Shown: piece after piece, positions 1 to 64,000 of the stretch
Position numbering within the stretch: the stretch's first letter is position 1
How the letters are laid out: each line of letters begins with the position of its first letter
Origin: Chryseobacterium sp. PMSZPI
GTDB lineage: Bacteria > Bacteroidota > Bacteroidia > Flavobacteriales > Weeksellaceae
Assembly: GCF_002835665.1 (NCBI RefSeq)
Contig: NZ_PIZV01000070.1
Location: 124,001-188,000, forward strand
DNA length: 64,000 nucleotides
Reading direction: 5' to 3'
Made by a program: the position numbers and the translations under genes
Notes under the pieces: generated by a model
What the model was told of the DNA's origin: nothing
The model's input: the letters and a program-made list of their open reading frames with translations, nothing else
Databases searched by the model: none

Positions 1-268
1 AAAGAATCAACAAAGTTACCATCTTATCCCTTACTTTGAATCGCATTTTCATTCTGAGAACAACTGGCATACATGCCCCCATCCCAATTGTGGTGGCATA
101 ATTAGCCCACATAAAATATTCTGTCAACGCACCGGAACCACTCACCAGAGAACTGATATTTCCGGTATACACCCCACCGAGAGGCATTACCACCGCAAGC
201 AGTAATACGATCAGCAGAAGTTGTATGGGTTTTGGTACCCAGTCGTTATATAATCCTTTATTGTACAT
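1..268 (-). CDS. MFS drug efflux transporter, N-terminal part (cut by window edge)
   Basis: The reading frame runs leftward from an ATG at 266-268 and leaves the window after about 89 codons, so only the N-terminus is visible. It begins MYNKGLYNDWVPKP, followed by a long hydrophobic segment (QLLLIVLLLAVVMPLGGVY) and a second membrane-like stretch (WANYATTIGMGACMPVVL). The next two upstream genes on this strand encode a HlyD-type adaptor and a TolC-type outer-membrane channel. A tripartite efflux system of the EmrAB-TolC kind is therefore expected, with this protein as the inner-membrane pump. The family call (DHA2-like major facilitator) rests mostly on operon context, because the diagnostic helices lie outside the window. 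Confidence 0.7.
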   Translation of the reverse strand, partial: MYNKGLYNDWVPKPIQLLLIVLLLAVVMPLGGVYTGNISSLVSGSGALTEYFMWANYATTIGMGACMPVVLRMKMRFKVRDKMVTLLIL

Positions 269-368
269 ATTTTTTAGATAATAGATTTCAGATATCAGAT
301 GACAGACTTTCAATATTCAATCTTAATGTTCCATTGCATTATGCCTGGAATCTGATATCTTCCATCTT

Positions 369-1487
369 TTAGTCTTTATTGATATTCACATTCATATTCA
401 TCCCTGCGCTCAACTTATCCAGATCTTCTTTTTTATTGGAAGCTGTAAATTCGATTCTTACAGGAATTCTTTGCTGGACTTTGATAAAGTTTCCGGTAGA
501 ATTATCTGTTGGCACACTTGAATATTTTGATCCGGTAGCTGCAGACACTGCTGTTACTACTCCTTCAAATTTTTGCCCTCCTAAAGCATCTGCGCTCATT
601 GTGATCTTCTCTCCTATTTTAATATTTGGCATCTGACTTTCAAGGAAATTGGCTGTAACCCATTTTTGTCCATTTAAAACAATGGTAGCCACTTGTTGTC
701 CCGGTTGAATCAATTGCCCCTCAGAGATTGTTCTTCTTCCCATCACCCCATCATAAGGCGCTGTAATAACGGTATACGAAAGATTAATCTTTGCCATATC
801 CAATGCAGATTTTGTTCTTTTAATTTCCGCATCATTGATTCCTAATCTGCTTTTTACCTCTGTAGTGGAAAGATTTGCCGACTGTTTTTGATTGACTAAT
901 GTTTCGTAAGCCGCTTTTTGAGCATCATATTCAGTTTTTACCTGATCGTATTGTTGTCTGGTAACCGCTTCAGCAGCCAAAAGGTTTTTATATCTGTTTA
1001 AATTCTGTTCCGCATTCCACAATCTAGCTTTGGCTCCGGCAATATTAGACTGCATTACGTTGATGTTATTGGAAACCGTATTCACAGAAGAACCTGTCGC
1101 TGTTTTCTGAGCGATTGCATTTTGATAAGCCGCTTCAGCCTGTCCCAATTGAGTAAGGATTTCACGGTTATCAAGAATCACCAATGTGTCTCCTTTTTTT
1201 ACCTTTTGGTGTTCAATAAACTTAATATCTTTAATATAAGCAGAGACCCTTGTATTGATCGGATTGATAAATTCTTCTACCTGAGCTGCCTCCGTATATG
1301 TTTTGTTTCCGATGTGGAAATATTCACGGATCAACCAAAATAATCCGAAACCTATCACCAGAAAAACGATGATATTGGAAATGATCGCTCTGATTTTATT
1401 TTTTTTATTTTGCTTCTTTTTCCCTTCTCCGCTTGGTCTTACCGGAGTTTGTGTTGTATTTTGAGTGGTTTGTTCCTTGTTTTCCAT
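369..1487 (-). CDS. HlyD/EmrA-family periplasmic adaptor of a tripartite efflux pump
   Basis: This 372-residue protein has a short polar cytoplasmic N-terminus rich in Lys. One membrane anchor follows at about residues 33-53, then a lipoyl-type half motif, a long Ala/Gln-rich coiled-coil hairpin (about 105-235) and the second barrel half (YTVITAPYDGVMGRRTISEGQ). That order is typical of membrane-fusion proteins that link an inner-membrane pump to an outer-membrane channel. It lies 25 bases downstream of the tolC-like gene and about 100 bases upstream of the MFS gene, all on one strand, so the three are probably co-transcribed. The substrate is unknown. The EmrA subgroup is inferred from the MFS partner. 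Confidence 0.88.
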   Translation of the reverse strand: MENKEQTTQNTTQTPVRPSGEGKKKQNKKNKIRAIISNIIVFLVIGFGLFWLIREYFHIGNKTYTEAAQVEEFINPINTRVSAYIKDIKFIEHQKVKKGDTLVILDNREILTQLGQAEAAYQNAIAQKTATGSSVNTVSNNINVMQSNIAGAKARLWNAEQNLNRYKNLLAAEAVTRQQYDQVKTEYDAQKAAYETLVNQKQSANLSTTEVKSRLGINDAEIKRTKSALDMAKINLSYTVITAPYDGVMGRRTISEGQLIQPGQQVATIVLNGQKWVTANFLESQMPNIKIGEKITMSADALGGQKFEGVVTAVSAATGSKYSSVPTDNSTGNFIKVQQRIPVRIEFTASNKKEDLDKLSAGMNMNVNINKD

Positions 1488-1512
1488 TGTGTTGATTTTC
1501 AGTTTAAAAAAA

Positions 1513-2823
1513 TTAAAGTGTTCCTGTAGACTTCAAAAGGTTATAATATTGATATAAAACATTGATTTCCGCATTGGCATAATCCAGTTCTGATTGTAGT
1601 TTCTGGTTTTGTGCATCAATCATCTCCGCTTGTACTGCCAATTGATTCAGATATTTGGCTTCCGTAATTTTATAGTTTTCTTCGGCAAGTCTTTTGGAAT
1701 CATTCAGTATCTCTGCCTGTTGGATAGCTTCCTGGTATTTGGTATACGCTGCATTTACTCCCATATCAATATTCTGCTGTACCAAAGTCATGGCGTCATT
1801 GGCCTGAGATTTTTGCATTTCCCCCAATTTTACCTTCTCTTTGGTCTTATACAGGTTATCTATATTGTAACTAAGAGAGACCCCTGTTTGCCATCCTCCT
1901 GAATACATATCTAAAACAGGAGTTCTGGTAGTAATTGGCCTTTGTAAAGTATATCCACCGAATCCTGCTACAGTAGGCATATTATCGGTCTTGATAATTT
2001 CGATGTTCTTATCCGCTACATCTATATTTTTCTTTGCTGATTTCAGAATTGGATTGCTGTCATGGGCAAGATTGCTATAATAATCCATCCCAATCCCTGC
2101 ATCCTTATTCTCTAAACTTTCTGTCGGAACAATTTCCGTATCAGATGATAAACCTAGAGCAATGTTTAAATTATAATTAAGGATTTTTTTATTGTTCGTA
2201 AGTGTCAGGATACCCTGATCCAGGTTTTTGATCGCCAGTTCACCACGAATCACTTCGTTTCTGGTAACCATTCCTTGCTGATAAAATTTCTGAATATTTT
2301 TAAGACGTTCCTGAGCCAGTTTTTTATTATTTTGAAACACCTCTTCCTGATTCATGATTTTATATACATCCAGATAGTTTGAAATTACCAAAAATTTCAC
2401 ATCCTGTTTGTTTTTCTCCAAATCCAGTTCAGAAAGCTGTTCACGAAGTCCTGCCATTTCAATAGACTTATTTACTAATCCTCCCTTAAAGATCAGTTGA
2501 GTAGCCTGTACAGCATAAGAACTTCCATAATGAGGCATAGGAATTTTCGTAGAATTTGAAAAATCTTTATCAATAGCTAGTGCATCTCCCAAATAAAACT
2601 GACTTGTAGAAGCCGTAATGGTAGGTAGCTTTTGAAGCTTGGTAATATTGGTGTTCTGTTTCGCAATATCAATATTTTGAGCTGAAACTTTTAACTGCTG
2701 ATGATTTCGGACTGCTAATTCGGCAACCTCACCTGCGGTCATCTGTTTGATTTGTTGCGAAAAAAACAGCGCAGGGAAAGCCGCTATCAGAATAGATAGT
2801 GCTGTTTTTATTTTCTTTGTCAT
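1513..2823 (-). CDS. TolC-family outer-membrane efflux channel
   Basis: This 436-residue protein starts with a signal peptide (MTKKIKTALSILIAAFPALFFSQQ). Two long helical, Gln/Asn/Lys-rich repeats follow, with the spacing expected of the outer-membrane efflux protein family: a first half ending near the NYNLNIALGLSSDTEIVP segment, and a second starting at SNPILKSAKKNIDVADKNIE. It would form the trimeric channel through which the adjacent HlyD/MFS pump exports its substrate. It is the first structural gene of the operon. A consensus promoter and a palindrome lie directly upstream, between it and the araC-type gene. A few closely related channels serve type I secretion instead, but the MFS partner favours small-molecule efflux. 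Confidence 0.9.
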   Translation of the reverse strand: MTKKIKTALSILIAAFPALFFSQQIKQMTAGEVAELAVRNHQQLKVSAQNIDIAKQNTNITKLQKLPTITASTSQFYLGDALAIDKDFSNSTKIPMPHYGSSYAVQATQLIFKGGLVNKSIEMAGLREQLSELDLEKNKQDVKFLVISNYLDVYKIMNQEEVFQNNKKLAQERLKNIQKFYQQGMVTRNEVIRGELAIKNLDQGILTLTNNKKILNYNLNIALGLSSDTEIVPTESLENKDAGIGMDYYSNLAHDSNPILKSAKKNIDVADKNIEIIKTDNMPTVAGFGGYTLQRPITTRTPVLDMYSGGWQTGVSLSYNIDNLYKTKEKVKLGEMQKSQANDAMTLVQQNIDMGVNAAYTKYQEAIQQAEILNDSKRLAEENYKITEAKYLNQLAVQAEMIDAQNQKLQSELDYANAEINVLYQYYNLLKSTGTL

Positions 2824-2843
2824 TTTACCTTGTTTTACAGATG

Positions 2844-2874
2844 CAAAGTTAGGCCAACAACAAAATCAATCAAA
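2844..2874 (-). promoter_or_regulatory. Bacteroidota-type promoter of the tolC-hlyD-MFS operon
   Basis: On the minus strand TTTG (2874-2871) is separated by exactly 19 bases from TAACTTTG (2851-2844). This matches the Bacteroidota housekeeping consensus (TTTG-N19-TAnnTTTG). It would start transcription about 15-20 bases before the tolC start codon at 2823. Confidence 0.7.
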
Positions 2875-2883
2875 TGTTTGATT
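2868..2883. promoter_or_regulatory. Palindrome overlapping the tolC -33 box, possible operator
   Basis: The plus strand reads AATCAAATGTTTGATT, with 7-base arms around a 2-base centre. It covers the -33 element of the tolC promoter. A second ACATTTGA word (minus strand) lies further upstream near the end of the araC gene. Binding by the neighbouring AraC-family protein is an inference from position; AraC proteins more often use direct repeats. Confidence 0.45.
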
Positions 2884-2912
2884 TTTGGAAAAAGATGTTC
2901 AAATGTAAGATT

Positions 2913-3758
2913 TTAATTTTCAAACTGACGTCTGTATTGTCTGGGACTTACTTCGAGATACTTTTTAAAAAAATGAGAAAACGAGTACTGATCACTGAAT
3001 CCAAGGATAGATGAAATCTCAGAAACAGGTTTATTAGAAGAGTTTAAAAGCACTTTCGCTTCATTGATGACGATTAAAGCAATAATCTGGCTGGCAGATT
3101 TTCCCGTAATCGATTTCACAACAGATGAAAGATGTCTGGTTGTAATCGATTGTCGCTCGGCATAAAACTCGACCGTTCTTTCCGTAAGATGATATTCAGA
3201 AAGATCAGTAAGAAACACAAAAACGATTTCTTCCTGTCTGGACATTTGGTTCATGGAATTGTTATCTTCTTTAGAAATAATCCCCGCCATTTGATAGCAA
3301 AAAACAGAGAAAAGATGTTCCACCATTTCTTTTTTGTACAACATTTCCGTTTCGGAATCAAGAATATACTTCAGAAAATTGACGCTTTTCCAAACCACTT
3401 CCATTTCATTTTCAGGAAAAGGAACTCCTTTATTCATTTGCTGTCTGAAATAACGATAAGTGATCAGCCGATTAAACTTCAAAGATAAAGCCGAGATAAA
3501 TTCTCTTTTATAAGAAACCATTCTGGATTGAAAATCGTCACTCACTCCCACTACTTCATAAATAGTCTGTGGGTCAGTTACCATAAACATATTGGCAGAG
3601 ATTTCCAAATCACTGAAGTGCTGCCTCAGCTTTAAGGTTCCGGATTTAATAAAAATAAACGCCGGATTATCCGGTCGAAACGGTTTACCGACGGCAATTC
3701 GCTCAAAAATATTATGTTGTGTAAAAATTTCAACTCCGAATTTTTCTAAGGCAGACAT
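2913..3758 (-). CDS. AraC-family transcriptional regulator of the efflux operon
   Basis: This 281-residue protein has an N-terminal cupin-like sensing region and a C-terminal pair of helix-turn-helix motifs from about residue 185. The second ends in the family signature (ISSILGFSDQYSFSHFFKKYLEVSPRQYRRQF). It lies upstream of and on the same strand as tolC-hlyD-MFS, separated by 89 bases that hold the operon promoter, so it most likely controls that pump. Its own start is close to a promoter: TACATTTG at 3770-3763 ends 4 bases before the ATG, giving a very short or absent leader. The inducing ligand is unknown. Confidence 0.88.
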   Translation of the reverse strand: MSALEKFGVEIFTQHNIFERIAVGKPFRPDNPAFIFIKSGTLKLRQHFSDLEISANMFMVTDPQTIYEVVGVSDDFQSRMVSYKREFISALSLKFNRLITYRYFRQQMNKGVPFPENEMEVVWKSVNFLKYILDSETEMLYKKEMVEHLFSVFCYQMAGIISKEDNNSMNQMSRQEEIVFVFLTDLSEYHLTERTVEFYAERQSITTRHLSSVVKSITGKSASQIIALIVINEAKVLLNSSNKPVSEISSILGFSDQYSFSHFFKKYLEVSPRQYRRQFEN

Positions 3759-3762
3759 AACA

Positions 3763-3794
3763 CAAATGTAAGCAAACTTACCAGTGATTACAAA
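3763..3794 (-). promoter_or_regulatory. Promoter of the araC-type regulator
   Basis: On the minus strand TTTG (3794-3791) lies 20 bases before TACATTTG (3770-3763). The -7 box ends 4 bases upstream of the ATG at 3758, so the transcript would be leaderless or nearly so. Confidence 0.55.
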
Positions 3795-3830
3795 ATTTTA
3801 TTATTTTAGCATTTACCTAATCCTTATGAT

Positions 3831-4304
3831 ATGAGAAAGGTTGATTTATTATTTGCGGAATATAGTAAAAGTCATAGAAACGCAACCAACAAATTCATCC
3901 ACTGGATTTGTGTGCCTTTAATTTTCTGGACGATTCTCGGTTTTGTATCCCTGATTCCGGCACCACACCTCTGTATTTCTTACTTCGGATGCATCAGTAT
4001 GGTAAGTCTTATTACCATTGTATTGATCACCTTTTTTTATTTACGGCTTTCGTTACGAATGAGTATTATTATGGTCTTTATGATGCTTTTGATGGAACAC
4101 TTTCTATATCTCACCAATATTCAATTTGGTAGACAATCATGGATCATCTACCTTGCTGTTTTTGTTATCACGTGGATCTTCCAGTTTATCGGGCATAAAA
4201 TTGAAGGGAAAAAGCCTTCTTTTCTCAAAGATCTTCAATTTCTGTTAATAGGACCGATTTGGTTATTAGGTTTTATTCTAAAAAAAACTGGAATCAGATA
4301 CTAG
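3831..4304 (+). CDS. Mpo1-like (DUF962) membrane protein
   Basis: This 157-residue protein opens with MRKVDLLFAEYSKSHRNATNKFIHWICVP and closes with IFQFIGHKIEGKKPSFLKDLQFLLIGPIWLL. Both segments are hallmarks of the DUF962/YGL010w family, and four hydrophobic helices are visible. The yeast member Mpo1 is an Fe(II)-dependent dioxygenase of 2-hydroxy fatty acid alpha-oxidation. The His residues in the HW and GHK contexts, thought to bind the metal, are present here. The role in this bacterium is not known. The gene is divergent from the araC-type gene, and a 72-base spacer between them carries the promoters. Confidence 0.82.
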   Translation: MRKVDLLFAEYSKSHRNATNKFIHWICVPLIFWTILGFVSLIPAPHLCISYFGCISMVSLITIVLITFFYLRLSLRMSIIMVFMMLLMEHFLYLTNIQFGRQSWIIYLAVFVITWIFQFIGHKIEGKKPSFLKDLQFLLIGPIWLLGFILKKTGIRY

Positions 4305-4389
4305 CCTTACACAGCTACCAGTCATCTGAAATAATCAAGTATTCATAGATTTTAAGCATACTTTTTGATGGTATCATAGAAAAACAACT

Positions 4390-5265
4390 ATGAAGAATAT
4401 TCTTTTACCTTTACTCTGTCTTATCCTTATCAATTGCAGCCAATCGGGACCGGCCCAACATGAAGCTAAAGCGGACCTGGTCGATATGATTTCTGAAGAC
4501 AAAGTTCAGATTAGCAATCTATCGCCGCCAAGTTCAGTTTCTGAAAAGTTTCTCCCGGACGAGAAGTCAAATTCAAACTCTGTTTCACAGCATAAAACAG
4601 ATACCATCTCCAGAAAAGTCATCAAAGATGGTGATATGAGAATTCAGGTGGGAGATCTTAAAAAAGCACAAAATCAGATCACTGATATTCTAAAGAACAA
4701 TAATGCTTATATCCAGAAAGAAGATTTCCGGAATACAGACACGGATGAAAATCTTAATCTGGTCATCAGAGTCCCTTATAAAAGCTTTGATACTCTTATC
4801 AATTCCTTTTCGGACGGCGTAGGTTCTGTTCTATCAAAAAATATTTCATCCAACGATGTTACTGAAGAATACACCGACATTTCCATCAAACTAGCCAACA
4901 AAAAAATCTACCTTGAAAAATATCGAGACATGCTCAAAAATGCCTCCACGACAAAGGATATGCTAGAAATACAGGAGAAAATCCGAGGATTGGAAGACGA
5001 AATTGATGTAGCGGAAGGCAGGCTCCGTTTCATCAACGACAGGGTCAATTACAGTACCTTAAACCTCAGTTTATACAAAGAAAAAATCAGAAGTTCAACA
5101 ACTTCAAAAATTGGTTTTGGAAGCCGCTTTATAGATTCTTTTACAGAAGGCTGGAACAGCTTTGTAAGTTTTTTCCTTGGTCTTATTTCTCTGTGGCCAT
5201 TCTTTTTAATTTTTCCATTCCTTATCTTTCTTTGGAGAAAATGGAAGTCAAGAAAAAAGAAATAA
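4390..5265 (+). CDS. DUF4349 lipoprotein
   Basis: This 291-residue protein has a type II signal peptide with lipobox LINC (Cys16), so it is probably lipid-anchored. A low-complexity linker follows, then a DUF4349 domain (about 75-255): the conserved start (RKVIKDGDMRIQVGDL), a middle IRVPYKSFDTLINSF strand, an EEYTDISIKLANKKIYLEKY segment and a coiled coil. A C-terminal membrane helix (about 258-281) and a very basic tail (RKWKSRKKK) complete it. Having both a lipid anchor and a C-terminal helix is usual for this family. Function is unknown; envelope-associated roles have been proposed. A hairpin terminator follows at 5305. Confidence 0.82.
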   Translation: MKNILLPLLCLILINCSQSGPAQHEAKADLVDMISEDKVQISNLSPPSSVSEKFLPDEKSNSNSVSQHKTDTISRKVIKDGDMRIQVGDLKKAQNQITDILKNNNAYIQKEDFRNTDTDENLNLVIRVPYKSFDTLINSFSDGVGSVLSKNISSNDVTEEYTDISIKLANKKIYLEKYRDMLKNASTTKDMLEIQEKIRGLEDEIDVAEGRLRFINDRVNYSTLNLSLYKEKIRSSTTSKIGFGSRFIDSFTEGWNSFVSFFLGLISLWPFFLIFPFLIFLWRKWKSRKKK

Positions 5266-5304
5266 ATACCTATATCTTAAACTTCAACTCATTTTTAAAT
5301 AAAA

Positions 5305-5331
5305 AATCCGGGCATCTACGATGCCCGGATT
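5305..5331 (+). terminator. Intrinsic terminator after the DUF4349 gene
   Basis: The 11-base arms AATCCGGGCAT and ATGCCCGGATT pair perfectly around a 5-base loop. A weak T-rich tail follows. It lies 40 bases after the stop codon. Confidence 0.7.
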
Positions 5332-5521
5332 CTTATTGCATTATCAACAATTCAATATCTGAAAAGATCTTCAACGACCTTCTAAACTTGTTATTGTAAA
5401 CCTATTCAAACAAGAATGGTGCAAAGCTAGCGTTAAAAGCTGTTAAATAGTAAGAGGAGTAAAAAACAACCTCATTCACCATAAAAAATTTTAAGATTGT
5501 CCTGCGCTCAAAAATTATTTA

Positions 5522-5765
5522 AATAACCTGAATTCGGGATAAGAATTTTCTATTTTAATCAGGCTGGAAGCTGGGAGCTGGAAGAAGTAAGTTATTCAGG
5601 TTATAAAGAACAGTTTTTCCCATATTTTCATCTTTTTTAAACAATGATGATATTAAATTTATGGTAACCATCTATAGATAATGGGACTGAAAATAACTTC
5701 CAGCCTCCCTCTTCCAGCTTCCAATAATCTAAATCTTAATTTCCTTAACCCGAACTCAGGTTAAA
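5522..5765. repeat. Mosaic inverted-repeat element between convergent genes
   Basis: The left arm begins near 5525 with AACCTGAATTCGGG and runs into a GCTGGAAG/GGAGCTGGAAG word repeat (5561-5586). The right arm is its imperfect reverse complement: CTTCCAGC words at 5698-5722, then AACCCGAACTCAGGTT at 5748-5763. The core of about 110 bases between the arms is AT-rich and non-coding. There is no transposase, so it resembles a MITE- or REP-like spacer element. It fills most of the 500-base gene-free gap between the DUF4349 gene and the methyltransferase. The rest of the gap shows nothing further. Confidence 0.55.
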
Positions 5766-5767
5766 TA

Positions 5768-6466
5768 TTATTTTCCAAGTACAAAAACTGCAGGAATTTT
5801 ATGAAGTTCAGGCTTTTGTTTTTGCCAGTCTTTAATGGTTTTTGTTTTAATAAATTCATGCTCTGCATCATTGATATTAGCAGCAATACAAAGTTTAGTA
5901 TTGGGAGGCAGAAACTTCGTCAGGTCCTCAAAAAGCTGGTTATTTCTGTAAGGAGTTTCCATAAAAATTTGTGAATATCCTGTTTTCTGAACAAGGTTTT
6001 CCAAATGCAGAATTTGTTTTTTCTTTTCGCCCTTATCTATCGGTAGATACCCATGAAAAGTAAATTCCTGTCCATTAAATCCACTGGAAATTAATGCTAA
6101 AATAATGGAAGATGGCCCTGAAATAGGAATAACCCTAATGTCTTTTTCATGACACCATTTTACGATCAAATTCCCAGGATCAGCAATACAAGGTAGCCCA
6201 GCTTCTGAAAGTAACCCAAAATCCTGTCCTTTCAACATCAATTGTTGAGCCTCCTTAATATCTGCATTCTCTGTATATTTATCCAACAAAAACAGCTTCA
6301 AATCTGCCTGTTTTTTTTCAGGAGCAAAAAATTTGATCACCTTTCTTGCTGTTTTTTCATTTTCTACAAAGAAATAATCAGTTTGCATGATATAATCTTT
6401 TATAACAGGAGAAAAATGAGTGATAGCCGTATTTTCTGATAAATAAGCAGGAAGTAAAAAAAGCAT
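5768..6466 (-). CDS. SAM-dependent methyltransferase, RsmI-like tetrapyrrole methylase fold
   Basis: This 232-residue protein contains the loop LLSEAGLPCIADPGN (about 86-99), equivalent to the VSDAGTP.ISDPG motif of RsmI. It also has the PISGPSSIILALISSGFNG segment and the FMETPYRNNQLFEDL motif, all characteristic of the tetrapyrrole methylase superfamily. RsmI 2'-O-methylates C1402 of 16S rRNA. This protein is shorter, lacks the RsmI C-terminal region and has a diverged N-terminus, so its target may differ. It lies 24 bases downstream of the phosphatase gene on the same strand, probably in one transcript. Confidence 0.75.
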   Translation of the reverse strand: MLFLLPAYLSENTAITHFSPVIKDYIMQTDYFFVENEKTARKVIKFFAPEKKQADLKLFLLDKYTENADIKEAQQLMLKGQDFGLLSEAGLPCIADPGNLIVKWCHEKDIRVIPISGPSSIILALISSGFNGQEFTFHGYLPIDKGEKKKQILHLENLVQKTGYSQIFMETPYRNNQLFEDLTKFLPPNTKLCIAANINDAEHEFIKTKTIKDWQKQKPELHKIPAVFVLGK

Positions 6467-6490
6467 AAAATAAAAATTATGGATTATACA

Positions 6491-6949
6491 TTATGAATTG
6501 GATCGTTTCAGTTGGTCTATTATTGCATCACAACCTTTATCCAACAATTGAAAAACATTTTCAAAGTCTTTCATATCACCCCAATACGGGTCTGGAACCT
6601 CAGCATTTTTATGATCCCCAATAGCTTCTAAAAATAATGAAATCTTCTGACGTTCTTTCTCATTTTTAGATTTGGAAACCACATCTTCAAACACATCAAT
6701 ATCCATACAATAAATCTTATCGAAAATTTCGAAGTCTTTTGTGGTGATGGGCCTAGATCTTTGTTGGGAAATATCAATACCATGATTTGCAGCAGCCTTA
6801 ATGGCTCTTTTATCGGGATGCTCTCCTTCATGTAAAGAAATTGTACCCGCAGAATCCACTAAAAAATCCGTTGGAACCTTCGCCTTCATAATTCCTTCTG
6901 CCAAAGAGCTTCTGCATATATTTCCTAAGCAGACCATCAATATTTTCAT
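6491..6949 (-). CDS. Low-molecular-weight protein-tyrosine phosphatase
   Basis: This 152-residue protein is the full length for the family. The P-loop CLGNICRS gives the nucleophile Cys7 and phosphate-binding Arg13, and VPDPYWG supplies the general acid Asp120. It hydrolyses phosphotyrosine or small aryl phosphates in the cytoplasm. In bacteria members are often tied to exopolysaccharide tyrosine kinases, but no such kinase is in this window. It is followed closely by the RsmI-like methyltransferase, and dnaA lies upstream on the same strand after about 140 bases. Confidence 0.92.
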   Translation of the reverse strand: MKILMVCLGNICRSSLAEGIMKAKVPTDFLVDSAGTISLHEGEHPDKRAIKAAANHGIDISQQRSRPITTKDFEIFDKIYCMDIDVFEDVVSKSKNEKERQKISLFLEAIGDHKNAEVPDPYWGDMKDFENVFQLLDKGCDAIIDQLKRSNS

Positions 6950-7086
6950 ATTTTTTTATTTAAAAATTGAAAGATTAAAACCTTTTTATTCACCGATGTA
7001 GATTGTGATCTAATAACAAAACTAAATAAAAAATGAAGAATAAAAACTATTCTCCACTTTTCTTATTTCAACTAAACTATTATTTC

Positions 7087-8541
7087 TTAGCTTTTGATTC
7101 TTTCTGTAAGGTCTTTTACATACTTCTTGACTTCTTTATCAATTTTTGATACATCTTTGATGGTGTCGCAAGCATACATTACAGTAGAGTGATCTTTACC
7201 TCCCATTTCTTCTCCAATTTTAGAGAAGGTAGCATTGGTAAGTTCTTTTGAAAAATACATGGCCAATTGTCTTGGAAGTGCAATTTCTCTTTTTCTTGTT
7301 TTTGATAAAAGCTGTTCTTTTTTAATTCCAAAATAATCACATACCACATCCTGAATATAAGGGATATTGATGATTTTTTTCTGGTTGGCAGCAATCTTGT
7401 TGATGGTTTCTTTCAACAATTCCAAGCTTAGATCTGTCTTATAGATCGTAGAGTATGCAATTACAGAGTTGATAATTCCGATCAGCTCTCTTACATTGGT
7501 TTTAGCCTCAGAAGCAAGGAACTCAAGCATATCATCTGGAAGAACAATTCCGTCTCTGCTTAATTTATTCTCGATAATTCTTTTACGAGTTGTTAAATCC
7601 GGAGATTTAATTTCCGCAGAAAGTCCCCATTTAAAACGGGAAACAATCCTGTCCTGAATATCCATAATATCTGCCGGCGCTTTATCTGAAGTAAGGATGA
7701 TTTGTTTTCCATTTTGATGTAAATGATCAAAGATATGGAAGAAGCTATCCTGAGTTGCCGATTTTCCTGATAAGAACTGAATATCATCGATAATCAATAC
7801 ATCTACCATTTGATAGAAATTGGCAAACTCTGTTTGTTTATGTGCTTTTGCCGCAGAAATAAACTGCTGGATAAATTTTTCTGAAGATAAATACAAAACT
7901 ACTTTGTCCGGAAACTGATTCTTTACTTCAAGACCAACAGCCTGCCCTAAGTGTGTTTTTCCAACTCCATAACCACCATATAAAAACAATGGGTTAAAAG
8001 CAGTTGCTCCAGGCCTTTTTGCAATTGATCTGGCTACCGTAGCAGCAAATTTATTACTCTCTCCTTCTACGTAATTATCAAAAGAGAAATCAGCCTTCAA
8101 ATTGGAATCAATATTTACTTTTTTGATTCCGGGAACTACAAACGGGTTTACAATATTAGAAGAGAAACCTTGCGGCATTGTTTCCTGTACTTTTGGAGTA
8201 GGAACACTCTTCCCTTTCATATTCATGGTAACAGGTTTTTCCAGTCCGCTTGGTCTGTTTTCCATTACTGAGTACCATAATTTCACTCCTTTTCCAATAT
8301 TCTTTTTCAGGGCTGCTGAAAGAAGTGATAAGTAGTTATCTTCTATATATTCCTTGTAGAAATCACTAGGAACCATCAAGGTCAAATTGTTATCAACCAA
8401 AGAGAATGGTTGTACTTTATCAAACAATAAATCGAAAGATTTTTCAAGCTTTTTTAAATCAGAATTATCCTCAGCTGCGTTTAGATTATCACGCATAAAC
8501 TGAAGACACCTCTGCCATATCATCATTAAATTTTCATCCAT
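7087..8541 (-). CDS. dnaA: Chromosomal replication initiator DnaA
   Basis: This 484-residue protein has all four DnaA domains: an N-terminal helicase-loading domain (about 1-95), a linker, an AAA+ core and a C-terminal DNA-binding domain. The core carries Walker A GGYGVGKTH (189-197) and Walker B VLIIDDIQFL (Asp252/Asp253). The C-terminal domain has the signature GGKDHSTVMYACDTI. It opens the replication origin by binding DnaA boxes and ATP. I saw no cluster of TTATCCACA-type boxes in either flank, so the origin is not evidently here. The gene is divergent from the thioesterase gene across about 130 bases. Confidence 0.97.
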   Translation of the reverse strand: MDENLMMIWQRCLQFMRDNLNAAEDNSDLKKLEKSFDLLFDKVQPFSLVDNNLTLMVPSDFYKEYIEDNYLSLLSAALKKNIGKGVKLWYSVMENRPSGLEKPVTMNMKGKSVPTPKVQETMPQGFSSNIVNPFVVPGIKKVNIDSNLKADFSFDNYVEGESNKFAATVARSIAKRPGATAFNPLFLYGGYGVGKTHLGQAVGLEVKNQFPDKVVLYLSSEKFIQQFISAAKAHKQTEFANFYQMVDVLIIDDIQFLSGKSATQDSFFHIFDHLHQNGKQIILTSDKAPADIMDIQDRIVSRFKWGLSAEIKSPDLTTRKRIIENKLSRDGIVLPDDMLEFLASEAKTNVRELIGIINSVIAYSTIYKTDLSLELLKETINKIAANQKKIINIPYIQDVVCDYFGIKKEQLLSKTRKREIALPRQLAMYFSKELTNATFSKIGEEMGGKDHSTVMYACDTIKDVSKIDKEVKKYVKDLTERIKS

Positions 8542-8623
8542 ATTTAGCCCCGATTAATTGTTTGTTAGTACTGTTTTTTTGAAGGAAGACAAAGGTCCAA
8601 TTTTTTCTTTTTAAAAAAAAATA

Positions 8624-8655
8624 TTGCAGGTATTGATTATTTAAAAATATATTTG
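8624..8655 (+). promoter_or_regulatory. Promoter that fixes the thioesterase start
   Basis: TTG at 8624-8626 and TATATTTG at 8648-8655 are 21 bases apart and fit the Bacteroidota pattern. The -7 box directly abuts an ATG at 8657. A transcript would start at about that point, so the next in-frame ATG at 8678 is the more likely start. Confidence 0.55.
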
Positions 8656-8677
8656 TATGCATAATTTAGAACCTAAA

Positions 8678-9085
8678 ATGATACACACAACACACTCAAT
8701 ACGAGTACGTTACGGAGAGACTGATCCCATGAAATATGTATACTACGGAAACTATGCCGAGTACTTCGAAATTGGAAGAGTTGAGCTCTTCCGAAGCATA
8801 GGAATGTCATACGATGAAATTGAAAACCAAGGAATTTGGCTCCCTGTTTCCGAGTATAAAATCAAATATATCCGACCTGCTTTGTATGATCAAAAATTGG
8901 AAATCCATACTTACGTCAAAAAAATTCCGGGAGTAAGAATTGAATTTGAATATGAAATTTACAATGAAGAGCATACTAAAATCACCGAAGCTTCCACTAC
9001 TCTTTTCTTTCTGGACGCAAAAACAAATAAAGTCATTAAATGTCCGGATTTTTTAATGGAACTTATTGAGGCGAATTGGAAATAA
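8678..9085 (+). CDS. Acyl-CoA thioesterase, YbgC/4HBT hotdog family
   Basis: This 135-residue single hotdog-domain protein carries the 4HBT signature RYGETDPMKYVYYGNYAEYFEIGR, including the catalytic Asp in ETD, and a typical VRIEFEYEIY strand. Such enzymes hydrolyse acyl-CoA or acyl-ACP thioesters in the cytoplasm. A longer form starting at 8657 is possible, but its start lies on the promoter -7 box. The gene is followed by a spacer rich in AACTTTAAACC words and then pheA. YbgC itself belongs to the Tol-Pal locus, which is not present here, so the substrate is left open. Confidence 0.85.
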   Translation: MIHTTHSIRVRYGETDPMKYVYYGNYAEYFEIGRVELFRSIGMSYDEIENQGIWLPVSEYKIKYIRPALYDQKLEIHTYVKKIPGVRIEFEYEIYNEEHTKITEASTTLFFLDAKTNKVIKCPDFLMELIEANWK

Positions 9086-9220
9086 GCAACAGGATCAGAT
9101 TTTAGAGACTAGAAATATGAGACCAGATAACTAGCGATCAACAACTTTAAACCTTGAACTTTAAACTTTAATTCGCACCTTTGTACCTTTATTATAACAA
9201 CACCTTATATATTACTATTT

Positions 9221-10069
9221 ATGAAGATTGCATTTTTGGGGCCTCACGCCAGTTTTACTCAGCTTGCGACAGCACAACTTTTTCCCAAGGAAGAGCTTTT
9301 ACCACAAGCAAGTATTCTGGACTGTTTTAACGCGGTGGAAAATGGAGAAGCAGTAAAAGCAGTAGTGCCTTTAGAAAACTCTATTGAAGGGACTGTTTCT
9401 ATGACGCTGGATTATTTATACAAAACCCCTTCCATTAAAATTGAAGCTGAAGCGGTAATGCCCATCGCACATCACCTGATGATCCATCCTGAGAATCAGG
9501 TAGAAAATATCGAAAGAATATATTCACACCCTCAAGCTTTAGCACAAAGCTTCCACTCTTTGGATACTCATTATAAAGGAATTCCAAGACAGGATTTTTC
9601 TTCCACAGCTGCAGCTGCAAAATTTGTTTCGGAGAATAAGGATATGAAAATTGCAGCAGTAGCCAATCAATATGCTGCCAATTTATATGGGTTAAAGATT
9701 GTAAATCGCAACATCCAGGATTTTGAACAAAACCATACCCGATTTATTATTATATCAAAACATCAGGATAGATATCAGAACGATAGTCTTGAAACGTTAA
9801 GTGAAAAGTCCGGCATGCTGATTACAATGCCTGAAGATCATCCGGGAGGGCTACATCAGGTATTGTCTGTGTTTGCATGGAGAAAGATGAATCTTAGTAA
9901 AATTGAATCCAGAACGCTTAAAACCGGGCTGGGAAATTATTTCTTCTTCATCAATGTTGTGGGTCCTTGGGAAGAAATACTTCACGGAAATGCATTAAAA
10001 GAGCTTGAATCCATCAACGCTGAAGTTGATTTTTTAGGAAACTATAAAGAATTTCTTTTGGAAAGTTAA
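9221..10069 (+). CDS. pheA: Prephenate dehydratase
   Basis: This 282-residue monofunctional enzyme of phenylalanine synthesis converts prephenate to phenylpyruvate. It starts with FLGPHASFTQLATAQLF, includes the VPLENSIEGTV segment and the catalytic NHTRFIIIS motif, and ends in an ACT regulatory domain with SKIESRTLKTGLGNYFFFINVVG, where phenylalanine would bind. No chorismate mutase domain is fused. A diverged copy of its last 33 codons lies about 1 kb downstream at 11111-11212. The 282 bases after its stop hold two perfect AT-rich hairpins rather than a classic terminator. Confidence 0.95.
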   Translation: MKIAFLGPHASFTQLATAQLFPKEELLPQASILDCFNAVENGEAVKAVVPLENSIEGTVSMTLDYLYKTPSIKIEAEAVMPIAHHLMIHPENQVENIERIYSHPQALAQSFHSLDTHYKGIPRQDFSSTAAAAKFVSENKDMKIAAVANQYAANLYGLKIVNRNIQDFEQNHTRFIIISKHQDRYQNDSLETLSEKSGMLITMPEDHPGGLHQVLSVFAWRKMNLSKIESRTLKTGLGNYFFFINVVGPWEEILHGNALKELESINAEVDFLGNYKEFLLES

Positions 10070-10178
10070 AATATTACCTAAAAAAAACAAAAAACAAAAA
10101 TAAAAGCCACCATTTTCCCTATTTCTAATAACAGTCAATAAAAAACGTTCGCTTATAAAATATTAATATTTTACATTT

Positions 10179-10210
10179 AATGGTTTCATTTACATATTAA
10201 TGAAACCATT
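10179..10210 (+). other. Perfect inverted repeat downstream of pheA
   Basis: Arms AATGGTTTCATT and AATGAAACCATT pair over 12 bases around an 8-base loop. The following TTATTTAATTGTTTTG is T-rich, so it could act as a weak terminator for pheA. Confidence 0.5.
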
Positions 10211-10219
10211 ATTTAATTG

Positions 10220-10251
10220 TTTTGTAAAAAAGATAAATATTTTTTACAAAA
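10220..10251 (+). other. Second perfect inverted repeat upstream of the first C1q-like gene
   Basis: Arms TTTTGTAAAAAA and TTTTTTACAAAA pair over 12 bases around an 8-base loop, 10 bases after the previous hairpin. Its role is unknown. It lies about 70 bases before a TATTTTTG -7 box at 10324-10331. Confidence 0.5.
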
Positions 10252-10351
10252 TTTCTAAAAATCAGACACATTTAAGCTAATAGTAAATCACTGAGATAAT
10301 TCAAAAAAAAGTGAGTAATTATGTATTTTTGCATAAATTAAAATTAGCTCA

Positions 10352-11059
10352 ATGAAAAAAACTTTACTATTAGTTTGCGTTCTTATTTTTACAATTAAAT
10401 ATGCACAAGTTGGGATTTCAACAAATGATCCTAAAGCAACTCTCGATGTAAATGGTAATGCTATGATAAGGCAGGCTCCTCAGACCAATACATTATCAGG
10501 ATATCAATTTTTGCTTCTTAATCAAAACAACTCGGAAATATCACAAATAAGTACAAGCAACATAAACTTTTCGGATTCTGTAAACCCATCTATTTATTCT
10601 GCAAAAAAAAGTAGTGGAATCAATCTTTTAGATTTAGGACTTTTCCCATCAGGGTTTAGACCAATTAATTTTACAACAGCAGAAAAAATAACAGGTGACT
10701 CTGCATTGTTCTCAGATTCGGATAGCTCTTATCAGGTCCCATCAGACGGAATATATCTCATCAGCTATACATTTCGCTATGGTACAGGCTTACAAGCATC
10801 TTTACTGGCAAATACACCCGGTATTGGTATTGTTAGAACAAGAAATGATATTGCAACGTTAATAGATAATCGTAATTTTAGTGGTGTTAATTTATCCATA
10901 ATACTCAGTTTAACAATATCTGAAACCTCCTTAAATTCATTGTATAACTTACAAAAAAATGATAAAGTTACCTTTGGTCTTACAGGGGCCGGTCTTCTCA
11001 ATCTAGGTGTATTGGATTCCAGTGTATCTTCATTTTATATTTTAAAAATATCTAATTAG
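10352..11059 (+). CDS. Secreted C1q/TNF-like beta-sandwich protein, copy A
   Basis: This 235-residue protein has a signal peptide ending near KYAQ. The N-terminal segment VGISTNDPKATLDVNGNAMIR is common in flavobacterial surface and tail-fibre-like proteins. The C-terminal half (VPSDGIYLISYTFRYGTG ... NDKVTFGL ... SSFYILKIS) reads as a C1q/TNF-like jelly roll. Function is unknown; a surface-exposed, possibly trimeric adhesin-like protein is plausible. It is a tandem paralogue of the equally long protein at 11606-12313. Its codons are more AT-rich than those of copy B. A TATTTTTG promoter box lies 20 bases before the ATG. Confidence 0.75.
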   Translation: MKKTLLLVCVLIFTIKYAQVGISTNDPKATLDVNGNAMIRQAPQTNTLSGYQFLLLNQNNSEISQISTSNINFSDSVNPSIYSAKKSSGINLLDLGLFPSGFRPINFTTAEKITGDSALFSDSDSSYQVPSDGIYLISYTFRYGTGLQASLLANTPGIGIVRTRNDIATLIDNRNFSGVNLSIILSLTISETSLNSLYNLQKNDKVTFGLTGAGLLNLGVLDSSVSSFYILKISN

Positions 11060-11110
11060 AAATTTCATTAGAATATTAACCTACTAGTTAATTTTTCTTT
11101 ATCAAAATTT

Positions 11111-11212
11111 ATGGAAGAAGTAATTCGCAAAAACATACTAAAAGAACCCGAATCCATCAACGCTGAAATTGACCTTTTAGCAAACTACAAAAAATTCTTT
11201 TCGAAAAGTTAA
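11111..11212 (+). pseudogene. Relic copy of the 3' end of pheA
   Basis: Translation gives MEEVIRKNILKEPESINAEI followed by DLLANYKKFFSKS and a stop. It aligns without gaps to the last 33 codons of pheA (WEEILHGNALKELESINAEV, then DFLGNYKEFLLES, stop at 10069). An 18-base block, GAATCCATCAACGCTGAA, is identical in both. Similarity stops shortly after the stop codon and is not evident upstream of the fragment. It is too short and lacks the catalytic and ACT regions, so it is a duplication scar, not a working gene. Confidence 0.85.
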
Positions 11213-11239
11213 ATATTAGCATCATATACATTATCGCTT

Positions 11240-11266
11240 ACACTGCCGTCATGGCAGTGTTTTTTT
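11240..11266 (+). terminator. Strong intrinsic terminator after the pheA relic
   Basis: Arms ACACTGCC and GGCAGTGT around a GTCAT loop are followed by seven T. It lies 27 bases after the relic's stop codon, where an original pheA terminator would be expected. Confidence 0.85.
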
Positions 11267-11605
11267 GCTTTACACATGGGCATTTTATACATTATTCTTA
11301 CAAATAATAAAACAATATTTAATATTGAATAATTATTATACTACATAAGCTAACAAAGACATTGAAATATTTTTTTATTAAAAATATTTCAATAAAAAGA
11401 GATTTACTATTATTTTTTATTACATTTGCCATATTAAGATTTTAAACATTATTAAACAGTAATAATATTATGCGATAATTAAACGCAAAATATAAACATA
11501 TGTTTAAAAATATTACACAATATTAATATTAAAAATAAAAAATTTATAATAGAAAGCATAATTTTTGCTATCTTTATAATCTGAAACTAATTAAAAACTT
11601 TGATC
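11267..11605. other. Very AT-rich spacer with a perfect hairpin
   Basis: This gene-free stretch precedes the second C1q-like gene. It is almost entirely A and T. It holds one perfect 14-base inverted repeat, ATTGAAATATTTTT at 11361-11374 with its complement at 11380-11393. No coding frame or clear TAnnTTTG box was found. Confidence 0.5.
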
Positions 11606-12313
11606 ATGAAAACTAAAATCTACGGCTTTATTTTAGCATGTGCAGCTTTACCTTTGTTTTCTCAAGTTGGAATTAACACTCCAAATCCCTCAGCTACTTT
11701 GGATGTTAATGGAACACTAAAAGTACGTGACACCCCAGCTGCCGCAGCTTTACCGGGTTATCAAATTCTTGCCCTTAATATGGGAAGCGATCAGGTATTC
11801 ACAGTTGATCCTCAAATTATATTTAAAGGAGCCAATACTAATACGACCCTCTACGCAGCTAAAAAAACAGCTGGAATAAGCCTCTTAAGCCTTGGACTTT
11901 TCCCTTCAGGATTTAGAGCTGTTAATTTCTTAGCAGCAGAAAGAACAATAGGCTCCGGCAGTTTATTTTCAGATACAGACAACACTTATACCATCCCTTC
12001 TGACGGAGTGTATGCAATAGGATTTACCTTCCGTTACGGAACAGGTCTGCAAGCTTCAATATTAGCCAACTCACCCGGAGTAGGAATCGTAAGAACAAGA
12101 GGAGGTGTAGCAACTACCATTGATAGCCGTGCATTCAGTGGAGCTAACCTTATCCTTTTAAGCTTAACAATTTCTGAAAGTTCGCTTAACTCGATTTATT
12201 CGTTCCAGGCAGGGGATAAAGTTTCATTTGGACTTGTAGGATCGACAGCTTTAGATGTAGGATTATTAGGATCCAGTGTTGCATCATTCTACATCTACAA
12301 AATATCAGAATAG
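11606..12313 (+). CDS. Secreted C1q/TNF-like beta-sandwich protein, copy B
   Basis: This 235-residue protein starts at the ATG at 11606; an upstream in-frame TTG at 11600 is unlikely. It has a signal peptide (ending FSQ), then VGINTNPS-like wording (VGINTPNPSATLDVNG) and a C-terminal jelly roll. It matches copy A throughout, with shared LLxLGLFPSGFR, DNTYTIPSDGVYAIGFTFRYGTGLQ and SSVASFYIYKIS segments. Function is unknown. The equal length and close spacing show tandem duplication. A hairpin terminator follows at 12342, so the gene is probably a single transcription unit. Confidence 0.77.
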   Translation: MKTKIYGFILACAALPLFSQVGINTPNPSATLDVNGTLKVRDTPAAAALPGYQILALNMGSDQVFTVDPQIIFKGANTNTTLYAAKKTAGISLLSLGLFPSGFRAVNFLAAERTIGSGSLFSDTDNTYTIPSDGVYAIGFTFRYGTGLQASILANSPGVGIVRTRGGVATTIDSRAFSGANLILLSLTISESSLNSIYSFQAGDKVSFGLVGSTALDVGLLGSSVASFYIYKISE

Positions 12314-12341
12314 TAAAAACATATTGTTAGTTATCTATATC

Positions 12342-12379
12342 ATTAATCCATCACATGTATTGTGGTGGATTAATTTTTT
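12342..12379 (+). terminator. Intrinsic terminator after C1q-like copy B
   Basis: Arms ATTAATCCATCAC (12342-12354) and GTGGTGGATTAAT (12362-12374) pair with one G-T wobble. A run of T follows to 12379. Confidence 0.75.
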
Positions 12380-12413
12380 AATGGTATTTCTTATATTTGA
12401 TAAAAACTAAAAA

Positions 12414-14657
12414 ATGAATGAACTTCTTATTATCATATTACTCGTTGTCATCGCACTCATTTTCAATAATTTAAACAATAAAATTAAAAAACTTGAAAAA
12501 GAAGTTTCGGATCTTAATGCTAAAATCAGCCCTAATACAACAGAAACTACAGTAAAACAACAAGAAAGTTCATCACAAAAAATTACAATTTCTGAACAAG
12601 TTCCCTCCAATGAAAATCAGGAGAGAAATCTCCAACAAAAAAGAAACAATGAAGAACTTCCAATACCCGAACAAAAAGACTGGCTCAGTCCTGTATTTGA
12701 ATTTTTAAAACAAAATATTCTCACCATCATTGGTATTTTCACATTAGTTCTCGGAATAGGTTACTTTGTAAAATATGCCATTGATAAAAACTGGATTGGT
12801 GAAACAGCAAGGGCAGGTATAGGATTTTGTACAGGAGCTACTATTATTCTCATAGGACATTTTCTTAGAAAAAACTATGCAACATTTTCTTCAATTATAA
12901 CAGGTGGCGGTGTTGCCGTCCTATACTTTACAGCAACCATAGCTTTTCGGGAGTACCATCTCTTTTCTCAGAATACAGCTTTTATTATTACAATTTTAAT
13001 CACTTTAGGATCTATCCTTCTCTCCTATTATTATAAGAGTGAAATATTAATGATCTTTTCATTATTGGGAGGTTTCTCTGCTCCTTTGATGATCAGTACA
13101 GGACAAAGCAATTATCCTTTTTTATTCATCTACCTTACTCTTTTAAATATAGGAATGCTGGCAATAACATTTCTTAAACAATGGAAAAGTGTGGGATGGA
13201 CAGCTTATATTTTAACTACTCTTTATTTATTTTATTTATTTTCTTGGACAATTGATAAGCCTGAATTTCTAAGTGTTGTATTTTACATCATCAGTTATAT
13301 TATTTTCTACATTTTTGCTTTACAGAATTATATCAGAAAAAATACAGTTTACACTCCGGATATATTAATGCTGGCGTTCATCAATTTCTCAAGTGTTACA
13401 GGACTTGTGTATACTTTCCATGAAATAAAATATGAACCCGTTATTGTTTTCCCTATTACTTTCGCTCTTGTTAATATGTTGTTTTTATTGAGAGAATATG
13501 GAAGAAAAGATTTCGGAACTTCTTTTTCCGTCTTTGCCGGGATAACAGTTAGCTTAATCACCATAGCCATAGCCATTCAGTGTAAAGCTCATCTTATTAC
13601 CAGCATTTGGGCAGTAGAAGCCACTTTACTTCTTTTCATCTGGAAAAAAACAGGCCACAAAATTTTCAAAACCTGTTTCTACCTTCTTTTCCCGTTGGTA
13701 GTTATAGCTCAAATTTTCACCTGGACTGAATATTTCAATGCCAAGCAACTCAGCATTGTATTCAATCCTATATTCCTGACAAGTTTAGTGACTATTATTT
13801 CTATTATAATTAGTTTATATTTATTAAAAAACAATCAGGGAGCAACAACACAAAAGCAAGGGAGCTTTTTCGAAGATTCTATTCCCCTTATCGGATATGG
13901 AGTGATCTACGTTGCAATTCTCCTGGAGATCACCTATCATATTTCAGAAATGCCCTGGTCGGCAATTACTAATATTGGGATATTATTTACTTTATTCTAT
14001 ATCTTTATATTATTACTTTTTAAAAAACAACAAAACATTGGTAAAGATCTTGAAACAAGGCTAATCTATATTTTTCTTTTGCTATTGGTAGTTAATGCAT
14101 CCGCTTCCACTTCAGCAGTCGTTACAAGTATTCTATCGAAAGAACTTAGTATCGGATTTTATTTCTGGCACCTGCTTCAGTGGCTTCCTTTTATATATGT
14201 ATGCTTCGGAATAATCCCTTCATCTGATTTTCATAAAACAAAAATATCTTACTGGATTATTTCTTCAGTTTTTACTATTATGGTAAGCTGTGACTTATAC
14301 CACTCTTATGTATTAGCCTATGCTCCGGACTTAATTCATTCATATGTAACAGAAGACCATTTCATCTCTCTTTATCTTCCTATTGTATGGACCATTCTTG
14401 CCAGCTTCTTTATTTACATTGGATTAAAAAGAAATATTCAGGAATACAATAAAATTGGATTTGCTCTCATTGGTATTATGGTCTTAAAACTTTACAGCTA
14501 TGATGTATGGCAAATGGATAATATTTCCAGAATCAGCGCATTTATTGTTTTGGGATTAATTTTATTATTGAGCTCTTTTACTTTTCAACGCCTGAAGAAT
14601 ATTATTAAGAATATGGTTGATAAGAAAGACAAAAACAAAGAGGATTTGGAGGTATAA
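12414..14657 (+). CDS. DUF2339 polytopic membrane protein
   Basis: This 747-residue protein has an N-terminal membrane helix (about 3-19), a short coiled coil (KIKKLEKEVSDLNAKI) and a Gln/Glu-rich linker to about residue 80. More than fifteen consecutive hydrophobic helices follow to near the C-terminus. The first of these (WLSPVFEFLKQNILTIIGIFTLVLGIGYFVKYAIDKNWIGE) is the recognisable DUF2339 start. A TATATTTG -7 box at 12392-12399 supports the start. The biochemical role of the family is unknown. The gene stands alone between terminators. Confidence 0.85.
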   Translation: MNELLIIILLVVIALIFNNLNNKIKKLEKEVSDLNAKISPNTTETTVKQQESSSQKITISEQVPSNENQERNLQQKRNNEELPIPEQKDWLSPVFEFLKQNILTIIGIFTLVLGIGYFVKYAIDKNWIGETARAGIGFCTGATIILIGHFLRKNYATFSSIITGGGVAVLYFTATIAFREYHLFSQNTAFIITILITLGSILLSYYYKSEILMIFSLLGGFSAPLMISTGQSNYPFLFIYLTLLNIGMLAITFLKQWKSVGWTAYILTTLYLFYLFSWTIDKPEFLSVVFYIISYIIFYIFALQNYIRKNTVYTPDILMLAFINFSSVTGLVYTFHEIKYEPVIVFPITFALVNMLFLLREYGRKDFGTSFSVFAGITVSLITIAIAIQCKAHLITSIWAVEATLLLFIWKKTGHKIFKTCFYLLFPLVVIAQIFTWTEYFNAKQLSIVFNPIFLTSLVTIISIIISLYLLKNNQGATTQKQGSFFEDSIPLIGYGVIYVAILLEITYHISEMPWSAITNIGILFTLFYIFILLLFKKQQNIGKDLETRLIYIFLLLLVVNASASTSAVVTSILSKELSIGFYFWHLLQWLPFIYVCFGIIPSSDFHKTKISYWIISSVFTIMVSCDLYHSYVLAYAPDLIHSYVTEDHFISLYLPIVWTILASFFIYIGLKRNIQEYNKIGFALIGIMVLKLYSYDVWQMDNISRISAFIVLGLILLLSSFTFQRLKNIIKNMVDKKDKNKEDLEV

Positions 14658-14770
14658 TTTGAACAAATCTTTTTATTTATAAATAAAATGTAAAACATTT
14701 TGAAATTTTATTCACATTTTATAAAAAATAACTATATTTATCACGTTTTTAACAGCTATACATTCTGACT

Positions 14771-15202
14771 ATGAAAAAATTACTCTACTCTTTTTTAATA
14801 CTGTCATCTGCAACGTTATTTGCACAACAAAATTCTTCTGTAAAGTTTGCTGTTGCCAATAATATCATTGGAACAGTAGGTATGTTCAACCTAAGAAAAG
14901 ATATTGTACAAAGTTCTAAAGCGTACACTACAGCAAATCTTCCTGCAAGTTTGAAAAAATACAGCTCTGTTTTTACAAATGGAGTTACTGAGTATAAAAT
15001 TAAAACAGGTTATGAGGGTTTAGATAGGGTATCATTAGCTAATCTTAACGGACAAAATGATATTCCTGCAGACAATCCGGTTTTCATTGAAGGCTATGAA
15101 TTTACTGATACCAATACAATGATCTACGGAGACATTCTTGGTAAAACGGAAGTTAAAGATCATAACGGTAAGAAAACCTTATTTATTTCTGCCTCCAGAT
15201 AA
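14771..15202 (+). CDS. Small secreted protein of unknown function
   Basis: This 143-residue protein has a clear signal peptide (MKKLLYSFLILSSATLFAQQ). The mature part of about 120 residues has alternating polar and hydrophobic beta-like segments and no cysteine. I recognise no domain. It is flanked by the DUF2339 gene and a bidirectional terminator shared with rarA. It is probably expressed alone from the AT-rich 110-base spacer upstream. Confidence 0.75.
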   Translation: MKKLLYSFLILSSATLFAQQNSSVKFAVANNIIGTVGMFNLRKDIVQSSKAYTTANLPASLKKYSSVFTNGVTEYKIKTGYEGLDRVSLANLNGQNDIPADNPVFIEGYEFTDTNTMIYGDILGKTEVKDHNGKKTLFISASR

Positions 15203-15214
15203 TAAAAAAATATA

Positions 15215-15245
15215 AAAAAGGATACTTCTAAACAGTATCCTTTTT
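15215..15245. terminator. Bidirectional terminator between convergent genes
   Basis: Arms AAAAAGGATAC and GTATCCTTTTT form an A/T-flanked stem that works in both directions. It lies between the stops of the secreted-protein gene and rarA. Confidence 0.82.
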
Positions 15246-15248
15246 ATT

Positions 15249-16526
15249 TTAATATTTATTATTCCACTTTTTCTTAAGTTCCTCGTAAATTTTCTTTTCT
15301 GTAGCATTATTTCCGGGCTCATACAGTTTTACTTCCTTAATCTCCGCCGGAAGAAAATCCTGATCCACAAAATTATCTTCATAGGAGTGAGCGTATTTAT
15401 ACTCCTTACCATAATCCATATCTTTCATTAATTTTGTAGGAGCATTTCTTAAGTGAAGAGGTACCGGCAAATTCCCGGTTTGTTTTACTAAGGCTAATGC
15501 TTCATTAATAGCCATATATGCAGAATTGCTTTTAGGGGAAACAGCCAAATAGATAGCCGTTTCACTAAGTATAATCCTAGCTTCCGGATTTCCTATCACA
15601 TTCACAGCCTGAAAACAATTATTGGCAATCGTTAATGCATTAGGATTTGCAAGACCAATATCTTCTGCAGCCAGGATAAGCATTCGTCTTGCTATAAATT
15701 TGATATCCTCTCCCCCGGCAATCATTCTTGCCAGCCAATAGACAGCTCCATTAGGATCACTACCCCGCATCGATTTAATAAAGGCGGAAATAATATCATA
15801 ATGCTGCTCTCCATTTTTATCATAGAGCGCCATAGTTTCCTGAAGAACTTCCAGAACATCAGCATTAATAATCTCTTCCAGATTTGAATTTTTATATTGG
15901 TTGAGAACTAATTCTACAGAATTAATCAGTTTTCTGGCATCTCCCCCCGAATATTGAATAAATGCTTCTTTTTCTAAAATTTTAAAATGAGTTCCTTCAT
16001 CTTTATTATACCTTTCAGAAGCAATATCAATTAGTTCTTCGAGTTTTTCATAGCTCAACGCTTTTAAAACATAAACCTGGCTTCGTGAAAGTAAAGCCGA
16101 AACCACTTCAAAACTGGGATTTTCTGTAGTCGCCCCGATTAAAACAATCCATCCCTTTTCTACAGCATGCAACAATGAATCTTGTTGAGACTTATTAAAA
16201 CGATGAATTTCATCGATAAATAGAATGGGTGATTTTCCTGAAAACAGATTTTGTTTTTTAGCATCATCAATCACATCCCTAACATCTTTAACTCCTGAAG
16301 AAACCGCTGAAAGCTTATAAAACTTCCTACCCGATTGTTCGGAGATAATTTCTGCGAGAGTTGTCTTCCCTGTACCCGGAGGCCCCCAAAAAATCAGGGA
16401 ATTCAAGGTATTATTCTCGATCATTTTTCGGATCGTCCCTTTTTCGCCGGTAAGATGTTCCTGCCCCAATACTTCGTCCAGGGTTTTAGGTCTTAATTTT
16501 TCGGCTAATGGAATATTTTGATTCAA
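15249..16526 (-). CDS. rarA: Replication-associated recombination protein A (RarA/MgsA), AAA+ ATPase
   Basis: This 425-residue protein carries Walker A GPPGTGKT (48-55), Walker [20 protein letters not shown] and sensor 1 ([13 protein letters not shown]). The C-terminal MgsA domain has [27 protein letters not shown] and the [13 protein letters not shown] segment. These are all diagnostic of RarA, a clamp-loader-like ATPase that acts at stalled replication forks. The gene is divergent from yidD, with overlapping 5' regions. Confidence 0.95.
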
Positions 16527-16613
16527 GATAATTTTATTTTTAAAGATAAATACTTTAGATTTCAGCGTCCTGAAACTTATAACAAAATTAAACTAATTTT
16601 CATTTTTTTACCC

Positions 16614-16621
16614 TATTTTTG
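16614..16621 (+). promoter_or_regulatory. yidD -7 box
   Basis: TATTTTTG matches TAnnTTTG exactly and ends 7 bases before the TTG taken as the yidD start. It argues against longer upstream starts. Confidence 0.55.
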
Positions 16622-16628
16622 CATTGTT

Positions 16629-16880
16629 TTGAAACTTACATTCAATAAAATCATTACATTTCCGTTGGTAATTTTGATAAAATTTTACCAGTGGTTTATT
16701 TCGCCATTACTTCCCAAAAATTGCCGCTACGAACCTACTTGCTCACATTATATGATAGAGTCTCTTCAGATTCATGGTATATTTAAAGGTTTTTGGTTAG
16801 GATTCAAAAGGATTTTAAGATGCCATCCATGGGGAGGAAGTGGTTACGATCCTGTTCCACCAAAACATAAAAATCAGTAA
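16629..16880 (+). CDS. yidD: YidD membrane protein insertion efficiency factor
   Basis: The protein is 83 residues if started at TTG 16629, close to the usual family size. It has an amphipathic N-terminus ([34 protein letters not shown]) and the C-terminal [14 protein letters not shown] motif, with all three family cysteines. YidD is a membrane-associated helper of the YidC insertase. A longer frame reaches 16518, but it would overlap the rarA start and cross the -7 box. No ATG is available, so a TTG start is the best choice. lgt follows after 24 bases and may be co-transcribed. Confidence 0.85.
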
Positions 16881-16904
16881 ACAAACTATTAAATAAAATA
16901 GAAC

Positions 16905-18176
16905 ATGAGTAATATTTTTTTCAGAGTTTACCTCGTAATATTTGCATTGGTTACCCAATGTCTTTTTGCACAGCAATATCCCGAAGGTTTATCTGACGGA
17001 ACTTTAAAAGTAAACGGGAATAATGTTCCGGTAAAAATCTATTCCACTACAGAAATAGGTGATCTTAATGCTTTTCCGGATAAAGAAACCGACAATAACA
17101 ATCTTTTGGTAATCCTGAATGAGTCTAACTTTGAGCCGGCTTATTTTAACTATGGAGCAACAACATTGACTAAATTCAAGGATTCTAAATACCAGTTGTT
17201 CGATAAAGATTTTAAATTAATTGATGCTGCAGTTACTAAAGATAATATTACAAAGTTTAAATATGCCGTAAAATCTACTAAACCTATTACAGCTTCTGAT
17301 AAAGTGGAACTTGATACTCTTTTTAAAATCTGGGATCCGTCAAAAGGTCTAAAATTAGGTCCTATTACGCTGCATTTCTACAGTCTAATGTTTGTATTTG
17401 CCTTTGGTTTCGGTTATATTTTAATGACCAGAATTTTCAAAATCGACAATGTTAACCAAAAGTATTTAGAGCCTCTTTTCACCTGGACATTGATCGGAAC
17501 GATCCTTGGAGCAAGATTAGGACATGTTATTTTTTACCAACCGGAACTTTTCAAAGAAGATTTCTGGAGTGTATTTTTACCCATCAGCACAAAAAACGGT
17601 TTAAAGTTTACAGGGTTTTCAGGGCTGGCCAGTCATGGCGCTACCATTGCTCTAATTTTCACAACTCTTTATTACTCTTTTAAAATCATCAAAAAGAATC
17701 CACTTTGGGTATACGACAGATTAGGTATTGTCATTGCTTTAGGTGGTGCATTTGTAAGAATGGGGAATTTCTTCAATTCTGAAATTATAGGAAAACCGGC
17801 AGATCCGAATTCTCCGTTTGCCTTACTTTTCCCTCAACAAAGCAGTGAATACGGACCTACTGTTCCTCGTTACCCAAGCCAACTGTTTGAAGCTATAGGA
17901 TATGTTGCCCTTTTCGTTTTATTATGGATTTTATACAGAAAAACCAATAAAAAATATCAGCAGGGATGGTTATTTGGACTATTCTTTATTATTCTTTGGG
18001 CTATCAGATTCTTCGTTGAATTCCTTAAAGAACCACAGGGAGATGAATTTATTCAGATAGGAAGCCTAAATACAGGACAGGTTCTTTCTATTCCTTTTAT
18101 GATTGCAGGTGTTGTTATCATGCTGGTTTCAAAGAAATTCAAAATTACTGAGGAAGAAAATGAAAAACCTGAATAA
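16905..18176 (+). CDS. lgt: Prolipoprotein diacylglyceryl transferase with an N-terminal secreted extension
   Basis: The protein has 423 residues; typical Lgt proteins have about 280. Residues from about 142 onward form the Lgt core: GPITLHFYSLMFVFAFGFGY, GARLGHVIFYQP, GLASHGATIAL, the signature RMGNFFNSEIIGKP and RYPSQLFEA. The enzyme moves diacylglycerol from phosphatidylglycerol to the lipobox cysteine of prolipoproteins. Upstream is a signal-peptide-like segment ending CLFAQQ and a 115-residue mostly beta region of unknown function. That region would lie in the periplasm before the first Lgt helix. Lipoproteins in this window (for example at 4390 and 50042) would be its clients. Confidence 0.92.
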   Translation: MSNIFFRVYLVIFALVTQCLFAQQYPEGLSDGTLKVNGNNVPVKIYSTTEIGDLNAFPDKETDNNNLLVILNESNFEPAYFNYGATTLTKFKDSKYQLFDKDFKLIDAAVTKDNITKFKYAVKSTKPITASDKVELDTLFKIWDPSKGLKLGPITLHFYSLMFVFAFGFGYILMTRIFKIDNVNQKYLEPLFTWTLIGTILGARLGHVIFYQPELFKEDFWSVFLPISTKNGLKFTGFSGLASHGATIALIFTTLYYSFKIIKKNPLWVYDRLGIVIALGGAFVRMGNFFNSEIIGKPADPNSPFALLFPQQSSEYGPTVPRYPSQLFEAIGYVALFVLLWILYRKTNKKYQQGWLFGLFFIILWAIRFFVEFLKEPQGDEFIQIGSLNTGQVLSIPFMIAGVVIMLVSKKFKITEEENEKPE

Positions 18177-18209
18177 TTTCTGGTAAAACAAGCTAGAATT
18201 TAACCATAT

Positions 18210-18246
18210 AAAAAGGCAAATTTGTATACTACAGATTTGCCTTTTT
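18210..18246. terminator. Bidirectional terminator between lgt and nnr
   Basis: AAAAAGGCAAAT (18210-18221) pairs with ATTTGCCTTTTT (18235-18246). The A and T flanks serve both convergent genes. Confidence 0.82.
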
Positions 18247-18270
18247 CTTTTTCTAAACTTCCTTACCTCA

Positions 18271-19788
18271 TTACAACTCCTTTATCGTATTCCGATTTAA
18301 TTCTTTAAAAACCTCTCCAAATTCATTAATTACATCTGTAGGAAGCATTGCCTCTTTTGAATATTTCTCAGCAGCAAAATCTGCTGCTTTTCCATGTAGC
18401 CAAACTCCAAGAATACAGGTTTCTTTTTCAGAATATCCTTGAGCTAAAAGTGACACCAGAATTCCTGTCAAAACATCTCCACTTCCTCCTTTTGCCAACC
18501 CTGCATTACCCGTTATATTATAAAAAACATCTCCCTGAGGTGTAACAACTTGAGTATGATGATCTTTCAATATAATATAAATATCCAGTTCTTTCGCTTT
18601 CGCTTTTGCCAATTCTAATCTTTTAAAAGAGTTAGCCGTATTTCCAAATAACCTTTCAAATTCTTTTGGATGTGGAGTAATAATGGTCTTTGAGGGAATC
18701 AATCGGAGAGCTTCCTGGTCTGCGGCAATAATATTTAAAGCATCCGCATCGAGAATTAATGGATGTGAATAGGTTTTCAAAAATTCTAAAAAGTTTTTCC
18801 CTGTATCAGAATGAGTACCAAGCCCCGGACCTATGCCACATACCATGTCATTATCAACGACAAAATTATTTACATATTCCCCACCTCCTTTTATAAACAT
18901 TGCTTCAGGGCACGAAGTCTGTATTATTTCATAACCACATTCGGGAGCCATTGTAAAAGTTAACCCTGCTCCGATCTTCAAAGCTGATCGAGTAGCCAAT
19001 ATTGCAGCTCCTATTTTTCCATAACTCCCTCCAATGATCAGCGATTTCCCATAACTTCCTTTGTGGGAAAACTCTTGTCTGGGATTAAAAATAGACTCCA
19101 CCATTTTGTCATCTATTACAAAATTATGAGTTTCCGATGTCTCAGCATATTCCGGATGCAGATGAATATCTAATATTTCCACTTTTCCTGTAAACCGTCC
19201 TGTTTCCGGATGAAGGAAGCTTCTTTTCCAGCACTGAAAGCTCAACGTATAATCAGTTTTTAAAATAGTTGCATTCTCCTTAGGCAGACCGTCTGCAGGG
19301 AGTCCGGAAGGAATATCTATTGCGATCTTATAATTCTTTTTTTTGTTCAACTGCTCAACAAGAATTTCATATTCTCCCTCCAGATTCCCGGATAACCCTG
19401 TTCCAAAAAGAGCATCAATAATAATTGTTTTATCATCGAAATTATATTGATCAATCTCGTTAAACCTCCTTATTGATACCCCTGAAACATCACGAAGCCT
19501 TTTGAGATTCACAGAAGCATCTTCTGAGAACTTTCCTTTTGGATCGTTTACAAATACATCAACATCAAAGCCTTTTATATATAACATTCTTGCAATGGCT
19601 AATCCATCGCCGCCATTATTCCCGTTACCACAAAAAACAAACAATTTTTTATGAATTTTACAGTTTTCGCTAATCCAGTGACACACCTTCATTGAAGCTC
19701 TTTCCATAAGTTGGGTAGAAGAGATCGGTTCATTTAAAATGGTAAACTGGTCCCAATTGCGTATTTGTTCTGCTGTGAAGACTTTCAT
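18271..19788 (-). CDS. nnr: Bifunctional NAD(P)H-hydrate epimerase / ADP-dependent dehydratase
   Basis: This 505-residue fusion has an N-terminal YjeF_N epimerase (about 1-210) with FCGNGNNGGDGLAIARML and ALFGTGLSG. The C-terminal carbohydrate-kinase-like dehydratase (about 225-500) has GGSYGKIGAAILATRSALKIGAG, the IITPHPKEFERL segment and the catalytic NAGLAKGGSGDVLTG motif. Together the domains repair hydrated NADH and NADPH. Both active-site regions look intact. It is transcribed alone, convergent with lgt. Confidence 0.95.
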   Translation of the reverse strand: MKVFTAEQIRNWDQFTILNEPISSTQLMERASMKVCHWISENCKIHKKLFVFCGNGNNGGDGLAIARMLYIKGFDVDVFVNDPKGKFSEDASVNLKRLRDVSGVSIRRFNEIDQYNFDDKTIIIDALFGTGLSGNLEGEYEILVEQLNKKKNYKIAIDIPSGLPADGLPKENATILKTDYTLSFQCWKRSFLHPETGRFTGKVEILDIHLHPEYAETSETHNFVIDDKMVESIFNPRQEFSHKGSYGKSLIIGGSYGKIGAAILATRSALKIGAGLTFTMAPECGYEIIQTSCPEAMFIKGGGEYVNNFVVDNDMVCGIGPGLGTHSDTGKNFLEFLKTYSHPLILDADALNIIAADQEALRLIPSKTIITPHPKEFERLFGNTANSFKRLELAKAKAKELDIYIILKDHHTQVVTPQGDVFYNITGNAGLAKGGSGDVLTGILVSLLAQGYSEKETCILGVWLHGKAADFAAEKYSKEAMLPTDVINEFGEVFKELNRNTIKEL

Positions 19789-19998
19789 AAGGGTAGATCA
19801 AACTTTTAAGCAAATTACAAAAGATTTTTCATTACTATGGCGGCCTGATAACAAAAATACCATGTCATCATGAATGAGATAACGGATAAGAATAAAGCCT
19901 CTATTTTCAATAATCAAGAATATCATAAATTCCTGTGTATTTTCCTCTTTTTGGAATAAAAAACTATAAAAAGTACTGTTTTTTACATTTTTAAATCA

Positions 19999-20006
19999 TA
20001 TTTTTG
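19999..20006 (+). promoter_or_regulatory. mscL -7 box
   Basis: TATTTTTG, an exact TAnnTTTG match, lies 30 bases before the mscL ATG. No clear -33 TTTG is seen at the expected distance. Confidence 0.5.
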
Positions 20007-20036
20007 TGTATATACTAATTAAAAAAAATATAAATT

Positions 20037-20414
20037 ATGGGATTTGTCAAAGAATTTAAAGAGTTTGCCTTTAAAGGTAATGTAATGGACTTAGCTGTCG
20101 GTGTCATCATCGGTGCAGCATTTGGTAAAATTGTTTCGTCCTTAGTAGAAGATGTAATCACTCCTCTATTACTAAACCCTGCATTGAAAGCTGCTGGTGC
20201 TGAAAATATTTCCAAGCTTTCCTGGAATGGTGTAGCGTATGGAAACTTTATCTCTGCAGTAATCAGCTTCCTATGTATCGCAATGGTTCTTTTCTGGATC
20301 ATTAAAGGTGCTAATAAAATCACTAAGAAGGAAGCTCCGGCTCCTGCAGGTCCTACAGAAGATCAAAAATTATTGACAGAAATCAGAGACCTTTTGAAAA
20401 ACAAAAATATATAA
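20037..20414 (+). CDS. mscL: Large-conductance mechanosensitive channel MscL
   Basis: This 125-residue protein has the two-helix MscL layout. TM1 carries FKGNVMDLAVGVIIGAAFGKIVSSLVEDVITPLL. A periplasmic loop, TM2 (GNFISAVISFLCIAMVLFWIIKG) and a cytoplasmic helix with the QKLLTEIRDLL motif follow. The homopentamer opens under membrane tension to release solutes on hypo-osmotic shock. The gene is monocistronic, with its own -7 box and a perfect palindromic terminator. Confidence 0.97.
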   Translation: MGFVKEFKEFAFKGNVMDLAVGVIIGAAFGKIVSSLVEDVITPLLLNPALKAAGAENISKLSWNGVAYGNFISAVISFLCIAMVLFWIIKGANKITKKEAPAPAGPTEDQKLLTEIRDLLKNKNI

Positions 20415-20444
20415 TAACTTAAGTGTTTAACAATTTATATACTG

Positions 20445-20472
20445 AAAAGCACCTCAATATTGAGGTGCTTTT
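20445..20472. terminator. Palindromic terminator after mscL
   Basis: A perfect 28-base palindrome, AAAAGCACCTCAAT with its complement, has A and T ends, so it can serve both mscL and the convergent serA-like gene. Confidence 0.85.
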
Positions 20473-20497
20473 ACTATTTATTTTATTTCTATGAGTA

Positions 20498-21457
20498 TTA
20501 GTGAATCTGTAAAATACTGGCAATCTGCTCCGCTAGAGAAAGCCCTATCCTGTCCTGAGCCTCAAGTGTGGAAGCTCCGGTGTGAGGTGTAAGAGAAATT
20601 TTAGCATGATTAAGAATTTTCTTAGACGGCGTAGGTTCATTAATGAAAACATCTAAACCGGCAAACTTCACTTTACCGGAGTCTAATGCTTCAATTAAAG
20701 CCACTTCATCAATTACTCCTCCTCTGGAACAGTTAACAATAGCCACTCCGTCTTTCATCATTTCAAATTCATTCTTGCCAATCATATATCCGTCTTTCTG
20801 TGCAGGAACATGTAAAGTAATAAAATCAGAATGCTTTAAAACATCTTGTAATGATTCTGTTTCAATATCCACATTGATAAACTGATTGTTATAGAATTTA
20901 ACTTTAATGCTAGCCCTTCCAACATTGTTATCTGCAGCAATCACTCTCATGCCAAGTCCCAAAGCAATTCTCGCGACTTCCTGCCCGATTCTTCCCATAC
21001 CGATAATCCCGATAGTTTTCCCTCTCAGTTCTATACCGGCAGCATAAGCTTTTTTAAGTCCTGCAAATTCAGTATCTCCTACTAAAGGCATTTTTCTGTT
21101 GGAATCCTGAAGAAATCTGGCACCCGAAAACAAATGGGCAAAAACAAGTTCAGCAACAGATTCCGATGAAGCTGCAGGGGTATTGATTACATGAATCCCT
21201 TTTTCTCTTGCATAATCTACATCGATATTATCCATTCCTACACCTCCTCTTCCAATAATTTCGATTGAGGGGCATCCGTCAATAATATCCTTTCTTACCT
21301 GTGTTGCACTTCTTACCAATAAAGTACGGATTTTGTGCTCATTAATGTAATCAACTAAAAACTCCTGTGGAACTTTTGTTGTAATCACCTCAAAACCTTT
21401 CTCTGTTAATGCATCAATTCCAGATTGGTCCAGGCCGTCGTTTGCTAAAACTTTCAT
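20498..21457 (-). CDS. serA: D-2-hydroxyacid dehydrogenase, probable D-3-phosphoglycerate dehydrogenase
   Basis: The protein has 319 residues from the ATG at 21457; the frame extends 21 codons further upstream, but without family similarity. It has the NAD-binding motif GIIGMGRIGQE (about 150-160) and the catalytic set Arg245 (NCSRGGVIDE), Glu274 (DVFINEP) and His292 (LTPHTGAST). It lacks the C-terminal ACT domain of E. coli SerA, as short flavobacterial PGDHs do. The likely reaction is oxidation of 3-phosphoglycerate in serine synthesis. serC is not adjacent, so the substrate is inferred from sequence type only. Confidence 0.82.
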   Translation of the reverse strand: MKVLANDGLDQSGIDALTEKGFEVITTKVPQEFLVDYINEHKIRTLLVRSATQVRKDIIDGCPSIEIIGRGGVGMDNIDVDYAREKGIHVINTPAASSESVAELVFAHLFSGARFLQDSNRKMPLVGDTEFAGLKKAYAAGIELRGKTIGIIGMGRIGQEVARIALGLGMRVIAADNNVGRASIKVKFYNNQFINVDIETESLQDVLKHSDFITLHVPAQKDGYMIGKNEFEMMKDGVAIVNCSRGGVIDEVALIEALDSGKVKFAGLDVFINEPTPSKKILNHAKISLTPHTGASTLEAQDRIGLSLAEQIASILQIH

Positions 21458-21537
21458 AAATACAGCTATATTTAAAATTAAAAAAGATTCGAAAATTAAA
21501 GGGCTCCATTTAATCTTCAAATCTTTATATTATATTT

Positions 21538-21948
21538 TTATTCTTCGTCTTCTTTGAATACTTCAATCGTTACTTGTTTCTCCACCAAGTCAGTAAATCG
21601 CCCTTTATATCTTGTAGCTCTTACCAGGTGGTTATCTATCCAGTGATAATTTCCCCCTCTTGGTTTTCCACAGAGCACACTATGATACTTAAAGCCGTGT
21701 TTATCCAGCCAATCGATTGTAATTTGCTTCAGATTTTCGGTTCTTGAAGTGAAAAAACAGATCTGATGCCCTTCATCGTACCATTTGTTGATCGTCTCCA
21801 GTGCATCAGGATAAGGTTCACAGGTAGCCATTCTTTCCGGCTCTTCATTCGGAACATCATCTGTAATGGTTCCGTCTATGTCTATTAAGTAATTTTTTAC
21901 TCCATCCTTTAGAATAGGACTGATGTGTTCTATATATTCTAATTCCAT
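21538..21948 (-). CDS. HAD-superfamily phosphatase-like protein
   Basis: The protein has 136 residues from the ATG at 21948; a TTG seven codons upstream falls on the promoter. HAD motif I is YLIDIDGTITDD (Asp23, Asp25), motif II is FFTSRTENL, and a late WIDNHLVRA segment completes a compact, capless HAD fold. The substrate is unknown. It precedes the serA-like gene by 80 bases on the same strand. A TAACTTTG box at 21974-21967 supports this start. Confidence 0.8.
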   Translation of the reverse strand: MELEYIEHISPILKDGVKNYLIDIDGTITDDVPNEEPERMATCEPYPDALETINKWYDEGHQICFFTSRTENLKQITIDWLDKHGFKYHSVLCGKPRGGNYHWIDNHLVRATRYKGRFTDLVEKQVTIEVFKEDEE

Positions 21949-21966
21949 CAATGAAACATTAAGTAA

Positions 21967-21974
21967 CAAAGTTA
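21967..21974 (-). promoter_or_regulatory. -7 box of the HAD gene
   Basis: TAACTTTG on the minus strand is an exact consensus match 18 bases upstream of the ATG at 21948. It overlaps the alternative TTG start, ruling that start out. Confidence 0.5.
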
Positions 21975-22193
21975 GCGTTTTTACAACTACAAGACCTATT
22001 AATCTTGGTTTATGTTGAAATTTTACTATAAAAACTGCTATTCAACGTATAATGTAAATATTATTTAACTATTTTACACATTCTAATTAAAATTTTTCGT
22101 TTTGAATTTCAAATTAGCGAAGAAAACTAAAAGAGTAAAAACTACAAAAGCACAATGTTCATCGAAAAATTTCCAAAATACATTTATTACGCT

Positions 22194-22201
22194 TACATTT
22201 G
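22194..22201 (+). promoter_or_regulatory. idi -7 box abutting the start codon
   Basis: TACATTTG matches the consensus exactly and ends 5 bases before the idi ATG at 22207. A leaderless or nearly leaderless transcript is implied. Confidence 0.5.
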
Positions 22202-22206
22202 TAGAA

Positions 22207-22716
22207 ATGGAAGAATTAGTAGTTTTAGTAAATCCTGAAGATAAAGTTTTGGGTTTGATGGAAAAGCAGCAGGCTCATGTTAACGGCTTATTACATCGTG
22301 CTTTTTCTGTATTTCTATTTAACAGCAAAGGCGAAATGCTTCTTCAAAAAAGAGCTTCAGGAAAATATCATTCTCCCAACCAGTGGACCAATGCTGTATG
22401 CTCACACCCAAGAGAAGGAGAAACTTATCTTTCCGGTGCAAGACGCAGACTTAAAGAAGAGCTGGGTATTGAAACAGAACTTTCAGAAAAATTCAGCTTT
22501 ATTTACAAAGCAGATGTAGGTGGTGGTCTTTGGGAACATGAACTCGATCATGTATTCATAGGAAATTATGAATCCGATTTTAATTTAAATAAAGAAGAGG
22601 TAGAAGAAGTACGATTTATTTCCCTTGCTGACTTGGATAAAGAAATAGCCGAAACTCCGGAAAACTTCACGGAATGGTTTAAAATTATCCTTGAAGAATA
22701 CAAACACCATTTTTAA
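22207..22716 (+). CDS. idi: Isopentenyl-diphosphate delta-isomerase, type 1
   Basis: This 170-residue Nudix-fold enzyme interconverts IPP and DMAPP for isoprenoid and menaquinone synthesis. It has the active-site Cys65 (NAVCSHPREGE), the Nudix-like ARRRLKEELGIE helix and the acidic pair Glu110/Glu112 (LWEHELDHVF). The frame extends 35 codons upstream, but those residues are Lys-rich, unlike the family, and lie before the promoter box. The stop is followed after 2 bases by the next gene, so the two are co-transcribed. Confidence 0.93.
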   Translation: MEELVVLVNPEDKVLGLMEKQQAHVNGLLHRAFSVFLFNSKGEMLLQKRASGKYHSPNQWTNAVCSHPREGETYLSGARRRLKEELGIETELSEKFSFIYKADVGGGLWEHELDHVFIGNYESDFNLNKEEVEEVRFISLADLDKEIAETPENFTEWFKIILEEYKHHF

Positions 22717-22718
22717 CG

Positions 22719-23189
22719 ATGAAAAGAATATTTCTTGTAACCACTTTTTTAACGGGATGTCTTTTTTTTGCTCAAAAGGCACAGGTATATGATAGCCCGA
22801 ATTACTCAATCAACATTCCGGAAGGTTGGAAATCTACCAACGACAACGATATTGTCAATATTTTCCCTACCAGTGAAATTGGAGCAATTACTATTTCAGA
22901 ATATCATGACCTTGCTCTTCCAAAGGAGGAAATGAAAAAATTCATTTTAGCCCTTTACAAATCACAGGATGACGAAAATAAGATAAAAGAGAGCAAAAGC
23001 AAAAAAGGATACACCGAGTATTTTTACGAATACTTTGATACAAAAGAAAAACTATTCTGGATTACCAGAGCTTTTCAAAAAGACAAAAGTCTTTATCTGG
23101 TTAGCATCAATTGTGGCCAAAAGTTCTGGAACGGAAATTATATGACTCTTTTCAACGAGACTTTTAACAGTTTTAAAATAAAGAAATAA
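22719..23189 (+). CDS. Secreted PsbP/DcrB-like protein of unknown function
   Basis: This 156-residue protein has a signal peptide ending near LFFAQK. The mature part begins VYDSPNYSINIPEGWKSTND and ends FNETFNSFKIKK. A Y.I.IP.GW opening and a final FN.F.. strand are typical of the Mog1/PsbP/DcrB fold seen in many small flavobacterial secreted proteins. Function is unknown. It is translationally close to idi (2-base gap) and 9 bases before gcvT, so all three probably share one transcript. Confidence 0.7.
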   Translation: MKRIFLVTTFLTGCLFFAQKAQVYDSPNYSINIPEGWKSTNDNDIVNIFPTSEIGAITISEYHDLALPKEEMKKFILALYKSQDDENKIKESKSKKGYTEYFYEYFDTKEKLFWITRAFQKDKSLYLVSINCGQKFWNGNYMTLFNETFNSFKIKK

Positions 23190-23198
23190 AAAGTAAAT

Positions 23199-24275
23199 AT
23201 GAAGAAAACAGCCTTGTACGACAAACATGTTTCTTTGGGAGCTAAGATCGTACCTTTCGCAGGTTTTGAAATGCCTGTACAATATTCAGGAGTAACAGAA
23301 GAGCATTTTGCTGTAAGAGAAAAAGCAGGATTATTTGATGTTTCCCACATGGGACAATTTTTCATTGAGGGTCCCGGATCAAAAGATCTTTTACAATTGG
23401 TAACTACCAATAATGTTGATGCTCTTGAAAATGGAAAAGCTCAATATTCATGTCTTCCTAACGAAAATGGAGGTATTGTAGATGACCTTATCGTTTACAA
23501 AATGGAAGATGATAAATATTTTGTAGTAGTAAATGCTTCCAATATTGAAAAAGACTGGAATCATATTTCAAAATATAATTCTTTCGGAGCTAAAATGACC
23601 AATGCTTCTGATGAGATGTCATTATTAGCTGTTCAAGGACCAAAAGCTACTGAAATTCTTCAAAAACTTACTGATGTAAACCTTTCTGAAATACCTTACT
23701 ATCATTTTACTGTAGGAAGTGTAGCAGGAGAAAATGATGTGATCATTTCCAATACAGGATACACAGGAAGTGGAGGTTTTGAGATCTATTTCAACAACGG
23801 AAGTGCCGAAAAACTTTGGAATGCTGTAATGGAAGCCGGTACAGAAGAAGGAATCATCCCTTGCGGATTGGCCGCCAGAGATACTTTAAGATTAGAAAAA
23901 GGATTCTGCCTTTACGGAAATGATATAGATGACACGACTTCTCCTATCGAAGCAGGTTTAGGATGGATTACAAAATTCGATAAAGATTTTGTTTCTAAAG
24001 CTACTTTCGCAAAACAAAAAGAAGAAGGCGTTGGAAGAAAGCTGGTTGGCTTTGAATTGACAGACAAAGGAGTTCCAAGACACGATTACCCTGTGGTAGA
24101 TGCTGAAGGAAATGTAATCGGAAAAGTAACTTCCGGAACTCAGTCACCAATGAAGAAAATCGGTTTAGGTCTTGCATATGTAGATAAGCCTCACTTCAAA
24201 TTAGGTTCTGAAATCTTCATACAGGTAAGAAACAAAAATATTCCTGCAAAAGTGGTGAAAGCTCCTTTTGTTTAA
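23199..24275 (+). CDS. gcvT: Glycine cleavage system T protein (aminomethyltransferase)
   Basis: This 358-residue protein is the full length for the family. It begins [26 protein letters not shown] and contains FDVSHMGQ, the [15 protein letters not shown] folate-site region, [19 protein letters not shown] and the C-terminal [21 protein letters not shown]. It transfers the methylene unit from the H-protein-bound intermediate to tetrahydrofolate. The other gcv genes are not in this window. A strong terminator follows. Confidence 0.96.
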
Positions 24276-24295
24276 TGAAAAAATAATCATAAAAC

Positions 24296-24330
24296 AACCC
24301 TGTAGAAATCTCTGCAGGGTTATTTTTTTT
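24296..24330 (+). terminator. Intrinsic terminator after gcvT
   Basis: AACCCTG and CAGGGTT arms (24296-24302, 24315-24321) are followed by A and eight T. Confidence 0.85.
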
Positions 24331-24461
24331 ATAGAAGTGAGAATTTGAGTAATTACACGTACTTAAAAAGCTTTCTTAAACTGGTTTAAGATTTTCCCGA
24401 AAGTCACTATTTATTTTTGTACGGCAAATAAAAGTATAAAAAAACACTTTTAAAGCCCAAC

Positions 24462-25100
24462 ATGAAAATAAAGAAATCTATAATGAAAATCAAAAGTTTA
24501 CACTATTTTTCAGGACTGACAATTTCAATATTTGTCGGACTTCATCTCTTCAATCATCTATGCAGTATTTTTAGTATTGACCAACATCTTGAAATGATGA
24601 AGGTATTCAGGAAAATATATCGTAATACGGCCTGTGAAAGTCTGTTACTCCTTACTGTTATTATCCAAATCATTTCAGGCCTCAGCCTTTTCAGAAACCT
24701 GCGAAAAACGGCGACTGGTAATTTTGAAAAGCTTCAGATCTGGTCCGGATTATATTTAGCATTCTTTCTCATCATTCATGTATCAGCAGTATTAATGGGT
24801 AGGTTTTATCTGCATTTGGATACTAATTTTTATTTTGGTGCTGCAGGAATCAATACATTTCCAATCAATTTATTTTTCATTCCTTATTATACCCTCGCCA
24901 TTTTCTCCTTTTTCGGACATATAGCAGCCATTCACTACAAAAAAATGCAAACCACCTTTTTATCACTTTCCCCTGCTAAGCAATCTAAAGGCATTCTAAT
25001 CACAGGTTTTTTGGTAATAATTCTCATTTTTTATGGTTTTACTAACCATTTTAAAGGTGTTCAAATTCCCAAAGCATACAAGATTTTGGTTGGAAGGTAA
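24462..25100 (+). CDS. Polytopic membrane protein, cytochrome-b-like histidine pattern
   Basis: This 212-residue protein has about five hydrophobic helices. Several membrane histidines occur in contexts such as FVGLHLFNHL, LIIHVSAVLMG and FFGHIAAIHY. The pattern recalls the haem-binding membrane anchors of succinate dehydrogenase/fumarate reductase. No flavoprotein or iron-sulphur subunit is nearby, so this is a resemblance, not an assignment. A TATTTTTG box at 24412-24419 precedes it. A second Met seven codons in is an alternative start. Confidence 0.6.
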   Translation: MKIKKSIMKIKSLHYFSGLTISIFVGLHLFNHLCSIFSIDQHLEMMKVFRKIYRNTACESLLLLTVIIQIISGLSLFRNLRKTATGNFEKLQIWSGLYLAFFLIIHVSAVLMGRFYLHLDTNFYFGAAGINTFPINLFFIPYYTLAIFSFFGHIAAIHYKKMQTTFLSLSPAKQSKGILITGFLVIILIFYGFTNHFKGVQIPKAYKILVGR

Positions 25101-25191
25101 CTAGAACTTAAAATGGAACTGCTTGGAACCATTAATTGCTTCACGCAGTTTATATCATATAATATTGTAAATTAATTCACTCTAAAGAAAT

Positions 25192-25218
25192 AAAAACCGC
25201 AGAAATTCTGCGGTTTTT
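25192..25218. terminator. Bidirectional terminator
   Basis: AAAAACCGCAGAA pairs with TTCTGCGGTTTTTT. It serves the membrane-protein gene and would also end transcripts arriving leftward from the ArsC-like operon. Confidence 0.82.
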
Positions 25219-25247
25219 TATTAGTAAGCTTTTAATTAAATATCAAA

Positions 25248-25463
25248 TTATTTATTATCTCCTTCTCCCTCCCTCCATCTTCTCATCTGAACTCTGTGAG
25301 CCGGGGTTTCTTCTATTCCGCCAGCCAGCGCATTTAAGATTTTATCCCAAAGATTTTTTCTTAGATTGAGATTCTTTTATTTCATTGTAAACGACCAGGC
25401 AAGGCATTCACGTTCGTACTTACATGCCTCATCATCCGGGTAATTCCAAGGAATAATTATTAA
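25248..25463 (-). pseudogene. Possible relic of a small coding sequence
   Basis: One minus-strand frame is open across this stretch apart from a single TAA at 25379-25377, and it has no usable start. It reads PWNYPDDEACKYERECLAW, then after the stop NLRKNLWDKILNALAGGIEE and TPAHRVQMRRWREGEGDNK. The Trp-, Cys- and charge-rich composition is more protein-like than the surrounding spacer. It immediately follows the gene at 25460-25900 in a different frame, so a frameshifted tail or a decayed neighbour are both possible. I do not recognise the family. Confidence 0.35.
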
Positions 25464-25900
25464 CGATACACTAAAATATTCCTTATAATTTTAGCTCCAT
25501 AATATCTTCTTTCAGAATCTGAAAAATAAAACTTATTTCTTTGATTATTAAAACTCACTGTCTTATAAGGCAATTCTGCTTCCCAAGTGATCAACATTTT
25601 AACCTCATTCACAATAGGATAATTGATATCGGAAAATCTGAATAAAGATTTTGTAACCAGCGTACTATCCATTGAACTCGGAACACTCCAAATGGTTCGT
25701 GGTTGTATTTTATCCATCTTTGACAGTAAATAAGAAAAACTCTTCCCTGCATATTCTTTCTTATTTGCTTCAAATGTTTTTAAGTATTGAAGAGTATCTA
25801 TTACATCGTTAGCCTTAACAACCTTTGTCACTCTTTTATTTTGAGCACTACAATGAATGTTCAAAAGACAAAACACAATGATTAAAATATTAATATTCAA
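25460..25900 (-). CDS. Small exported protein of unknown function
   Basis: This 146-residue protein has an N-terminal hydrophobic segment ending LLNIHCSAQN, which could be a lipobox (Cys17) or an ordinary signal cleavage site. The mature part includes SYLLSKMDKIQPRTIWSVPS and a beta-like end with SERRYYGAKI. The only available start is a TTG, directly preceded by an in-frame TAA. It lies 31 bases after the ArsC-like gene on the same strand, suggesting co-transcription. I do not recognise a domain. Confidence 0.6.
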   Translation of the reverse strand: MNINILIIVFCLLNIHCSAQNKRVTKVVKANDVIDTLQYLKTFEANKKEYAGKSFSYLLSKMDKIQPRTIWSVPSSMDSTLVTKSLFRFSDINYPIVNEVKMLITWEAELPYKTVSFNNQRNKFYFSDSERRYYGAKIIRNILVYR

Positions 25901-25931
25901 TTATTTGACTTATAAAAAGTGGTTTCAAGAA

Positions 25932-26285
25932 TTATTTTACTCCAAAAAGTTCCTGTAAAGCTTCTACATTCTTCTTATCATTTCCTACAAAAATTTCATT
26001 ATCTGTAAGAAAGACAGGACGCTTCAGAAAGGTATAATGATCCAGCAGTAATTCTTTAAAATCCTTCTCTGTTAAAGACTTCACATCCAAACCTCTCAAT
26101 TTAATCTGAGTAGATTTTTTACTGAATAAAGCTTCGTATGATTTGGTTTTCTTATACATTTCGGCCAATTCTTCTTTAGTAATAGGCTCTTTTTTGATTT
26201 CTCGAAGTTCCCATCCGGTAAGGTCAAATTGTGCTAAAATTTTTCTACAGGTATCACATGTGTTAAGGTGAAATACTTTCTTCAT
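25932..26285 (-). CDS. ArsC/Spx-family thioredoxin-fold protein
   Basis: This 117-residue protein begins KKVFHLNTCDTCRKIL, with a CxxC pair (Cys10, Cys13). It has the ArsC-type helices (YKKTKSYEALFSKKSTQIKLRG) and the LDHYTFLKRPVFLTDNEIFVG strand-turn corresponding to the RP.....G end of the fold. Family members include arsenate reductases, Spx regulators and YffB-like proteins. The arsenate-binding arginine pattern is not evident and no ars genes are nearby, so arsenate reduction should not be assumed. Confidence 0.8.
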   Translation of the reverse strand: MKKVFHLNTCDTCRKILAQFDLTGWELREIKKEPITKEELAEMYKKTKSYEALFSKKSTQIKLRGLDVKSLTEKDFKELLLDHYTFLKRPVFLTDNEIFVGNDKKNVEALQELFGVK

Positions 26286-26399
26286 TATGGTCTCTATTTA
26301 TTTGTTAAAATCTCTTTCATTATGATTTCGTCTTTCAAAAGTAGGATTTAATCTAAAACTTTGGAAATTATTAAATAACTTTATTCAAATTTTATAAAG

Positions 26400-26867
26400 A
26401 TGGAGAACAAACCTATTACTTTTCAGTTCATTTCGGAACCTTCAGATGTCAATTACGGAGGAAATGTGCATGGTGGAAGTGTCATGAAATGGATTGACCA
26501 GGCGGGTTATGCCTGTGCTACTACCTGGAGCGGAAATTATTCTGTAACAGTTTATGTAGGCGGGATCCGGTTTTATGAGCCTATTAAAATCGGGGAAGTG
26601 GTAAAAGTAGATGCACAGGTTATCTATACAGGAACTTCCAGTATGCATATTGCCATCAATGTTTTTTCAAGAAATCTGAAACAGCCTACTTTTGACAAGA
26701 AAACCCATTGTATCATTGTATTCGTTGCAGTAGATGAAAATGGCAAAAAACTTCCCGTTCCTAAATGGATACCGGAAACTGAAGAAGAAAAACAACAGGA
26801 AATATATGCCAAACGCCTAATGGAATTGCGTACCCAGATTGAAGACGAGATGAAACCTTTTCTATAG
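26400..26867 (+). CDS. Acyl-CoA thioesterase, hotdog fold
   Basis: This 155-residue protein has the YciA/cytosolic acyl-CoA hydrolase type signature NYGGNVHGGSVMKWIDQAGYACAT, with Asn/His and Asp active-site candidates. The YVGGIRFYEPIKIGEVVKVDAQVIYTGTSSMHI core and a Glu/Lys-rich C-terminal helix follow. It is expected to hydrolyse medium or long-chain acyl-CoA in the cytoplasm. It is divergent from the ArsC-like gene, with about 115 bases between, and is followed by a 157-base spacer. Confidence 0.88.
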   Translation: MENKPITFQFISEPSDVNYGGNVHGGSVMKWIDQAGYACATTWSGNYSVTVYVGGIRFYEPIKIGEVVKVDAQVIYTGTSSMHIAINVFSRNLKQPTFDKKTHCIIVFVAVDENGKKLPVPKWIPETEEEKQQEIYAKRLMELRTQIEDEMKPFL

Positions 26868-27024
26868 GGGAGTTAGAGTTGGAGAGTCTGAGAGTTTTAG
26901 GGTGATACCTCGTGATTGAAGAAATCAATTTTAGAGCGAAGGAACAAAACCATATATACTTCTTATTATATTGCACACTAAATCAAGATTAACTAATTTA
27001 GTATCAACCCATTTCAAGTATAAT

Positions 27025-27861
27025 ATGAAAAATATCCTTATAATGACAGCCATTCTGTTGATGGTATTTCTTCAGGCACAAACGCATAGGTTTATTTATG
27101 AACTACAATACAAGATGGATTCTACAGACCCTCATCTTGAAAAGTTGAATATGGTATTGGACATCGGTCCCAAAGAAGTAAAGTTTTACGGACAAAATCT
27201 AGCCATTACAGATTCCTTAAATCAAAAATTCGGGATGGATTCTGACTATACCGACATGTCCGGACAGGTAGTAAAAAGAAAAATCAATTCTTTTGATAAT
27301 GAAAACTACATCAATATCAAACAGGGATATTATTCTTTTAAAACCACCGATAAAATCAGTTGGACCATTTCTGGGGAAACTAAAAAGGTAAATCAATATA
27401 CCCTACAAAAAGCAAGTACAAATTTTGGAGGCAGAAGCTGGACAGCCTGGTTTTGTAAAGATATTCCTTTTAATGAGGGACCATTTAAATTTCGGGGACT
27501 TCCGGGACTTATCTTCGAGTTGTCGGATGCTAAGAAAAACTTCATTTATAATCTTGTAAAAAGCCAGAAACTTCCGGAAAGCTATTCCACTGAAAACTTT
27601 GTAGAATCCAACTTTGGAAATAAAGCTGTTCCCATCAATGAAAAACAAAAATATAAATTGGTCATGGAATTTTACAACGATCCATTTGCTTTTGAAAGAA
27701 ACAATTTCAGTAAAACCGATAATAACTTAAAAATCAATATCAATGGAAAGGAAATTCATAATGTTGACGAATTGAATACTCAGACTAAAAATATGCAGGA
27801 AGTCATCAGAAGATACAACAACCCTCTTGAAATTGATAAGGCAATGCACTATCCTCAATAA
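27025..27861 (+). CDS. GLPGLI-family secreted protein
   Basis: The protein has 278 residues from the ATG at 27025; upstream in-frame codons are outside the signal peptide. A signal peptide ends near FLQAQ. The mature protein has the family's WTAWFCKDIPFNEGPFKFRGLPGLIFEL block, with GLPGLI itself at about 158-163. This family is confined mainly to Bacteroidota and is of unknown function. Members are often secreted and sometimes co-occur with TonB receptors, but none is adjacent here. A 141-bp repeat starts 12 bases after the stop. Confidence 0.87.
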   Translation: MKNILIMTAILLMVFLQAQTHRFIYELQYKMDSTDPHLEKLNMVLDIGPKEVKFYGQNLAITDSLNQKFGMDSDYTDMSGQVVKRKINSFDNENYINIKQGYYSFKTTDKISWTISGETKKVNQYTLQKASTNFGGRSWTAWFCKDIPFNEGPFKFRGLPGLIFELSDAKKNFIYNLVKSQKLPESYSTENFVESNFGNKAVPINEKQKYKLVMEFYNDPFAFERNNFSKTDNNLKININGKEIHNVDELNTQTKNMQEVIRRYNNPLEIDKAMHYPQ

Positions 27862-27872
27862 TATAAACACAA

Positions 27873-28013
27873 TAGGTTTTGGCTAAAGCCAATGGAATAT
27901 TTAAAAATGTATTAGGGCGGGCTTCCTTCGTCTACGCTTAGGATCATAACCCACCTCTATTGATGTAGCCAAGCAAATATTGAAATTTAACGACAAGATC
28001 TTTTATCTTTTAT
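27873..28013 (+). repeat. 141-bp dispersed repeat, copy 1
   Basis: It starts TAGGTTTTGGCTAAAGCCAA and ends in AACGACAAGATCTTTTATC. It is nearly identical, in the same orientation, to 30581-30721, with only about half a dozen substitutions concentrated near 27960-27980. It contains a small hairpin (TTGGCT/AGCCAA) and a GC-rich GGGCGGGCTTCC core. There is no open frame or transposase. Confidence 0.9.
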
Positions 28014-28032
28014 CTTTTATCTTTTATCTTTT
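28001..28032 (+). repeat. TTTTATC heptamer tandem repeat
   Basis: Four exact copies of TTTTATC plus TTTT overlap the end of the 141-bp repeat. Copy 2 of that repeat has fewer units, so the tract varies in length between copies. Confidence 0.8.
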
Positions 28033-28049
28033 CTTTTAATCTTAATTCA

Positions 28050-28057
28050 TATATTTG
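28050..28057 (+). promoter_or_regulatory. -7 box driving the fluoride riboswitch transcript
   Basis: TATATTTG matches TAnnTTTG and would start transcription a few bases before the riboswitch P1 stem at 28068. No clear -33 TTTG is present. Confidence 0.5.
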
Positions 28058-28067
28058 CAGTATCAAA

Positions 28068-28154
28068 AAGGAAATGGTGTTCTTCCTTCCCCAACCGCTT
28101 TACAAAAGCTGATGACGCCTGATTAAGAGATTATTAATAGATTAACTGATCAGG
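28068..28154 (+). promoter_or_regulatory. Fluoride riboswitch (crcB motif) upstream of the ClC-type antiporter
   Basis: The aptamer spans about 28068-28120. P1 is AAGGAA (28068-28073) with TTCCTT (28083-28088), closing a loop containing ATGGTGT. P3 is GCTTT (28097-28101) with AAAGC (28105-28109), followed by the invariant-looking TGATG. A pseudoknot pairs GGTGT (28076-28080) with ACGCC (28115-28119). This is the layout of the known fluoride aptamer. Downstream, CCTGAT (28118-28123) can pair with ATCAGG (28149-28154), just before the ATG at 28161. It reuses two pseudoknot bases, which suggests a translation-level switch. Confidence 0.88.
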
Positions 28155-28160
28155 GATACT

Positions 28161-29468
28161 ATGTCAAAAAATCAACCAACATTTGGAGAAAAAGCAATTT
28201 TTCACACTCAATTTTTCTTCAGAAAATTTCCGGCTCTGCCTTATATTGCAAAATGGCTTTGCATTAGTATCATTATTGGAGCATTAGTAGGAACAGCTTC
28301 TGCAGGTTTTCTGCAATCAATGGAATGGGTTACAAACTATAGAGAAAACCACTTATGGCTAATAGCTTTACTTCCAGTAGCTGGTTTTCTTATCGGACTT
28401 TTGTATTATTATTGGGGAAAGGATGTGGAGGCGGGAAATAATCTTCTAATTGATAATATCCATGATCCTAAAGGAATTATCCCGTTCAAAATGGCTCCTT
28501 TTGTTTATTTAGGAACAATTGCCACTCATTTTTTTGGAGGTTCTGCAGGACGTGAAGGTACAGCTCTTCAGATGGCCGGAGCCATTGCCGACCAGCTGAC
28601 CAAACCTTTCAGACTTGATAGAAACGAAAGAAAAATATTAATTATTGCTGCCATTGCTGCAGGTTTTGGCTCTGTTTTCGGAACACCTTTGGCAGGTGCC
28701 GTTTTTGGATTGGAAGTCTTTTTGATCGGAAGAATCCGATACAACGCTATCTTTCCGGCTTTTGCTTCAGCAATATTGGCAGATTGGGCAACCAATTTAT
28801 GGAACGTTAAACACACCCATTATCATATTGATTTCATTCCTAAGCTGGAGTTTTTACCTATCCTGTACAGTATTTTAGCCGGAGTTGCTTTCGGAATCTG
28901 CGCTGCTGCTTTCAGTAGAATTATCCATTGGGCAGGCTCTATTTTCAAATCCAAAATCAAATATCCTCCACTTCGTCCCGTAGCAGGTGGAGTGATTATT
29001 GCTTTAGCTGTTTTTGCAATGGGTACAACACGATATATAGGATTGGGTGTTCCGATTATTGTAGAGTCTTTTCAAAAACAACTTCCATTGTATGATTTCA
29101 TCTTAAAAATGATTTTCACCATTATAACACTTTCTGCAGGATTCAAAGGTGGTGAAGTAACCCCTTTATTCTTTATTGGAGCTACTTTGGGAAGTGCTTT
29201 ATCTTTATTTATACCTCTTCCATTCGGATTATTGGCAGGAATGGGTTTTGTCGCTGTATTTGCAGGAGCAACGAATACTCCTTTAGCCTGTATGCTGATG
29301 GGAATCGAATTATTTGGTGCAGAATCCGGGGTCTATGTGGCAATTGCCTGTGTCGTTTCTTATCTTCTCTCAGGGCATAATAGCATTTACACCCGACAGA
29401 AAATTGGAGAGGCAAAAAACAAAAGGTATGAGAGTCAGGAGGATCGGTCTATATCGGATTTTTTGTAG
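28161..29468 (+). CDS. ClC-family antiporter, probable fluoride/proton exporter (CLC-F type)
   Basis: This 435-residue polytopic protein has ClC signatures: GREGT (130-134, gating Glu132), GSVFGTPLAGAVFGLEV and FKGGEVTPLFFIGATLGS. Chloride-type ClCs have GSGIP and GREGP; here the first is replaced by a GNNLL segment (92-96) and the second reads GREGT. As I recall, such changes mark the CLC-F clade of fluoride/proton antiporters. A fluoride riboswitch lies directly upstream, which agrees. The likely job is to expel cytoplasmic fluoride in exchange for protons. By sequence alone a generic chloride-channel label is also possible, but the riboswitch makes fluoride the better inference. Confidence 0.88.
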   Translation: MSKNQPTFGEKAIFHTQFFFRKFPALPYIAKWLCISIIIGALVGTASAGFLQSMEWVTNYRENHLWLIALLPVAGFLIGLLYYYWGKDVEAGNNLLIDNIHDPKGIIPFKMAPFVYLGTIATHFFGGSAGREGTALQMAGAIADQLTKPFRLDRNERKILIIAAIAAGFGSVFGTPLAGAVFGLEVFLIGRIRYNAIFPAFASAILADWATNLWNVKHTHYHIDFIPKLEFLPILYSILAGVAFGICAAAFSRIIHWAGSIFKSKIKYPPLRPVAGGVIIALAVFAMGTTRYIGLGVPIIVESFQKQLPLYDFILKMIFTIITLSAGFKGGEVTPLFFIGATLGSALSLFIPLPFGLLAGMGFVAVFAGATNTPLACMLMGIELFGAESGVYVAIACVVSYLLSGHNSIYTRQKIGEAKNKRYESQEDRSISDFL

Positions 29469-29474
29469 GTATGG

Positions 29475-29545
29475 TTAGCTGGTTGCTGGTTGTCTGGGTG
29501 CTAGTTGTTTGGGTGTTGGTTGTTTGGGTGTTGGTTATTGGTTCT
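29475..29545 (+). repeat. GTTG-rich 15-base tandem repeat
   Basis: Three consecutive 15-base units occur at 29489-29503, 29504-29518 and 29519-29533. The last two are identical (GTTGTTTGGGTGTTG). Degenerate GCTGGTTG words flank them. The composition resembles the longer tract at 40567-40750. Confidence 0.8.
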
Positions 29546-29619
29546 ACACTACACAGCATTGAACATCGAACCTGTTCCTATTTTTCGCCATTTCCAACTA
29601 TAATTCGTAATTTTACGCC

Positions 29620-30495
29620 ATGTTCGATTACAGATTAAAGGTTTTCCATACGGTAGCATCCAGATTAAGTTTTACAAAAGCGTCAGAAGAACTTCATATT
29701 TCACAACCTGCTGTTACCAAGCATATTAAAGAAATAGAAACTCAACTAAGTACTAAATTATTTGATCGTAAGGGCACTTCTATTCAGCTGACTCAAAGCG
29801 GAAAGATTTTATACGAATATGCTGAGAAGGTTAGAAATATTTATCGTGATCTGGAATTTGAGATCAGTCAAATCAATCAACAGCATAAAGGAAAATTAAT
29901 TATTGGTGCCAGTACTACCGTAGCACAATATATTCTCCCTGAAATACTGGCCAAATTCAACGCTTATTATAAAGATATCAAGATTGAACTTCTTACGGGA
30001 AATACTGAAGCCATTTCATCTCTTTTAAAAGAAGAAAAGATAGATTTGGGAATCATTGAGGGAGAATCTCAATCTTCTTATTTTGATTATAAAACGTTCA
30101 AACCTGATGAAATTGTTCTTACTGCCAAAACAGATCATCCACTGGCGGGAAAAACTTTACAAGTCAAAGATCTCTATAACATTCCTTTTATCTTCCGCGA
30201 GCAAGGCTCAGGAACATTGGAGTTTATCCAAAACCGTTTAAAGGAAAAAGAAATCAATATCAATGAATTAAATACTGTGATTCAACTGGGAAGCAGTGAA
30301 AGCATTAAAAACTATCTACTCCATTCCGATTGCATGGCTTTTCTTTCCATAAGCACTATTTTAAGTGAACTGAAAAACAATACGCTAACCGTTATAGACA
30401 TTAAAAACTTCAGTATCGAAAGAGATTTTCACTTTATTCTCCCAAAAGGTGAACAATCTGAATTAATAGAATTGTTTTTGAGATTTGCAGAGTAG
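29620..30495 (+). CDS. LysR-family transcriptional regulator
   Basis: This 291-residue protein has an N-terminal winged helix-turn-helix (SFTKASEELHISQPAVTKHIKEIETQL) and a CysB/CbbR-like effector-binding domain (LIIGASTTVAQYILPEILAKF, IDLGIIEGESQ). It lies upstream of and on the same strand as a YeiH-type transporter gene. A LysR/YeiH pairing is common in bacteria, so regulation of that transporter is the likely role. The effector is unknown. It is separated from the transporter by about 310 bases, which hold repeat copy 2. Confidence 0.88.
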   Translation: MFDYRLKVFHTVASRLSFTKASEELHISQPAVTKHIKEIETQLSTKLFDRKGTSIQLTQSGKILYEYAEKVRNIYRDLEFEISQINQQHKGKLIIGASTTVAQYILPEILAKFNAYYKDIKIELLTGNTEAISSLLKEEKIDLGIIEGESQSSYFDYKTFKPDEIVLTAKTDHPLAGKTLQVKDLYNIPFIFREQGSGTLEFIQNRLKEKEININELNTVIQLGSSESIKNYLLHSDCMAFLSISTILSELKNNTLTVIDIKNFSIERDFHFILPKGEQSELIELFLRFAE

Positions 30496-30580
30496 TTTTT
30501 GCGCAACACCCAAACTGCTAATAAAACGAAAGCCTATCGTTTTACCAGCCTTACACTTATGAAGTAAGGACATTCTCTTG

Positions 30581-30721
30581 TAGGTTTTGGCTAAAGCCAA
30601 TGGAATATTTAAAAATGTATTAGGGCGGGCTTCCTTCGTCTACGCTCAGGATCATAACCCACCTCTATTGATGCAGCTAAGCTAACATTGAAATTTAACG
30701 ACAAGATCTTTTATCTTTTAT
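30581..30721 (+). repeat. 141-bp dispersed repeat, copy 2
   Basis: Same orientation and same ends as 27873-28013. It differs at a few positions (for example CGCTCAGG versus CGCTTAGG) and has fewer TTTTATC units. It occupies most of the gap between the LysR and YeiH genes. A weak hairpin (AAAACGA/TCGTTTT, 30523-30543) lies just before it. Confidence 0.9.
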
Positions 30722-30807
30722 AACTTATAGTTATCCATCATAACAAAATACAATTTATTTCGTAATACTATATTGCCGAATTTTGTCACATAATTAAAGT
30801 TCGCACT

Positions 30808-31743
30808 ATGAAAGATTTCATTCAAAATGAAACAACACGAAAAATAGTTTTTATTGTATTGGCTATTATATGTTTAACTCCACTTATTTCCTCTCCTATA
30901 GCACTGGCTCTTGGTTTTGCATTAGCCGTTTTTATAGGAAATCCTTTTGAAAAACAGCTCCATCAATATATTCATTTGCTATTGCAGATTTCAATTGTCG
31001 GCTTAGGATTTGGATTGAAACTGGATGAAGCTTTACATGCGGGAAAAACAGGATTAATGTTAACTGTAGTCAGTATTGTAACGGTAATGGTTTTAGGATA
31101 TATCTTAGGAAAGATATTTAAACTGGAAAGACCACTATCCTATCTTCTTTCGGCAGGAACTGCCATTTGTGGCGGCAGTGCCATCGCAGCTGTTTCTCCC
31201 ATTATTAAGCCCAGCACCAAACAAATTTCTCTGGCTCTGGCTATTGTTTTTACTTTAAATTCTATTGCTTTATTTGTTTATCCTGCTATTGGACATCTAT
31301 TACACCTTTCGCAAGAACAATTTGGACTATGGTGTGCTGTAGGAATCCACGACACGAGCTCTGTAGTGGGTGCAGCAGGTAAGTATGGTAATGAGGCCTT
31401 AAAAACAGCTACGACAGTAAAGCTGGCCCGTGCTTTATGGATTATTCCTGTTTCTCTGATTACCATGTTTATTTTTAAAAGCAAAGATTCAAAAATAAAG
31501 ATTCCATGGTTCATTGGATATTTCATTGTGGCAATTCTTCTCAATACTTATTTTCCTTTCTTTGATCAGTTTAGTGTTCCCATAACTGTTTTAGCAAAAT
31601 CAGGATTAAATCTTACCTTATTTTTTATTGGATCAACCCTTTCCATTCAAACATTAAAGACAATAGGCTTTAAACCTTTATTTACAGCTATCCTTCTTTG
31701 GGTAACCATTAGTGTCGGTAGTCTGCTTTATATTATTCACTAA
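30808..31743 (+). CDS. yeiH: YeiH-family putative sulfate exporter
   Basis: This 311-residue protein has about ten hydrophobic helices and the UPF0324/YeiH features IVGLGFGLKLDEALHAGKTGL, LSAGTAICGGSAIAAVSPIIK and WCAVGIHDTSSVVGAAGKYG. Members are annotated as putative sulfate exporters, but direct transport evidence is sparse. The upstream LysR gene supports regulated expression. A strong terminator follows immediately. Confidence 0.88.
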   Translation: MKDFIQNETTRKIVFIVLAIICLTPLISSPIALALGFALAVFIGNPFEKQLHQYIHLLLQISIVGLGFGLKLDEALHAGKTGLMLTVVSIVTVMVLGYILGKIFKLERPLSYLLSAGTAICGGSAIAAVSPIIKPSTKQISLALAIVFTLNSIALFVYPAIGHLLHLSQEQFGLWCAVGIHDTSSVVGAAGKYGNEALKTATTVKLARALWIIPVSLITMFIFKSKDSKIKIPWFIGYFIVAILLNTYFPFFDQFSVPITVLAKSGLNLTLFFIGSTLSIQTLKTIGFKPLFTAILLWVTISVGSLLYIIH

Positions 31744-31748
31744 AAGCA

Positions 31749-31782
31749 GCAGAACCCTTTTGAAAAATCAAAAGGGTTCTGC
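31749..31782 (+). terminator. Strong hairpin after yeiH
   Basis: GCAGAACCCTTTTGA pairs perfectly over 15 bases with TCAAAAGGGTTCTGC, around a 4-base loop. The T tail is weak. It may also end leftward transcripts from the peptide gene. Confidence 0.78.
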
Positions 31783-31824
31783 ATATTAAATGTGGAAATG
31801 TTTATTTCATACTGAAATAGCTTC

Positions 31825-32004
31825 TTAAATAGCAGACTGACCACAAGTATAAACCTGCGGGCAACCTATATATTGCACACAGTACCATGGTCCTGTTACA
31901 GAACCGGAGCAACTGCATCCGCAAAGAGAAAGGTCAGGATTGCCACTGATTCCTCCTGTAATGTTTTTCAAATCTTCTTTTCTTAATTTTTTAGCGTTTT
32001 TCAT
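31825..32004 (-). CDS. Bacteriocin-like double-glycine-leader peptide, Cys-rich
   Basis: This is a 59-codon gene, short enough to be missed by length filters. The product begins MKNAKKLRKEDLKNITGG, a charged amphipathic leader ending in Gly17-Gly18. That is the cleavage signal used by peptidase-containing ABC exporters. The 41-residue core has six cysteines (28, 30, 32, 42, 48, 54), the first three in CGCSC spacing, and is rich in Gly, Ser and aromatic residues. Similar 'bacteriocin-like' peptides are frequent in Chryseobacterium. No modification enzyme or exporter is adjacent, so antimicrobial activity is unproven. A textbook promoter lies upstream at 32056-32085. Confidence 0.85.
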   Translation of the reverse strand: MKNAKKLRKEDLKNITGGISGNPDLSLCGCSCSGSVTGPWYCVQYIGCPQVYTCGQSAI

Positions 32005-32055
32005 AATGTGGTTGTGGTTTAGTTTTAATTAAACAATATAGTTTTAGTCACTTCC

Positions 32056-32085
32056 CAAAGTTAAACAAATATTAATTATTTGCAA
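32056..32085 (-). promoter_or_regulatory. Consensus promoter of the double-glycine peptide gene
   Basis: On the minus strand TTG (32085-32083) is exactly 19 bases from TAACTTTG (32063-32056), a full match to the Bacteroidota consensus. Start of transcription would be about 45 bases before the ATG at 32004. Confidence 0.75.
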
Positions 32086-32182
32086 CAAAATTTATTAAAA
32101 ATTACAATAATATTCTGATTTTAACCCTATTACTATGTTCAAAATCAGGAATAATACGCTACCATTTATTAAACAAAACAAA

Positions 32183-33424
32183 TCATTCAGTAAATTCCAA
32201 ATCTTTATTATGGGTTTCTGAAATTGTATATGAAGAATAAAAAGCAAGTCCAAACACCACTACTCCTACAATAGCAGCACTTTCTATCACAGAAAAGTTA
32301 TGTTTAAGCGTATCAAATGCTAAAATCATAACCGGCACCAATCCTCTTACCATATTCGGCACTGTAGTCGTTGCCGTATTCCTGATATTGGTACCAAACT
32401 GTTCTGCAGCAAGCGTGACAAACATTGCCCAATATCCTGTCCCAAAGCCTAGCCAAACACAAAAAAGATAGTACTTTGTTTCTGTATTTGTATTTCCAAA
32501 CAACATAACACCTACTCCTACTAAAGTGAACGCCAACATGTAAAATATTGCCATTTTCCTGGATTTCAAAGCATGCGAAATAAAGCCACTCATCAAATCT
32601 CCAACAGAAATCCCTACATAAGCCCACATAATTGCTTTTCCGGGGTTGAGATCCTTTATTCCCAATTCAGGGGCAAATTGGTTGGCTAAAACCGCCAGAA
32701 TACCTATACAATACCAGGTAGGGAGTCCCACTGCAATACATTTCAAATATCGTATCAATCTGTCTTTATTGGTAAAAAAGGAAAGAAAATTCCCTTTAGC
32801 AACAGTCTTATGTTCAATATTTTTATAGATTCCGGACTCTGAAACACTTATCCTCAGGAGTAATAACAAGATTCCCATGATCCCGCCAATGATATAGGAA
32901 ATATTCCAACCACCGGCTAATTCTACCGTTAACTGGGCAACCACTGCCCCCATTAATCCGAAACCGGCTACAACGGATGTTCCAATAGCTCTTAGATTCT
33001 TCGGAAGACTTTCAGAAACCAATGTAATTCCCGCTCCAAGTTCTCCGGCCAAACCAATTCCCGCAATGAACCTCAAAGCGGCATATTGATACACCAAATG
33101 CTCTTTTGGAAAATAGGGAAGAAAGCCACAGGCTATATTGGCTAAAGAATACACTAAAATAGAACCAAAGAGTACGGAAAGCCTTCCTTTCTTGTCTCCG
33201 AAAATCCCCCAGAAAACACCACCAATAAGGAGTCCTACCATCTGGCAATTCAGAATAAAGGTTCCGTCAGCATCAGGATTCAATCCGAGAGCTTTTAAGC
33301 TTGGAATTCTTACGATTCCAAATAAAAGGAGATCATAGATATCTACAAAATAGCCCAGGGCAGAAATAATAACGGGAATAGAAAAAATGTACTTCAATTT
33401 TGAAGACAGGGACAGTTCTTGCAT
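32183..33424 (-). CDS. MFS transporter, metabolite:H+ symporter-like
   Basis: This 413-residue protein has twelve probable helices. The loop 2-3 motif GIFGDKKGRLSVLFGS and the LRAIGTSVVAGFGLMGAVVAQ region recall the MHS/SV2-type sugar and organic-acid porters. The N-terminus starts GYFVDIYDLLLFGIVR, another feature of that group. The substrate is unknown. It lies downstream of rny on the same strand, but a terminator separates them. Confidence 0.82.
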   Translation of the reverse strand: MQELSLSSKLKYIFSIPVIISALGYFVDIYDLLLFGIVRIPSLKALGLNPDADGTFILNCQMVGLLIGGVFWGIFGDKKGRLSVLFGSILVYSLANIACGFLPYFPKEHLVYQYAALRFIAGIGLAGELGAGITLVSESLPKNLRAIGTSVVAGFGLMGAVVAQLTVELAGGWNISYIIGGIMGILLLLLRISVSESGIYKNIEHKTVAKGNFLSFFTNKDRLIRYLKCIAVGLPTWYCIGILAVLANQFAPELGIKDLNPGKAIMWAYVGISVGDLMSGFISHALKSRKMAIFYMLAFTLVGVGVMLFGNTNTETKYYLFCVWLGFGTGYWAMFVTLAAEQFGTNIRNTATTTVPNMVRGLVPVMILAFDTLKHNFSVIESAAIVGVVVFGLAFYSSYTISETHNKDLEFTE

Positions 33425-33445
33425 TTTTAAGTTTTGATAAAAATA

Positions 33446-33475
33446 AAAAACCTTTCAATTTCTTGAAAGGTTTTT
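33446..33475 (-). terminator. Terminator after rny
   Basis: AAAAACCTTTCAA pairs with TTGAAAGGTTTTT (13-base arms, 4-base loop). It lies between the rny stop and the MFS start, with T-rich ends in both directions. Confidence 0.82.
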
Positions 33476-33497
33476 ATAAAATATCTTTATGTGATTA

Positions 33498-35063
33498 TTA
33501 TCTTGCAATATTCACAGCTCTCGTTTCTCTGATTACTGTTACTTTTACTTGTCCCGGATAAGTAAGTTCATTCTGGATCTTTTCAGAAATATCGTAAGAT
33601 AATTGAGAAGCCACTTCATCATTTACTTTTCCGCTTTCAACCATTACCCTTAATTCTCTACCTGCCTGGATAGCATAAGCACTTGATACTCCATCGAAGC
33701 TTAGTGCTGCAGATTCAAGATCTTTCAGTCTCTGGATATAAGATTCCAAAACCTGTCTTCTTGCTCCCGGTCTTGCTCCTGAAATAGCATCCGCTACCTG
33801 GATAATCGGAGATAATAATGACTTCATTTCAATTTCGTCGTGGTGAGCTCCAATAGCATTCACTACTTCAGGGTTTTCACCGTATTTCTCTGCCCACTGC
33901 ATTCCTAATAATGCGTGTGGTAGTTCAGATTCCTGTTCAGGAACTTTACCGATATCGTGTAATAGACCTGCTCTCTTCGCTAGTTTTACGTTTAATCCTA
34001 ATTCAGCAGCCATAGTTGCAGCGATGTTGGCTACTTCTCTAGAGTGCTGTAGTAAGTTTTGTCCGTATGAAGAACGATACTTCATTCTACCTACGATTTT
34101 GATTAATTCAGGATGTAATCCGTGGATTCCCAAATCAATGATGGTTCTTTTTCCGACTTCAATGATCTCCTCTTCGATTTGTTTTCTTGTTTTCTCAACA
34201 ACTTCTTCGATTCTTGCCGGATGAATTCTTCCATCAGTTACCAATCTGTGAAGGGACAATCTTGCGATCTCTCTTCTTACCGGATCGAAGCAAGAAAGAA
34301 GAATTGCTTCCGGTGTATCGTCAACAATGATTTCTACTCCTGTTACCGCTTCTAAAGCACGGATATTTCTACCTTCTCTACCGATAATTCTACCTTTTAC
34401 TTCATCAGATTCGATGTTGAAAACAGATACTGAGTTTTCAATAGCCTGCTCAGTACCAATTCTCTGAATGGTTTGAATAACGATTTTTCTCGCTTCATTT
34501 TTAGCATTCATCTGAGCTTCTTCCATGATACTCTGAACATGTGCCTGAGCTCTGGTTTTGGCTTCAGCCTTCATGGTCTCTACCAATTCTGCTTTTGCTT
34601 CATCAGCCGTATAATTAGAGATTTTCTCGAGTATTTCAACCTTTTTAGCTGTAGCTGTATCTAATTCCTGCTGTTTTCTTTCTAAAATTTCATTTTTCTT
34701 AGCATAATCTGCAATTTGTTTATCCAGATCTTTTTCCAGTTTCCCGGTCTTGCTAAGTTCGTCATTCAGTTTGTGTTCTTTGTCTTTGGTTCTTTTTTCA
34801 ACTTCCTGCATTTTCTTTTCACGGGACTGAATATCAGCATCATGCTGTGATTTCAATTCCAGGAATTTCTCTTTAGCCTGAAGGTTCTTTTCTTTCTTTA
34901 TGGATTCAGCTTGTACATTAGCTTTTTCTATAAGGTTTTCGGCATTTTTCTTGGCATCATCTATGATGAATTTCGCTTTAGTATTCAACGAGCTTTTGGA
35001 GAAAAATATCCCCACTACAGCCCCAATTACTAAGCAAACAACACCTACTATTACTTCTATCAT
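33498..35063 (-). CDS. rny: Ribonuclease Y
   Basis: This 521-residue protein has an N-terminal membrane anchor (about 1-22) and a long charged coiled coil to about residue 200. A KH RNA-binding domain follows ([33 protein letters not shown]), then an HD phosphohydrolase domain with the metal motif [11 protein letters not shown] and AIGAHHDE. It is a membrane-bound endoribonuclease that starts mRNA decay. 6S RNA and zapA lie directly upstream on the same strand. Confidence 0.97.
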
Positions 35064-35116
35064 AATATATATTGAGTTTTAATTGTATTCATATTCTTTT
35101 CAATTTAAATAAAAAA

Positions 35117-35278
35117 GCCTACAATAATTCAGCGATTGAGAGTAAACTCCTAATCAACACGATTTGAACTGATTTCCACTGTCTGTAATCCGGAAATCCG
35201 GCACGCCATTCAATGGACATTTGTTCGGTAATTGTTTAGCGTTGAGTTTACCTTTAATGTGTTAGAATTATTGTAGGC
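35117..35278 (-). ncRNA. ssrS: 6S RNA (6S-Flavo type)
   Basis: This 162-base non-coding stretch is closed by a perfect 14-base terminal stem, GCCTACAATAATTC (35278-35265, minus strand) with GAATTATTGTAGGC (35130-35117). A second pairing block follows further in (GTAAACTC near 35250 with GAGTTTAC near 35150). A large mostly unpaired centre and a T-run (35116-35111) at the 3' end complete the 6S layout. It lies between zapA and rny; in proteobacteria ssrS also follows zapA. 6S RNA mimics an open promoter and sequesters RNA polymerase. Strand is set by the neighbours and the T-run. Confidence 0.85.
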
Positions 35279-35300
35279 AGTCTGTTTCGGGAAAAGAATT

Positions 35301-35588
35301 CTATTTCCCGATTTCATTCAACGTCTGATTAATTTGTACTAATCTTTCGTTGGTAGAATTAATATTTTTTTCGTAGTTCAGAGATACAACCTCAGCATTG
35401 GTTCCCAATTTCAGGGCACACATCGCCAAAGCATCCTGTTTATCTCTTACATCGAAGTTTTGTTCAAAATCTTTAATCATATTTTCGATCTGCTTCCCGA
35501 CTTTACGCAAAGTTTCCTCCTCTGCTGCCGGTACGTTCAGCGGATATACCCTTCCTGCAATGTTTATGGTTATTCTCCTTACCTCCAT
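35301..35588 (-). CDS. zapA: Cell division protein ZapA
   Basis: This 95-residue protein begins VRRITINIAGRVYPLNVPAAEEETLRKVGKQIE, the ZapA N-terminal domain, followed by a C-terminal coiled coil (VSLNYEKNINSTNERLVQINQTLNEIG). It bundles FtsZ filaments at the Z-ring. Its ATG overlaps the upstream gene's stop by one base (TAATG), so the two are translationally coupled. 6S RNA follows 22 bases after the stop. Confidence 0.93.
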   Translation of the reverse strand: MEVRRITINIAGRVYPLNVPAAEEETLRKVGKQIENMIKDFEQNFDVRDKQDALAMCALKLGTNAEVVSLNYEKNINSTNERLVQINQTLNEIGK

Positions 35589-35890
35589 TATAATCCACTG
35601 TTTTGAAGCTGAGCAATACAGAAATCAATTTCTTTTACCAATCTGTTGATATGATTTTTCATTAACCTATTGTGTTCAGGATTTCCTGATATTGCTGAAT
35701 AAAGTTTTATATTTTTTTGCTCTTCTGCTAATACCTGATTTCTTCTTCTTTCCTCGTCGTATTTCTTCTTCAGTTCCTCATGCTCAACACTTAGCTCTGA
35801 TAACTTTTCAGTAAGATTCTTGTAATTCTTTTGGAGAGCTAAAATTTTTCTCTCTAATTCTGAAAAATTGTTTTCTAAATCTTGAAGCAT
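35588..35890 (-). CDS. Coiled-coil protein coupled to zapA
   Basis: The protein has 100 residues from the ATG at 35890: a long coiled coil (NNFSELERKILALQKNYKNLTEKLSELSVEHEELKKKYDEE), then a conserved-looking end (SGNPEHNRLMKNHINRLVKEIDFCIAQL). The frame remains open upstream to a TTG at 35980, which would add a hydrophobic segment (IFVSVIIFLFLLLV). However, a near-consensus promoter lies inside that extension, so the shorter form is favoured. The one-base overlap with zapA suggests a joint division role, perhaps ZapB-like, but this is inference. Confidence 0.7.
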   Translation of the reverse strand: MLQDLENNFSELERKILALQKNYKNLTEKLSELSVEHEELKKKYDEERRRNQVLAEEQKNIKLYSAISGNPEHNRLMKNHINRLVKEIDFCIAQLQNSGL

Positions 35891-35917
35891 TTCAGGTTTG
35901 TATATTCTAACTAGAAG

Positions 35918-35947
35918 CAAAAATAAAAAAATAATAACACTAACAAA
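35918..35947 (-). promoter_or_regulatory. Promoter of the coiled-coil/zapA/6S unit
   Basis: TTTG (35947-35944, minus strand) lies 18 bases before TATTTTTG (35925-35918). The ATG at 35890 is 27 bases downstream. It falls inside the longer possible frame of the coiled-coil gene. Confidence 0.6.
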
Positions 35948-35981
35948 AATAAAACGCTCTATATTTTGGTAAGTCAACAAA

Positions 35982-36007
35982 AAAGGAGATGCAGAAGCAC
36001 CTCCTTT
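35982..36007 (-). terminator. Terminator after porT
   Basis: AAAGGAGGTGC and GCATCTCCTTT (minus strand) pair with one wobble and are followed by TTTTG. It separates the porT operon from the coiled-coil/zapA unit. Confidence 0.8.
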
Positions 36008-36028
36008 GTATTTTTTATGTGAGTATTT

Positions 36029-36811
36029 TTATTCAAATTTCAGAACAAACATTACCGCTCTCGTTTGTAATGTAGAGATCGCAGATGCCCAATAAGGAGG
36101 TGTAGTCGCATTATCTGCCACTTTTTCATTATTCATAAAGAATGTTCCTCTGATGGCAGGAGTCAGCTTAAATTTGTTGAAATAAAACTGAATTCCCATT
36201 TCTGCAGACCATGCAAAATTGTGTGTTGTTGATCTGAAAATTCCTTGCATATTGTCATCGGTTGATCCGGAATTAGACTGAAGATTCACGATATAGTTTA
36301 CCCCGGCTGCAATATAAGGCCTTGAATTGTACCATCTCTGACCATGAAGCTCCACAAGAACCGGAATATCTATCAATGTAGATTTAATTTCTCTTACTCT
36401 ATCTTTTTCCTGTAACGGAATTGGTGTAAAAGGAGGATTCGTTAAAGATCCGCCGGCATAGATATCGTTAGATTGGGTATTAAAAGTCAACTGCCTTTGG
36501 GCGAACTGTAAACCAGGCTCCATTCTTAAATCCAAATAATCATTCAGTCTCCATTTTGCGATAAGCCCCGCACCGAAACTATAACTTTCTTTAGATGTAA
36601 CAAGATTCTGATTTTCATTCATACCGTACCTCGGGTGTAGTACGATACGGTAGTCCAGTTTATTCCCGTTCAAATAAAAACCCCAACTGAATTTTTGTTC
36701 GTCGAAATCTTCCAACTTATCCATTCTGTTTCGGGTTCTAAATTGCGCGTTTGCAAAAACGGCAACATTTACTGAGGTTAAAACCAGTGCTTTTAATAGA
36801 AATTTATTCAT
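36029..36811 (-). CDS. porT: PorT/SprT, type IX secretion and gliding protein
   Basis: This 260-residue outer-membrane beta-barrel protein has a signal peptide (ending VFANAQ). The start FRTRNRMDKLEDFDEQKFSWGFYLNGNKLDYRI and the porin-like strands to the terminal AVMFVLKFE match the PorT family. PorT is required for type IX secretion in Bacteroidota. It lies 3 bases downstream of ubiE, an arrangement I associate with flavobacterial genomes. No other T9SS gene is in the window. Confidence 0.85.
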   Translation of the reverse strand: MNKFLLKALVLTSVNVAVFANAQFRTRNRMDKLEDFDEQKFSWGFYLNGNKLDYRIVLHPRYGMNENQNLVTSKESYSFGAGLIAKWRLNDYLDLRMEPGLQFAQRQLTFNTQSNDIYAGGSLTNPPFTPIPLQEKDRVREIKSTLIDIPVLVELHGQRWYNSRPYIAAGVNYIVNLQSNSGSTDDNMQGIFRSTTHNFAWSAEMGIQFYFNKFKLTPAIRGTFFMNNEKVADNATTPPYWASAISTLQTRAVMFVLKFE

Positions 36812-36814
36812 AGG

Positions 36815-37546
36815 TTACTTTGTTGCTTTATAAATTGTGGCTATACCTAAACTTAGTTTTTTATATTCAACTTTCTTAAATCCCGTATCTAAAAGAATTT
36901 GCTTCATCTTTTCCCCGAAAGGAAAAGCATTTACAGAATCCGGAAGGTATGTATATGCCCTATTATCTTTGGAAACCAGTCTGCCTATGGCAGGTAATAT
37001 ATTTTTAAAATAAAACATATATAATGGCCCCATGAAACCCTCAACCTTTGAAAACTCCAGTATGTAAACACTCTTGTTATCTTTAACTACTCTTCTTAAC
37101 TCTGCTAAACCTTTGGTAAGGTTCTCAAAATTCCTTACTCCAAATGCAACGGAAACAGCATCAAATCTATTGTCCTCGAAAGGTAAATTTTCCGCATCTC
37201 CTTTTTGCATGGAAATTTTGCCGTCTAATTTAAGTTTTTTTATTTTAATAACGCCAACATTGAGCATTTGTTGTGATAAATCTAAACCAACTACCTTCGA
37301 ACCGGTTCCTTTTTCAATCGTGATTGCCAGATCTCCCGTTCCTGTAGCCACATCCAGCACTTCTTGCGGGTTATCTTTTTTCATCCATTTTACCAATGTA
37401 TTTCTCCATAAAACATCAATTTTCATAGATAAAACATGGTTCAGAAGGTCATATTTCGGCGCAATGTTGTCGAACATATCCTCTACCTGGCTCTTTTTTG
37501 TAGCCTCTGAATTGTAGGGAGTAACTTTAGTGATATCTTTTGTCAA
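36815..37546 (-). CDS. ubiE: Demethylmenaquinone/ubiquinone methyltransferase
   Basis: This 243-residue SAM-dependent enzyme has the UbiE/MenG motifs: VEDMFDNIAPKYDLLNHVLSM at the N-terminus, VLDVATGTGDLAI (SAM motif I), GDAENLPFEDNRFDAVSVAFGVRNF and the C-terminal LSLGIATIYKATK. In this menaquinone-using lineage it methylates demethylmenaquinone. It is the middle gene of a tight operon, with 3-base gaps to both neighbours. Confidence 0.95.
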   Translation of the reverse strand: MTKDITKVTPYNSEATKKSQVEDMFDNIAPKYDLLNHVLSMKIDVLWRNTLVKWMKKDNPQEVLDVATGTGDLAITIEKGTGSKVVGLDLSQQMLNVGVIKIKKLKLDGKISMQKGDAENLPFEDNRFDAVSVAFGVRNFENLTKGLAELRRVVKDNKSVYILEFSKVEGFMGPLYMFYFKNILPAIGRLVSKDNRAYTYLPDSVNAFPFGEKMKQILLDTGFKKVEYKKLSLGIATIYKATK

Positions 37547-37549
37547 AAC

Positions 37550-38119
37550 TTAAAACTTGTAATATTCTTTATAATAATTTAGGTAATCCTGCTTTCTGAA
37601 GATTTTTGATCTCGATTCCACTTTCTGGATATTCTTGATCACTTTATCATAATCTTCATCTACATTGTAATAAAAATCTTCGGTGTACAGTTTATTGAAA
37701 CGTTGCGCACCTCCCAGATATTCTTTTCCATCGATCTTCGTTTTATCAAGCGCCATCAATAACGAATCCTTCTTAAGGTTGTATCCGTAGTACTGATCAT
37801 TCACATAATAATCCTGGTGAGCAATGTTGATTAAGCCTCGAAGTTTATTCACTTCAAACGCTGAATCGTAAAGCATCTTTTTATTTTTATCAAAAACCTG
37901 AATAGAGTTTTTCCCCTTATTCAAATCCACATGAACGTACTGCCCTGCTGAAATGATTCCCTCGGAACCATTATTGATTTTAAAATAAAACGTTTCGGGA
38001 GTAGGATTGTCTACCACATAATAATTCTTCTTGGCTAAAAAAAGGAAGTAGATCCCAAAGGCAACGATAAACGCCACAGCTGCAATAAGTAAGCCTTTTA
38101 AGGACGAGTTGTTTTTCAT
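37550..38119 (-). CDS. Membrane-anchored protein of unknown function
   Basis: This 189-residue protein has an N-terminal membrane helix (about 8-28) and an extracytoplasmic domain rich in Tyr, Lys and Asp (YYVVDNPTPETFYFKINNGSEGI, DYYVNDQYYGYNLKKDSLLMALDKT). I recognise no domain. It heads the operon with ubiE and porT (3-base gap to ubiE) and is divergent from the FabH-like gene across about 100 bases. Confidence 0.7.
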   Translation of the reverse strand: MKNNSSLKGLLIAAVAFIVAFGIYFLFLAKKNYYVVDNPTPETFYFKINNGSEGIISAGQYVHVDLNKGKNSIQVFDKNKKMLYDSAFEVNKLRGLINIAHQDYYVNDQYYGYNLKKDSLLMALDKTKIDGKEYLGGAQRFNKLYTEDFYYNVDEDYDKVIKNIQKVESRSKIFRKQDYLNYYKEYYKF

Positions 38120-38186
38120 AGATTGTAAAGTACAATTTTTGCAAATTTAATAATATTTTTAATTCTCCGTTATTAATATTAATTAT

Positions 38187-38194
38187 TAACTTTG
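38187..38194 (+). promoter_or_regulatory. -7 box of the FabH-like gene
   Basis: TAACTTTG matches the consensus and lies 26 bases before the ATG at 38221. No clear -33 TTTG was identified. Confidence 0.45.
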
Positions 38195-38220
38195 CATCTT
38201 TAAAAAAATCATATAAACGA

Positions 38221-39288
38221 ATGCCGAATACGATCATTATTGGCTCTGGATGTTATATTCCGAACAGAGTTATTGGTAGAGATTATTTTATGAACTCCGA
38301 GTTTTATACTGAGGATGGGGTGAAAATTGAAAAACCTGTGGAAGAAACGATTGCGAAATTTGTAGAAATTACAGAAATCGAAAACAGGAGGTTCATTGAG
38401 GATGATCTTTCTAACTCACAAATCGGGTATGAAGCCGCAAAAATTGCTCTTGCTGATGCAAAAGTAGACGGTGAAGAATTGGATTATATTATTTATGCCA
38501 GTAATTTCGGCGAAGTTACGGAGAACGGATACGCAGATTTCATGCCGACAATGGCTGCCAGAGTAAAAAATAAGCTAGGTATTAAAAACAGAAAATGTGT
38601 AACGTATGACATGATTTTCGGTTGCCCGGGATGGGTGGAAGGTATGATTTTAGCAGATAACCTGATTAAAGCCAAGGTTGCCAAAACCATCCTTATTATT
38701 GGAGCTGAAACGTTAAGCAGAGTAACAGATCCACACGACAGAAACAGAATGATCTTTGCTGACGGTGCCGGTGCGGTAGTGGTAAAAGCTACCGATGAAG
38801 AAAACGTAGGAATTATCGCCCACAATACGATCTGCGACAATGGCCCGGAATTAAACTATCTTGAAAACCAACCTTCTATCAACAAAGAAGTAGACCAAAA
38901 GCGTCTGTATGTAAGAATGTTGGGTAGAAAAATCTACGAATACGCTCTTAAAAATGTACCGGTTGCCATCAAAGACACCATTACTGATGCGGGACTTTCC
39001 ATTGAAGATATCGATAAAATCTTAATCCACCAGGCTAATGCTAAAATGGACTACGCAATGATCGAAAGACTTCACAGACTTTATGACGTAAAAGAATATG
39101 ATCACGCAATCTCTCCTATGACGATTCAGGATCTAGGAAACACCTCTGTAGCTACTATTCCTACCATGTATGATTTAATAATTAAAGGAAAAATGGAGGG
39201 TCAATCGTTTAAAGATAAAGGTAACATTGTAATGACTTCGGTAGGTGCCGGAATGAACATCAATGCTATCGTTTACAGATTTCCTTAA
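38221..39288 (+). CDS. 3-oxoacyl-ACP synthase III family protein (FabH-like)
   Basis: This 355-residue thiolase-fold enzyme has the KAS III triad in place: Cys135 (DMIFGCPGWVEG), His270 (ILIHQANAKM) and Asn307 (DLGNTSVATIP). It is slightly longer than E. coli FabH (about 317), mainly in the N-terminal half. It probably condenses an acyl-CoA starter with malonyl-ACP. Whether it primes ordinary fatty acids or a specialised lipid cannot be told from sequence. It stands alone, followed by a terminator. Confidence 0.87.
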   Translation: MPNTIIIGSGCYIPNRVIGRDYFMNSEFYTEDGVKIEKPVEETIAKFVEITEIENRRFIEDDLSNSQIGYEAAKIALADAKVDGEELDYIIYASNFGEVTENGYADFMPTMAARVKNKLGIKNRKCVTYDMIFGCPGWVEGMILADNLIKAKVAKTILIIGAETLSRVTDPHDRNRMIFADGAGAVVVKATDEENVGIIAHNTICDNGPELNYLENQPSINKEVDQKRLYVRMLGRKIYEYALKNVPVAIKDTITDAGLSIEDIDKILIHQANAKMDYAMIERLHRLYDVKEYDHAISPMTIQDLGNTSVATIPTMYDLIIKGKMEGQSFKDKGNIVMTSVGAGMNINAIVYRFP

Positions 39289-39313
39289 GATATAATTTTA
39301 ATTAAAAATAGAT

Positions 39314-39348
39314 AAAAAGCACAAAGGAAGTCTTCTTTTGTGCTTTTT
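39314..39348 (+). terminator. Terminator after the FabH-like gene
   Basis: AAAAAGCACAAA (39314-39325) pairs with TTTGTGCTTTTT (39337-39348), and further T follow. It lies 12 bases before the next start codon. Confidence 0.82.
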
Positions 39349-39360
39349 TTACACCAGAAT

Positions 39361-40566
39361 ATGCAAAAGAATCTTTTAATTATTGCCGGAATCTTCCTTT
39401 TTTTGGAGATTTACATTTATCAGGCTATAAGAACGCTCACAGATAATTCATGGATAAAAATAGGCTACTGCATTTTATCTTTACTTATCTATGGAATTTT
39501 CGCTTATGAAGTCATGCATTTTCAAAGATCGGACCGAAGCACACTCAGAGCCCAGGTCATGATCTCGTTATTTCTGATCTTCATTCTTCCAAAAATCTTT
39601 GTGGTTTTATTTCTATTAATTGATGACATTATCCGAACCGGCGGCTACCTGATCGGATTCACCAAACCATCCGAAAATTTCTTCCCGGAAAGAAGAAAGT
39701 TCCTCAGCCTGGTTGGTTTAGGAATGAGCGGAGTCCTTTCTGCCTTATTCATTGATGGGATTACTTTTGGAAAATACCGTCATAAAGTAAGAAAGGTGAA
39801 AGTTAAGCTATCTAATCTTCCAAAAAGCTTTAAAGGATATAAAATCATTCAAATTTCCGACGTTCATAGTGGGAGCTTTTCTGATCCAGGTAAATTACAA
39901 CATGCAGTTGATTTAATTAACGAACAAAAACCTGATCTTGTTTTATTTACAGGAGATATGGTTAATAATATAGCGGATGAATTCAAACCTTTCATCCCGT
40001 TATTCTCACAAATTAAAGCTAAAGATGGTAAACTTGCAGTACTGGGAAATCACGATTATGGAGATTACGTGACCTGGGACTCCCCTGCTGCCAAAAAGAA
40101 AAACCTCGACACTCTCATCGACTATGAGAGACAAGCCGGCTTCGATATGCTGAGAAACGAAAACAGGATCATTGAAAAGAATGGAGAAAAACTATACATC
40201 CTTGGTGTTGAGAACTGGGGATTAAAACCTTTTCCACAATTCGGAAAAATAGATGAGGCATTAAAAGACGTGCCGGAATCCGCTGCAAAAATCTTAATGA
40301 GCCACGATCCTACCCACTTTGATCAAATTGTCAAAAAACATCCTGGAAACATCCAATTAACACTTTCTGGACATACGCACGGAATGCAGTTCGGTCTTGA
40401 TCTTAAAAATGTAAAATGGTCGCCTGTACAATATCGTTATCCAAAATGGGCAGATTTGTATGAAAGTGAAGGGAAACTATTGTATGTAAACAGAGGATTC
40501 GGGGTCCTTGGATACCCGGGAAGAGTGGGTGTGCTGCCGGAGATTACTCTTTTTGAATTGGGTTAG
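39361..40566 (+). CDS. Membrane-anchored metallophosphoesterase
   Basis: The protein has 401 residues from the ATG at 39361. Four N-terminal membrane helices (about 1-150) precede a calcineurin-like phosphoesterase domain with all metal motifs: ISDVHSG, FTGDMVNN, GNHDYGD, MSHDPTH and LSGHTHGMQ. It resembles YkuE/YaeI-type proteins, which act on lipid-linked or membrane substrates. The true substrate is unknown. It ends directly at the GTTG-rich repeat tract. Confidence 0.88.
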   Translation: MQKNLLIIAGIFLFLEIYIYQAIRTLTDNSWIKIGYCILSLLIYGIFAYEVMHFQRSDRSTLRAQVMISLFLIFILPKIFVVLFLLIDDIIRTGGYLIGFTKPSENFFPERRKFLSLVGLGMSGVLSALFIDGITFGKYRHKVRKVKVKLSNLPKSFKGYKIIQISDVHSGSFSDPGKLQHAVDLINEQKPDLVLFTGDMVNNIADEFKPFIPLFSQIKAKDGKLAVLGNHDYGDYVTWDSPAAKKKNLDTLIDYERQAGFDMLRNENRIIEKNGEKLYILGVENWGLKPFPQFGKIDEALKDVPESAAKILMSHDPTHFDQIVKKHPGNIQLTLSGHTHGMQFGLDLKNVKWSPVQYRYPKWADLYESEGKLLYVNRGFGVLGYPGRVGVLPEITLFELG

Positions 40567-40750
40567 TTCTTAGTTGCTGGTTGGATAGTTGTTGGTTGCT
40601 TACTAGTTGGCTGGTTGCTGGTTACTAGTTGGATAGTTGCTAGTTGGGTAGTTGCTAGTTGGGTAGTTGCTGGTTGAACAGTTCCTGGTTGCTAGTTACT
40701 AGTTGGGTGGTTACTGGTTGGGTGGTTGTTGGTTGCTGGATGTTTTATTG
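40567..40750 (+). repeat. GTTG-rich degenerate repeat tract
   Basis: About 180 bases consist almost entirely of G/T-rich words such as GTTGCTGGTTG, CTAGTTGG and GTTGCTAGTTGGGTA, the last a 15-base unit repeated head to tail near 40637-40666. The strand is strikingly poor in C. It lies between convergent genes. The remaining gap to 40903 holds only the CCCTAAT tract and unremarkable spacer. Confidence 0.85.
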
Positions 40751-40866
40751 TTGCAAGTTAGTTGAGAATGGGCTATGAATATTTTGATTCCTGATTCCAC
40801 AATTTACTTGTGAAGCAAAATTCATTGATATTGATGAGCATCCATTACTATTCCACAAAGCATTCT

Positions 40867-40887
40867 CCCTAATCCCTAATCCCTAAT
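40867..40887 (+). repeat. CCCTAAT x3 tandem repeat
   Basis: Three exact heptamers CCCTAAT occur in a row, just before the stop of the leftward deacetylase-like gene. Confidence 0.85.
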
Positions 40888-40903
40888 CTCGACAACCTAT
40901 CAC

Positions 40904-41656
40904 CTAAAAAATATAATCTTTCATGCGGGAAGTAGCCATTTCCCTGTCATTGAGAAAAGTAAGGAGGGCATCTAGTTTGTCCTCCATTTTTTTACCCGAA
41001 AATAGACTTCTGTAAAAAGGAATATCAAAACGGTATTTTTTAAAGTCTGTAAACTGCCAGGTATTTAGGTAAATCAAAACAAATTCTTCATTCTGCAACG
41101 TTTCTAAAACCATATTCTGGTAATACTTCATAGGCAAGATCTGAAATACAAAATCATTATAGGGTAATTGACTGTAAGGAGAGATACTTTCCGGGACAAT
41201 ACTTAATCCGTCTTCCTCGGTAATTTCAGTGTCTCTTTTTAAGCGTTTGAAAGGAAAAAGAATATTTGCATTGTCGATATTAGAGACGTAATTAAATTCC
41301 AACAATTTCAAATTTTCCTGTGAGATTTTTACATCTTTTTGGCGAATTCCCCGGATCTGTTTTTCCAAAAGATCCTGAATATTTTTTTTGGCGTTTTCAA
41401 TTTCTTCCAGATTTGACCCTTTATTATAAAAAGCAATTTCATGCCCTTTGGATGAAATTGCTTTTATAAGATTCTGCAGTTTTTGAGTCAGGGAAATCTC
41501 AACAAAAAAACTTGCTTTGACATCATGAATATCTAAAATTCTGAGAATCGCTTTGGTATTCTCTTCTGTGATTTTCAATCTTTCTTCATCGTTGATTCGA
41601 GAGCCATTTTTACATTCAGCCTCCATATTCATTATGTTGAAAGTTAATAAAATCAT
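40904..41656 (-). CDS. Polysaccharide-deacetylase-like protein lacking metal ligands
   Basis: This 250-residue protein follows the NodB-like barrel order: an opening strand ILLTFNIMN where active enzymes have TFDD or SFDVE, an ASFFVEISLTQ strand, then GHEIAFYNKGSN where HxxxH is expected. A late IYLNTWQFTDF segment corresponds to the usual HPWE region. The Asp and both His metal ligands are therefore missing. It may be a catalytically dead relative with a binding or structural role. The gene is alone, convergent with the metallophosphoesterase. The family assignment is moderately sure. Confidence 0.65.
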   Translation of the reverse strand: MILLTFNIMNMEAECKNGSRINDEERLKITEENTKAILRILDIHDVKASFFVEISLTQKLQNLIKAISSKGHEIAFYNKGSNLEEIENAKKNIQDLLEKQIRGIRQKDVKISQENLKLLEFNYVSNIDNANILFPFKRLKRDTEITEEDGLSIVPESISPYSQLPYNDFVFQILPMKYYQNMVLETLQNEEFVLIYLNTWQFTDFKKYRFDIPFYRSLFSGKKMEDKLDALLTFLNDREMATSRMKDYIF

Positions 41657-41741
41657 ATTAAATTAAATTTTAGATAAAAATTATAACAAATTAAAAATCA
41701 GACGTTAAAATACTTTTAAATTAAAGTATTACTTTACATTA

Positions 41742-42707
41742 TTAATCCTTCGCTAATTTTACTTTTAAATTCTTGATCATGTCTTTCGTCATTTCAGAAA
41801 TTCCAAAATCATAAGACAATCCCCAATCTTTTTTAGCGACAGAATCGTCGATCGAAGCCGGCCAGGAATCCGCAATTGCCTGTCTGAAATCCGGGTTATA
41901 ATCGATTGAAAAATCCGGAATCTCTTTCTTGATTTCTTCTGCCAATTCTTTTGGCGTAAATGACATTCCACCCAAATTATAAGAGGAACGAACAGTCAAA
42001 CTTTCTTTTGGAGCTTCCATTAATTTCAATGTTGCATTGATGGCATCATCCATGTATAACATTGGCATTCCTGTATTCTCAGAAATGAAACTTGTATACT
42101 TTCCATCTTCAATAGCTTTGTAGAAAATTTCCACTGCATAATCAGTTGTTCCGCCCCCAGCAGGAGTCTTCCAGGAAATCAATCCGGGGTATCTGATACT
42201 TCTTACATCTACTCCATGTTTATCGAAATAATATTCGCACCACTTCTCTCCTGCCATTTTAGAGATTCCATAAACCGTTGTCGGATTCAAAACAACATCC
42301 TGTCCAACATCATGTTTTGGAATTCCTTTTCCAAACACCGCGATAGAACTTGGCCAGAAGATCTTTTTAATAAACCCTTCTTTTGCCATTTCACAAAAAT
42401 GAAGCAAAGGCTCGAGATTTAATTTCCAAGCGAAAATTGGCTGCTTTTCTGAAGTCCCCGACAAAAGCGAAGCAAGGTGATACACTGTAGTGATGTCGTA
42501 ATCCTGAATCACCTGTCTTACTAATTGCGTATTAGTAACGTCCATTCTTTCATAGTGTCCGGCAGCGGTAATTCCTTCCTGCCATCTGTCCAATCCTGAA
42601 GCGACCACATTTTCCGCTCCGTGAATTTCAACAAGTCTATTGGTAAGTTCGGTGCCAATTTGTCCCAAAGCACCCGTAATCAGTATTCTTTCCGTATAGG
42701 ATTCCAT
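41742..42707 (-). CDS. NAD-dependent L-threonine 3-dehydrogenase, SDR type
   Basis: This 321-residue extended short-chain dehydrogenase has the NAD motif TGALGQIG (11-18), an active-site serine in WPSSIAVFG (120/121) and the YxxxK pair Tyr146/Lys150 (TVYGISK). The segment RYPGLISWKTPAGGGTTDYAVEIFY is the hallmark of flavobacterial and archaeal SDR-type threonine dehydrogenases. It oxidises L-threonine to 2-amino-3-oxobutyrate. UDP-sugar epimerases share the fold but lack that segment. It is transcribed alone, leftward. Confidence 0.87.
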   Translation of the reverse strand: MESYTERILITGALGQIGTELTNRLVEIHGAENVVASGLDRWQEGITAAGHYERMDVTNTQLVRQVIQDYDITTVYHLASLLSGTSEKQPIFAWKLNLEPLLHFCEMAKEGFIKKIFWPSSIAVFGKGIPKHDVGQDVVLNPTTVYGISKMAGEKWCEYYFDKHGVDVRSIRYPGLISWKTPAGGGTTDYAVEIFYKAIEDGKYTSFISENTGMPMLYMDDAINATLKLMEAPKESLTVRSSYNLGGMSFTPKELAEEIKKEIPDFSIDYNPDFRQAIADSWPASIDDSVAKKDWGLSYDFGISEMTKDMIKNLKVKLAKD

Positions 42708-42764
42708 TTTTCAGATTTTTTTAGAATTGTACAAAAGTAAAAAAAACATGTCAACCATAATAAA

Positions 42765-42792
42765 AAAGGTGTATTTAAAAAAACACACCTTT
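42765..42792 (-). terminator. Terminator after the TonB receptor gene
   Basis: AAAGGTGT and ACACCTTT arms are separated by an A-rich loop. On the minus strand a T run follows the stem. It lies 80 bases after the receptor stop. Confidence 0.7.
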
Positions 42793-42871
42793 AAAATCAT
42801 TGTAGTAATTTATTTTATTATTTACCGGAAAGTGTAAATCTTATTCAATTTTAACATCCGAGTTTCTTCAT

Positions 42872-45724
42872 TTACAATGTCAGATTCAATCTCACAAAAA
42901 GAAATCTTCCGTTCATCCCAAACTGAGAAACGTTTCTGGAATACACAAACTGATCCTGATAAGAGAGATCAACCAGAGAGGTATTGGTGTATATTAAATT
43001 TCCGGAAGCATCTAAAGAAGGTGTTTTTACGGTTTTGGGACCATAATTTTTATCAGGATAAATATCAAACAGGTTATTTGCTCCAATAGTCAGTTTAATT
43101 TTGTTTGTAAATTTATAACCAATAGACAAGTCCGTTATTACTTTTGCTCCCCAAACCGGATGTTCTGTAGCTACCGCTTGTCCGTTGATGATACTTCCTT
43201 CTACAATCCCGTCATTATTTACATCCATTGTGTTTGGGTCGGTAACTTTTCCAAAATAAACGTTTCTCAAAAGAACACTAAAGTTATTAAATTCTAAAGC
43301 ATTATTCAACGAAGCCTTAAACCTTGGCACTGCTTCTTCCAGATAAACACGACTCGCTTCGGAATAATAGCGATTGATTTGGCCTGCTTTAATTAAAATA
43401 TCAGAACCATGAATCTCACCTACTCTATTCGTTTTTGAAACTGTTACGGCTAAATCTGAGTTCAAAGAAACCTTTTCAGAAAATTTAAGTCTATGCGAAA
43501 CTACAGCTTCTATCCCTTTTGTCTGGGTATCAATGGCATTCGCAAAAAAAGTTGCAGCATTGGCGTTAGCTTTATCAAAACCTTGCTGAAGATTATATTC
43601 AGGACTGCCTACAGGAAACGTTCCTACCGGTCTTGAAAACTGATCGGTTAAAACCACTCTGTTTTTTATCTTAATATAATATCCGTCCACTGTAAATGTT
43701 AAGTTTGCACTTGGTATTTTAGCAGTAAAACCGGCTGAAAAACTCTGAGATTCCTCCTGCTTCAATTGCGGAATACCCAAAATCTGCGCTACATTGGAAT
43801 CATTGGAAAACGTACCCACTTCAAAAGCAGTACCTCCCACAAACTGGGTAGCCGTTGCATTATAGTAAATCTGCTGCAAAGAAGGTGCCCTAAACCCGGT
43901 AGAATGAGCAGCCCGTATGTTGATATTATTCGTAAGCTTATATCGGGTTGCTACTTTATAGTTAAAAGTAGATCCAAAATCCGAATAATTCTCATACCTC
44001 AATGCTGCACTTAGCAACCAACGGTCTGTAACATCTAATTCTGTATCAAGGTAAGCTGCTACTGAACTTCTACCTTTCTTTAAAGCATTTTCCGGTCTGA
44101 AACCAGGAAACACCTGCGATCCTCCCGGCCTTGTGGCTCCCATAAAATCTGTAGGCTTCAGTAACGCCGGTGTCCCCGGAGTCTGAATACTTCCATTAAT
44201 ATCATAAAGTGCCCAGGAAGACTCTTCTCCACTCTCAATTTTATACCGTTCTAATCTTACTTCTCCTCCAAACGCTACGTTGAAACCCTTTAGCCAATCG
44301 AATTTTGTATCAAAATCCGCATTGATGGTATTTTGTAAAAACCCTAGTCCTCCTGCCCTAAATTCTCTTTGTTGAGAACCCTGCATAGAAGCATTGGCCG
44401 TATTTTTTATGGTATAATCGAAAGTATTCTGTCCAAAAGTATTGCTGATATCATAACTCACCTTTCCCACTTTCCCCTTAAAACCGGCTGCCAATGAAAG
44501 ATCAATTACATCGGAAGCAATTTCAGGTAAAAATCCATTAGGATAAAGAGAGGTTGAAGTTCTGCTTTGATTTGGTCTTCTGTAAAATCCTGCAGCATTT
44601 CCCATTCTGTAAGAAATCCCTCCAAATGCATATCCTCTTACCGACGGGGAAATATCAAATTCAGAATTAACAAAAAGCTGTCCTGAACCTAGTTTAGACT
44701 GCCCTACTCTCATATTAAAATCATTTCTCTCCAGCCCTCTGTAAGCCAATTCATTATTGGTAACATCAGCTTTTAAAATGGATTGTAATTCAGGAATTGT
44801 ATTGGCATTCTGAATACTGGTCAACATTGCCGGGCTAAAGTAATTGACATAAGGCGCATATTGATGGATATAATTAACAATCTGCTGTGTATTAGATGTA
44901 TTATTAATATTTCCAAAAAGAGAGGAAAGGTTTACTCCGTTTTCAAGTGCTCTTTGTTCGATGGCATTATAAGCATTAAAGATATCACCTGTCGCTGTAC
45001 CCGCTCTTCCGGTAGCAGCTCTATTCAGAAAGCTGGCCGTAACATTAACGAATCCGGTTGACCCCAGTTTTGCGCCATAATTAAGATCGAACTGAAACTT
45101 CCCACCATCCCAGCCTCCACGATGATCATTAGCTCCTTTAGAATTAAACCCACCGCCTGTAATTGCTGCAGTAAGACTATTTGTGTTCTTTTTCATAATG
45201 ACATTAATAACTCCTGCAATGGCGTCAGAACCATATTGTGCAGAAGCTCCATCTCTTAATACTTCCAATCTTTCAATAGCGAAAGCCGGAATTGCGTTAA
45301 GATCCGTCCCCACAGAACCTCTACCCGGCGAGCCATTAATATTAACTAGTGATGAAGTATGTCTTCTTTTTCCGTTTAACAAAACCAAAACCTGATCCGG
45401 TCCCAACCCTCTTAATTGCGCTGGGTCAACATGATCCGTACCGTCAGCCACGGTTGTTGAGTTGGAAGTAAAAGAAGGCGCCGCATAATTTAAAATCTGG
45501 TTAAGATCCGTCTGCGGGCTTAGCACCGATTGTGATCCAATATTGATAACATCTACAGGAACCGGTGTATCCGTAGCTACACGGCTTTTATTCCTCGATC
45601 CTACGGTAATTTTTACTTCATCTACTGATTTTACTTTGATAGAATCTTTTGTTTGCGCATATACATTGACAGAAACAAAAAACAAAATTCCTAAAGAGGT
45701 AATTTTCTGGTATTTTTTCCTCAT
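42872..45724 (-). CDS. TonB-dependent outer-membrane receptor
   Basis: The protein has 950 residues from the ATG at 45724; 13 upstream in-frame codons precede the signal peptide and were excluded. A signal peptide ends VNVYAQ. The plug domain (about 40-170) includes LRGLGPDQVLVLLNGKRRH, GTDLNAIPAFAIERLEVLRDGASAQYGSDAIAGVINVI. The 22-strand barrel ends in the beta-signal GRFLFVRLNLTL. There is no carboxypeptidase-like N-terminal domain and no SusD partner. The substrate is unknown; candidates are metal chelates or peptides. A TACATTTG box at 45744-45737 precedes it. Confidence 0.93.
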   Translation of the reverse strand: MRKKYQKITSLGILFFVSVNVYAQTKDSIKVKSVDEVKITVGSRNKSRVATDTPVPVDVINIGSQSVLSPQTDLNQILNYAAPSFTSNSTTVADGTDHVDPAQLRGLGPDQVLVLLNGKRRHTSSLVNINGSPGRGSVGTDLNAIPAFAIERLEVLRDGASAQYGSDAIAGVINVIMKKNTNSLTAAITGGGFNSKGANDHRGGWDGGKFQFDLNYGAKLGSTGFVNVTASFLNRAATGRAGTATGDIFNAYNAIEQRALENGVNLSSLFGNINNTSNTQQIVNYIHQYAPYVNYFSPAMLTSIQNANTIPELQSILKADVTNNELAYRGLERNDFNMRVGQSKLGSGQLFVNSEFDISPSVRGYAFGGISYRMGNAAGFYRRPNQSRTSTSLYPNGFLPEIASDVIDLSLAAGFKGKVGKVSYDISNTFGQNTFDYTIKNTANASMQGSQQREFRAGGLGFLQNTINADFDTKFDWLKGFNVAFGGEVRLERYKIESGEESSWALYDINGSIQTPGTPALLKPTDFMGATRPGGSQVFPGFRPENALKKGRSSVAAYLDTELDVTDRWLLSAALRYENYSDFGSTFNYKVATRYKLTNNINIRAAHSTGFRAPSLQQIYYNATATQFVGGTAFEVGTFSNDSNVAQILGIPQLKQEESQSFSAGFTAKIPSANLTFTVDGYYIKIKNRVVLTDQFSRPVGTFPVGSPEYNLQQGFDKANANAATFFANAIDTQTKGIEAVVSHRLKFSEKVSLNSDLAVTVSKTNRVGEIHGSDILIKAGQINRYYSEASRVYLEEAVPRFKASLNNALEFNNFSVLLRNVYFGKVTDPNTMDVNNDGIVEGSIINGQAVATEHPVWGAKVITDLSIGYKFTNKIKLTIGANNLFDIYPDKNYGPKTVKTPSLDASGNLIYTNTSLVDLSYQDQFVYSRNVSQFGMNGRFLFVRLNLTL

Positions 45725-45736
45725 GTGTTTTTTTTT

Positions 45737-45744
45737 CAAATGTA
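45737..45744 (-). promoter_or_regulatory. -7 box of the TonB receptor gene
   Basis: TACATTTG on the minus strand ends 12 bases before the ATG at 45724. It supports that start over the longer frame, whose first codons lie upstream of the box. Confidence 0.45.
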
Positions 45745-45930
45745 ACAAATCAAGCCGAAACAAAACATAAATACATCACAAAAAGACTCAATTTATTAAA
45801 AATTATTTAACAAAAATTATTATTTACTAAACAAAATAGAATTAAATTTAAATTTTATTGAAAATCAAAAACAAACAAGAACATTTTTCACATCCTCATC
45901 ACTAGCAATCATTTACACAAAAAAATTCTA

Positions 45931-45938
45931 TATTTTTG
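45931..45938 (+). promoter_or_regulatory. -7 box of ggt
   Basis: TATTTTTG matches the consensus and lies 16 bases before the ggt ATG at 45955. Confidence 0.45.
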
Positions 45939-45954
45939 TTTCAAAGAAAATCAC

Positions 45955-47643
45955 ATGAAGAAGTTATTAATCGCGTCGATCTTATTAACAAGTCAATTCA
46001 GCTGGGCTCAATTTACAGATATCAACATTGTAAAAGAGGTAAAAGTAAAGAATAAGGGTGTTGTTGTTTCGGCACATCCATTAGCCAGTGAAGCAGGGGC
46101 CAAAATCTTAAAAATAGGTGGAAATGCCTATGATGCTATTACCGCTACACAATATGCATTGGCAGTAGTATATCCCCAGGCAGGAAATATTGGCGGCGGC
46201 GGATTTTTGGTAGGAGTGAAAAATAATGGTGAAAGATTCACCTTAGATTACAGGGAGACAGCCCCTAGAAAGGCATCCAGGGATATGTATATCGATAAAA
46301 AAGGAAAAGCTAATACCGACTTGTCGCAAAATGGCAGGCTGGCAGTAGGTATTCCGGGAAGTGTTGCAGGTTTCTTTGCTACGCTAAAGTATTGTAAACT
46401 ACCAATGGAGCAAATCATCCAGCCCGCAATCGATCTGGCTGAACAAGGATTTGCCATCACAGATCAGGAAGCAGATATGTTGAATAACAACAGAGAGCAT
46501 TTTAAGAAACACAATACCTCTTCTATTGTATTCGTTAAAGAAACTCCTTGGAAAGCCGGAGATATATTGGTTCAAAAGGATTTGGCAGAAACCTTAAAGT
46601 TAATCCAAAAATTAGGCGCTAAAGGCTTCTATGAAGGCAAAACCGCAGATCTTTTAATTGCAGAAATGAAAAGAGGCAATGGTATTATCACTCTGGAGGA
46701 TCTTAAAAATTATAAGGTTGCCGAAAGAAAAGCTTTAGAATTTGATTATAAAGGAAATAATATCGTCACAATGCCTTTACCTTCAAGCGGTGGAGTCCTT
46801 CTTGCGCAAATGTTAAGAATGGCAAGCTTTGAAAATCTTGAAAAATACCAACAAAACTCTACGAAAGCTGTTCAGATTATGACTGAGGCAGAAAGAAGGG
46901 CCTTCGCAGACAGAGCAGAATACATGGGTGATCCTGACTTTATACAAGACAAAACCTCTTATCTTATCTCTGATGAATATTTAAAAAACAGATGGAAAAG
47001 TTTCAGCTTTAATAAAGCAACACCAAGCTCAGAGGTTGGTAAAATTGTTGAGCAACCGAAAGAGTCTACTCAAACGACTCATATTTCTGTACTTGATAAA
47101 GATGGAAATGCTGCATCCGTAACCACTACTCTTAACGGATATTACGGAAGTAAAGTACTTGTTACAGGAGCCGGTTTCTTTTTAAATAATGAAATGGATG
47201 ATTTCTCTATCAAACCGGGTGTTCCCAATATGTTTGGAGCTGTAGGAGGAGAAGCTAATTCTATACAACCTAATAAAAGAATGCTTTCTTCCATGACTCC
47301 CACTATTCTTCTTAAAAACGGAAAACCTTATATGGTTGTAGGAACGCCGGGAGGAACAACGATTCCAACCTCAGTTTACCAATCTATTGTGAATGTTGTT
47401 GATTTTAAATTGAATGCCAATATTTCTGTTAATGCTCCTAAATTCCACCATCAATGGCTTCCGGAAACAATAAAAGTAGAAAATAACTTCCCTCAAAGTA
47501 CGATTTCCGAACTGGAAAGCAAAAATTACACTATTGAGAAAGTAAAACAAATCGGAAAAACAGAAATGATTGTCCTTGATGAAAATGGAAATATCCATGC
47601 AGTAGCAGACGGACGCGGAGACGATTCTGTTGCTACGGAATAA
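45955..47643 (+). CDS. ggt: Gamma-glutamyltransferase
   Basis: This 562-residue periplasmic enzyme has a signal peptide ending FSWAQ. The proenzyme is cleaved before Thr374 in QTTHISVLDKDGNAASVTTTLN, which becomes the catalytic nucleophile of the small subunit. The large subunit contains YPQAGNIGGGGFLVGV and the LDYRETAPRKASRDMY arginine region; the small subunit has the MLSSMTPTILLKNGKPYMVVGTPGGTTIPTSV glycine-rich loop. It cleaves or transfers the gamma-glutamyl group of glutathione and similar peptides. A strong terminator follows. Confidence 0.95.
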   Translation: MKKLLIASILLTSQFSWAQFTDINIVKEVKVKNKGVVVSAHPLASEAGAKILKIGGNAYDAITATQYALAVVYPQAGNIGGGGFLVGVKNNGERFTLDYRETAPRKASRDMYIDKKGKANTDLSQNGRLAVGIPGSVAGFFATLKYCKLPMEQIIQPAIDLAEQGFAITDQEADMLNNNREHFKKHNTSSIVFVKETPWKAGDILVQKDLAETLKLIQKLGAKGFYEGKTADLLIAEMKRGNGIITLEDLKNYKVAERKALEFDYKGNNIVTMPLPSSGGVLLAQMLRMASFENLEKYQQNSTKAVQIMTEAERRAFADRAEYMGDPDFIQDKTSYLISDEYLKNRWKSFSFNKATPSSEVGKIVEQPKESTQTTHISVLDKDGNAASVTTTLNGYYGSKVLVTGAGFFLNNEMDDFSIKPGVPNMFGAVGGEANSIQPNKRMLSSMTPTILLKNGKPYMVVGTPGGTTIPTSVYQSIVNVVDFKLNANISVNAPKFHHQWLPETIKVENNFPQSTISELESKNYTIEKVKQIGKTEMIVLDENGNIHAVADGRGDDSVATE

Positions 47644-47697
47644 AAATATATTCGAGATTCTTTTTCACCAAAAGAACAAATCGAACTTAATAGGATT

Positions 47698-47734
47698 AGT
47701 TTCGGCGGGGCTTTCAGCCCCGCCGAAACTTTTT
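47698..47734 (+). terminator. Strong GC-rich terminator after ggt
   Basis: AGTTTCGGCGGGGCT and its 15-base perfect complement flank a TTC loop. Five T follow. It is the most stable-looking hairpin in the window. Confidence 0.92.
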
Positions 47735-47789
47735 AATGACTTTTATCATGTTTTTATAAAAAATTCATAATTTCGCCCTTTCAGAAGTC

Positions 47790-49079
47790 ATGTCATTAAA
47801 AGTAAAAAAATTCTATCAGCAACTTTATTTTCAGGTGATTGTTGCGATCATTGCAGGTATTCTTTTAGGAAAATTTTACCCTGAAATAGGTAAGAAAATG
47901 AAACCTCTGGGTGATGGTTTCATCAAGTTGGTAAAAATGATTATTGCTCCTGTCATTTTCATCACCCTTACTTTGGGAATTGCCCATATGACGGACCTTA
48001 AAAAAGTGGGTAGAATTGCTATCAAAGCAATGATTTACTTTTTTATATTTTCAACATTTGCACTCATCGTTGGATTGATTGTCGGCAACTTATTGCAACC
48101 AGGCCATGGTTTGAATATTGATCCTATCAGCCTGACTGGAGATGTTTCTCAATATAAAGAGAAAGCTCATGAATCTACACTCACAGGCTTCATCATGAAC
48201 ATTATTCCGGAAACCCTTTTCAGTCCTTTGGTGGGTGACAATATACTGCAGGTACTTCTTGTAGCTATTTTAATGGGAGTTGCATTGGTTTTAACAAGAG
48301 AGAAAAGTCAACGGATAACAGATTTTCTTCAGGACTTATCCTCTCCTATTTTTAAAATCGTTCATATCTTAATGAAACTTGCTCCTATAGGTGCTTTTGG
48401 AGCAATGGCATTTACTATCGGAAAATACGGACTTCATTCTGTGCTGAATTTGATATTTTTGGTGGCTACCTTCTATATCACTTCGATATTGTTTGTTGTA
48501 TTAGTTTTAGGAGCTGTGGCGTGGTATAACGGATTTAATATTTTCAAATTGTTATATTATCTTAAGGAAGAGCTCCTTCTTGTATTGGGAACAAGCTCTT
48601 CAGAATCTGCTCTTCCGGGGCTTATGCAAAAAATGGAGAAGGCAGGTTGTTCAAAAGCTATTGTTGGATTGGTGATTCCAACCGGTTATTCTTTTAATTT
48701 AGACGGAACCAATATTTATATGACATTGGCTTCTCTTTTCATAGCTCAAGCTTTAAATATCCAATTACCTCTTGAAAAGCAGTTGATGCTTCTCCTTGTT
48801 GCCATGTTGAGTTCCAAAGGAGCTGCAGGCGTTACCGGTGCCGGCTTTGTCACATTAGCAGCGACTTTGGCGGTAGTTCCTGAAATTCCTCTTGCCGGAA
48901 TGACTTTGATTTTAGGAATCGATAAATTCATGAGTGAATGCAGAGCCTTAACCAACGTTATTGGAAATTCCGTAGCTACCATAGTTGTGGCCAATTGGGA
49001 GAAACAATTAGATAAGGATCAATTACAATACTGCCTGGACCATCCAAATGAAGTTGAAAAAAAATTGGAGACAATATAG
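47790..49079 (+). CDS. DctA-type C4-dicarboxylate/amino-acid:cation symporter
   Basis: This 429-residue DAACS-family carrier has the hairpin-loop motif [14 protein letters not shown], the [19 protein letters not shown] helix and [23 protein letters not shown]. The last two resemble DctA more than GltP. It would import succinate, fumarate, malate or acidic amino acids with protons or sodium. Its neighbour ggt releases glutamate, so glutamate or aspartate uptake is a plausible alternative. A strong terminator separates the two genes. Confidence 0.87.
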
Positions 49080-49146
49080 AAGTAAGGCATGTTGCCATCA
49101 AATATAGCATCCTTAACCTCTAACTTTAAACCTCAAACCTTCAACT

Positions 49147-49998
49147 TTAAACCAAAATATTCAGGCTTGAAGGCTGCACTTTAACATGAACCGGGGATTC
49201 TATTTTATTAAATTCACCATCCAGATGCCAGTTTTTGGTATTGACTTCAAATGAAATCTCGGAAACCGGAAGATAAGTTACATATTCATCATCCTTTAAT
49301 CTTTTGGTAAACATTCTGAAAGCAAATAAAGCAGAATAAGTAAGAGGAAATTTTTTCACCAGCACCATATCTACCAAACCATCACTTTTACTTGCCTTAG
49401 GAGCGATATAAGCATTGTTTCCAAATTGTCGGGTATTGGCAACATTCAGCATAAGGTATCTGCCATTGTATTGCTTATATTGTTCTTCAAAAAATTTAAC
49501 CTTGATGGGTTTATAATTAAAAAACGTTTTCAGGGAAACTTTAATATAATTTTTGAATCCGCGACTCGTTTTTTCAAATTCTTTAACTACTTTGCCATCA
49601 AAACCTGTCCCCGAAACATTGATTGAAAGTCTTCCATTCACCGTAAACGTATCAATCTTTCTTGATTTTTTTGCTTTTATCTTTTCTAAAAGTTCATCCA
49701 GATTTTTGCTAAAACGAGTTTCGTTGGAAAATCCATTTCCTGAGCCTGCCGGAAAAATAGCCAGAATTTTATCTGTCAAAATCAGATTTTTAGCCACTGT
49801 AGATATGGTTCCATCGCCTCCTATTGCTACAAAAACATCTACCTGATCAAAATGTGTTCTGATAAACTCATCTGTTCCCGGAATTGATTCAGAGACATAG
49901 TACAATGGGTTATCAACCTTGGTTTTAAGTTCATTCAAAAACGGCTGATAATTTTTTTTGGCCGAAAAAGGATTGATGATAAAAGCTACTTTTTCCAT
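49147..49998 (-). CDS. Diacylglycerol-kinase-family lipid kinase
   Basis: The protein has 283 residues from the ATG at 49998; the frame extends 13 codons further. It has the DAGK catalytic features VAFIINPFSAKK at the N-terminus, VAIGGDGTISTVAKN and FPAGSGNGFSNET. It resembles YegS/DgkB soluble lipid kinases that phosphorylate diacylglycerol or related lipids. Its stop codon lies within an AACTTTAAACC spacer repeat. It is 43 bases downstream of the DUF3298 gene. Confidence 0.87.
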   Translation of the reverse strand: MEKVAFIINPFSAKKNYQPFLNELKTKVDNPLYYVSESIPGTDEFIRTHFDQVDVFVAIGGDGTISTVAKNLILTDKILAIFPAGSGNGFSNETRFSKNLDELLEKIKAKKSRKIDTFTVNGRLSINVSGTGFDGKVVKEFEKTSRGFKNYIKVSLKTFFNYKPIKVKFFEEQYKQYNGRYLMLNVANTRQFGNNAYIAPKASKSDGLVDMVLVKKFPLTYSALFAFRMFTKRLKDDEYVTYLPVSEISFEVNTKNWHLDGEFNKIESPVHVKVQPSSLNILV

Positions 49999-50041
49999 TA
50001 CCGCAAAAATAAACAATGCTTCCTGATCCGGAAGCATTAAT

Positions 50042-50863
50042 TTACTTAATTTTCATTCTTTCTTTAAATTCTGTATTTAATGTTCCTTTTAATTCTTCCC
50101 AAGAAATTGGAATGGTGATATCTCCTGCTGCAAAAGCCGCAATTTCATATGGACTGTAATGAAAATATAGATTCTTCTTGTCAAAGTAAAAATTATTGGT
50201 AGCCGGAATTTTTTCAACCAATAACATTTCTGAATTTTTCACCTCTCCTTTATCATCTGTTGTTCCACTATTGATGTTATTGATATTCTTCATCAGAATT
50301 TCCTCAAGTTTAGCTTTTGGCATTGAAGTGATGTTCTGCAACTCCAGTTTTTTATTGTTTTTAAGATCAAAAACTCTTTCTGAAAATCCATAATTATCGT
50401 GGGCACCTCCTTCATAGCCACTTCCAAGATATTGAATATGCATATAACCATTCGTATTAGACACTAGATTCATATAAGAACTTGAATACCAATCTTGCGC
50501 ATAGGTAATATCCGAAACCCAATCTTTATTATCATTTTTAACGGAACTGAAGTATTGATTTTTCTCTTTATCCAAATAAGCCTGAAGACCTGTTTTAGAA
50601 AAATCAGTAATTCCTTGATTCTGAAAATAAATACTATCCAGGAGCTTTTTATCTTTTAAGGAAGGAAAAACCAAAAGTTTCGAAGCATAACTCACTTTTA
50701 ATGAATCTGTAATTTTTGTAGAATCCATTACTTTAACGGAATCTACAACCAATTCTCCTGATTGTTTATTCTCTGTTGTTGGGTTTTTTATTTTTTCATT
50801 CTTTTTACAAGCAGAAAAAACAAAGAAAGAAGAAAGAGCGAATATAGCAATCGTATTTTTCAT
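50042..50863 (-). CDS. DUF3298 / RsiV-like lipoprotein
   Basis: The protein has 273 residues from the ATG at 50863. A lipoprotein signal ends FFVFSACKK (Cys at about 19), then a Lys/Thr/Asp-rich linker. The YLGSGYEGGAHDNYGFSERVFDLKNNKKLELQNI segment marks the DUF4163/DUF3298 domains. A final strand pair (FHYSPYEIAAFAAGDITIPISWEEL) completes the fold seen in the lysozyme-binding anti-sigma factor RsiV. Function here is unknown. It is separated from the upstream DUF3857 gene by a terminator. Confidence 0.82.
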   Translation of the reverse strand: MKNTIAIFALSSFFVFSACKKNEKIKNPTTENKQSGELVVDSVKVMDSTKITDSLKVSYASKLLVFPSLKDKKLLDSIYFQNQGITDFSKTGLQAYLDKEKNQYFSSVKNDNKDWVSDITYAQDWYSSSYMNLVSNTNGYMHIQYLGSGYEGGAHDNYGFSERVFDLKNNKKLELQNITSMPKAKLEEILMKNINNINSGTTDDKGEVKNSEMLLVEKIPATNNFYFDKKNLYFHYSPYEIAAFAAGDITIPISWEELKGTLNTEFKERMKIK

Positions 50864-50888
50864 AATTTTAATTTTCGAATACCAATAC

Positions 50889-50917
50889 AAAAACCATTCA
50901 AAAGATGAATGGTTTTT
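50889..50917 (-). terminator. Terminator after the DUF3857 pair
   Basis: AAAAACCATTCA (50889-50900) pairs with TGAATGGTTTTT (50906-50917). It lies downstream of the DUF3857 gene stop and upstream of the DUF3298 gene. Confidence 0.8.
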
Positions 50918-50963
50918 CAAAAAAATATAATTTTAAATTAAATGACCGTTAAAAATTTGTCAT

Positions 50964-52898
50964 TTATTGTTTCTTAATTAAGCTTATCACCTGGTTTTCA
51001 AACTTTGAAGCAACTCCCCAGATTTGTTTAAATGCAGGATAATATTCTTTTGGATAATCTGCACTGCCAATTTTGGTAGTGGTTATCACTTCCAGTTTAT
51101 TATTTTTTTGCTCAGCCATATAGCTATATTCTATTTCTTTATCTTCTGTCACAATTCTTTTATTTTGTGGCATTTCTTCAATGACATAGCCTTCCGGAAT
51201 CTCAAAAGTGATTTTTTTCACTTTTGTAGAAGGAGCTCCAAAATCAATAGGATGTTTTCTGACTTCGGTTTGATCAAACTCATTAGAGTTTTTACTTAAA
51301 AACAGCATAGGATTGATGATCATTTTTTTCCCAATTCTATCAATCATGTTCATGGATGAGAATTTCATGGTACTTTCAAACTCACCATTTTCCAACACTT
51401 TTGAATTGATATCTGTAAAATCTACTGAAAAATTTTCTTTATATTGCTTCTTATATTTCTCCGGATTTTCATCATAGCTATCCTTCACATACATTGCAAA
51501 AGTTCCGGTATCTTTATCAGAATACGTTCCGGAAACACTGCCATCTTCATTCATTTTTGCATCTACGGTAAGGAAAGTACTTCCCGGTTTGGTATTGGTC
51601 AACTGAATCTGTAACGTTTTATCTTTATTAAGCAAAATACCATATTGATTCCAGTCTCTTAAAGGAAGTTCATCCATAGAAGATTGTTTGGATGTTGCAT
51701 CATATATATGAAGCCTCTCTCCTATTTTTATGGTAGCCAATACAAAATTCATATTGGAAACATTGGGTGAAACAAGATTAATTAATCCGTTATCTACAGT
51801 AGAAATAAGAAGTGGATCCGCTTTAATTCCGGCTTCACGAAGAAGCATGATTAAAAAGAGATTTATTTCCGCAGCATTACCAATTTTAGTTTCCAACAAT
51901 TTTTTAATGCCATTTTCTGTATAAATCCCTCTGTCCTTATTCCATGTAAACGTTTTTTGAACATATGCAAAAATAGCATTAGCTCTTTCCTGCTCGTTTT
52001 TTATCTCCAACACCCCTGAAGGCATATTTTCCCTGGCAAGTTTTGACCTTTTTAGTTCCTCTCCAAAATCCTCATTTTCCTGAAGTCTTTTATTAATCTG
52101 TTCCCAAGATGATGAGTATAATTTAAGAATACCAAAATTCGTCGAGTTAAGCTCTGCACTTATTTTAGTTCGATGATTTCTATCATTTCTCACAAATTTC
52201 TCCGTTTTAAAACCTTTTACATTTTCATAAGCGAATCTATAGGTCTTATATTGGGAAGAATACATATTTCTTTCTTCTACCTCTTTATATTTAGGCATTA
52301 AATCTCCTGTATAATTTATATTGTAAGCAATATTAAGAGGAGCATCCAAAACATATTCTGTATAAAGAGACGGAGTATCCGATTCTATTAAAATTTCCGG
52401 AATGATAAAAAGAAACGGAGATATCACATCGTACTGATATTCTATAACAGAACCGTCTTTTACATTGGGAAAAGCAAATTTCGAAACCGTAACATATTTA
52501 CTTTCTTTACTTTTATATTGTGAGCTTTTTTCTACTTTCAAAGGCATTACGGTTCCGTTTTCCAGGTTATAGGTGAATGCTTTGAATTTAGTTAAGGTCT
52601 CTGTATCATGACTATTTTTGTAAATCGGAACTTCAACATTCAACCAATCTTCCGCTTTATCTTTGTTATAAATCTTTACCCTGTAAAAATGTTTTTTATG
52701 CAAGGTCCCTGTCCCAGTATCAACCATAAAATGTACGGATTTATATAAAATTTCCGCAGGTGCATTTTCGTCCAGCAATGATTTCGTTTTCGACAAATCA
52801 GCTTCGGAAAATTTAGGAGGGTTTAAAAATTCTTTTTTTTGAGCATTCACAAACATGAAGCTTGTTGAACAAATGGTTACCAGTATTATTTTCTTCAT
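50964..52898 (-). CDS. DUF3857 transglutaminase-like protein, active site lost
   Basis: This 644-residue exported protein has a signal peptide ending MFVNAQ. It has an N-terminal DUF3857 beta domain (about 60-240), a central transglutaminase-like domain (about 290-400) and a C-terminal beta region. Where active relatives have a GDC Cys and an NH His, this protein reads IGNAAEINLFL and SNMNFVLATI. The catalytic Cys and His are therefore replaced, although YDAT keeps the Asp. It is probably a non-catalytic scaffold. It starts 1 base after its paralogue's stop, so the two are co-translated. Confidence 0.85.
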   Translation of the reverse strand: MKKIILVTICSTSFMFVNAQKKEFLNPPKFSEADLSKTKSLLDENAPAEILYKSVHFMVDTGTGTLHKKHFYRVKIYNKDKAEDWLNVEVPIYKNSHDTETLTKFKAFTYNLENGTVMPLKVEKSSQYKSKESKYVTVSKFAFPNVKDGSVIEYQYDVISPFLFIIPEILIESDTPSLYTEYVLDAPLNIAYNINYTGDLMPKYKEVEERNMYSSQYKTYRFAYENVKGFKTEKFVRNDRNHRTKISAELNSTNFGILKLYSSSWEQINKRLQENEDFGEELKRSKLARENMPSGVLEIKNEQERANAIFAYVQKTFTWNKDRGIYTENGIKKLLETKIGNAAEINLFLIMLLREAGIKADPLLISTVDNGLINLVSPNVSNMNFVLATIKIGERLHIYDATSKQSSMDELPLRDWNQYGILLNKDKTLQIQLTNTKPGSTFLTVDAKMNEDGSVSGTYSDKDTGTFAMYVKDSYDENPEKYKKQYKENFSVDFTDINSKVLENGEFESTMKFSSMNMIDRIGKKMIINPMLFLSKNSNEFDQTEVRKHPIDFGAPSTKVKKITFEIPEGYVIEEMPQNKRIVTEDKEIEYSYMAEQKNNKLEVITTTKIGSADYPKEYYPAFKQIWGVASKFENQVISLIKKQ

Positions 52899-52899
52899 C

Positions 52900-54798
52900 T
52901 TATATTTTTGTAATTAAAATTTTTGAATTATCCATGTTGATGGTTTTCTTTCTGAACCCCACGTATTCATTATATTTTTCTTTTGGATAGATTCCTTTAT
53001 TGATCTGTATTTTCCGCATTACTTTTACTTCATCTCCGTTTTTAACAAAGCTGAGTTTATAATGACCAAATTCTGAGGTGATATTTACATTATTAGGGAT
53101 TTCATCAATTTTATAACCTTTAGGAAGATTAAAGGCTATTTCGTATTCGTCCTCAAAAGACTGTCTGATTTCAAAAGGAAGTTCCCGATGCTCATCGGCT
53201 TTATAAACAGCATCAGTAAATATAGGAACTGCCCTGAATATAAGGCTATTCCCTGCTTTTTTAGAAAAATTGTTGGTTTTAAAATCAATATCATAGCTAA
53301 TGATCGCTCTATCTTTATCATTAACCATATTTTTCATCTCAACTTTTTCAAAGTTGAGAACACTAAGCCTGCTTTTCAACGCCTCATTTCTTTCTTTAGG
53401 TCCAAGGCTTACAAATCCTAAATTGTAGTCATATTGACTTCCTGTGTAAGAAAAACTTCCTTCTCCGGTAATGCTATTATCTTCTCCTATATTGATTTTA
53501 AGGGTCTGCTTTTCTTTGTTTTGTTCCGCAGAATAAGTTGGAGTATTGATAAGTTCTATTCCATTTTTGCTTACTGAAAGTACATTTCTATCTGTTGTAT
53601 TATATGAAAGATGATTAAACCCTATCTGTTGTGAAGTATTTTCAAGCCAAATCTTATCTTTTTCGGTAGGAACCATTAAAATGATGTGGTTTCCTCCCAT
53701 TCTCGGAAAATCAGGATCAAAAGAAACTGATGAAAGACTGGAATTGATAACACAATAATAAGAGGGAATTCCGGCTTCATCCAACATGACCTTCATATAA
53801 TTACTAAGCCCTTTACAGTCTCCATACCCTTTTTTCTGAACTTCATCCGGCAGCATAGGAAGCCAACCTCCAATTCCTAAACCAACAGCAATATATCTGG
53901 TTTTGGACTGCATATACTGATAAATCTTTTTCACCTTCTCTTCAGTAGATCCTTGTAACTGTAAAGCTGCAACTTCTGCTTTAATAGCAGGAGTGGAAAC
54001 AGCAACCGGCTCCACAAGATTTTTGTAATACCAGCTTCCAAAGTCAGCCCAACTGTTTATCGTTCCTTCTTTACCTGCCAAATTAAACCTTGTCAAAGTA
54101 AAACTTACCTTGGGTAAAATTTTCACAGGTTGTGGAATCAATGAAGCCTCTTCAATAGCCGGAACATTCTGATATGAATAGACTTTTTCCCCTCCATTAT
54201 CTTTTTCGACCACAGAAGCATAGCCATATTTTGATGGATAAATCTTAGTTTTAAGCTCTATTCCCGATTTATTGGTTATTTTAAATTGAGACTCTTCCAG
54301 CGCTGTGTTTGTAGTGGAAAAAGGAACAAAATCCGGAATGAAAACCGTATTTTCATTGGAGATCTGATAAGCAAAATCTACTGTATAAGGATATGTTGCT
54401 GAAGTATAAGATAACGTCAGCATTCTGTTATCAGAATAGAATACCCCCTGAGGATTATTCGCGTAATCTTTAAAGTCGGATTTCGAAAAACTCTTTATTT
54501 TTTTCCCTGCTTCATCATAAATCGTAACTTTTACATCCGAAATATTATCTCCTTTTTTATAAGGAATATACATGATCGCTTTTGAATCTCCATCTTTATT
54601 TAAAACCGTGGTTACTGTATTAGTCTGATATTTTATATCATCAACTTTATTTATCTGAACTGTAGTAAGGTCTTTTCTGATAACAACATCAGCATTTTTC
54701 TTTAAATTTTCGGGAATTGCAGAAGCCGGATATGCTTGTGCAAAATATAGTGAGGCAGTAGACAAGGCCCCTATAAGTAGGATTTTCATCATGGTCAT
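52900..54798 (-). CDS. DUF3857 transglutaminase-like protein, Cys/His retained
   Basis: This 632-residue paralogue of the downstream gene has a signal peptide ending LYFAQA, a DUF3857 domain, then a transglutaminase core with KGYGDCKGLSNYMKVML (Cys) and MGGNHIILMV (His). The usual Asp position reads WLENTS (Glu). The C-terminal part is a beta-rich domain. Whether it is active as a peptidase or cross-linker is unknown. A TATTTTTG box (54816-54809) ends 10 bases before the first ATG. ATGs at 54792 and 54789 are equally good starts. Confidence 0.85.
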   Translation of the reverse strand: MTMMKILLIGALSTASLYFAQAYPASAIPENLKKNADVVIRKDLTTVQINKVDDIKYQTNTVTTVLNKDGDSKAIMYIPYKKGDNISDVKVTIYDEAGKKIKSFSKSDFKDYANNPQGVFYSDNRMLTLSYTSATYPYTVDFAYQISNENTVFIPDFVPFSTTNTALEESQFKITNKSGIELKTKIYPSKYGYASVVEKDNGGEKVYSYQNVPAIEEASLIPQPVKILPKVSFTLTRFNLAGKEGTINSWADFGSWYYKNLVEPVAVSTPAIKAEVAALQLQGSTEEKVKKIYQYMQSKTRYIAVGLGIGGWLPMLPDEVQKKGYGDCKGLSNYMKVMLDEAGIPSYYCVINSSLSSVSFDPDFPRMGGNHIILMVPTEKDKIWLENTSQQIGFNHLSYNTTDRNVLSVSKNGIELINTPTYSAEQNKEKQTLKINIGEDNSITGEGSFSYTGSQYDYNLGFVSLGPKERNEALKSRLSVLNFEKVEMKNMVNDKDRAIISYDIDFKTNNFSKKAGNSLIFRAVPIFTDAVYKADEHRELPFEIRQSFEDEYEIAFNLPKGYKIDEIPNNVNITSEFGHYKLSFVKNGDEVKVMRKIQINKGIYPKEKYNEYVGFRKKTINMDNSKILITKI

Positions 54799-54808
54799 TA
54801 AAATTATG

Positions 54809-54816
54809 CAAAAATA
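54809..54816 (-). promoter_or_regulatory. -7 box of the DUF3857 operon
   Basis: TATTTTTG on the minus strand, an exact match, lies 10-20 bases before the three clustered ATG codons. Upstream to about 55090 the spacer holds only a small GACCCCAC/GTGGAGTC hairpin near 54857-54875 and AT-rich sequence. Confidence 0.45.
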
Positions 54817-55099
54817 ATAAAATCTTAATAACTGTTAAAATATATATATACAGAAAGACCCCACGCCGTGGAGTCTGTCATTAATTTTAATGTATTCTAA
54901 ATCTACTTAATAATATACAAGCAGAGAGAACAATTAAAAAACTCTATATATAACCTAAATTTAAAATTCGTTCCTTAAAATATGTGGTATTGAAAATATT
55001 TGTTTAGTGTTTCAAATTTAACAACTAATCATTTTACAATAATTCAAATATCGTAGAATTATTTACATCCAACAGTCAAATAAATTCTACAAAAAAAGA

Positions 55100-55229
55100 G
55101 AGGTTGTCTCAAAAGTGTCATTCTGAATGAAATGCAATGTAATGAAGAATCTCAAACAATTGACTAACAATGAGATTCTTCCTTCGCCAGAATGACAAAA
55201 GCCAATTGTTTGACTTTTGAGACAACCTC
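55100..55229. repeat. 130-bp nested palindromic element
   Basis: Outer arms GAGGTTGTCTCAAAAGT (55100-55116) and its exact complement (55213-55229) enclose further paired blocks: GTCATTCTG with CAGAATGAC, and GAAGAATCTCA with TGAGATTCTTC. The whole can fold into one long interrupted hairpin. It has no coding potential. It lies 8 bases after the stop of the DUF5684 gene and may double as its terminator. It looks like a REP/MITE-class element. Confidence 0.85.
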
Positions 55230-55237
55230 CTTCTTTA

Positions 55238-55666
55238 TTATACTGTATCATCAGGAATTCTTGCACTATCGTAGGAATCGCTTCCGAGTCCCAATACAGG
55301 GATAAAAATGAAACCTAAGAAAAACAAAAGGATTGTGTATAAAGGAGTTTCTTTTCCAAAGCCTTTTGATAGCCTATTACATACGATCCAGGTTATAAAT
55401 AAATTGACCACAGGAATAAAGAATAGGATAATCCACCATATTGGCTTTTTTACAATGGCCAACATAACAATCGTGTTATAAATAGGAATAAAAGCTGCCC
55501 AAGCATCTTCTCTTCCTGCTTTCTTAAAAATCTTATACGTACAATATCCATAAAATAGATAGATAAGAAGACTCATAAACATACTTCCCATTCCTAGCCC
55601 TGCAGCTGCAGCTCCAGAAACTGCGCTCACGTTTTCGTAAGAATCTGTTTGTAAAATAGTTAACAT
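55238..55666 (-). CDS. DUF5684 membrane protein
   Basis: The protein has 142 residues from the ATG at 55666. After an Ala/Gly-rich start it has about three hydrophobic helices and the motif KKAGREDAWAAFIPIYNTIVMLAIVKKPIWW. That motif is typical of DUF5684 and also of the membrane domain that precedes some Bacteroidota signal peptidases. The role is unknown. A TATATTTG box (55698-55691) 24 bases upstream supports the start. Confidence 0.78.
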   Translation of the reverse strand: MLTILQTDSYENVSAVSGAAAAGLGMGSMFMSLLIYLFYGYCTYKIFKKAGREDAWAAFIPIYNTIVMLAIVKKPIWWIILFFIPVVNLFITWIVCNRLSKGFGKETPLYTILLFFLGFIFIPVLGLGSDSYDSARIPDDTV

Positions 55667-55690
55667 AGTATTATTTTTTATTGGTTCCTC

Positions 55691-55698
55691 CAAATATA
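55691..55698 (-). promoter_or_regulatory. -7 box of the DUF5684 gene
   Basis: TATATTTG on the minus strand is an exact consensus match upstream of the ATG at 55666. It overlaps the A-rich flank of the gyrB terminator. Confidence 0.45.
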
Positions 55699-55730
55699 AA
55701 AAAAGCTTCTAAATAATTAGAAGCTTTTTT
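55699..55730 (-). terminator. gyrB terminator
   Basis: AAAAAAGCTTCTAA pairs perfectly with TTAGAAGCTTTTTT around a 4-base loop, 21 bases after the gyrB stop. Confidence 0.88.
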
Positions 55731-55751
55731 AGTCATATTTTTTAGAAACAA

Positions 55752-58044
<2,293 letters not shown>

Positions 58045-59388
58045 ATGGATGATTTTATAGCAGCCCGTGCTCAGATGGCTCTGTCTCTGGGCTTTCATAT
58101 CATATTCTCCTGTGTAGGTATGGTAATGCCCTTTTTAATGGCTTTTGCCCACTGGAAATACTTAAAAACAAATAATGAAGTTTACAAAGGGCTTACCAAA
58201 GCCTGGAGCAAAGGAGTAGCCATCTTATTTGCCACAGGTGCCGTATCCGGAACAATGCTTTCTTTTGAGCTGGGACTTTTATGGCCTGGATTCATGAAAC
58301 ATGCAGGTCCTATTTTTGGAATGCCGTTTTCTTTAGAAGGAACAGCGTTCTTCATTGAAGCGATAGCCATCGGATTCTTTTTATATGGTTGGGACAAATT
58401 CAATAAATGGTTTCACTGGTTTTGTGGTTTTCTTGTGGGTTTAAGCGGTTTGGCTTCCGGGATACTCGTTGTAGCGGCCAATGCATGGATGAACTCTCCT
58501 ACCGGATTTGATTATATTAACGGACAGTACTTAAATATTGATCCTATCAAGGCAATGTTCAATGATGCTTGGTTTCCACAGGCTCTCCATATGACAGTGG
58601 CTGCATTTTGTGCGACAGGATTTGCTGTAGCTGGCGTTCATGCCTTTATGATTATACGAAAAAGAAATGTTGAATTCCATACTAAGGCTTTTAGAATTGC
58701 TGTTGGCTTTGCCCTTATCGGAGCATTTGGAGCCCCTTTAAGTGGTGATGTTGCGGCCAAATCTGTTGCAGAAAGACAACCTATTAAATTAGCCGCCATG
58801 GAGGCCCACTTTGAAACAGAGAAAGGAGCTTCATTTGTTATCGGAGGTATTCCTGATGAGAAAAAAGAGGAAATAAAATATGCCGTTAAAATTCCGAAAG
58901 TTTTGAGCTTTCTGGTAAGCAATGACTTCAATGCTGAAGTAAAAGGACTTAAGGATTTCCCTAAAGATGAATGGCCTCCGGTTGCAGTGGTTCATTATGC
59001 TTTTCAGATCATGATCTTCTTTGGTGTTGTAATGATCTGTATCGGGGCAGTTTATTTATATGCTTTCTTCTTCCGAAAAGAATGGCTGGCAAAACACTGG
59101 CTATTAAAAACATTCTTAATCGCCACTCCATTTGGATATATTGCTTTAGAAGCCGGATGGACAGTTACTGAAGTTGGTCGACAACCCTGGATTATCTATG
59201 GAGTGATGAAAACAATAGATGCAGTAACTCCAATGCCGGGGATACAGTATTCATTCTACTTCTTCACGGCTATTTTTGTATCGTTATCCTTAATTCTTGT
59301 CTTCCTTTTAAGAAGGCAGATACAGATGGTACCTCAACTTTACGATCCTACCGATACTCAGTTTAACGATAAAAACAAGAAATCATGA
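58045..59388 (+). CDS. cydA: Cytochrome bd oxidase subunit I
   Basis: This 447-residue protein has about nine membrane helices. It shows the haem and quinol features MALSLGFHIIFSCVGMVMP, FSLEGTAFFIEAIAIGFFLYGW and the GRQPW motif (TEVGRQPWIIYG). The Q-loop between about residues 250 and 310 is short, lacking the long insertion of E. coli CydA. It reduces oxygen with menaquinol at high affinity. It overlaps cydB by 4 bases (ATGA). Confidence 0.95.
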   Translation: MDDFIAARAQMALSLGFHIIFSCVGMVMPFLMAFAHWKYLKTNNEVYKGLTKAWSKGVAILFATGAVSGTMLSFELGLLWPGFMKHAGPIFGMPFSLEGTAFFIEAIAIGFFLYGWDKFNKWFHWFCGFLVGLSGLASGILVVAANAWMNSPTGFDYINGQYLNIDPIKAMFNDAWFPQALHMTVAAFCATGFAVAGVHAFMIIRKRNVEFHTKAFRIAVGFALIGAFGAPLSGDVAAKSVAERQPIKLAAMEAHFETEKGASFVIGGIPDEKKEEIKYAVKIPKVLSFLVSNDFNAEVKGLKDFPKDEWPPVAVVHYAFQIMIFFGVVMICIGAVYLYAFFFRKEWLAKHWLLKTFLIATPFGYIALEAGWTVTEVGRQPWIIYGVMKTIDAVTPMPGIQYSFYFFTAIFVSLSLILVFLLRRQIQMVPQLYDPTDTQFNDKNKKS

Positions 59389-60389
59389 TTTACATAGTTA
59401 TAGGCTTTCTCTGGCTTTCCATCTGTCTTTATATTATTCTGGGTGGCGCTGATTTTGGAGCCGGTATTGTCGAACTTTTCACCAATAAAAAAGCGCGCCA
59501 CAAAACTCATGAAATCATGTATGAATCCATTGCTCCGGTTTGGGAAGCTAATCATATGTGGCTGATTATTGCCATTGTAATTCTTTTTGTAGGTTTTCCT
59601 GAGATTTATACGACGATGTCTACTTACCTCCATATCCCTTTGGTATTAATGCTTTTAGGAATTATTGCAAGAGGTACTGCTTTCACCTTCAGACATTATG
59701 ATGCTGTAAAAGATAACTGGCAGGTTTTATATACGCAGATTTTCTATTATGCGAGCCTTCTAACGCCTTTCTTTTTAGGATTAATTGCTGCTGCAACTGT
59801 ATCACATTCCATCAACCCTGACGCTGTAGGCTTTCTGGATCTATATATTTTTAGCTGGTTAAACTGGTTTGGGGTTTCTGTAGGTTTATTTACAGTAGCA
59901 TTGTGTGCTTACCTTGCTTCTATTTTTTCATTGAGAGAAACTCGTGGTAAAGAAGAATTGCTATTAATGATCAGAAAATCTAAACAGACCATGATTTTTG
60001 TAGTGATTACAGGAGTTCTTGTTTTTGTGACTGCATATATCTCTGATATTCCTCTTTTGATGTGGGTCTTTTCAAAACCTTTGGGAATTATGGCCATTGC
60101 CTTTGCTACGGTTGCTTTATTGCTTATTCTAAGAGCGATGAACAGACAAAAGTTACTTCCTGTACGTGCTCTTGCAGGCTTTCAGATGGTAATGATCCTT
60201 GTGGCAGCTACTTATCAGCATAATCCAAATATTATTTTGCTAGGAAACGGGCAGCATTTGTCGCTTTTAGAACATATGGCCCCCGATAAAACTATTTCTG
60301 CTTTAGGATGGGCTTTGATGCTGGGTTCGTTGTTTATTCTACCTTTTTTGTTTTATCTGATGGCTTCTTTTACGAAGCGAAGAAAATGA
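59385..60389 (+). CDS. cydB: Cytochrome bd oxidase subunit II
   Basis: This 334-residue protein starts YIVIGFLWLSICLYIILGGADFGAGIVELF, the usual CydB opening. It contains PVWEANHMWLIIAIVILFVGFPEIY and about eight to nine helices. It partners CydA. No cydX-like micropeptide is visible in the roughly 300 AT-rich bases that follow, nor are cydC/cydD present. It ends with a short basic tail (TKRRK). Confidence 0.95.
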   Translation: MIYIVIGFLWLSICLYIILGGADFGAGIVELFTNKKARHKTHEIMYESIAPVWEANHMWLIIAIVILFVGFPEIYTTMSTYLHIPLVLMLLGIIARGTAFTFRHYDAVKDNWQVLYTQIFYYASLLTPFFLGLIAAATVSHSINPDAVGFLDLYIFSWLNWFGVSVGLFTVALCAYLASIFSLRETRGKEELLLMIRKSKQTMIFVVITGVLVFVTAYISDIPLLMWVFSKPLGIMAIAFATVALLLILRAMNRQKLLPVRALAGFQMVMILVAATYQHNPNIILLGNGQHLSLLEHMAPDKTISALGWALMLGSLFILPFLFYLMASFTKRRK

Positions 60390-60687
60390 TTTAACAATAT
60401 TTAACGAAATAATTAAACATAAATATTAAATTATAAACAATTTATTTATTATTCGAATTTCAAATTTAAAAATATAATTAAATGTTTTTTCTATTAAAAA
60501 AAACATTATGAATTAATATATCACACTATTTACATTAAATAATTATTAGAAACCATCATTTAACTTCATATAATAATATATTTAAAATCAATTAACATTA
60601 CTGAAAAACCTGTCCCTTTCATGAATTTTTGTTTAGTTTTATAATGATAGCGATTCATTATCAGTAAATTAATTTAAAAAACCATTC
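60390..60687. other. AT-rich spacer after cydB
   Basis: Nearly 300 bases of very AT-rich sequence without a coding frame or strong hairpin. The short ATGATAGCGATTCATTAT imperfect palindrome near 60643-60660 lies about 30 bases before the next ATG and could be a protein-binding site. Confidence 0.35.
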
Positions 60688-61740
60688 ATGAAATATATTA
60701 AAAGTCCTATATGGTATAGCGGATTCATACTTCTTTCTATTAACGTTTTAGGGCAGACAGGCTTATCTCCAGACCGCTACACAAGTGCCTATAAAAAGTA
60801 TGAAAATGCTACCTGCCCTGTAAAAAATAACAACATTAAAAATTATGTATATTTTTCCAGAGACAGAGAGGCAATTAAAGACCATCCATTTTTGAAGGCA
60901 CCAAAATTTGAAGGTGCACAAATCATGTATTCCTGGAAATCGCTTGAACCTGAAAAAGGAAAATATGATTTTTCGGAGATTAGAGAAGACCTTCAATATT
61001 TAAGTTCAAAAGGGAAAAAATTATTTATACAATTGCAGGATACAACTTTTGATCCTCAACTTCAAGCTGTCCCTAAATATTTATTAACCCAGGAGTATCA
61101 TGGAGGCGCTGTCATTATGCTACAAGACAATGGAGAACCAGATGGCTGGACTGCGAAAAGATGGGATTCAAATGTTCAAAAAAGATTTGCGCTACTGCTT
61201 CAGGCTTTAGGAAAAGAGTTTGACGGAAAAATAGAAGGTATTAATCTCCAGGAATCCTCTATCGGGGATGTAAAAGATCAATCTTTTTCACCTGAAATCT
61301 ATTTCAAGAGCCTGAAGATAAATATGTTGGCCATGAAAAAAGCTTTTAAAAAATCTATAACAATGCAATATGCCAATTTTATGCCCGGAGAAAGTCTTCC
61401 GGAAGATGACAAAGGTTACCTTCGGGGGCTTTATAAATATGGACAGCAAATTGGTGTTGGCCTGGGCGGCCCGGATTTAATGGTAAAAAGAAGACCTCAT
61501 CTAAATAATACGATTGCTGTAATGCATGAAGGAAAATACACTGTACCTCTTGGAATTGCTGTACAGGATGGTAATTATACCAATGATACCGATAATAGTA
61601 AAATTGTTCAGGATCATGAAAATATAGTTCCTCTTCTCAGTGCTTTTGCTGATGATTTTTTAAAAGTCAATTACATGTTCTGGGTAAATCAAGAGCCCTA
61701 TTTTATAGAAGATGTACTTCCTTGTTTTAGTTCCAAATAA
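60688..61740 (+). CDS. Secreted TIM-barrel glycosidase-like protein
   Basis: This 350-residue protein has a signal peptide ending NVLGQ. The segment AQIMYSWKSLEPEKGKYDFSEIREDLQYLSSKGKKLFIQLQD is typical of clan GH-A beta-galactosidase-like barrels (beta strand 2 and helix). GINLQESSIG offers a candidate acid/base Glu, and VNYMFWVNQEPYF a late barrel strand with a second Glu. The exact glycoside hydrolase family and substrate are not recognised. It stands alone between an AT-rich spacer and a shared terminator. Confidence 0.68.
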   Translation: MKYIKSPIWYSGFILLSINVLGQTGLSPDRYTSAYKKYENATCPVKNNNIKNYVYFSRDREAIKDHPFLKAPKFEGAQIMYSWKSLEPEKGKYDFSEIREDLQYLSSKGKKLFIQLQDTTFDPQLQAVPKYLLTQEYHGGAVIMLQDNGEPDGWTAKRWDSNVQKRFALLLQALGKEFDGKIEGINLQESSIGDVKDQSFSPEIYFKSLKINMLAMKKAFKKSITMQYANFMPGESLPEDDKGYLRGLYKYGQQIGVGLGGPDLMVKRRPHLNNTIAVMHEGKYTVPLGIAVQDGNYTNDTDNSKIVQDHENIVPLLSAFADDFLKVNYMFWVNQEPYFIEDVLPCFSSK

Positions 61741-61743
61741 AAA

Positions 61744-61784
61744 TTAAAAAGCAGAACTTTTGATGAAAGAGTTCTGCTTTTTAA
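61744..61784. terminator. Bidirectional terminator between the glycosidase-like gene and lysS
   Basis: TTAAAAAGCAGAACT (61744-61758) pairs with AGTTCTGCTTTTTAA (61770-61784), with A/T flanks for both convergent genes. Confidence 0.85.
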
Positions 61785-61802
61785 TATATAATCTATACCG
61801 TA

Positions 61803-63500
61803 TTATACCAGTTTCATCAAAAGAACGTCATCAATCTTATCAACTTTCACAATATTATTTTTTGTTAAAGTTTTAGACGCTTTATCCCATTTCTTACCTG
61901 ATAATTGGCTTTTTTCTTTTACTTCAGCCAACGCCATTGGCTCTTCCTGAGTATTAAGGATTTCAAGGATTACTTTCTCGTCCTCTCCCAGTTCAATTTG
62001 TGGAGTTGCTTTTTCAGGTCTCATCTGAGGGAAGAATAGTACTTCCTGGATAGAAGCGTTGTTCGTTAAGAACATAATCAATCTGTCCATACCGATTCCT
62101 AATCCTGAAGTTGGTGGCATACCATATTCCAACGCTCTTAAGAAATCCTGATCGATAAACATTGCTTCATCATCACCTCTTTCCGATAGAGCCATCTGAG
62201 CTTCAAAACGCTCTCTCTGATCAATTGGGTCATTAAGCTCTGAATAAGCATTTGCAATTTCTTTTCCACAAACCATTAATTCAAAACGCTCTGTTAAGCC
62301 TTCTTTGCTTCTGTGTTTTTTAGTCAATGGAGACATTTCGATCGGATAATCAGTAATGAAAGTCGGCTGAATAAAGTTTCCTTCACATTTTTCACCGAAG
62401 ATCTCGTCGATTAATTTTCCTTTACCCATTGTTTCGTTCACTTCAATTCCGATAGACTTCGCGAAATCATATAATTCCTGCTCAGTTTTTCCTGTAATAT
62501 CAAAACCTGTAAACTTCAGGATTGCTTCCGTCATAGAAACTCTTGGATAAGGAGCTTTGAAGTCTACTTCATGTTCACCAAATGTAGCTTTTGTAGTTCC
62601 ATTTACCTGAATAGCACAGAATTCCAATAATTTCTCAGTGAAATCCATCATCCAGTTGTAGTCTTTATAAGCTACATAGATTTCCATTGCTGTAAATTCC
62701 GGGTTGTGAGTTCTGTCCATCCCTTCATTTCTGAAGTTTTTAGAAAACTCGTACACTCCGTCAAAACCACCTACGATCAATCTTTTCAGATATAATTCGT
62801 TAGCAATTCTTAAATATAATGGAATATCTAAAGCATTATGATGTGTAATAAATGGTTTTGCCGCTGCCCCACCGGGAATAGATTGCAAAATTGGAGTTTC
62901 AACCTCAAAGTATCCCGCGTCGTTGAAGAACGTTCTCATTGCATTGAACAGTTTTGTTCTCTTCACGAAAATCTCTTTCACTTGTGGGTTTACCGTCAAG
63001 TCAACATAACGCTGTCTGTATCTTAATTCAGGATCCGTAAATCCGTCGTGAACAACACCATTCTCGTCTGTTTTTGCCTGAGGTAAAGGACGTAAAGCCT
63101 TAGTAAGAAGTGTAAAGTTCTTTACTAAAACTGTTTTTTCTCCTACCTGAGTAGTAAACAATTCCCCTTCAATACCGATAATATCACCGATATCCAAAAG
63201 GTGTTTGTATACTTCATTATATAATTCTTTATCTTCACCCGGACAAATCTCGTCTCTGTTGAAGTAAACCTGAATTTTTCCTTTAGAGTCCTGCAATTCT
63301 GCGAAAGAAGCTTTCCCTTGGATTCTGCGGGACATCAATCTACCAGCGATCTTCACCTGTTTACTTTCAGAAAAATCCTGTTTTATAGATTCTGTAGTAT
63401 CTGTAATTATATACTCATCCGCAGGGAACGCATTAATCCCCATTTCAGTAAGCTTATTCAGCTTTTCTCTTCTAATGATTTCTTGTTCTGATAATTGCAT
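61803..63500 (-). CDS. lysS: Lysyl-tRNA synthetase, class II
   Basis: The protein has 565 residues: an N-terminal OB-fold anticodon domain (about 50-150), then the class II core with motif 1 (AMRTFFNDAGYFEVETPIL), motif 2 (FRNEGMDRTHNPEFTAMEIY) and motif 3 (GLGIGMDRLIMFLT). About 60 extra residues follow the core (EDEKVILEILNTQEEPMALAEVKEKS to the end) and look like a small winged-helix appendix. This extension is longer than in E. coli LysS. It charges tRNA-Lys. The gene is monocistronic. Confidence 0.96.
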   Translation of the reverse strand: MQLSEQEIIRREKLNKLTEMGINAFPADEYIITDTTESIKQDFSESKQVKIAGRLMSRRIQGKASFAELQDSKGKIQVYFNRDEICPGEDKELYNEVYKHLLDIGDIIGIEGELFTTQVGEKTVLVKNFTLLTKALRPLPQAKTDENGVVHDGFTDPELRYRQRYVDLTVNPQVKEIFVKRTKLFNAMRTFFNDAGYFEVETPILQSIPGGAAAKPFITHHNALDIPLYLRIANELYLKRLIVGGFDGVYEFSKNFRNEGMDRTHNPEFTAMEIYVAYKDYNWMMDFTEKLLEFCAIQVNGTTKATFGEHEVDFKAPYPRVSMTEAILKFTGFDITGKTEQELYDFAKSIGIEVNETMGKGKLIDEIFGEKCEGNFIQPTFITDYPIEMSPLTKKHRSKEGLTERFELMVCGKEIANAYSELNDPIDQRERFEAQMALSERGDDEAMFIDQDFLRALEYGMPPTSGLGIGMDRLIMFLTNNASIQEVLFFPQMRPEKATPQIELGEDEKVILEILNTQEEPMALAEVKEKSQLSGKKWDKASKTLTKNNIVKVDKIDDVLLMKLV

Positions 63501-63667
63501 TTCTTATTTTTCTAAAAAGCGTACAAATTTAGGCATTTTTGAGTTGAACGTCAATTAGTTTTTTAAGAAATTTTAAAATGAAGAGGGCAAACAGTGAAAA
63601 CTTGAGGTTATAAAAGCTAAAGCGAGGGTTGAAAATGATAAGTGTAATACGAAATAAAGTGAATGTG

Positions 63668-63743
63668 AATGGTGAATTGTCAATTTGCTTCGCAGTGAAT
63701 TAATAGCAACCATTATTAAATATATAGAATATCATTCACCATT
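63668..63743. repeat. Spacer inverted repeat
   Basis: AATGGTGAAT (63668-63677) and ATTCACCATT (63734-63743) form perfect 10-base arms in the 270-base gap between lysS and rlmF. Related words (GTCAATT, ATTGACCATTGAC) lie around them, in the style of the other word-like spacers. Nothing else is seen in the gap. Confidence 0.5.
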
Positions 63744-63773
63744 GACTTACGCAATAAAATTGACCATTGACGT

Positions 63774-64000
63774 TTACATCCAATCCTTCCGCTTCTGTTG
63801 AGGAATAAACGTCCATGCTAACATGCGGCTTATCTTTTGCCCTTGAGCCATGTCGATCGTCTTAACATCTACTGTTTTTACTTTCTTCAAGATTGTTGTC
63901 AGCTTAGACAAATTATCTTTTTTTGAAACTAAACATGTAAACCAAAGCACCTGTGAAGAATAGAGAACACTTTCATGAATCATTTTAGTAATAAAAGCAA
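63774..64000 (-). CDS. rlmF: 23S rRNA (adenine1618-N6)-methyltransferase, C-terminal part (cut by window edge)
   Basis: The frame is open to the right edge of the window, giving the last 75 residues. It reads SSQVLWFTCLVSKKDNLSKL, then TVDVKTIDMAQGQKISRMLAWTF. The QVLWFT.LVSKK.NL and V..V.TI.MAQGQK.SR..AWTF blocks are the conserved C-terminus of RlmF (YbiN), which methylates A1618 of 23S rRNA. The catalytic NPP(F/Y) region lies outside the window. A Met within the visible part is not the true start. Confidence 0.85.
   Translation of the reverse strand, partial: AFITKMIHESVLYSSQVLWFTCLVSKKDNLSKLTTILKKVKTVDVKTIDMAQGQKISRMLAWTFIPQQKRKDWM

Follow-up and report, generated by a model that had tools for sequence, protein, structure and literature searches.

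Riboswitch-controlled CLC-F antiporters are, to go by its title, the reported subject of a 2012 PNAS paper. A fluoride switch of the translation type has reportedly been described in Pseudomonas syringae (by Baker in 2012), and the asparagine form of CLC-F is said to be the more selective one (by Brammer in 2014). The PNAS paper on CLC-F is cited in passages of PMC11139923 and PMC11077948. In the same passages of PMC11139923, three sequences identify the CLC-F proteins, GNNLI/GMGLI, GREGT/V and GEVTP, where GNNL is one of two published forms of the first signature, and the two fluoride exporters are said to be usually mutually exclusive.

Here we analysed a 64,000-nucleotide stretch of DNA from Chryseobacterium, referred to as the window, in which a fluoride riboswitch aptamer precedes a gene for a protein of the CLC-F class. 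The aptamer and the gene are inherited together, they are exchanged for the other exporter, CrcB, in related genomes, and a conserved, covarying hairpin overlaps the aptamer beside the AUG. The locus is very probably a chromosomal fluoride-resistance unit of the riboswitch-CLC-F kind, in which fluoride would free a hidden start and the antiporter would expel F-.

The leader carries a full fluoride aptamer

The Rfam scan of the whole 64-kb window returned a single match at the gathering threshold, the fluoride riboswitch aptamer RF01734 at 28061-28128 on the forward strand, to which all features of the unit belong. Its score is 50.9 bits (cmscan, E 3.5e-11), with the cut-off at 34, and the match is full length, spanning model positions 1-64 of 64. 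It is the only copy found in the whole assembly, which has 79 contigs, a size of 3.82 Mb and a completeness of 90%. An earlier note, made from the letters alone, had described a full aptamer layout with P1, P3, TGATG and a GGTGT/ACGCC pseudoknot; the covariance model agrees, and each of these elements was found where the note had placed it. The aptamer of the note is therefore real; Rfam begins the match at 28061, 7 nt upstream of the earlier 28068.

In the cmscan structure line, the first aptamer helix (28070-28086) pairs GGAA at 28070-28073 with UUCC at 28083-28086, and the second Rfam helix (28097-28109), the P3 of the earlier note, pairs GCUU at 28097-28100 with AAGC at 28106-28109. TGATG follows at 28110-28114. 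The loop of the first helix contains the 5' pseudoknot strand GGUGU (28076-28080), which is complementary, with one G-U pair, to the 3' strand ACGCC at 28115-28119; this strand and the U28120 that follows it make up the segment 28115-28120. The role of the pseudoknot strands is taken from known fluoride aptamers, which a passage of PMC8752731 describes together with their linchpin A-U pair. Going by sequence position, A28112 and U28120 would be homologous to A40 and U48 of the Bacillus cereus aptamer and form the putative linchpin pair. The aptamer core is conserved across 134 distinct leaders, and the leader is predicted to bind and sense fluoride.

Just 5' of the aptamer lies TATATTTG (28050-28057), which fits TAnnTTTG, the consensus of the Bacteroidota -7 promoter element. 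Of the 134 distinct leaders, 124 have this motif in the 45 nt that precede the regex-matched first GG, compared with 3.8% of shuffled upstream stretches. Because the box adjoins the aptamer and is kept in the leaders, the transcript probably begins at or slightly 5' of the aptamer.

Short imperfect tandem repeats flank the unit, with TTTTATC units before the promoter (window positions 27996-28036) and TGGTTG-like units after the CLC-F gene (29475-29545). Farther downstream are a gene for a LysR-type regulator (29620-30495) and one for a YeiH-like putative exporter (30808-31743). Of 80 related loci, each covered with up to 1.5 kb of flank, 56 have the LysR gene close to CLC-F. The LysR gene of the window, 151 nt downstream, was considered as an operon partner and rejected, as no tie to fluoride was found.

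The gene encodes a protein of the CLC-F class

The open reading frame behind the leader starts with the ATG at 28161, its stop ends at 29468, and it encodes 435 aa. The protein matches Pfam Voltage_CLC with 253.2 bits, while its score with the NCBIfam ClcB-like model is 108.5 bits, where the cut-off is 482, and the chloride-channel equivalogs are all far under their cut-offs. Its best solved relatives are 6D0J, 6D0K and 6D0N (208-212 bits, 6D0J being the top match with 211.7 bits), structures of the CLC-type fluoride/proton antiporter of E. casseliflavus, whereas chloride-type CLC chains score at most 51.5 bits. The identity to the E. casseliflavus protein is 35-36% (BLAST), and the closest encoded relatives, in C. 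sediminis and others, are 93% identical.

The window protein contains the motifs GNNLL, GREGT and GGEVTP. GNNLL falls in the columns of the GNNLI signature with L for I as the final letter, GREGT (with E132) corresponds to GREGT/V, and GGEVTP (with E332) contains GEVTP. The residues N93, E132, E332 and Y410 map to M79, E118, E318 and Y396 of E. casseliflavus CLC-F, and N93 occupies the place of the chloride-binding Ser. The combination of GSGIP and GREGP that marks ClcA is absent from the protein, which has GNNLL and GREGT instead. The earlier note had pointed to these two replacements, and both stand; GGEVTP is a further motif that it had not mentioned. It had also held that the protein would be called a chloride channel by motif alone. 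This is true of the general family models, but the motifs themselves say CLC-F by the identifying sequences given in the passages of PMC11139923.

In a FastTree of 118 CLC sequences (the collected loci with 6D0J and the E. coli-type ClcA 1KPL; local supports), the window protein stands as the identical copy L274. The 73 GREGT proteins and 6D0J form one exclusive clade with a support of 0.70, and 6D0J, its only characterised member, is nested within it. The next node outward has a support of 1.0 and adds one GKEGP protein (L309). The protein thus groups with the solved CLC-F and apart from the chloride-type CLCs, as the earlier note had anticipated. The genome also encodes a second CLC on contig C56 (represented in the tree by L314, 88% identical), which has GSGIP and GREGP, matches Pfam Voltage_CLC and lies nearest to ClcA. 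BLAST gives about 23% identity between this protein and the window CLC-F, and the motifs alone suffice to tell the two apart.

By sequence class, the window protein is a CLC-F type F-/H+ antiporter, and it is predicted to transport fluoride selectively. The covariance match and the CLC-F grouping together support the earlier joint reading of RNA and protein as fluoride export, in which the fluoride specificity is presumed.

The collected loci include a third CLC subfamily, whose members are about 430 aa long, in Chryseobacterium and a neighbour genus (L302-L305, L320 and L321). These proteins have GSLGPEAP or GSLGPEGP at the GREGP position, and so no arginine, and they contain neither GSGIP nor GNNL. 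The GKEGP protein L309, just outside the CLC-F clade and joined to it with a support of 1.0, has no GNNL and no riboswitch, and is possibly an intermediate CLC type.

Riboswitch and CLC-F occur together and are exchanged for CrcB

Among 148 genomes of the same genus, 126 contain the riboswitch together with CLC-F, and the remaining 22 contain neither of them. The CLC-F match has E < 1e-180 in 125 of those 126 genomes. In the other one, G063, a 75%-complete single-contig genome, the gene is fragmented (C1:651986-653258), probably by sequencing errors. In the 22 genomes without CLC-F, the best CLC match has an E of 2.8e-29 or weaker, and G124 has none.

CrcB/Fluc was found above the cut-off in 22 of the 148 genomes, and its distribution is nearly the reverse: it is present in 20 of the 22 genomes without CLC-F versus 2 of the 126 with it (G123 and G145). 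The two genomes with neither exporter are drafts that are 87% and 73% complete. A sample of the family (n = 148) contains CLC-F only in 29 genomes, CrcB only in 107, both in 6 and neither in 6, and when Chryseobacterium is removed from it (n = 128) the counts are 12, 104, 6 and 6. Fisher p values are 2e-20 for the genus, 4e-19 for the family and 1e-8 for the family minus the genus, with the genomes being related and the counts thus not independent. No CrcB was found in the assembly of this genome, and the window CLC-F is therefore probably its only fluoride exporter.

The riboswitch reaches the gathering score at every one of the 20 loci of this protein retrieved from other genera in the family, and it is absent from all 13 loci of other CLCs. 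Upstream of three GREGT proteins from other families (L308, L310 and L311) no riboswitch was found even at a lax threshold, indicating that the CLC-F protein does not need the riboswitch; this fits the proportion of about 30% of CLC-F genes under a riboswitch that is given in a passage of PMC11139923. In the phylum sample, all 18 genomes that were listed for family f2, which belongs to the same order, are without a fluoride riboswitch.

A conserved hairpin links the aptamer to the start codon

The 3' end of the aptamer, CCUGAUUA at 28118-28125, is complementary to UGAUCAGG at 28147-28154, and the two form a sequestering hairpin (28118-28154) in the predicted fold and in the comparison of leaders. 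The 3' arm ends 6 nt upstream of the AUG in the window leader. The hairpin and the aptamer have C28118, C28119 and U28120 in common, of which C28118 and C28119 close the pseudoknot strand. The two folds are therefore mutually exclusive. The segment 28115-28166 has a predicted fold of -9.8 kcal/mol (z -1.86, with 7 of 200 shuffles as stable), while the stability of the whole leader is unremarkable (z -0.20).

For comparison, 234 leaders before GREGT-type CLC genes were reduced to 134 distinct ones, and a usable leader was lacking in 12 further records. Because of their length, ten of the 134 were set aside, 5 with an earlier in-frame ATG and 5 that were longer or shorter, and 124 were tested. 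A helix of at least 5 bp (5-9 bp) between the CCU and the 16 nt that precede the ATG can form in 123 of the 124 leaders versus 45 of 2480 shuffled controls, the sole exception being L262. Four of the leaders that were set aside also lack the hairpin, namely the related L195, L197 and L258, whose best helix has 3-4 bp, and L259; in another one, L264, it is present 23 nt from the ATG.

A MAFFT alignment of 31 leaders put the 3' arms of the divergent ones in the wrong place and was not used for counting pairs; the final GG ahead of the ATG served as the anchor for the arms instead, irrespective of pairing. L262 has no GG anchor and dropped out of this set, and L217 was added, in which the pairing reaches the GTG start of another gene upstream of CLC-F. 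Among the 31 distinct arm pairs, 7 have A-U instead of G-C at pair 4, and 8 have C-G instead of A-U at pair 5. Pairing holds in 77% of the cells of pairs 4-9 compared with a shuffled mean of 64% and a maximum of 73%, and 24 cells are altered on both sides compared with a mean of 9.5 and a maximum of 19 (2000 shuffles), where the shuffling of arm pairs leaves relatedness in place and the variation stems from a few lineages. The arms have drifted jointly to differing sequences, such as CCUGAU/AUCAGG, CCUGCAA/UUGCAGG, CCUAC/GUAGG and CCUACAAUA/UAUUGUAGG.

A scan of 27900-29700 found no terminator-like site between the aptamer and the ATG, and an intrinsic terminator was accordingly rejected as the expression platform. 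Instead, aptamer bases can alternatively pair with a conserved, covarying arm beside the start codon. When the pseudoknot bases were blocked in silico, the mean unpaired probability of positions -15 to -1 rose from 0.31 to 0.43 in the window leader. That of its 3' arm rose from 0.02 to 0.19, with a 6-bp remnant left. Over the 124 leaders the same block raised the value from 0.305 to 0.423, with a rise in 109 of them.

A riboswitch-led cluster in a related genome

In G145, one of the two genomes of the genus with both exporters, we observed a riboswitch-led fluoride-resistance cluster (contig C1, about 4,825,000-4,832,500; L322:9992-16692 and L034:1246-2467). It comprises a fluoride riboswitch, two UspA-like genes, an enolase, an inorganic pyrophosphatase, DUF190, CrcB and a further Usp gene. 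By eye, it also contains two genes that are metallophosphatase-like. A second CLC-F, 47% identical and with GNNLI, GREGT and GEVTP, is part of it. The cluster adjoins genes for a TraG/YWFCY coupling protein, an N6-methylase/SNF2 protein and an integrase-like fragment, and because of these neighbours it may be mobile.

Three fluoride riboswitches in this region (L034:2400-2467, 6772-6842 and 18926-18992, all on the reverse strand) precede UspA-like and MutS-domain genes. Each of them has the identical CCTGATTAA/TTAATCAG hairpin, followed by the ATG of a frame of 52-64 codons ahead of the larger gene. These short frames are possibly leader peptides or decayed genes.

Proposed mechanism and alternative readings

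The presence of the hairpin in 123 of 124 leaders, the compensatory changes in its arms and the lack of a terminator in the scan make translational ON control of the CLC-F gene likely. In our model, the direction and the translational mode of the switch are predicted as follows. At low cytoplasmic fluoride, the 3' end of the aptamer would pair with the downstream arm and hide the start region, so that little antiporter would be made. Fluoride, with Mg2+, would lock the GGUGU/ACGCC pseudoknot and the adjoining A-U pair, and the locked aptamer would withdraw the CCU from the hairpin. The start region would then open, ribosomes would translate CLC-F, and the protein would expel F- using the proton gradient. 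The start region is freed partially in the energy model, the stability of the whole leader is ordinary and some leaders have no hairpin; these points weaken the translational step. According to passages of PMC6847099, the phylum is without Shine-Dalgarno sequences, and in Flavobacterium johnsoniae the structure surrounding the start codon modulates translation.

The switch could instead act on transcription, in that the hairpin at 28118-28154, or an untranslated leader left exposed, would terminate transcription at low fluoride, either intrinsically or with Rho, as in Bacillus cereus crcB. The best-studied fluoride riboswitches are indeed transcriptional, and passages of PMC13273304 and PMC8752731 describe pseudoknot bases that change partners in the same way and then form the foot of a terminator. 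However, the window hairpin is followed by GGGAUACUAUG, which has no U-run, and the two terminator sites that were found in 27900-29700 both lie inside the gene and are close in number to the shuffled expectation of 1.5. Moreover, in 115 of the 124 leaders the distance between the 3' arm and the ATG is 5-7 nt, a spacing that suits the hiding of a start site. We therefore regard transcriptional control as unlikely, with a modest chance left to it, Rho-dependent termination included, and translational control as the preferred reading.

Two other readings concern the identity of the parts, and we give each of them very little weight. The protein might be a chloride-type or unselective CLC that the riboswitch uses for pH or halide balance, given that it is labelled a voltage-gated chloride channel by the general models and that GNNLL differs by one letter from the published GNNLI. 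Against this, its best match and its tree position are with CLC-F, it has GREGT, GEVTP and an Asn replacing the chloride-binding Ser, the genome has a separate GSGIP/GREGP CLC, and a passage of PMC11139923 reports that CLCs of the chloride type do not carry fluoride. The perfect co-occurrence with the riboswitch in 148 genomes and the near-exclusion with CrcB also speak for fluoride. A degenerate aptamer, or one that senses something other than fluoride, is just as improbable: one of the pseudoknot pairs is G-U and the fluoride response is read from sequence, yet the match is full length at 50.9 bits, the core is conserved in the 134 distinct leaders and the gene behind the aptamer is that of a fluoride exporter. 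A fluoride-sensing aptamer ahead of a fluoride antiporter thus remains our reading of the unit.

Beyond this locus, we lean, with some reserve, towards the view that many Bacteroidota fluoride riboswitches share a translation-type platform, in which the CCU, including the linchpin U, would swap between the fluoride pocket and the hairpin before the AUG, and structure alone, not Shine-Dalgarno masking, would gate the start of the exporter. In open-licence PubMed Central, we found no paper on the platform of Bacteroidota fluoride riboswitches. In a phylum that initiates translation without Shine-Dalgarno sequences, the conserved start-hiding hairpin offers an uncomplicated case for testing riboswitch control. 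The near-perfect exchange between riboswitch-CLC-F and CrcB among Chryseobacterium is a clean population-level sign of function, and the gene should be named clcF, for a fluoride/proton antiporter, rather than chloride channel.

Comparison with known systems

The window leader has the full aptamer layout of the fluoride riboswitch (crcB motif, RF01734), scores above its curated cut-off and, as in that class, stands upstream of a fluoride exporter. In the Bacillus cereus and Thermotoga petrophila switches, as described in a passage of PMC13273304, the pseudoknot bases go into a terminator. The window leader makes the same base exchange, but beside the AUG and with no terminator seen.

The window protein belongs to the same clade as E. 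casseliflavus CLC-F (6D0J, 6D0K and 6D0N) and has the equivalents of its E118, E318 and Y396, while it contains Asn where that protein has M79. It shares the Pfam Voltage_CLC fold family with ClcA and with the second CLC of the genome, from which it differs by GNNLL, GREGT and GEVTP in place of GSGIP and GREGP.

Fluoride resistance under riboswitch control is likewise found in the fluoride operon of Enterobacter cloacae FRM. Passages of PMC5533749 describe this operon as an island of six genes with CrcB, enolase, pyrophosphatase and UspA, whereas the unit here has a single CLC-F gene. The closer parallel to it within the genus is the G145 island, which resembles the FRM operon as given in those passages. 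Riboswitch-controlled CLC-F antiporters are an established system, and the aptamer and the protein of the window show every computable feature that defines RF01734 and CLC-F, respectively.
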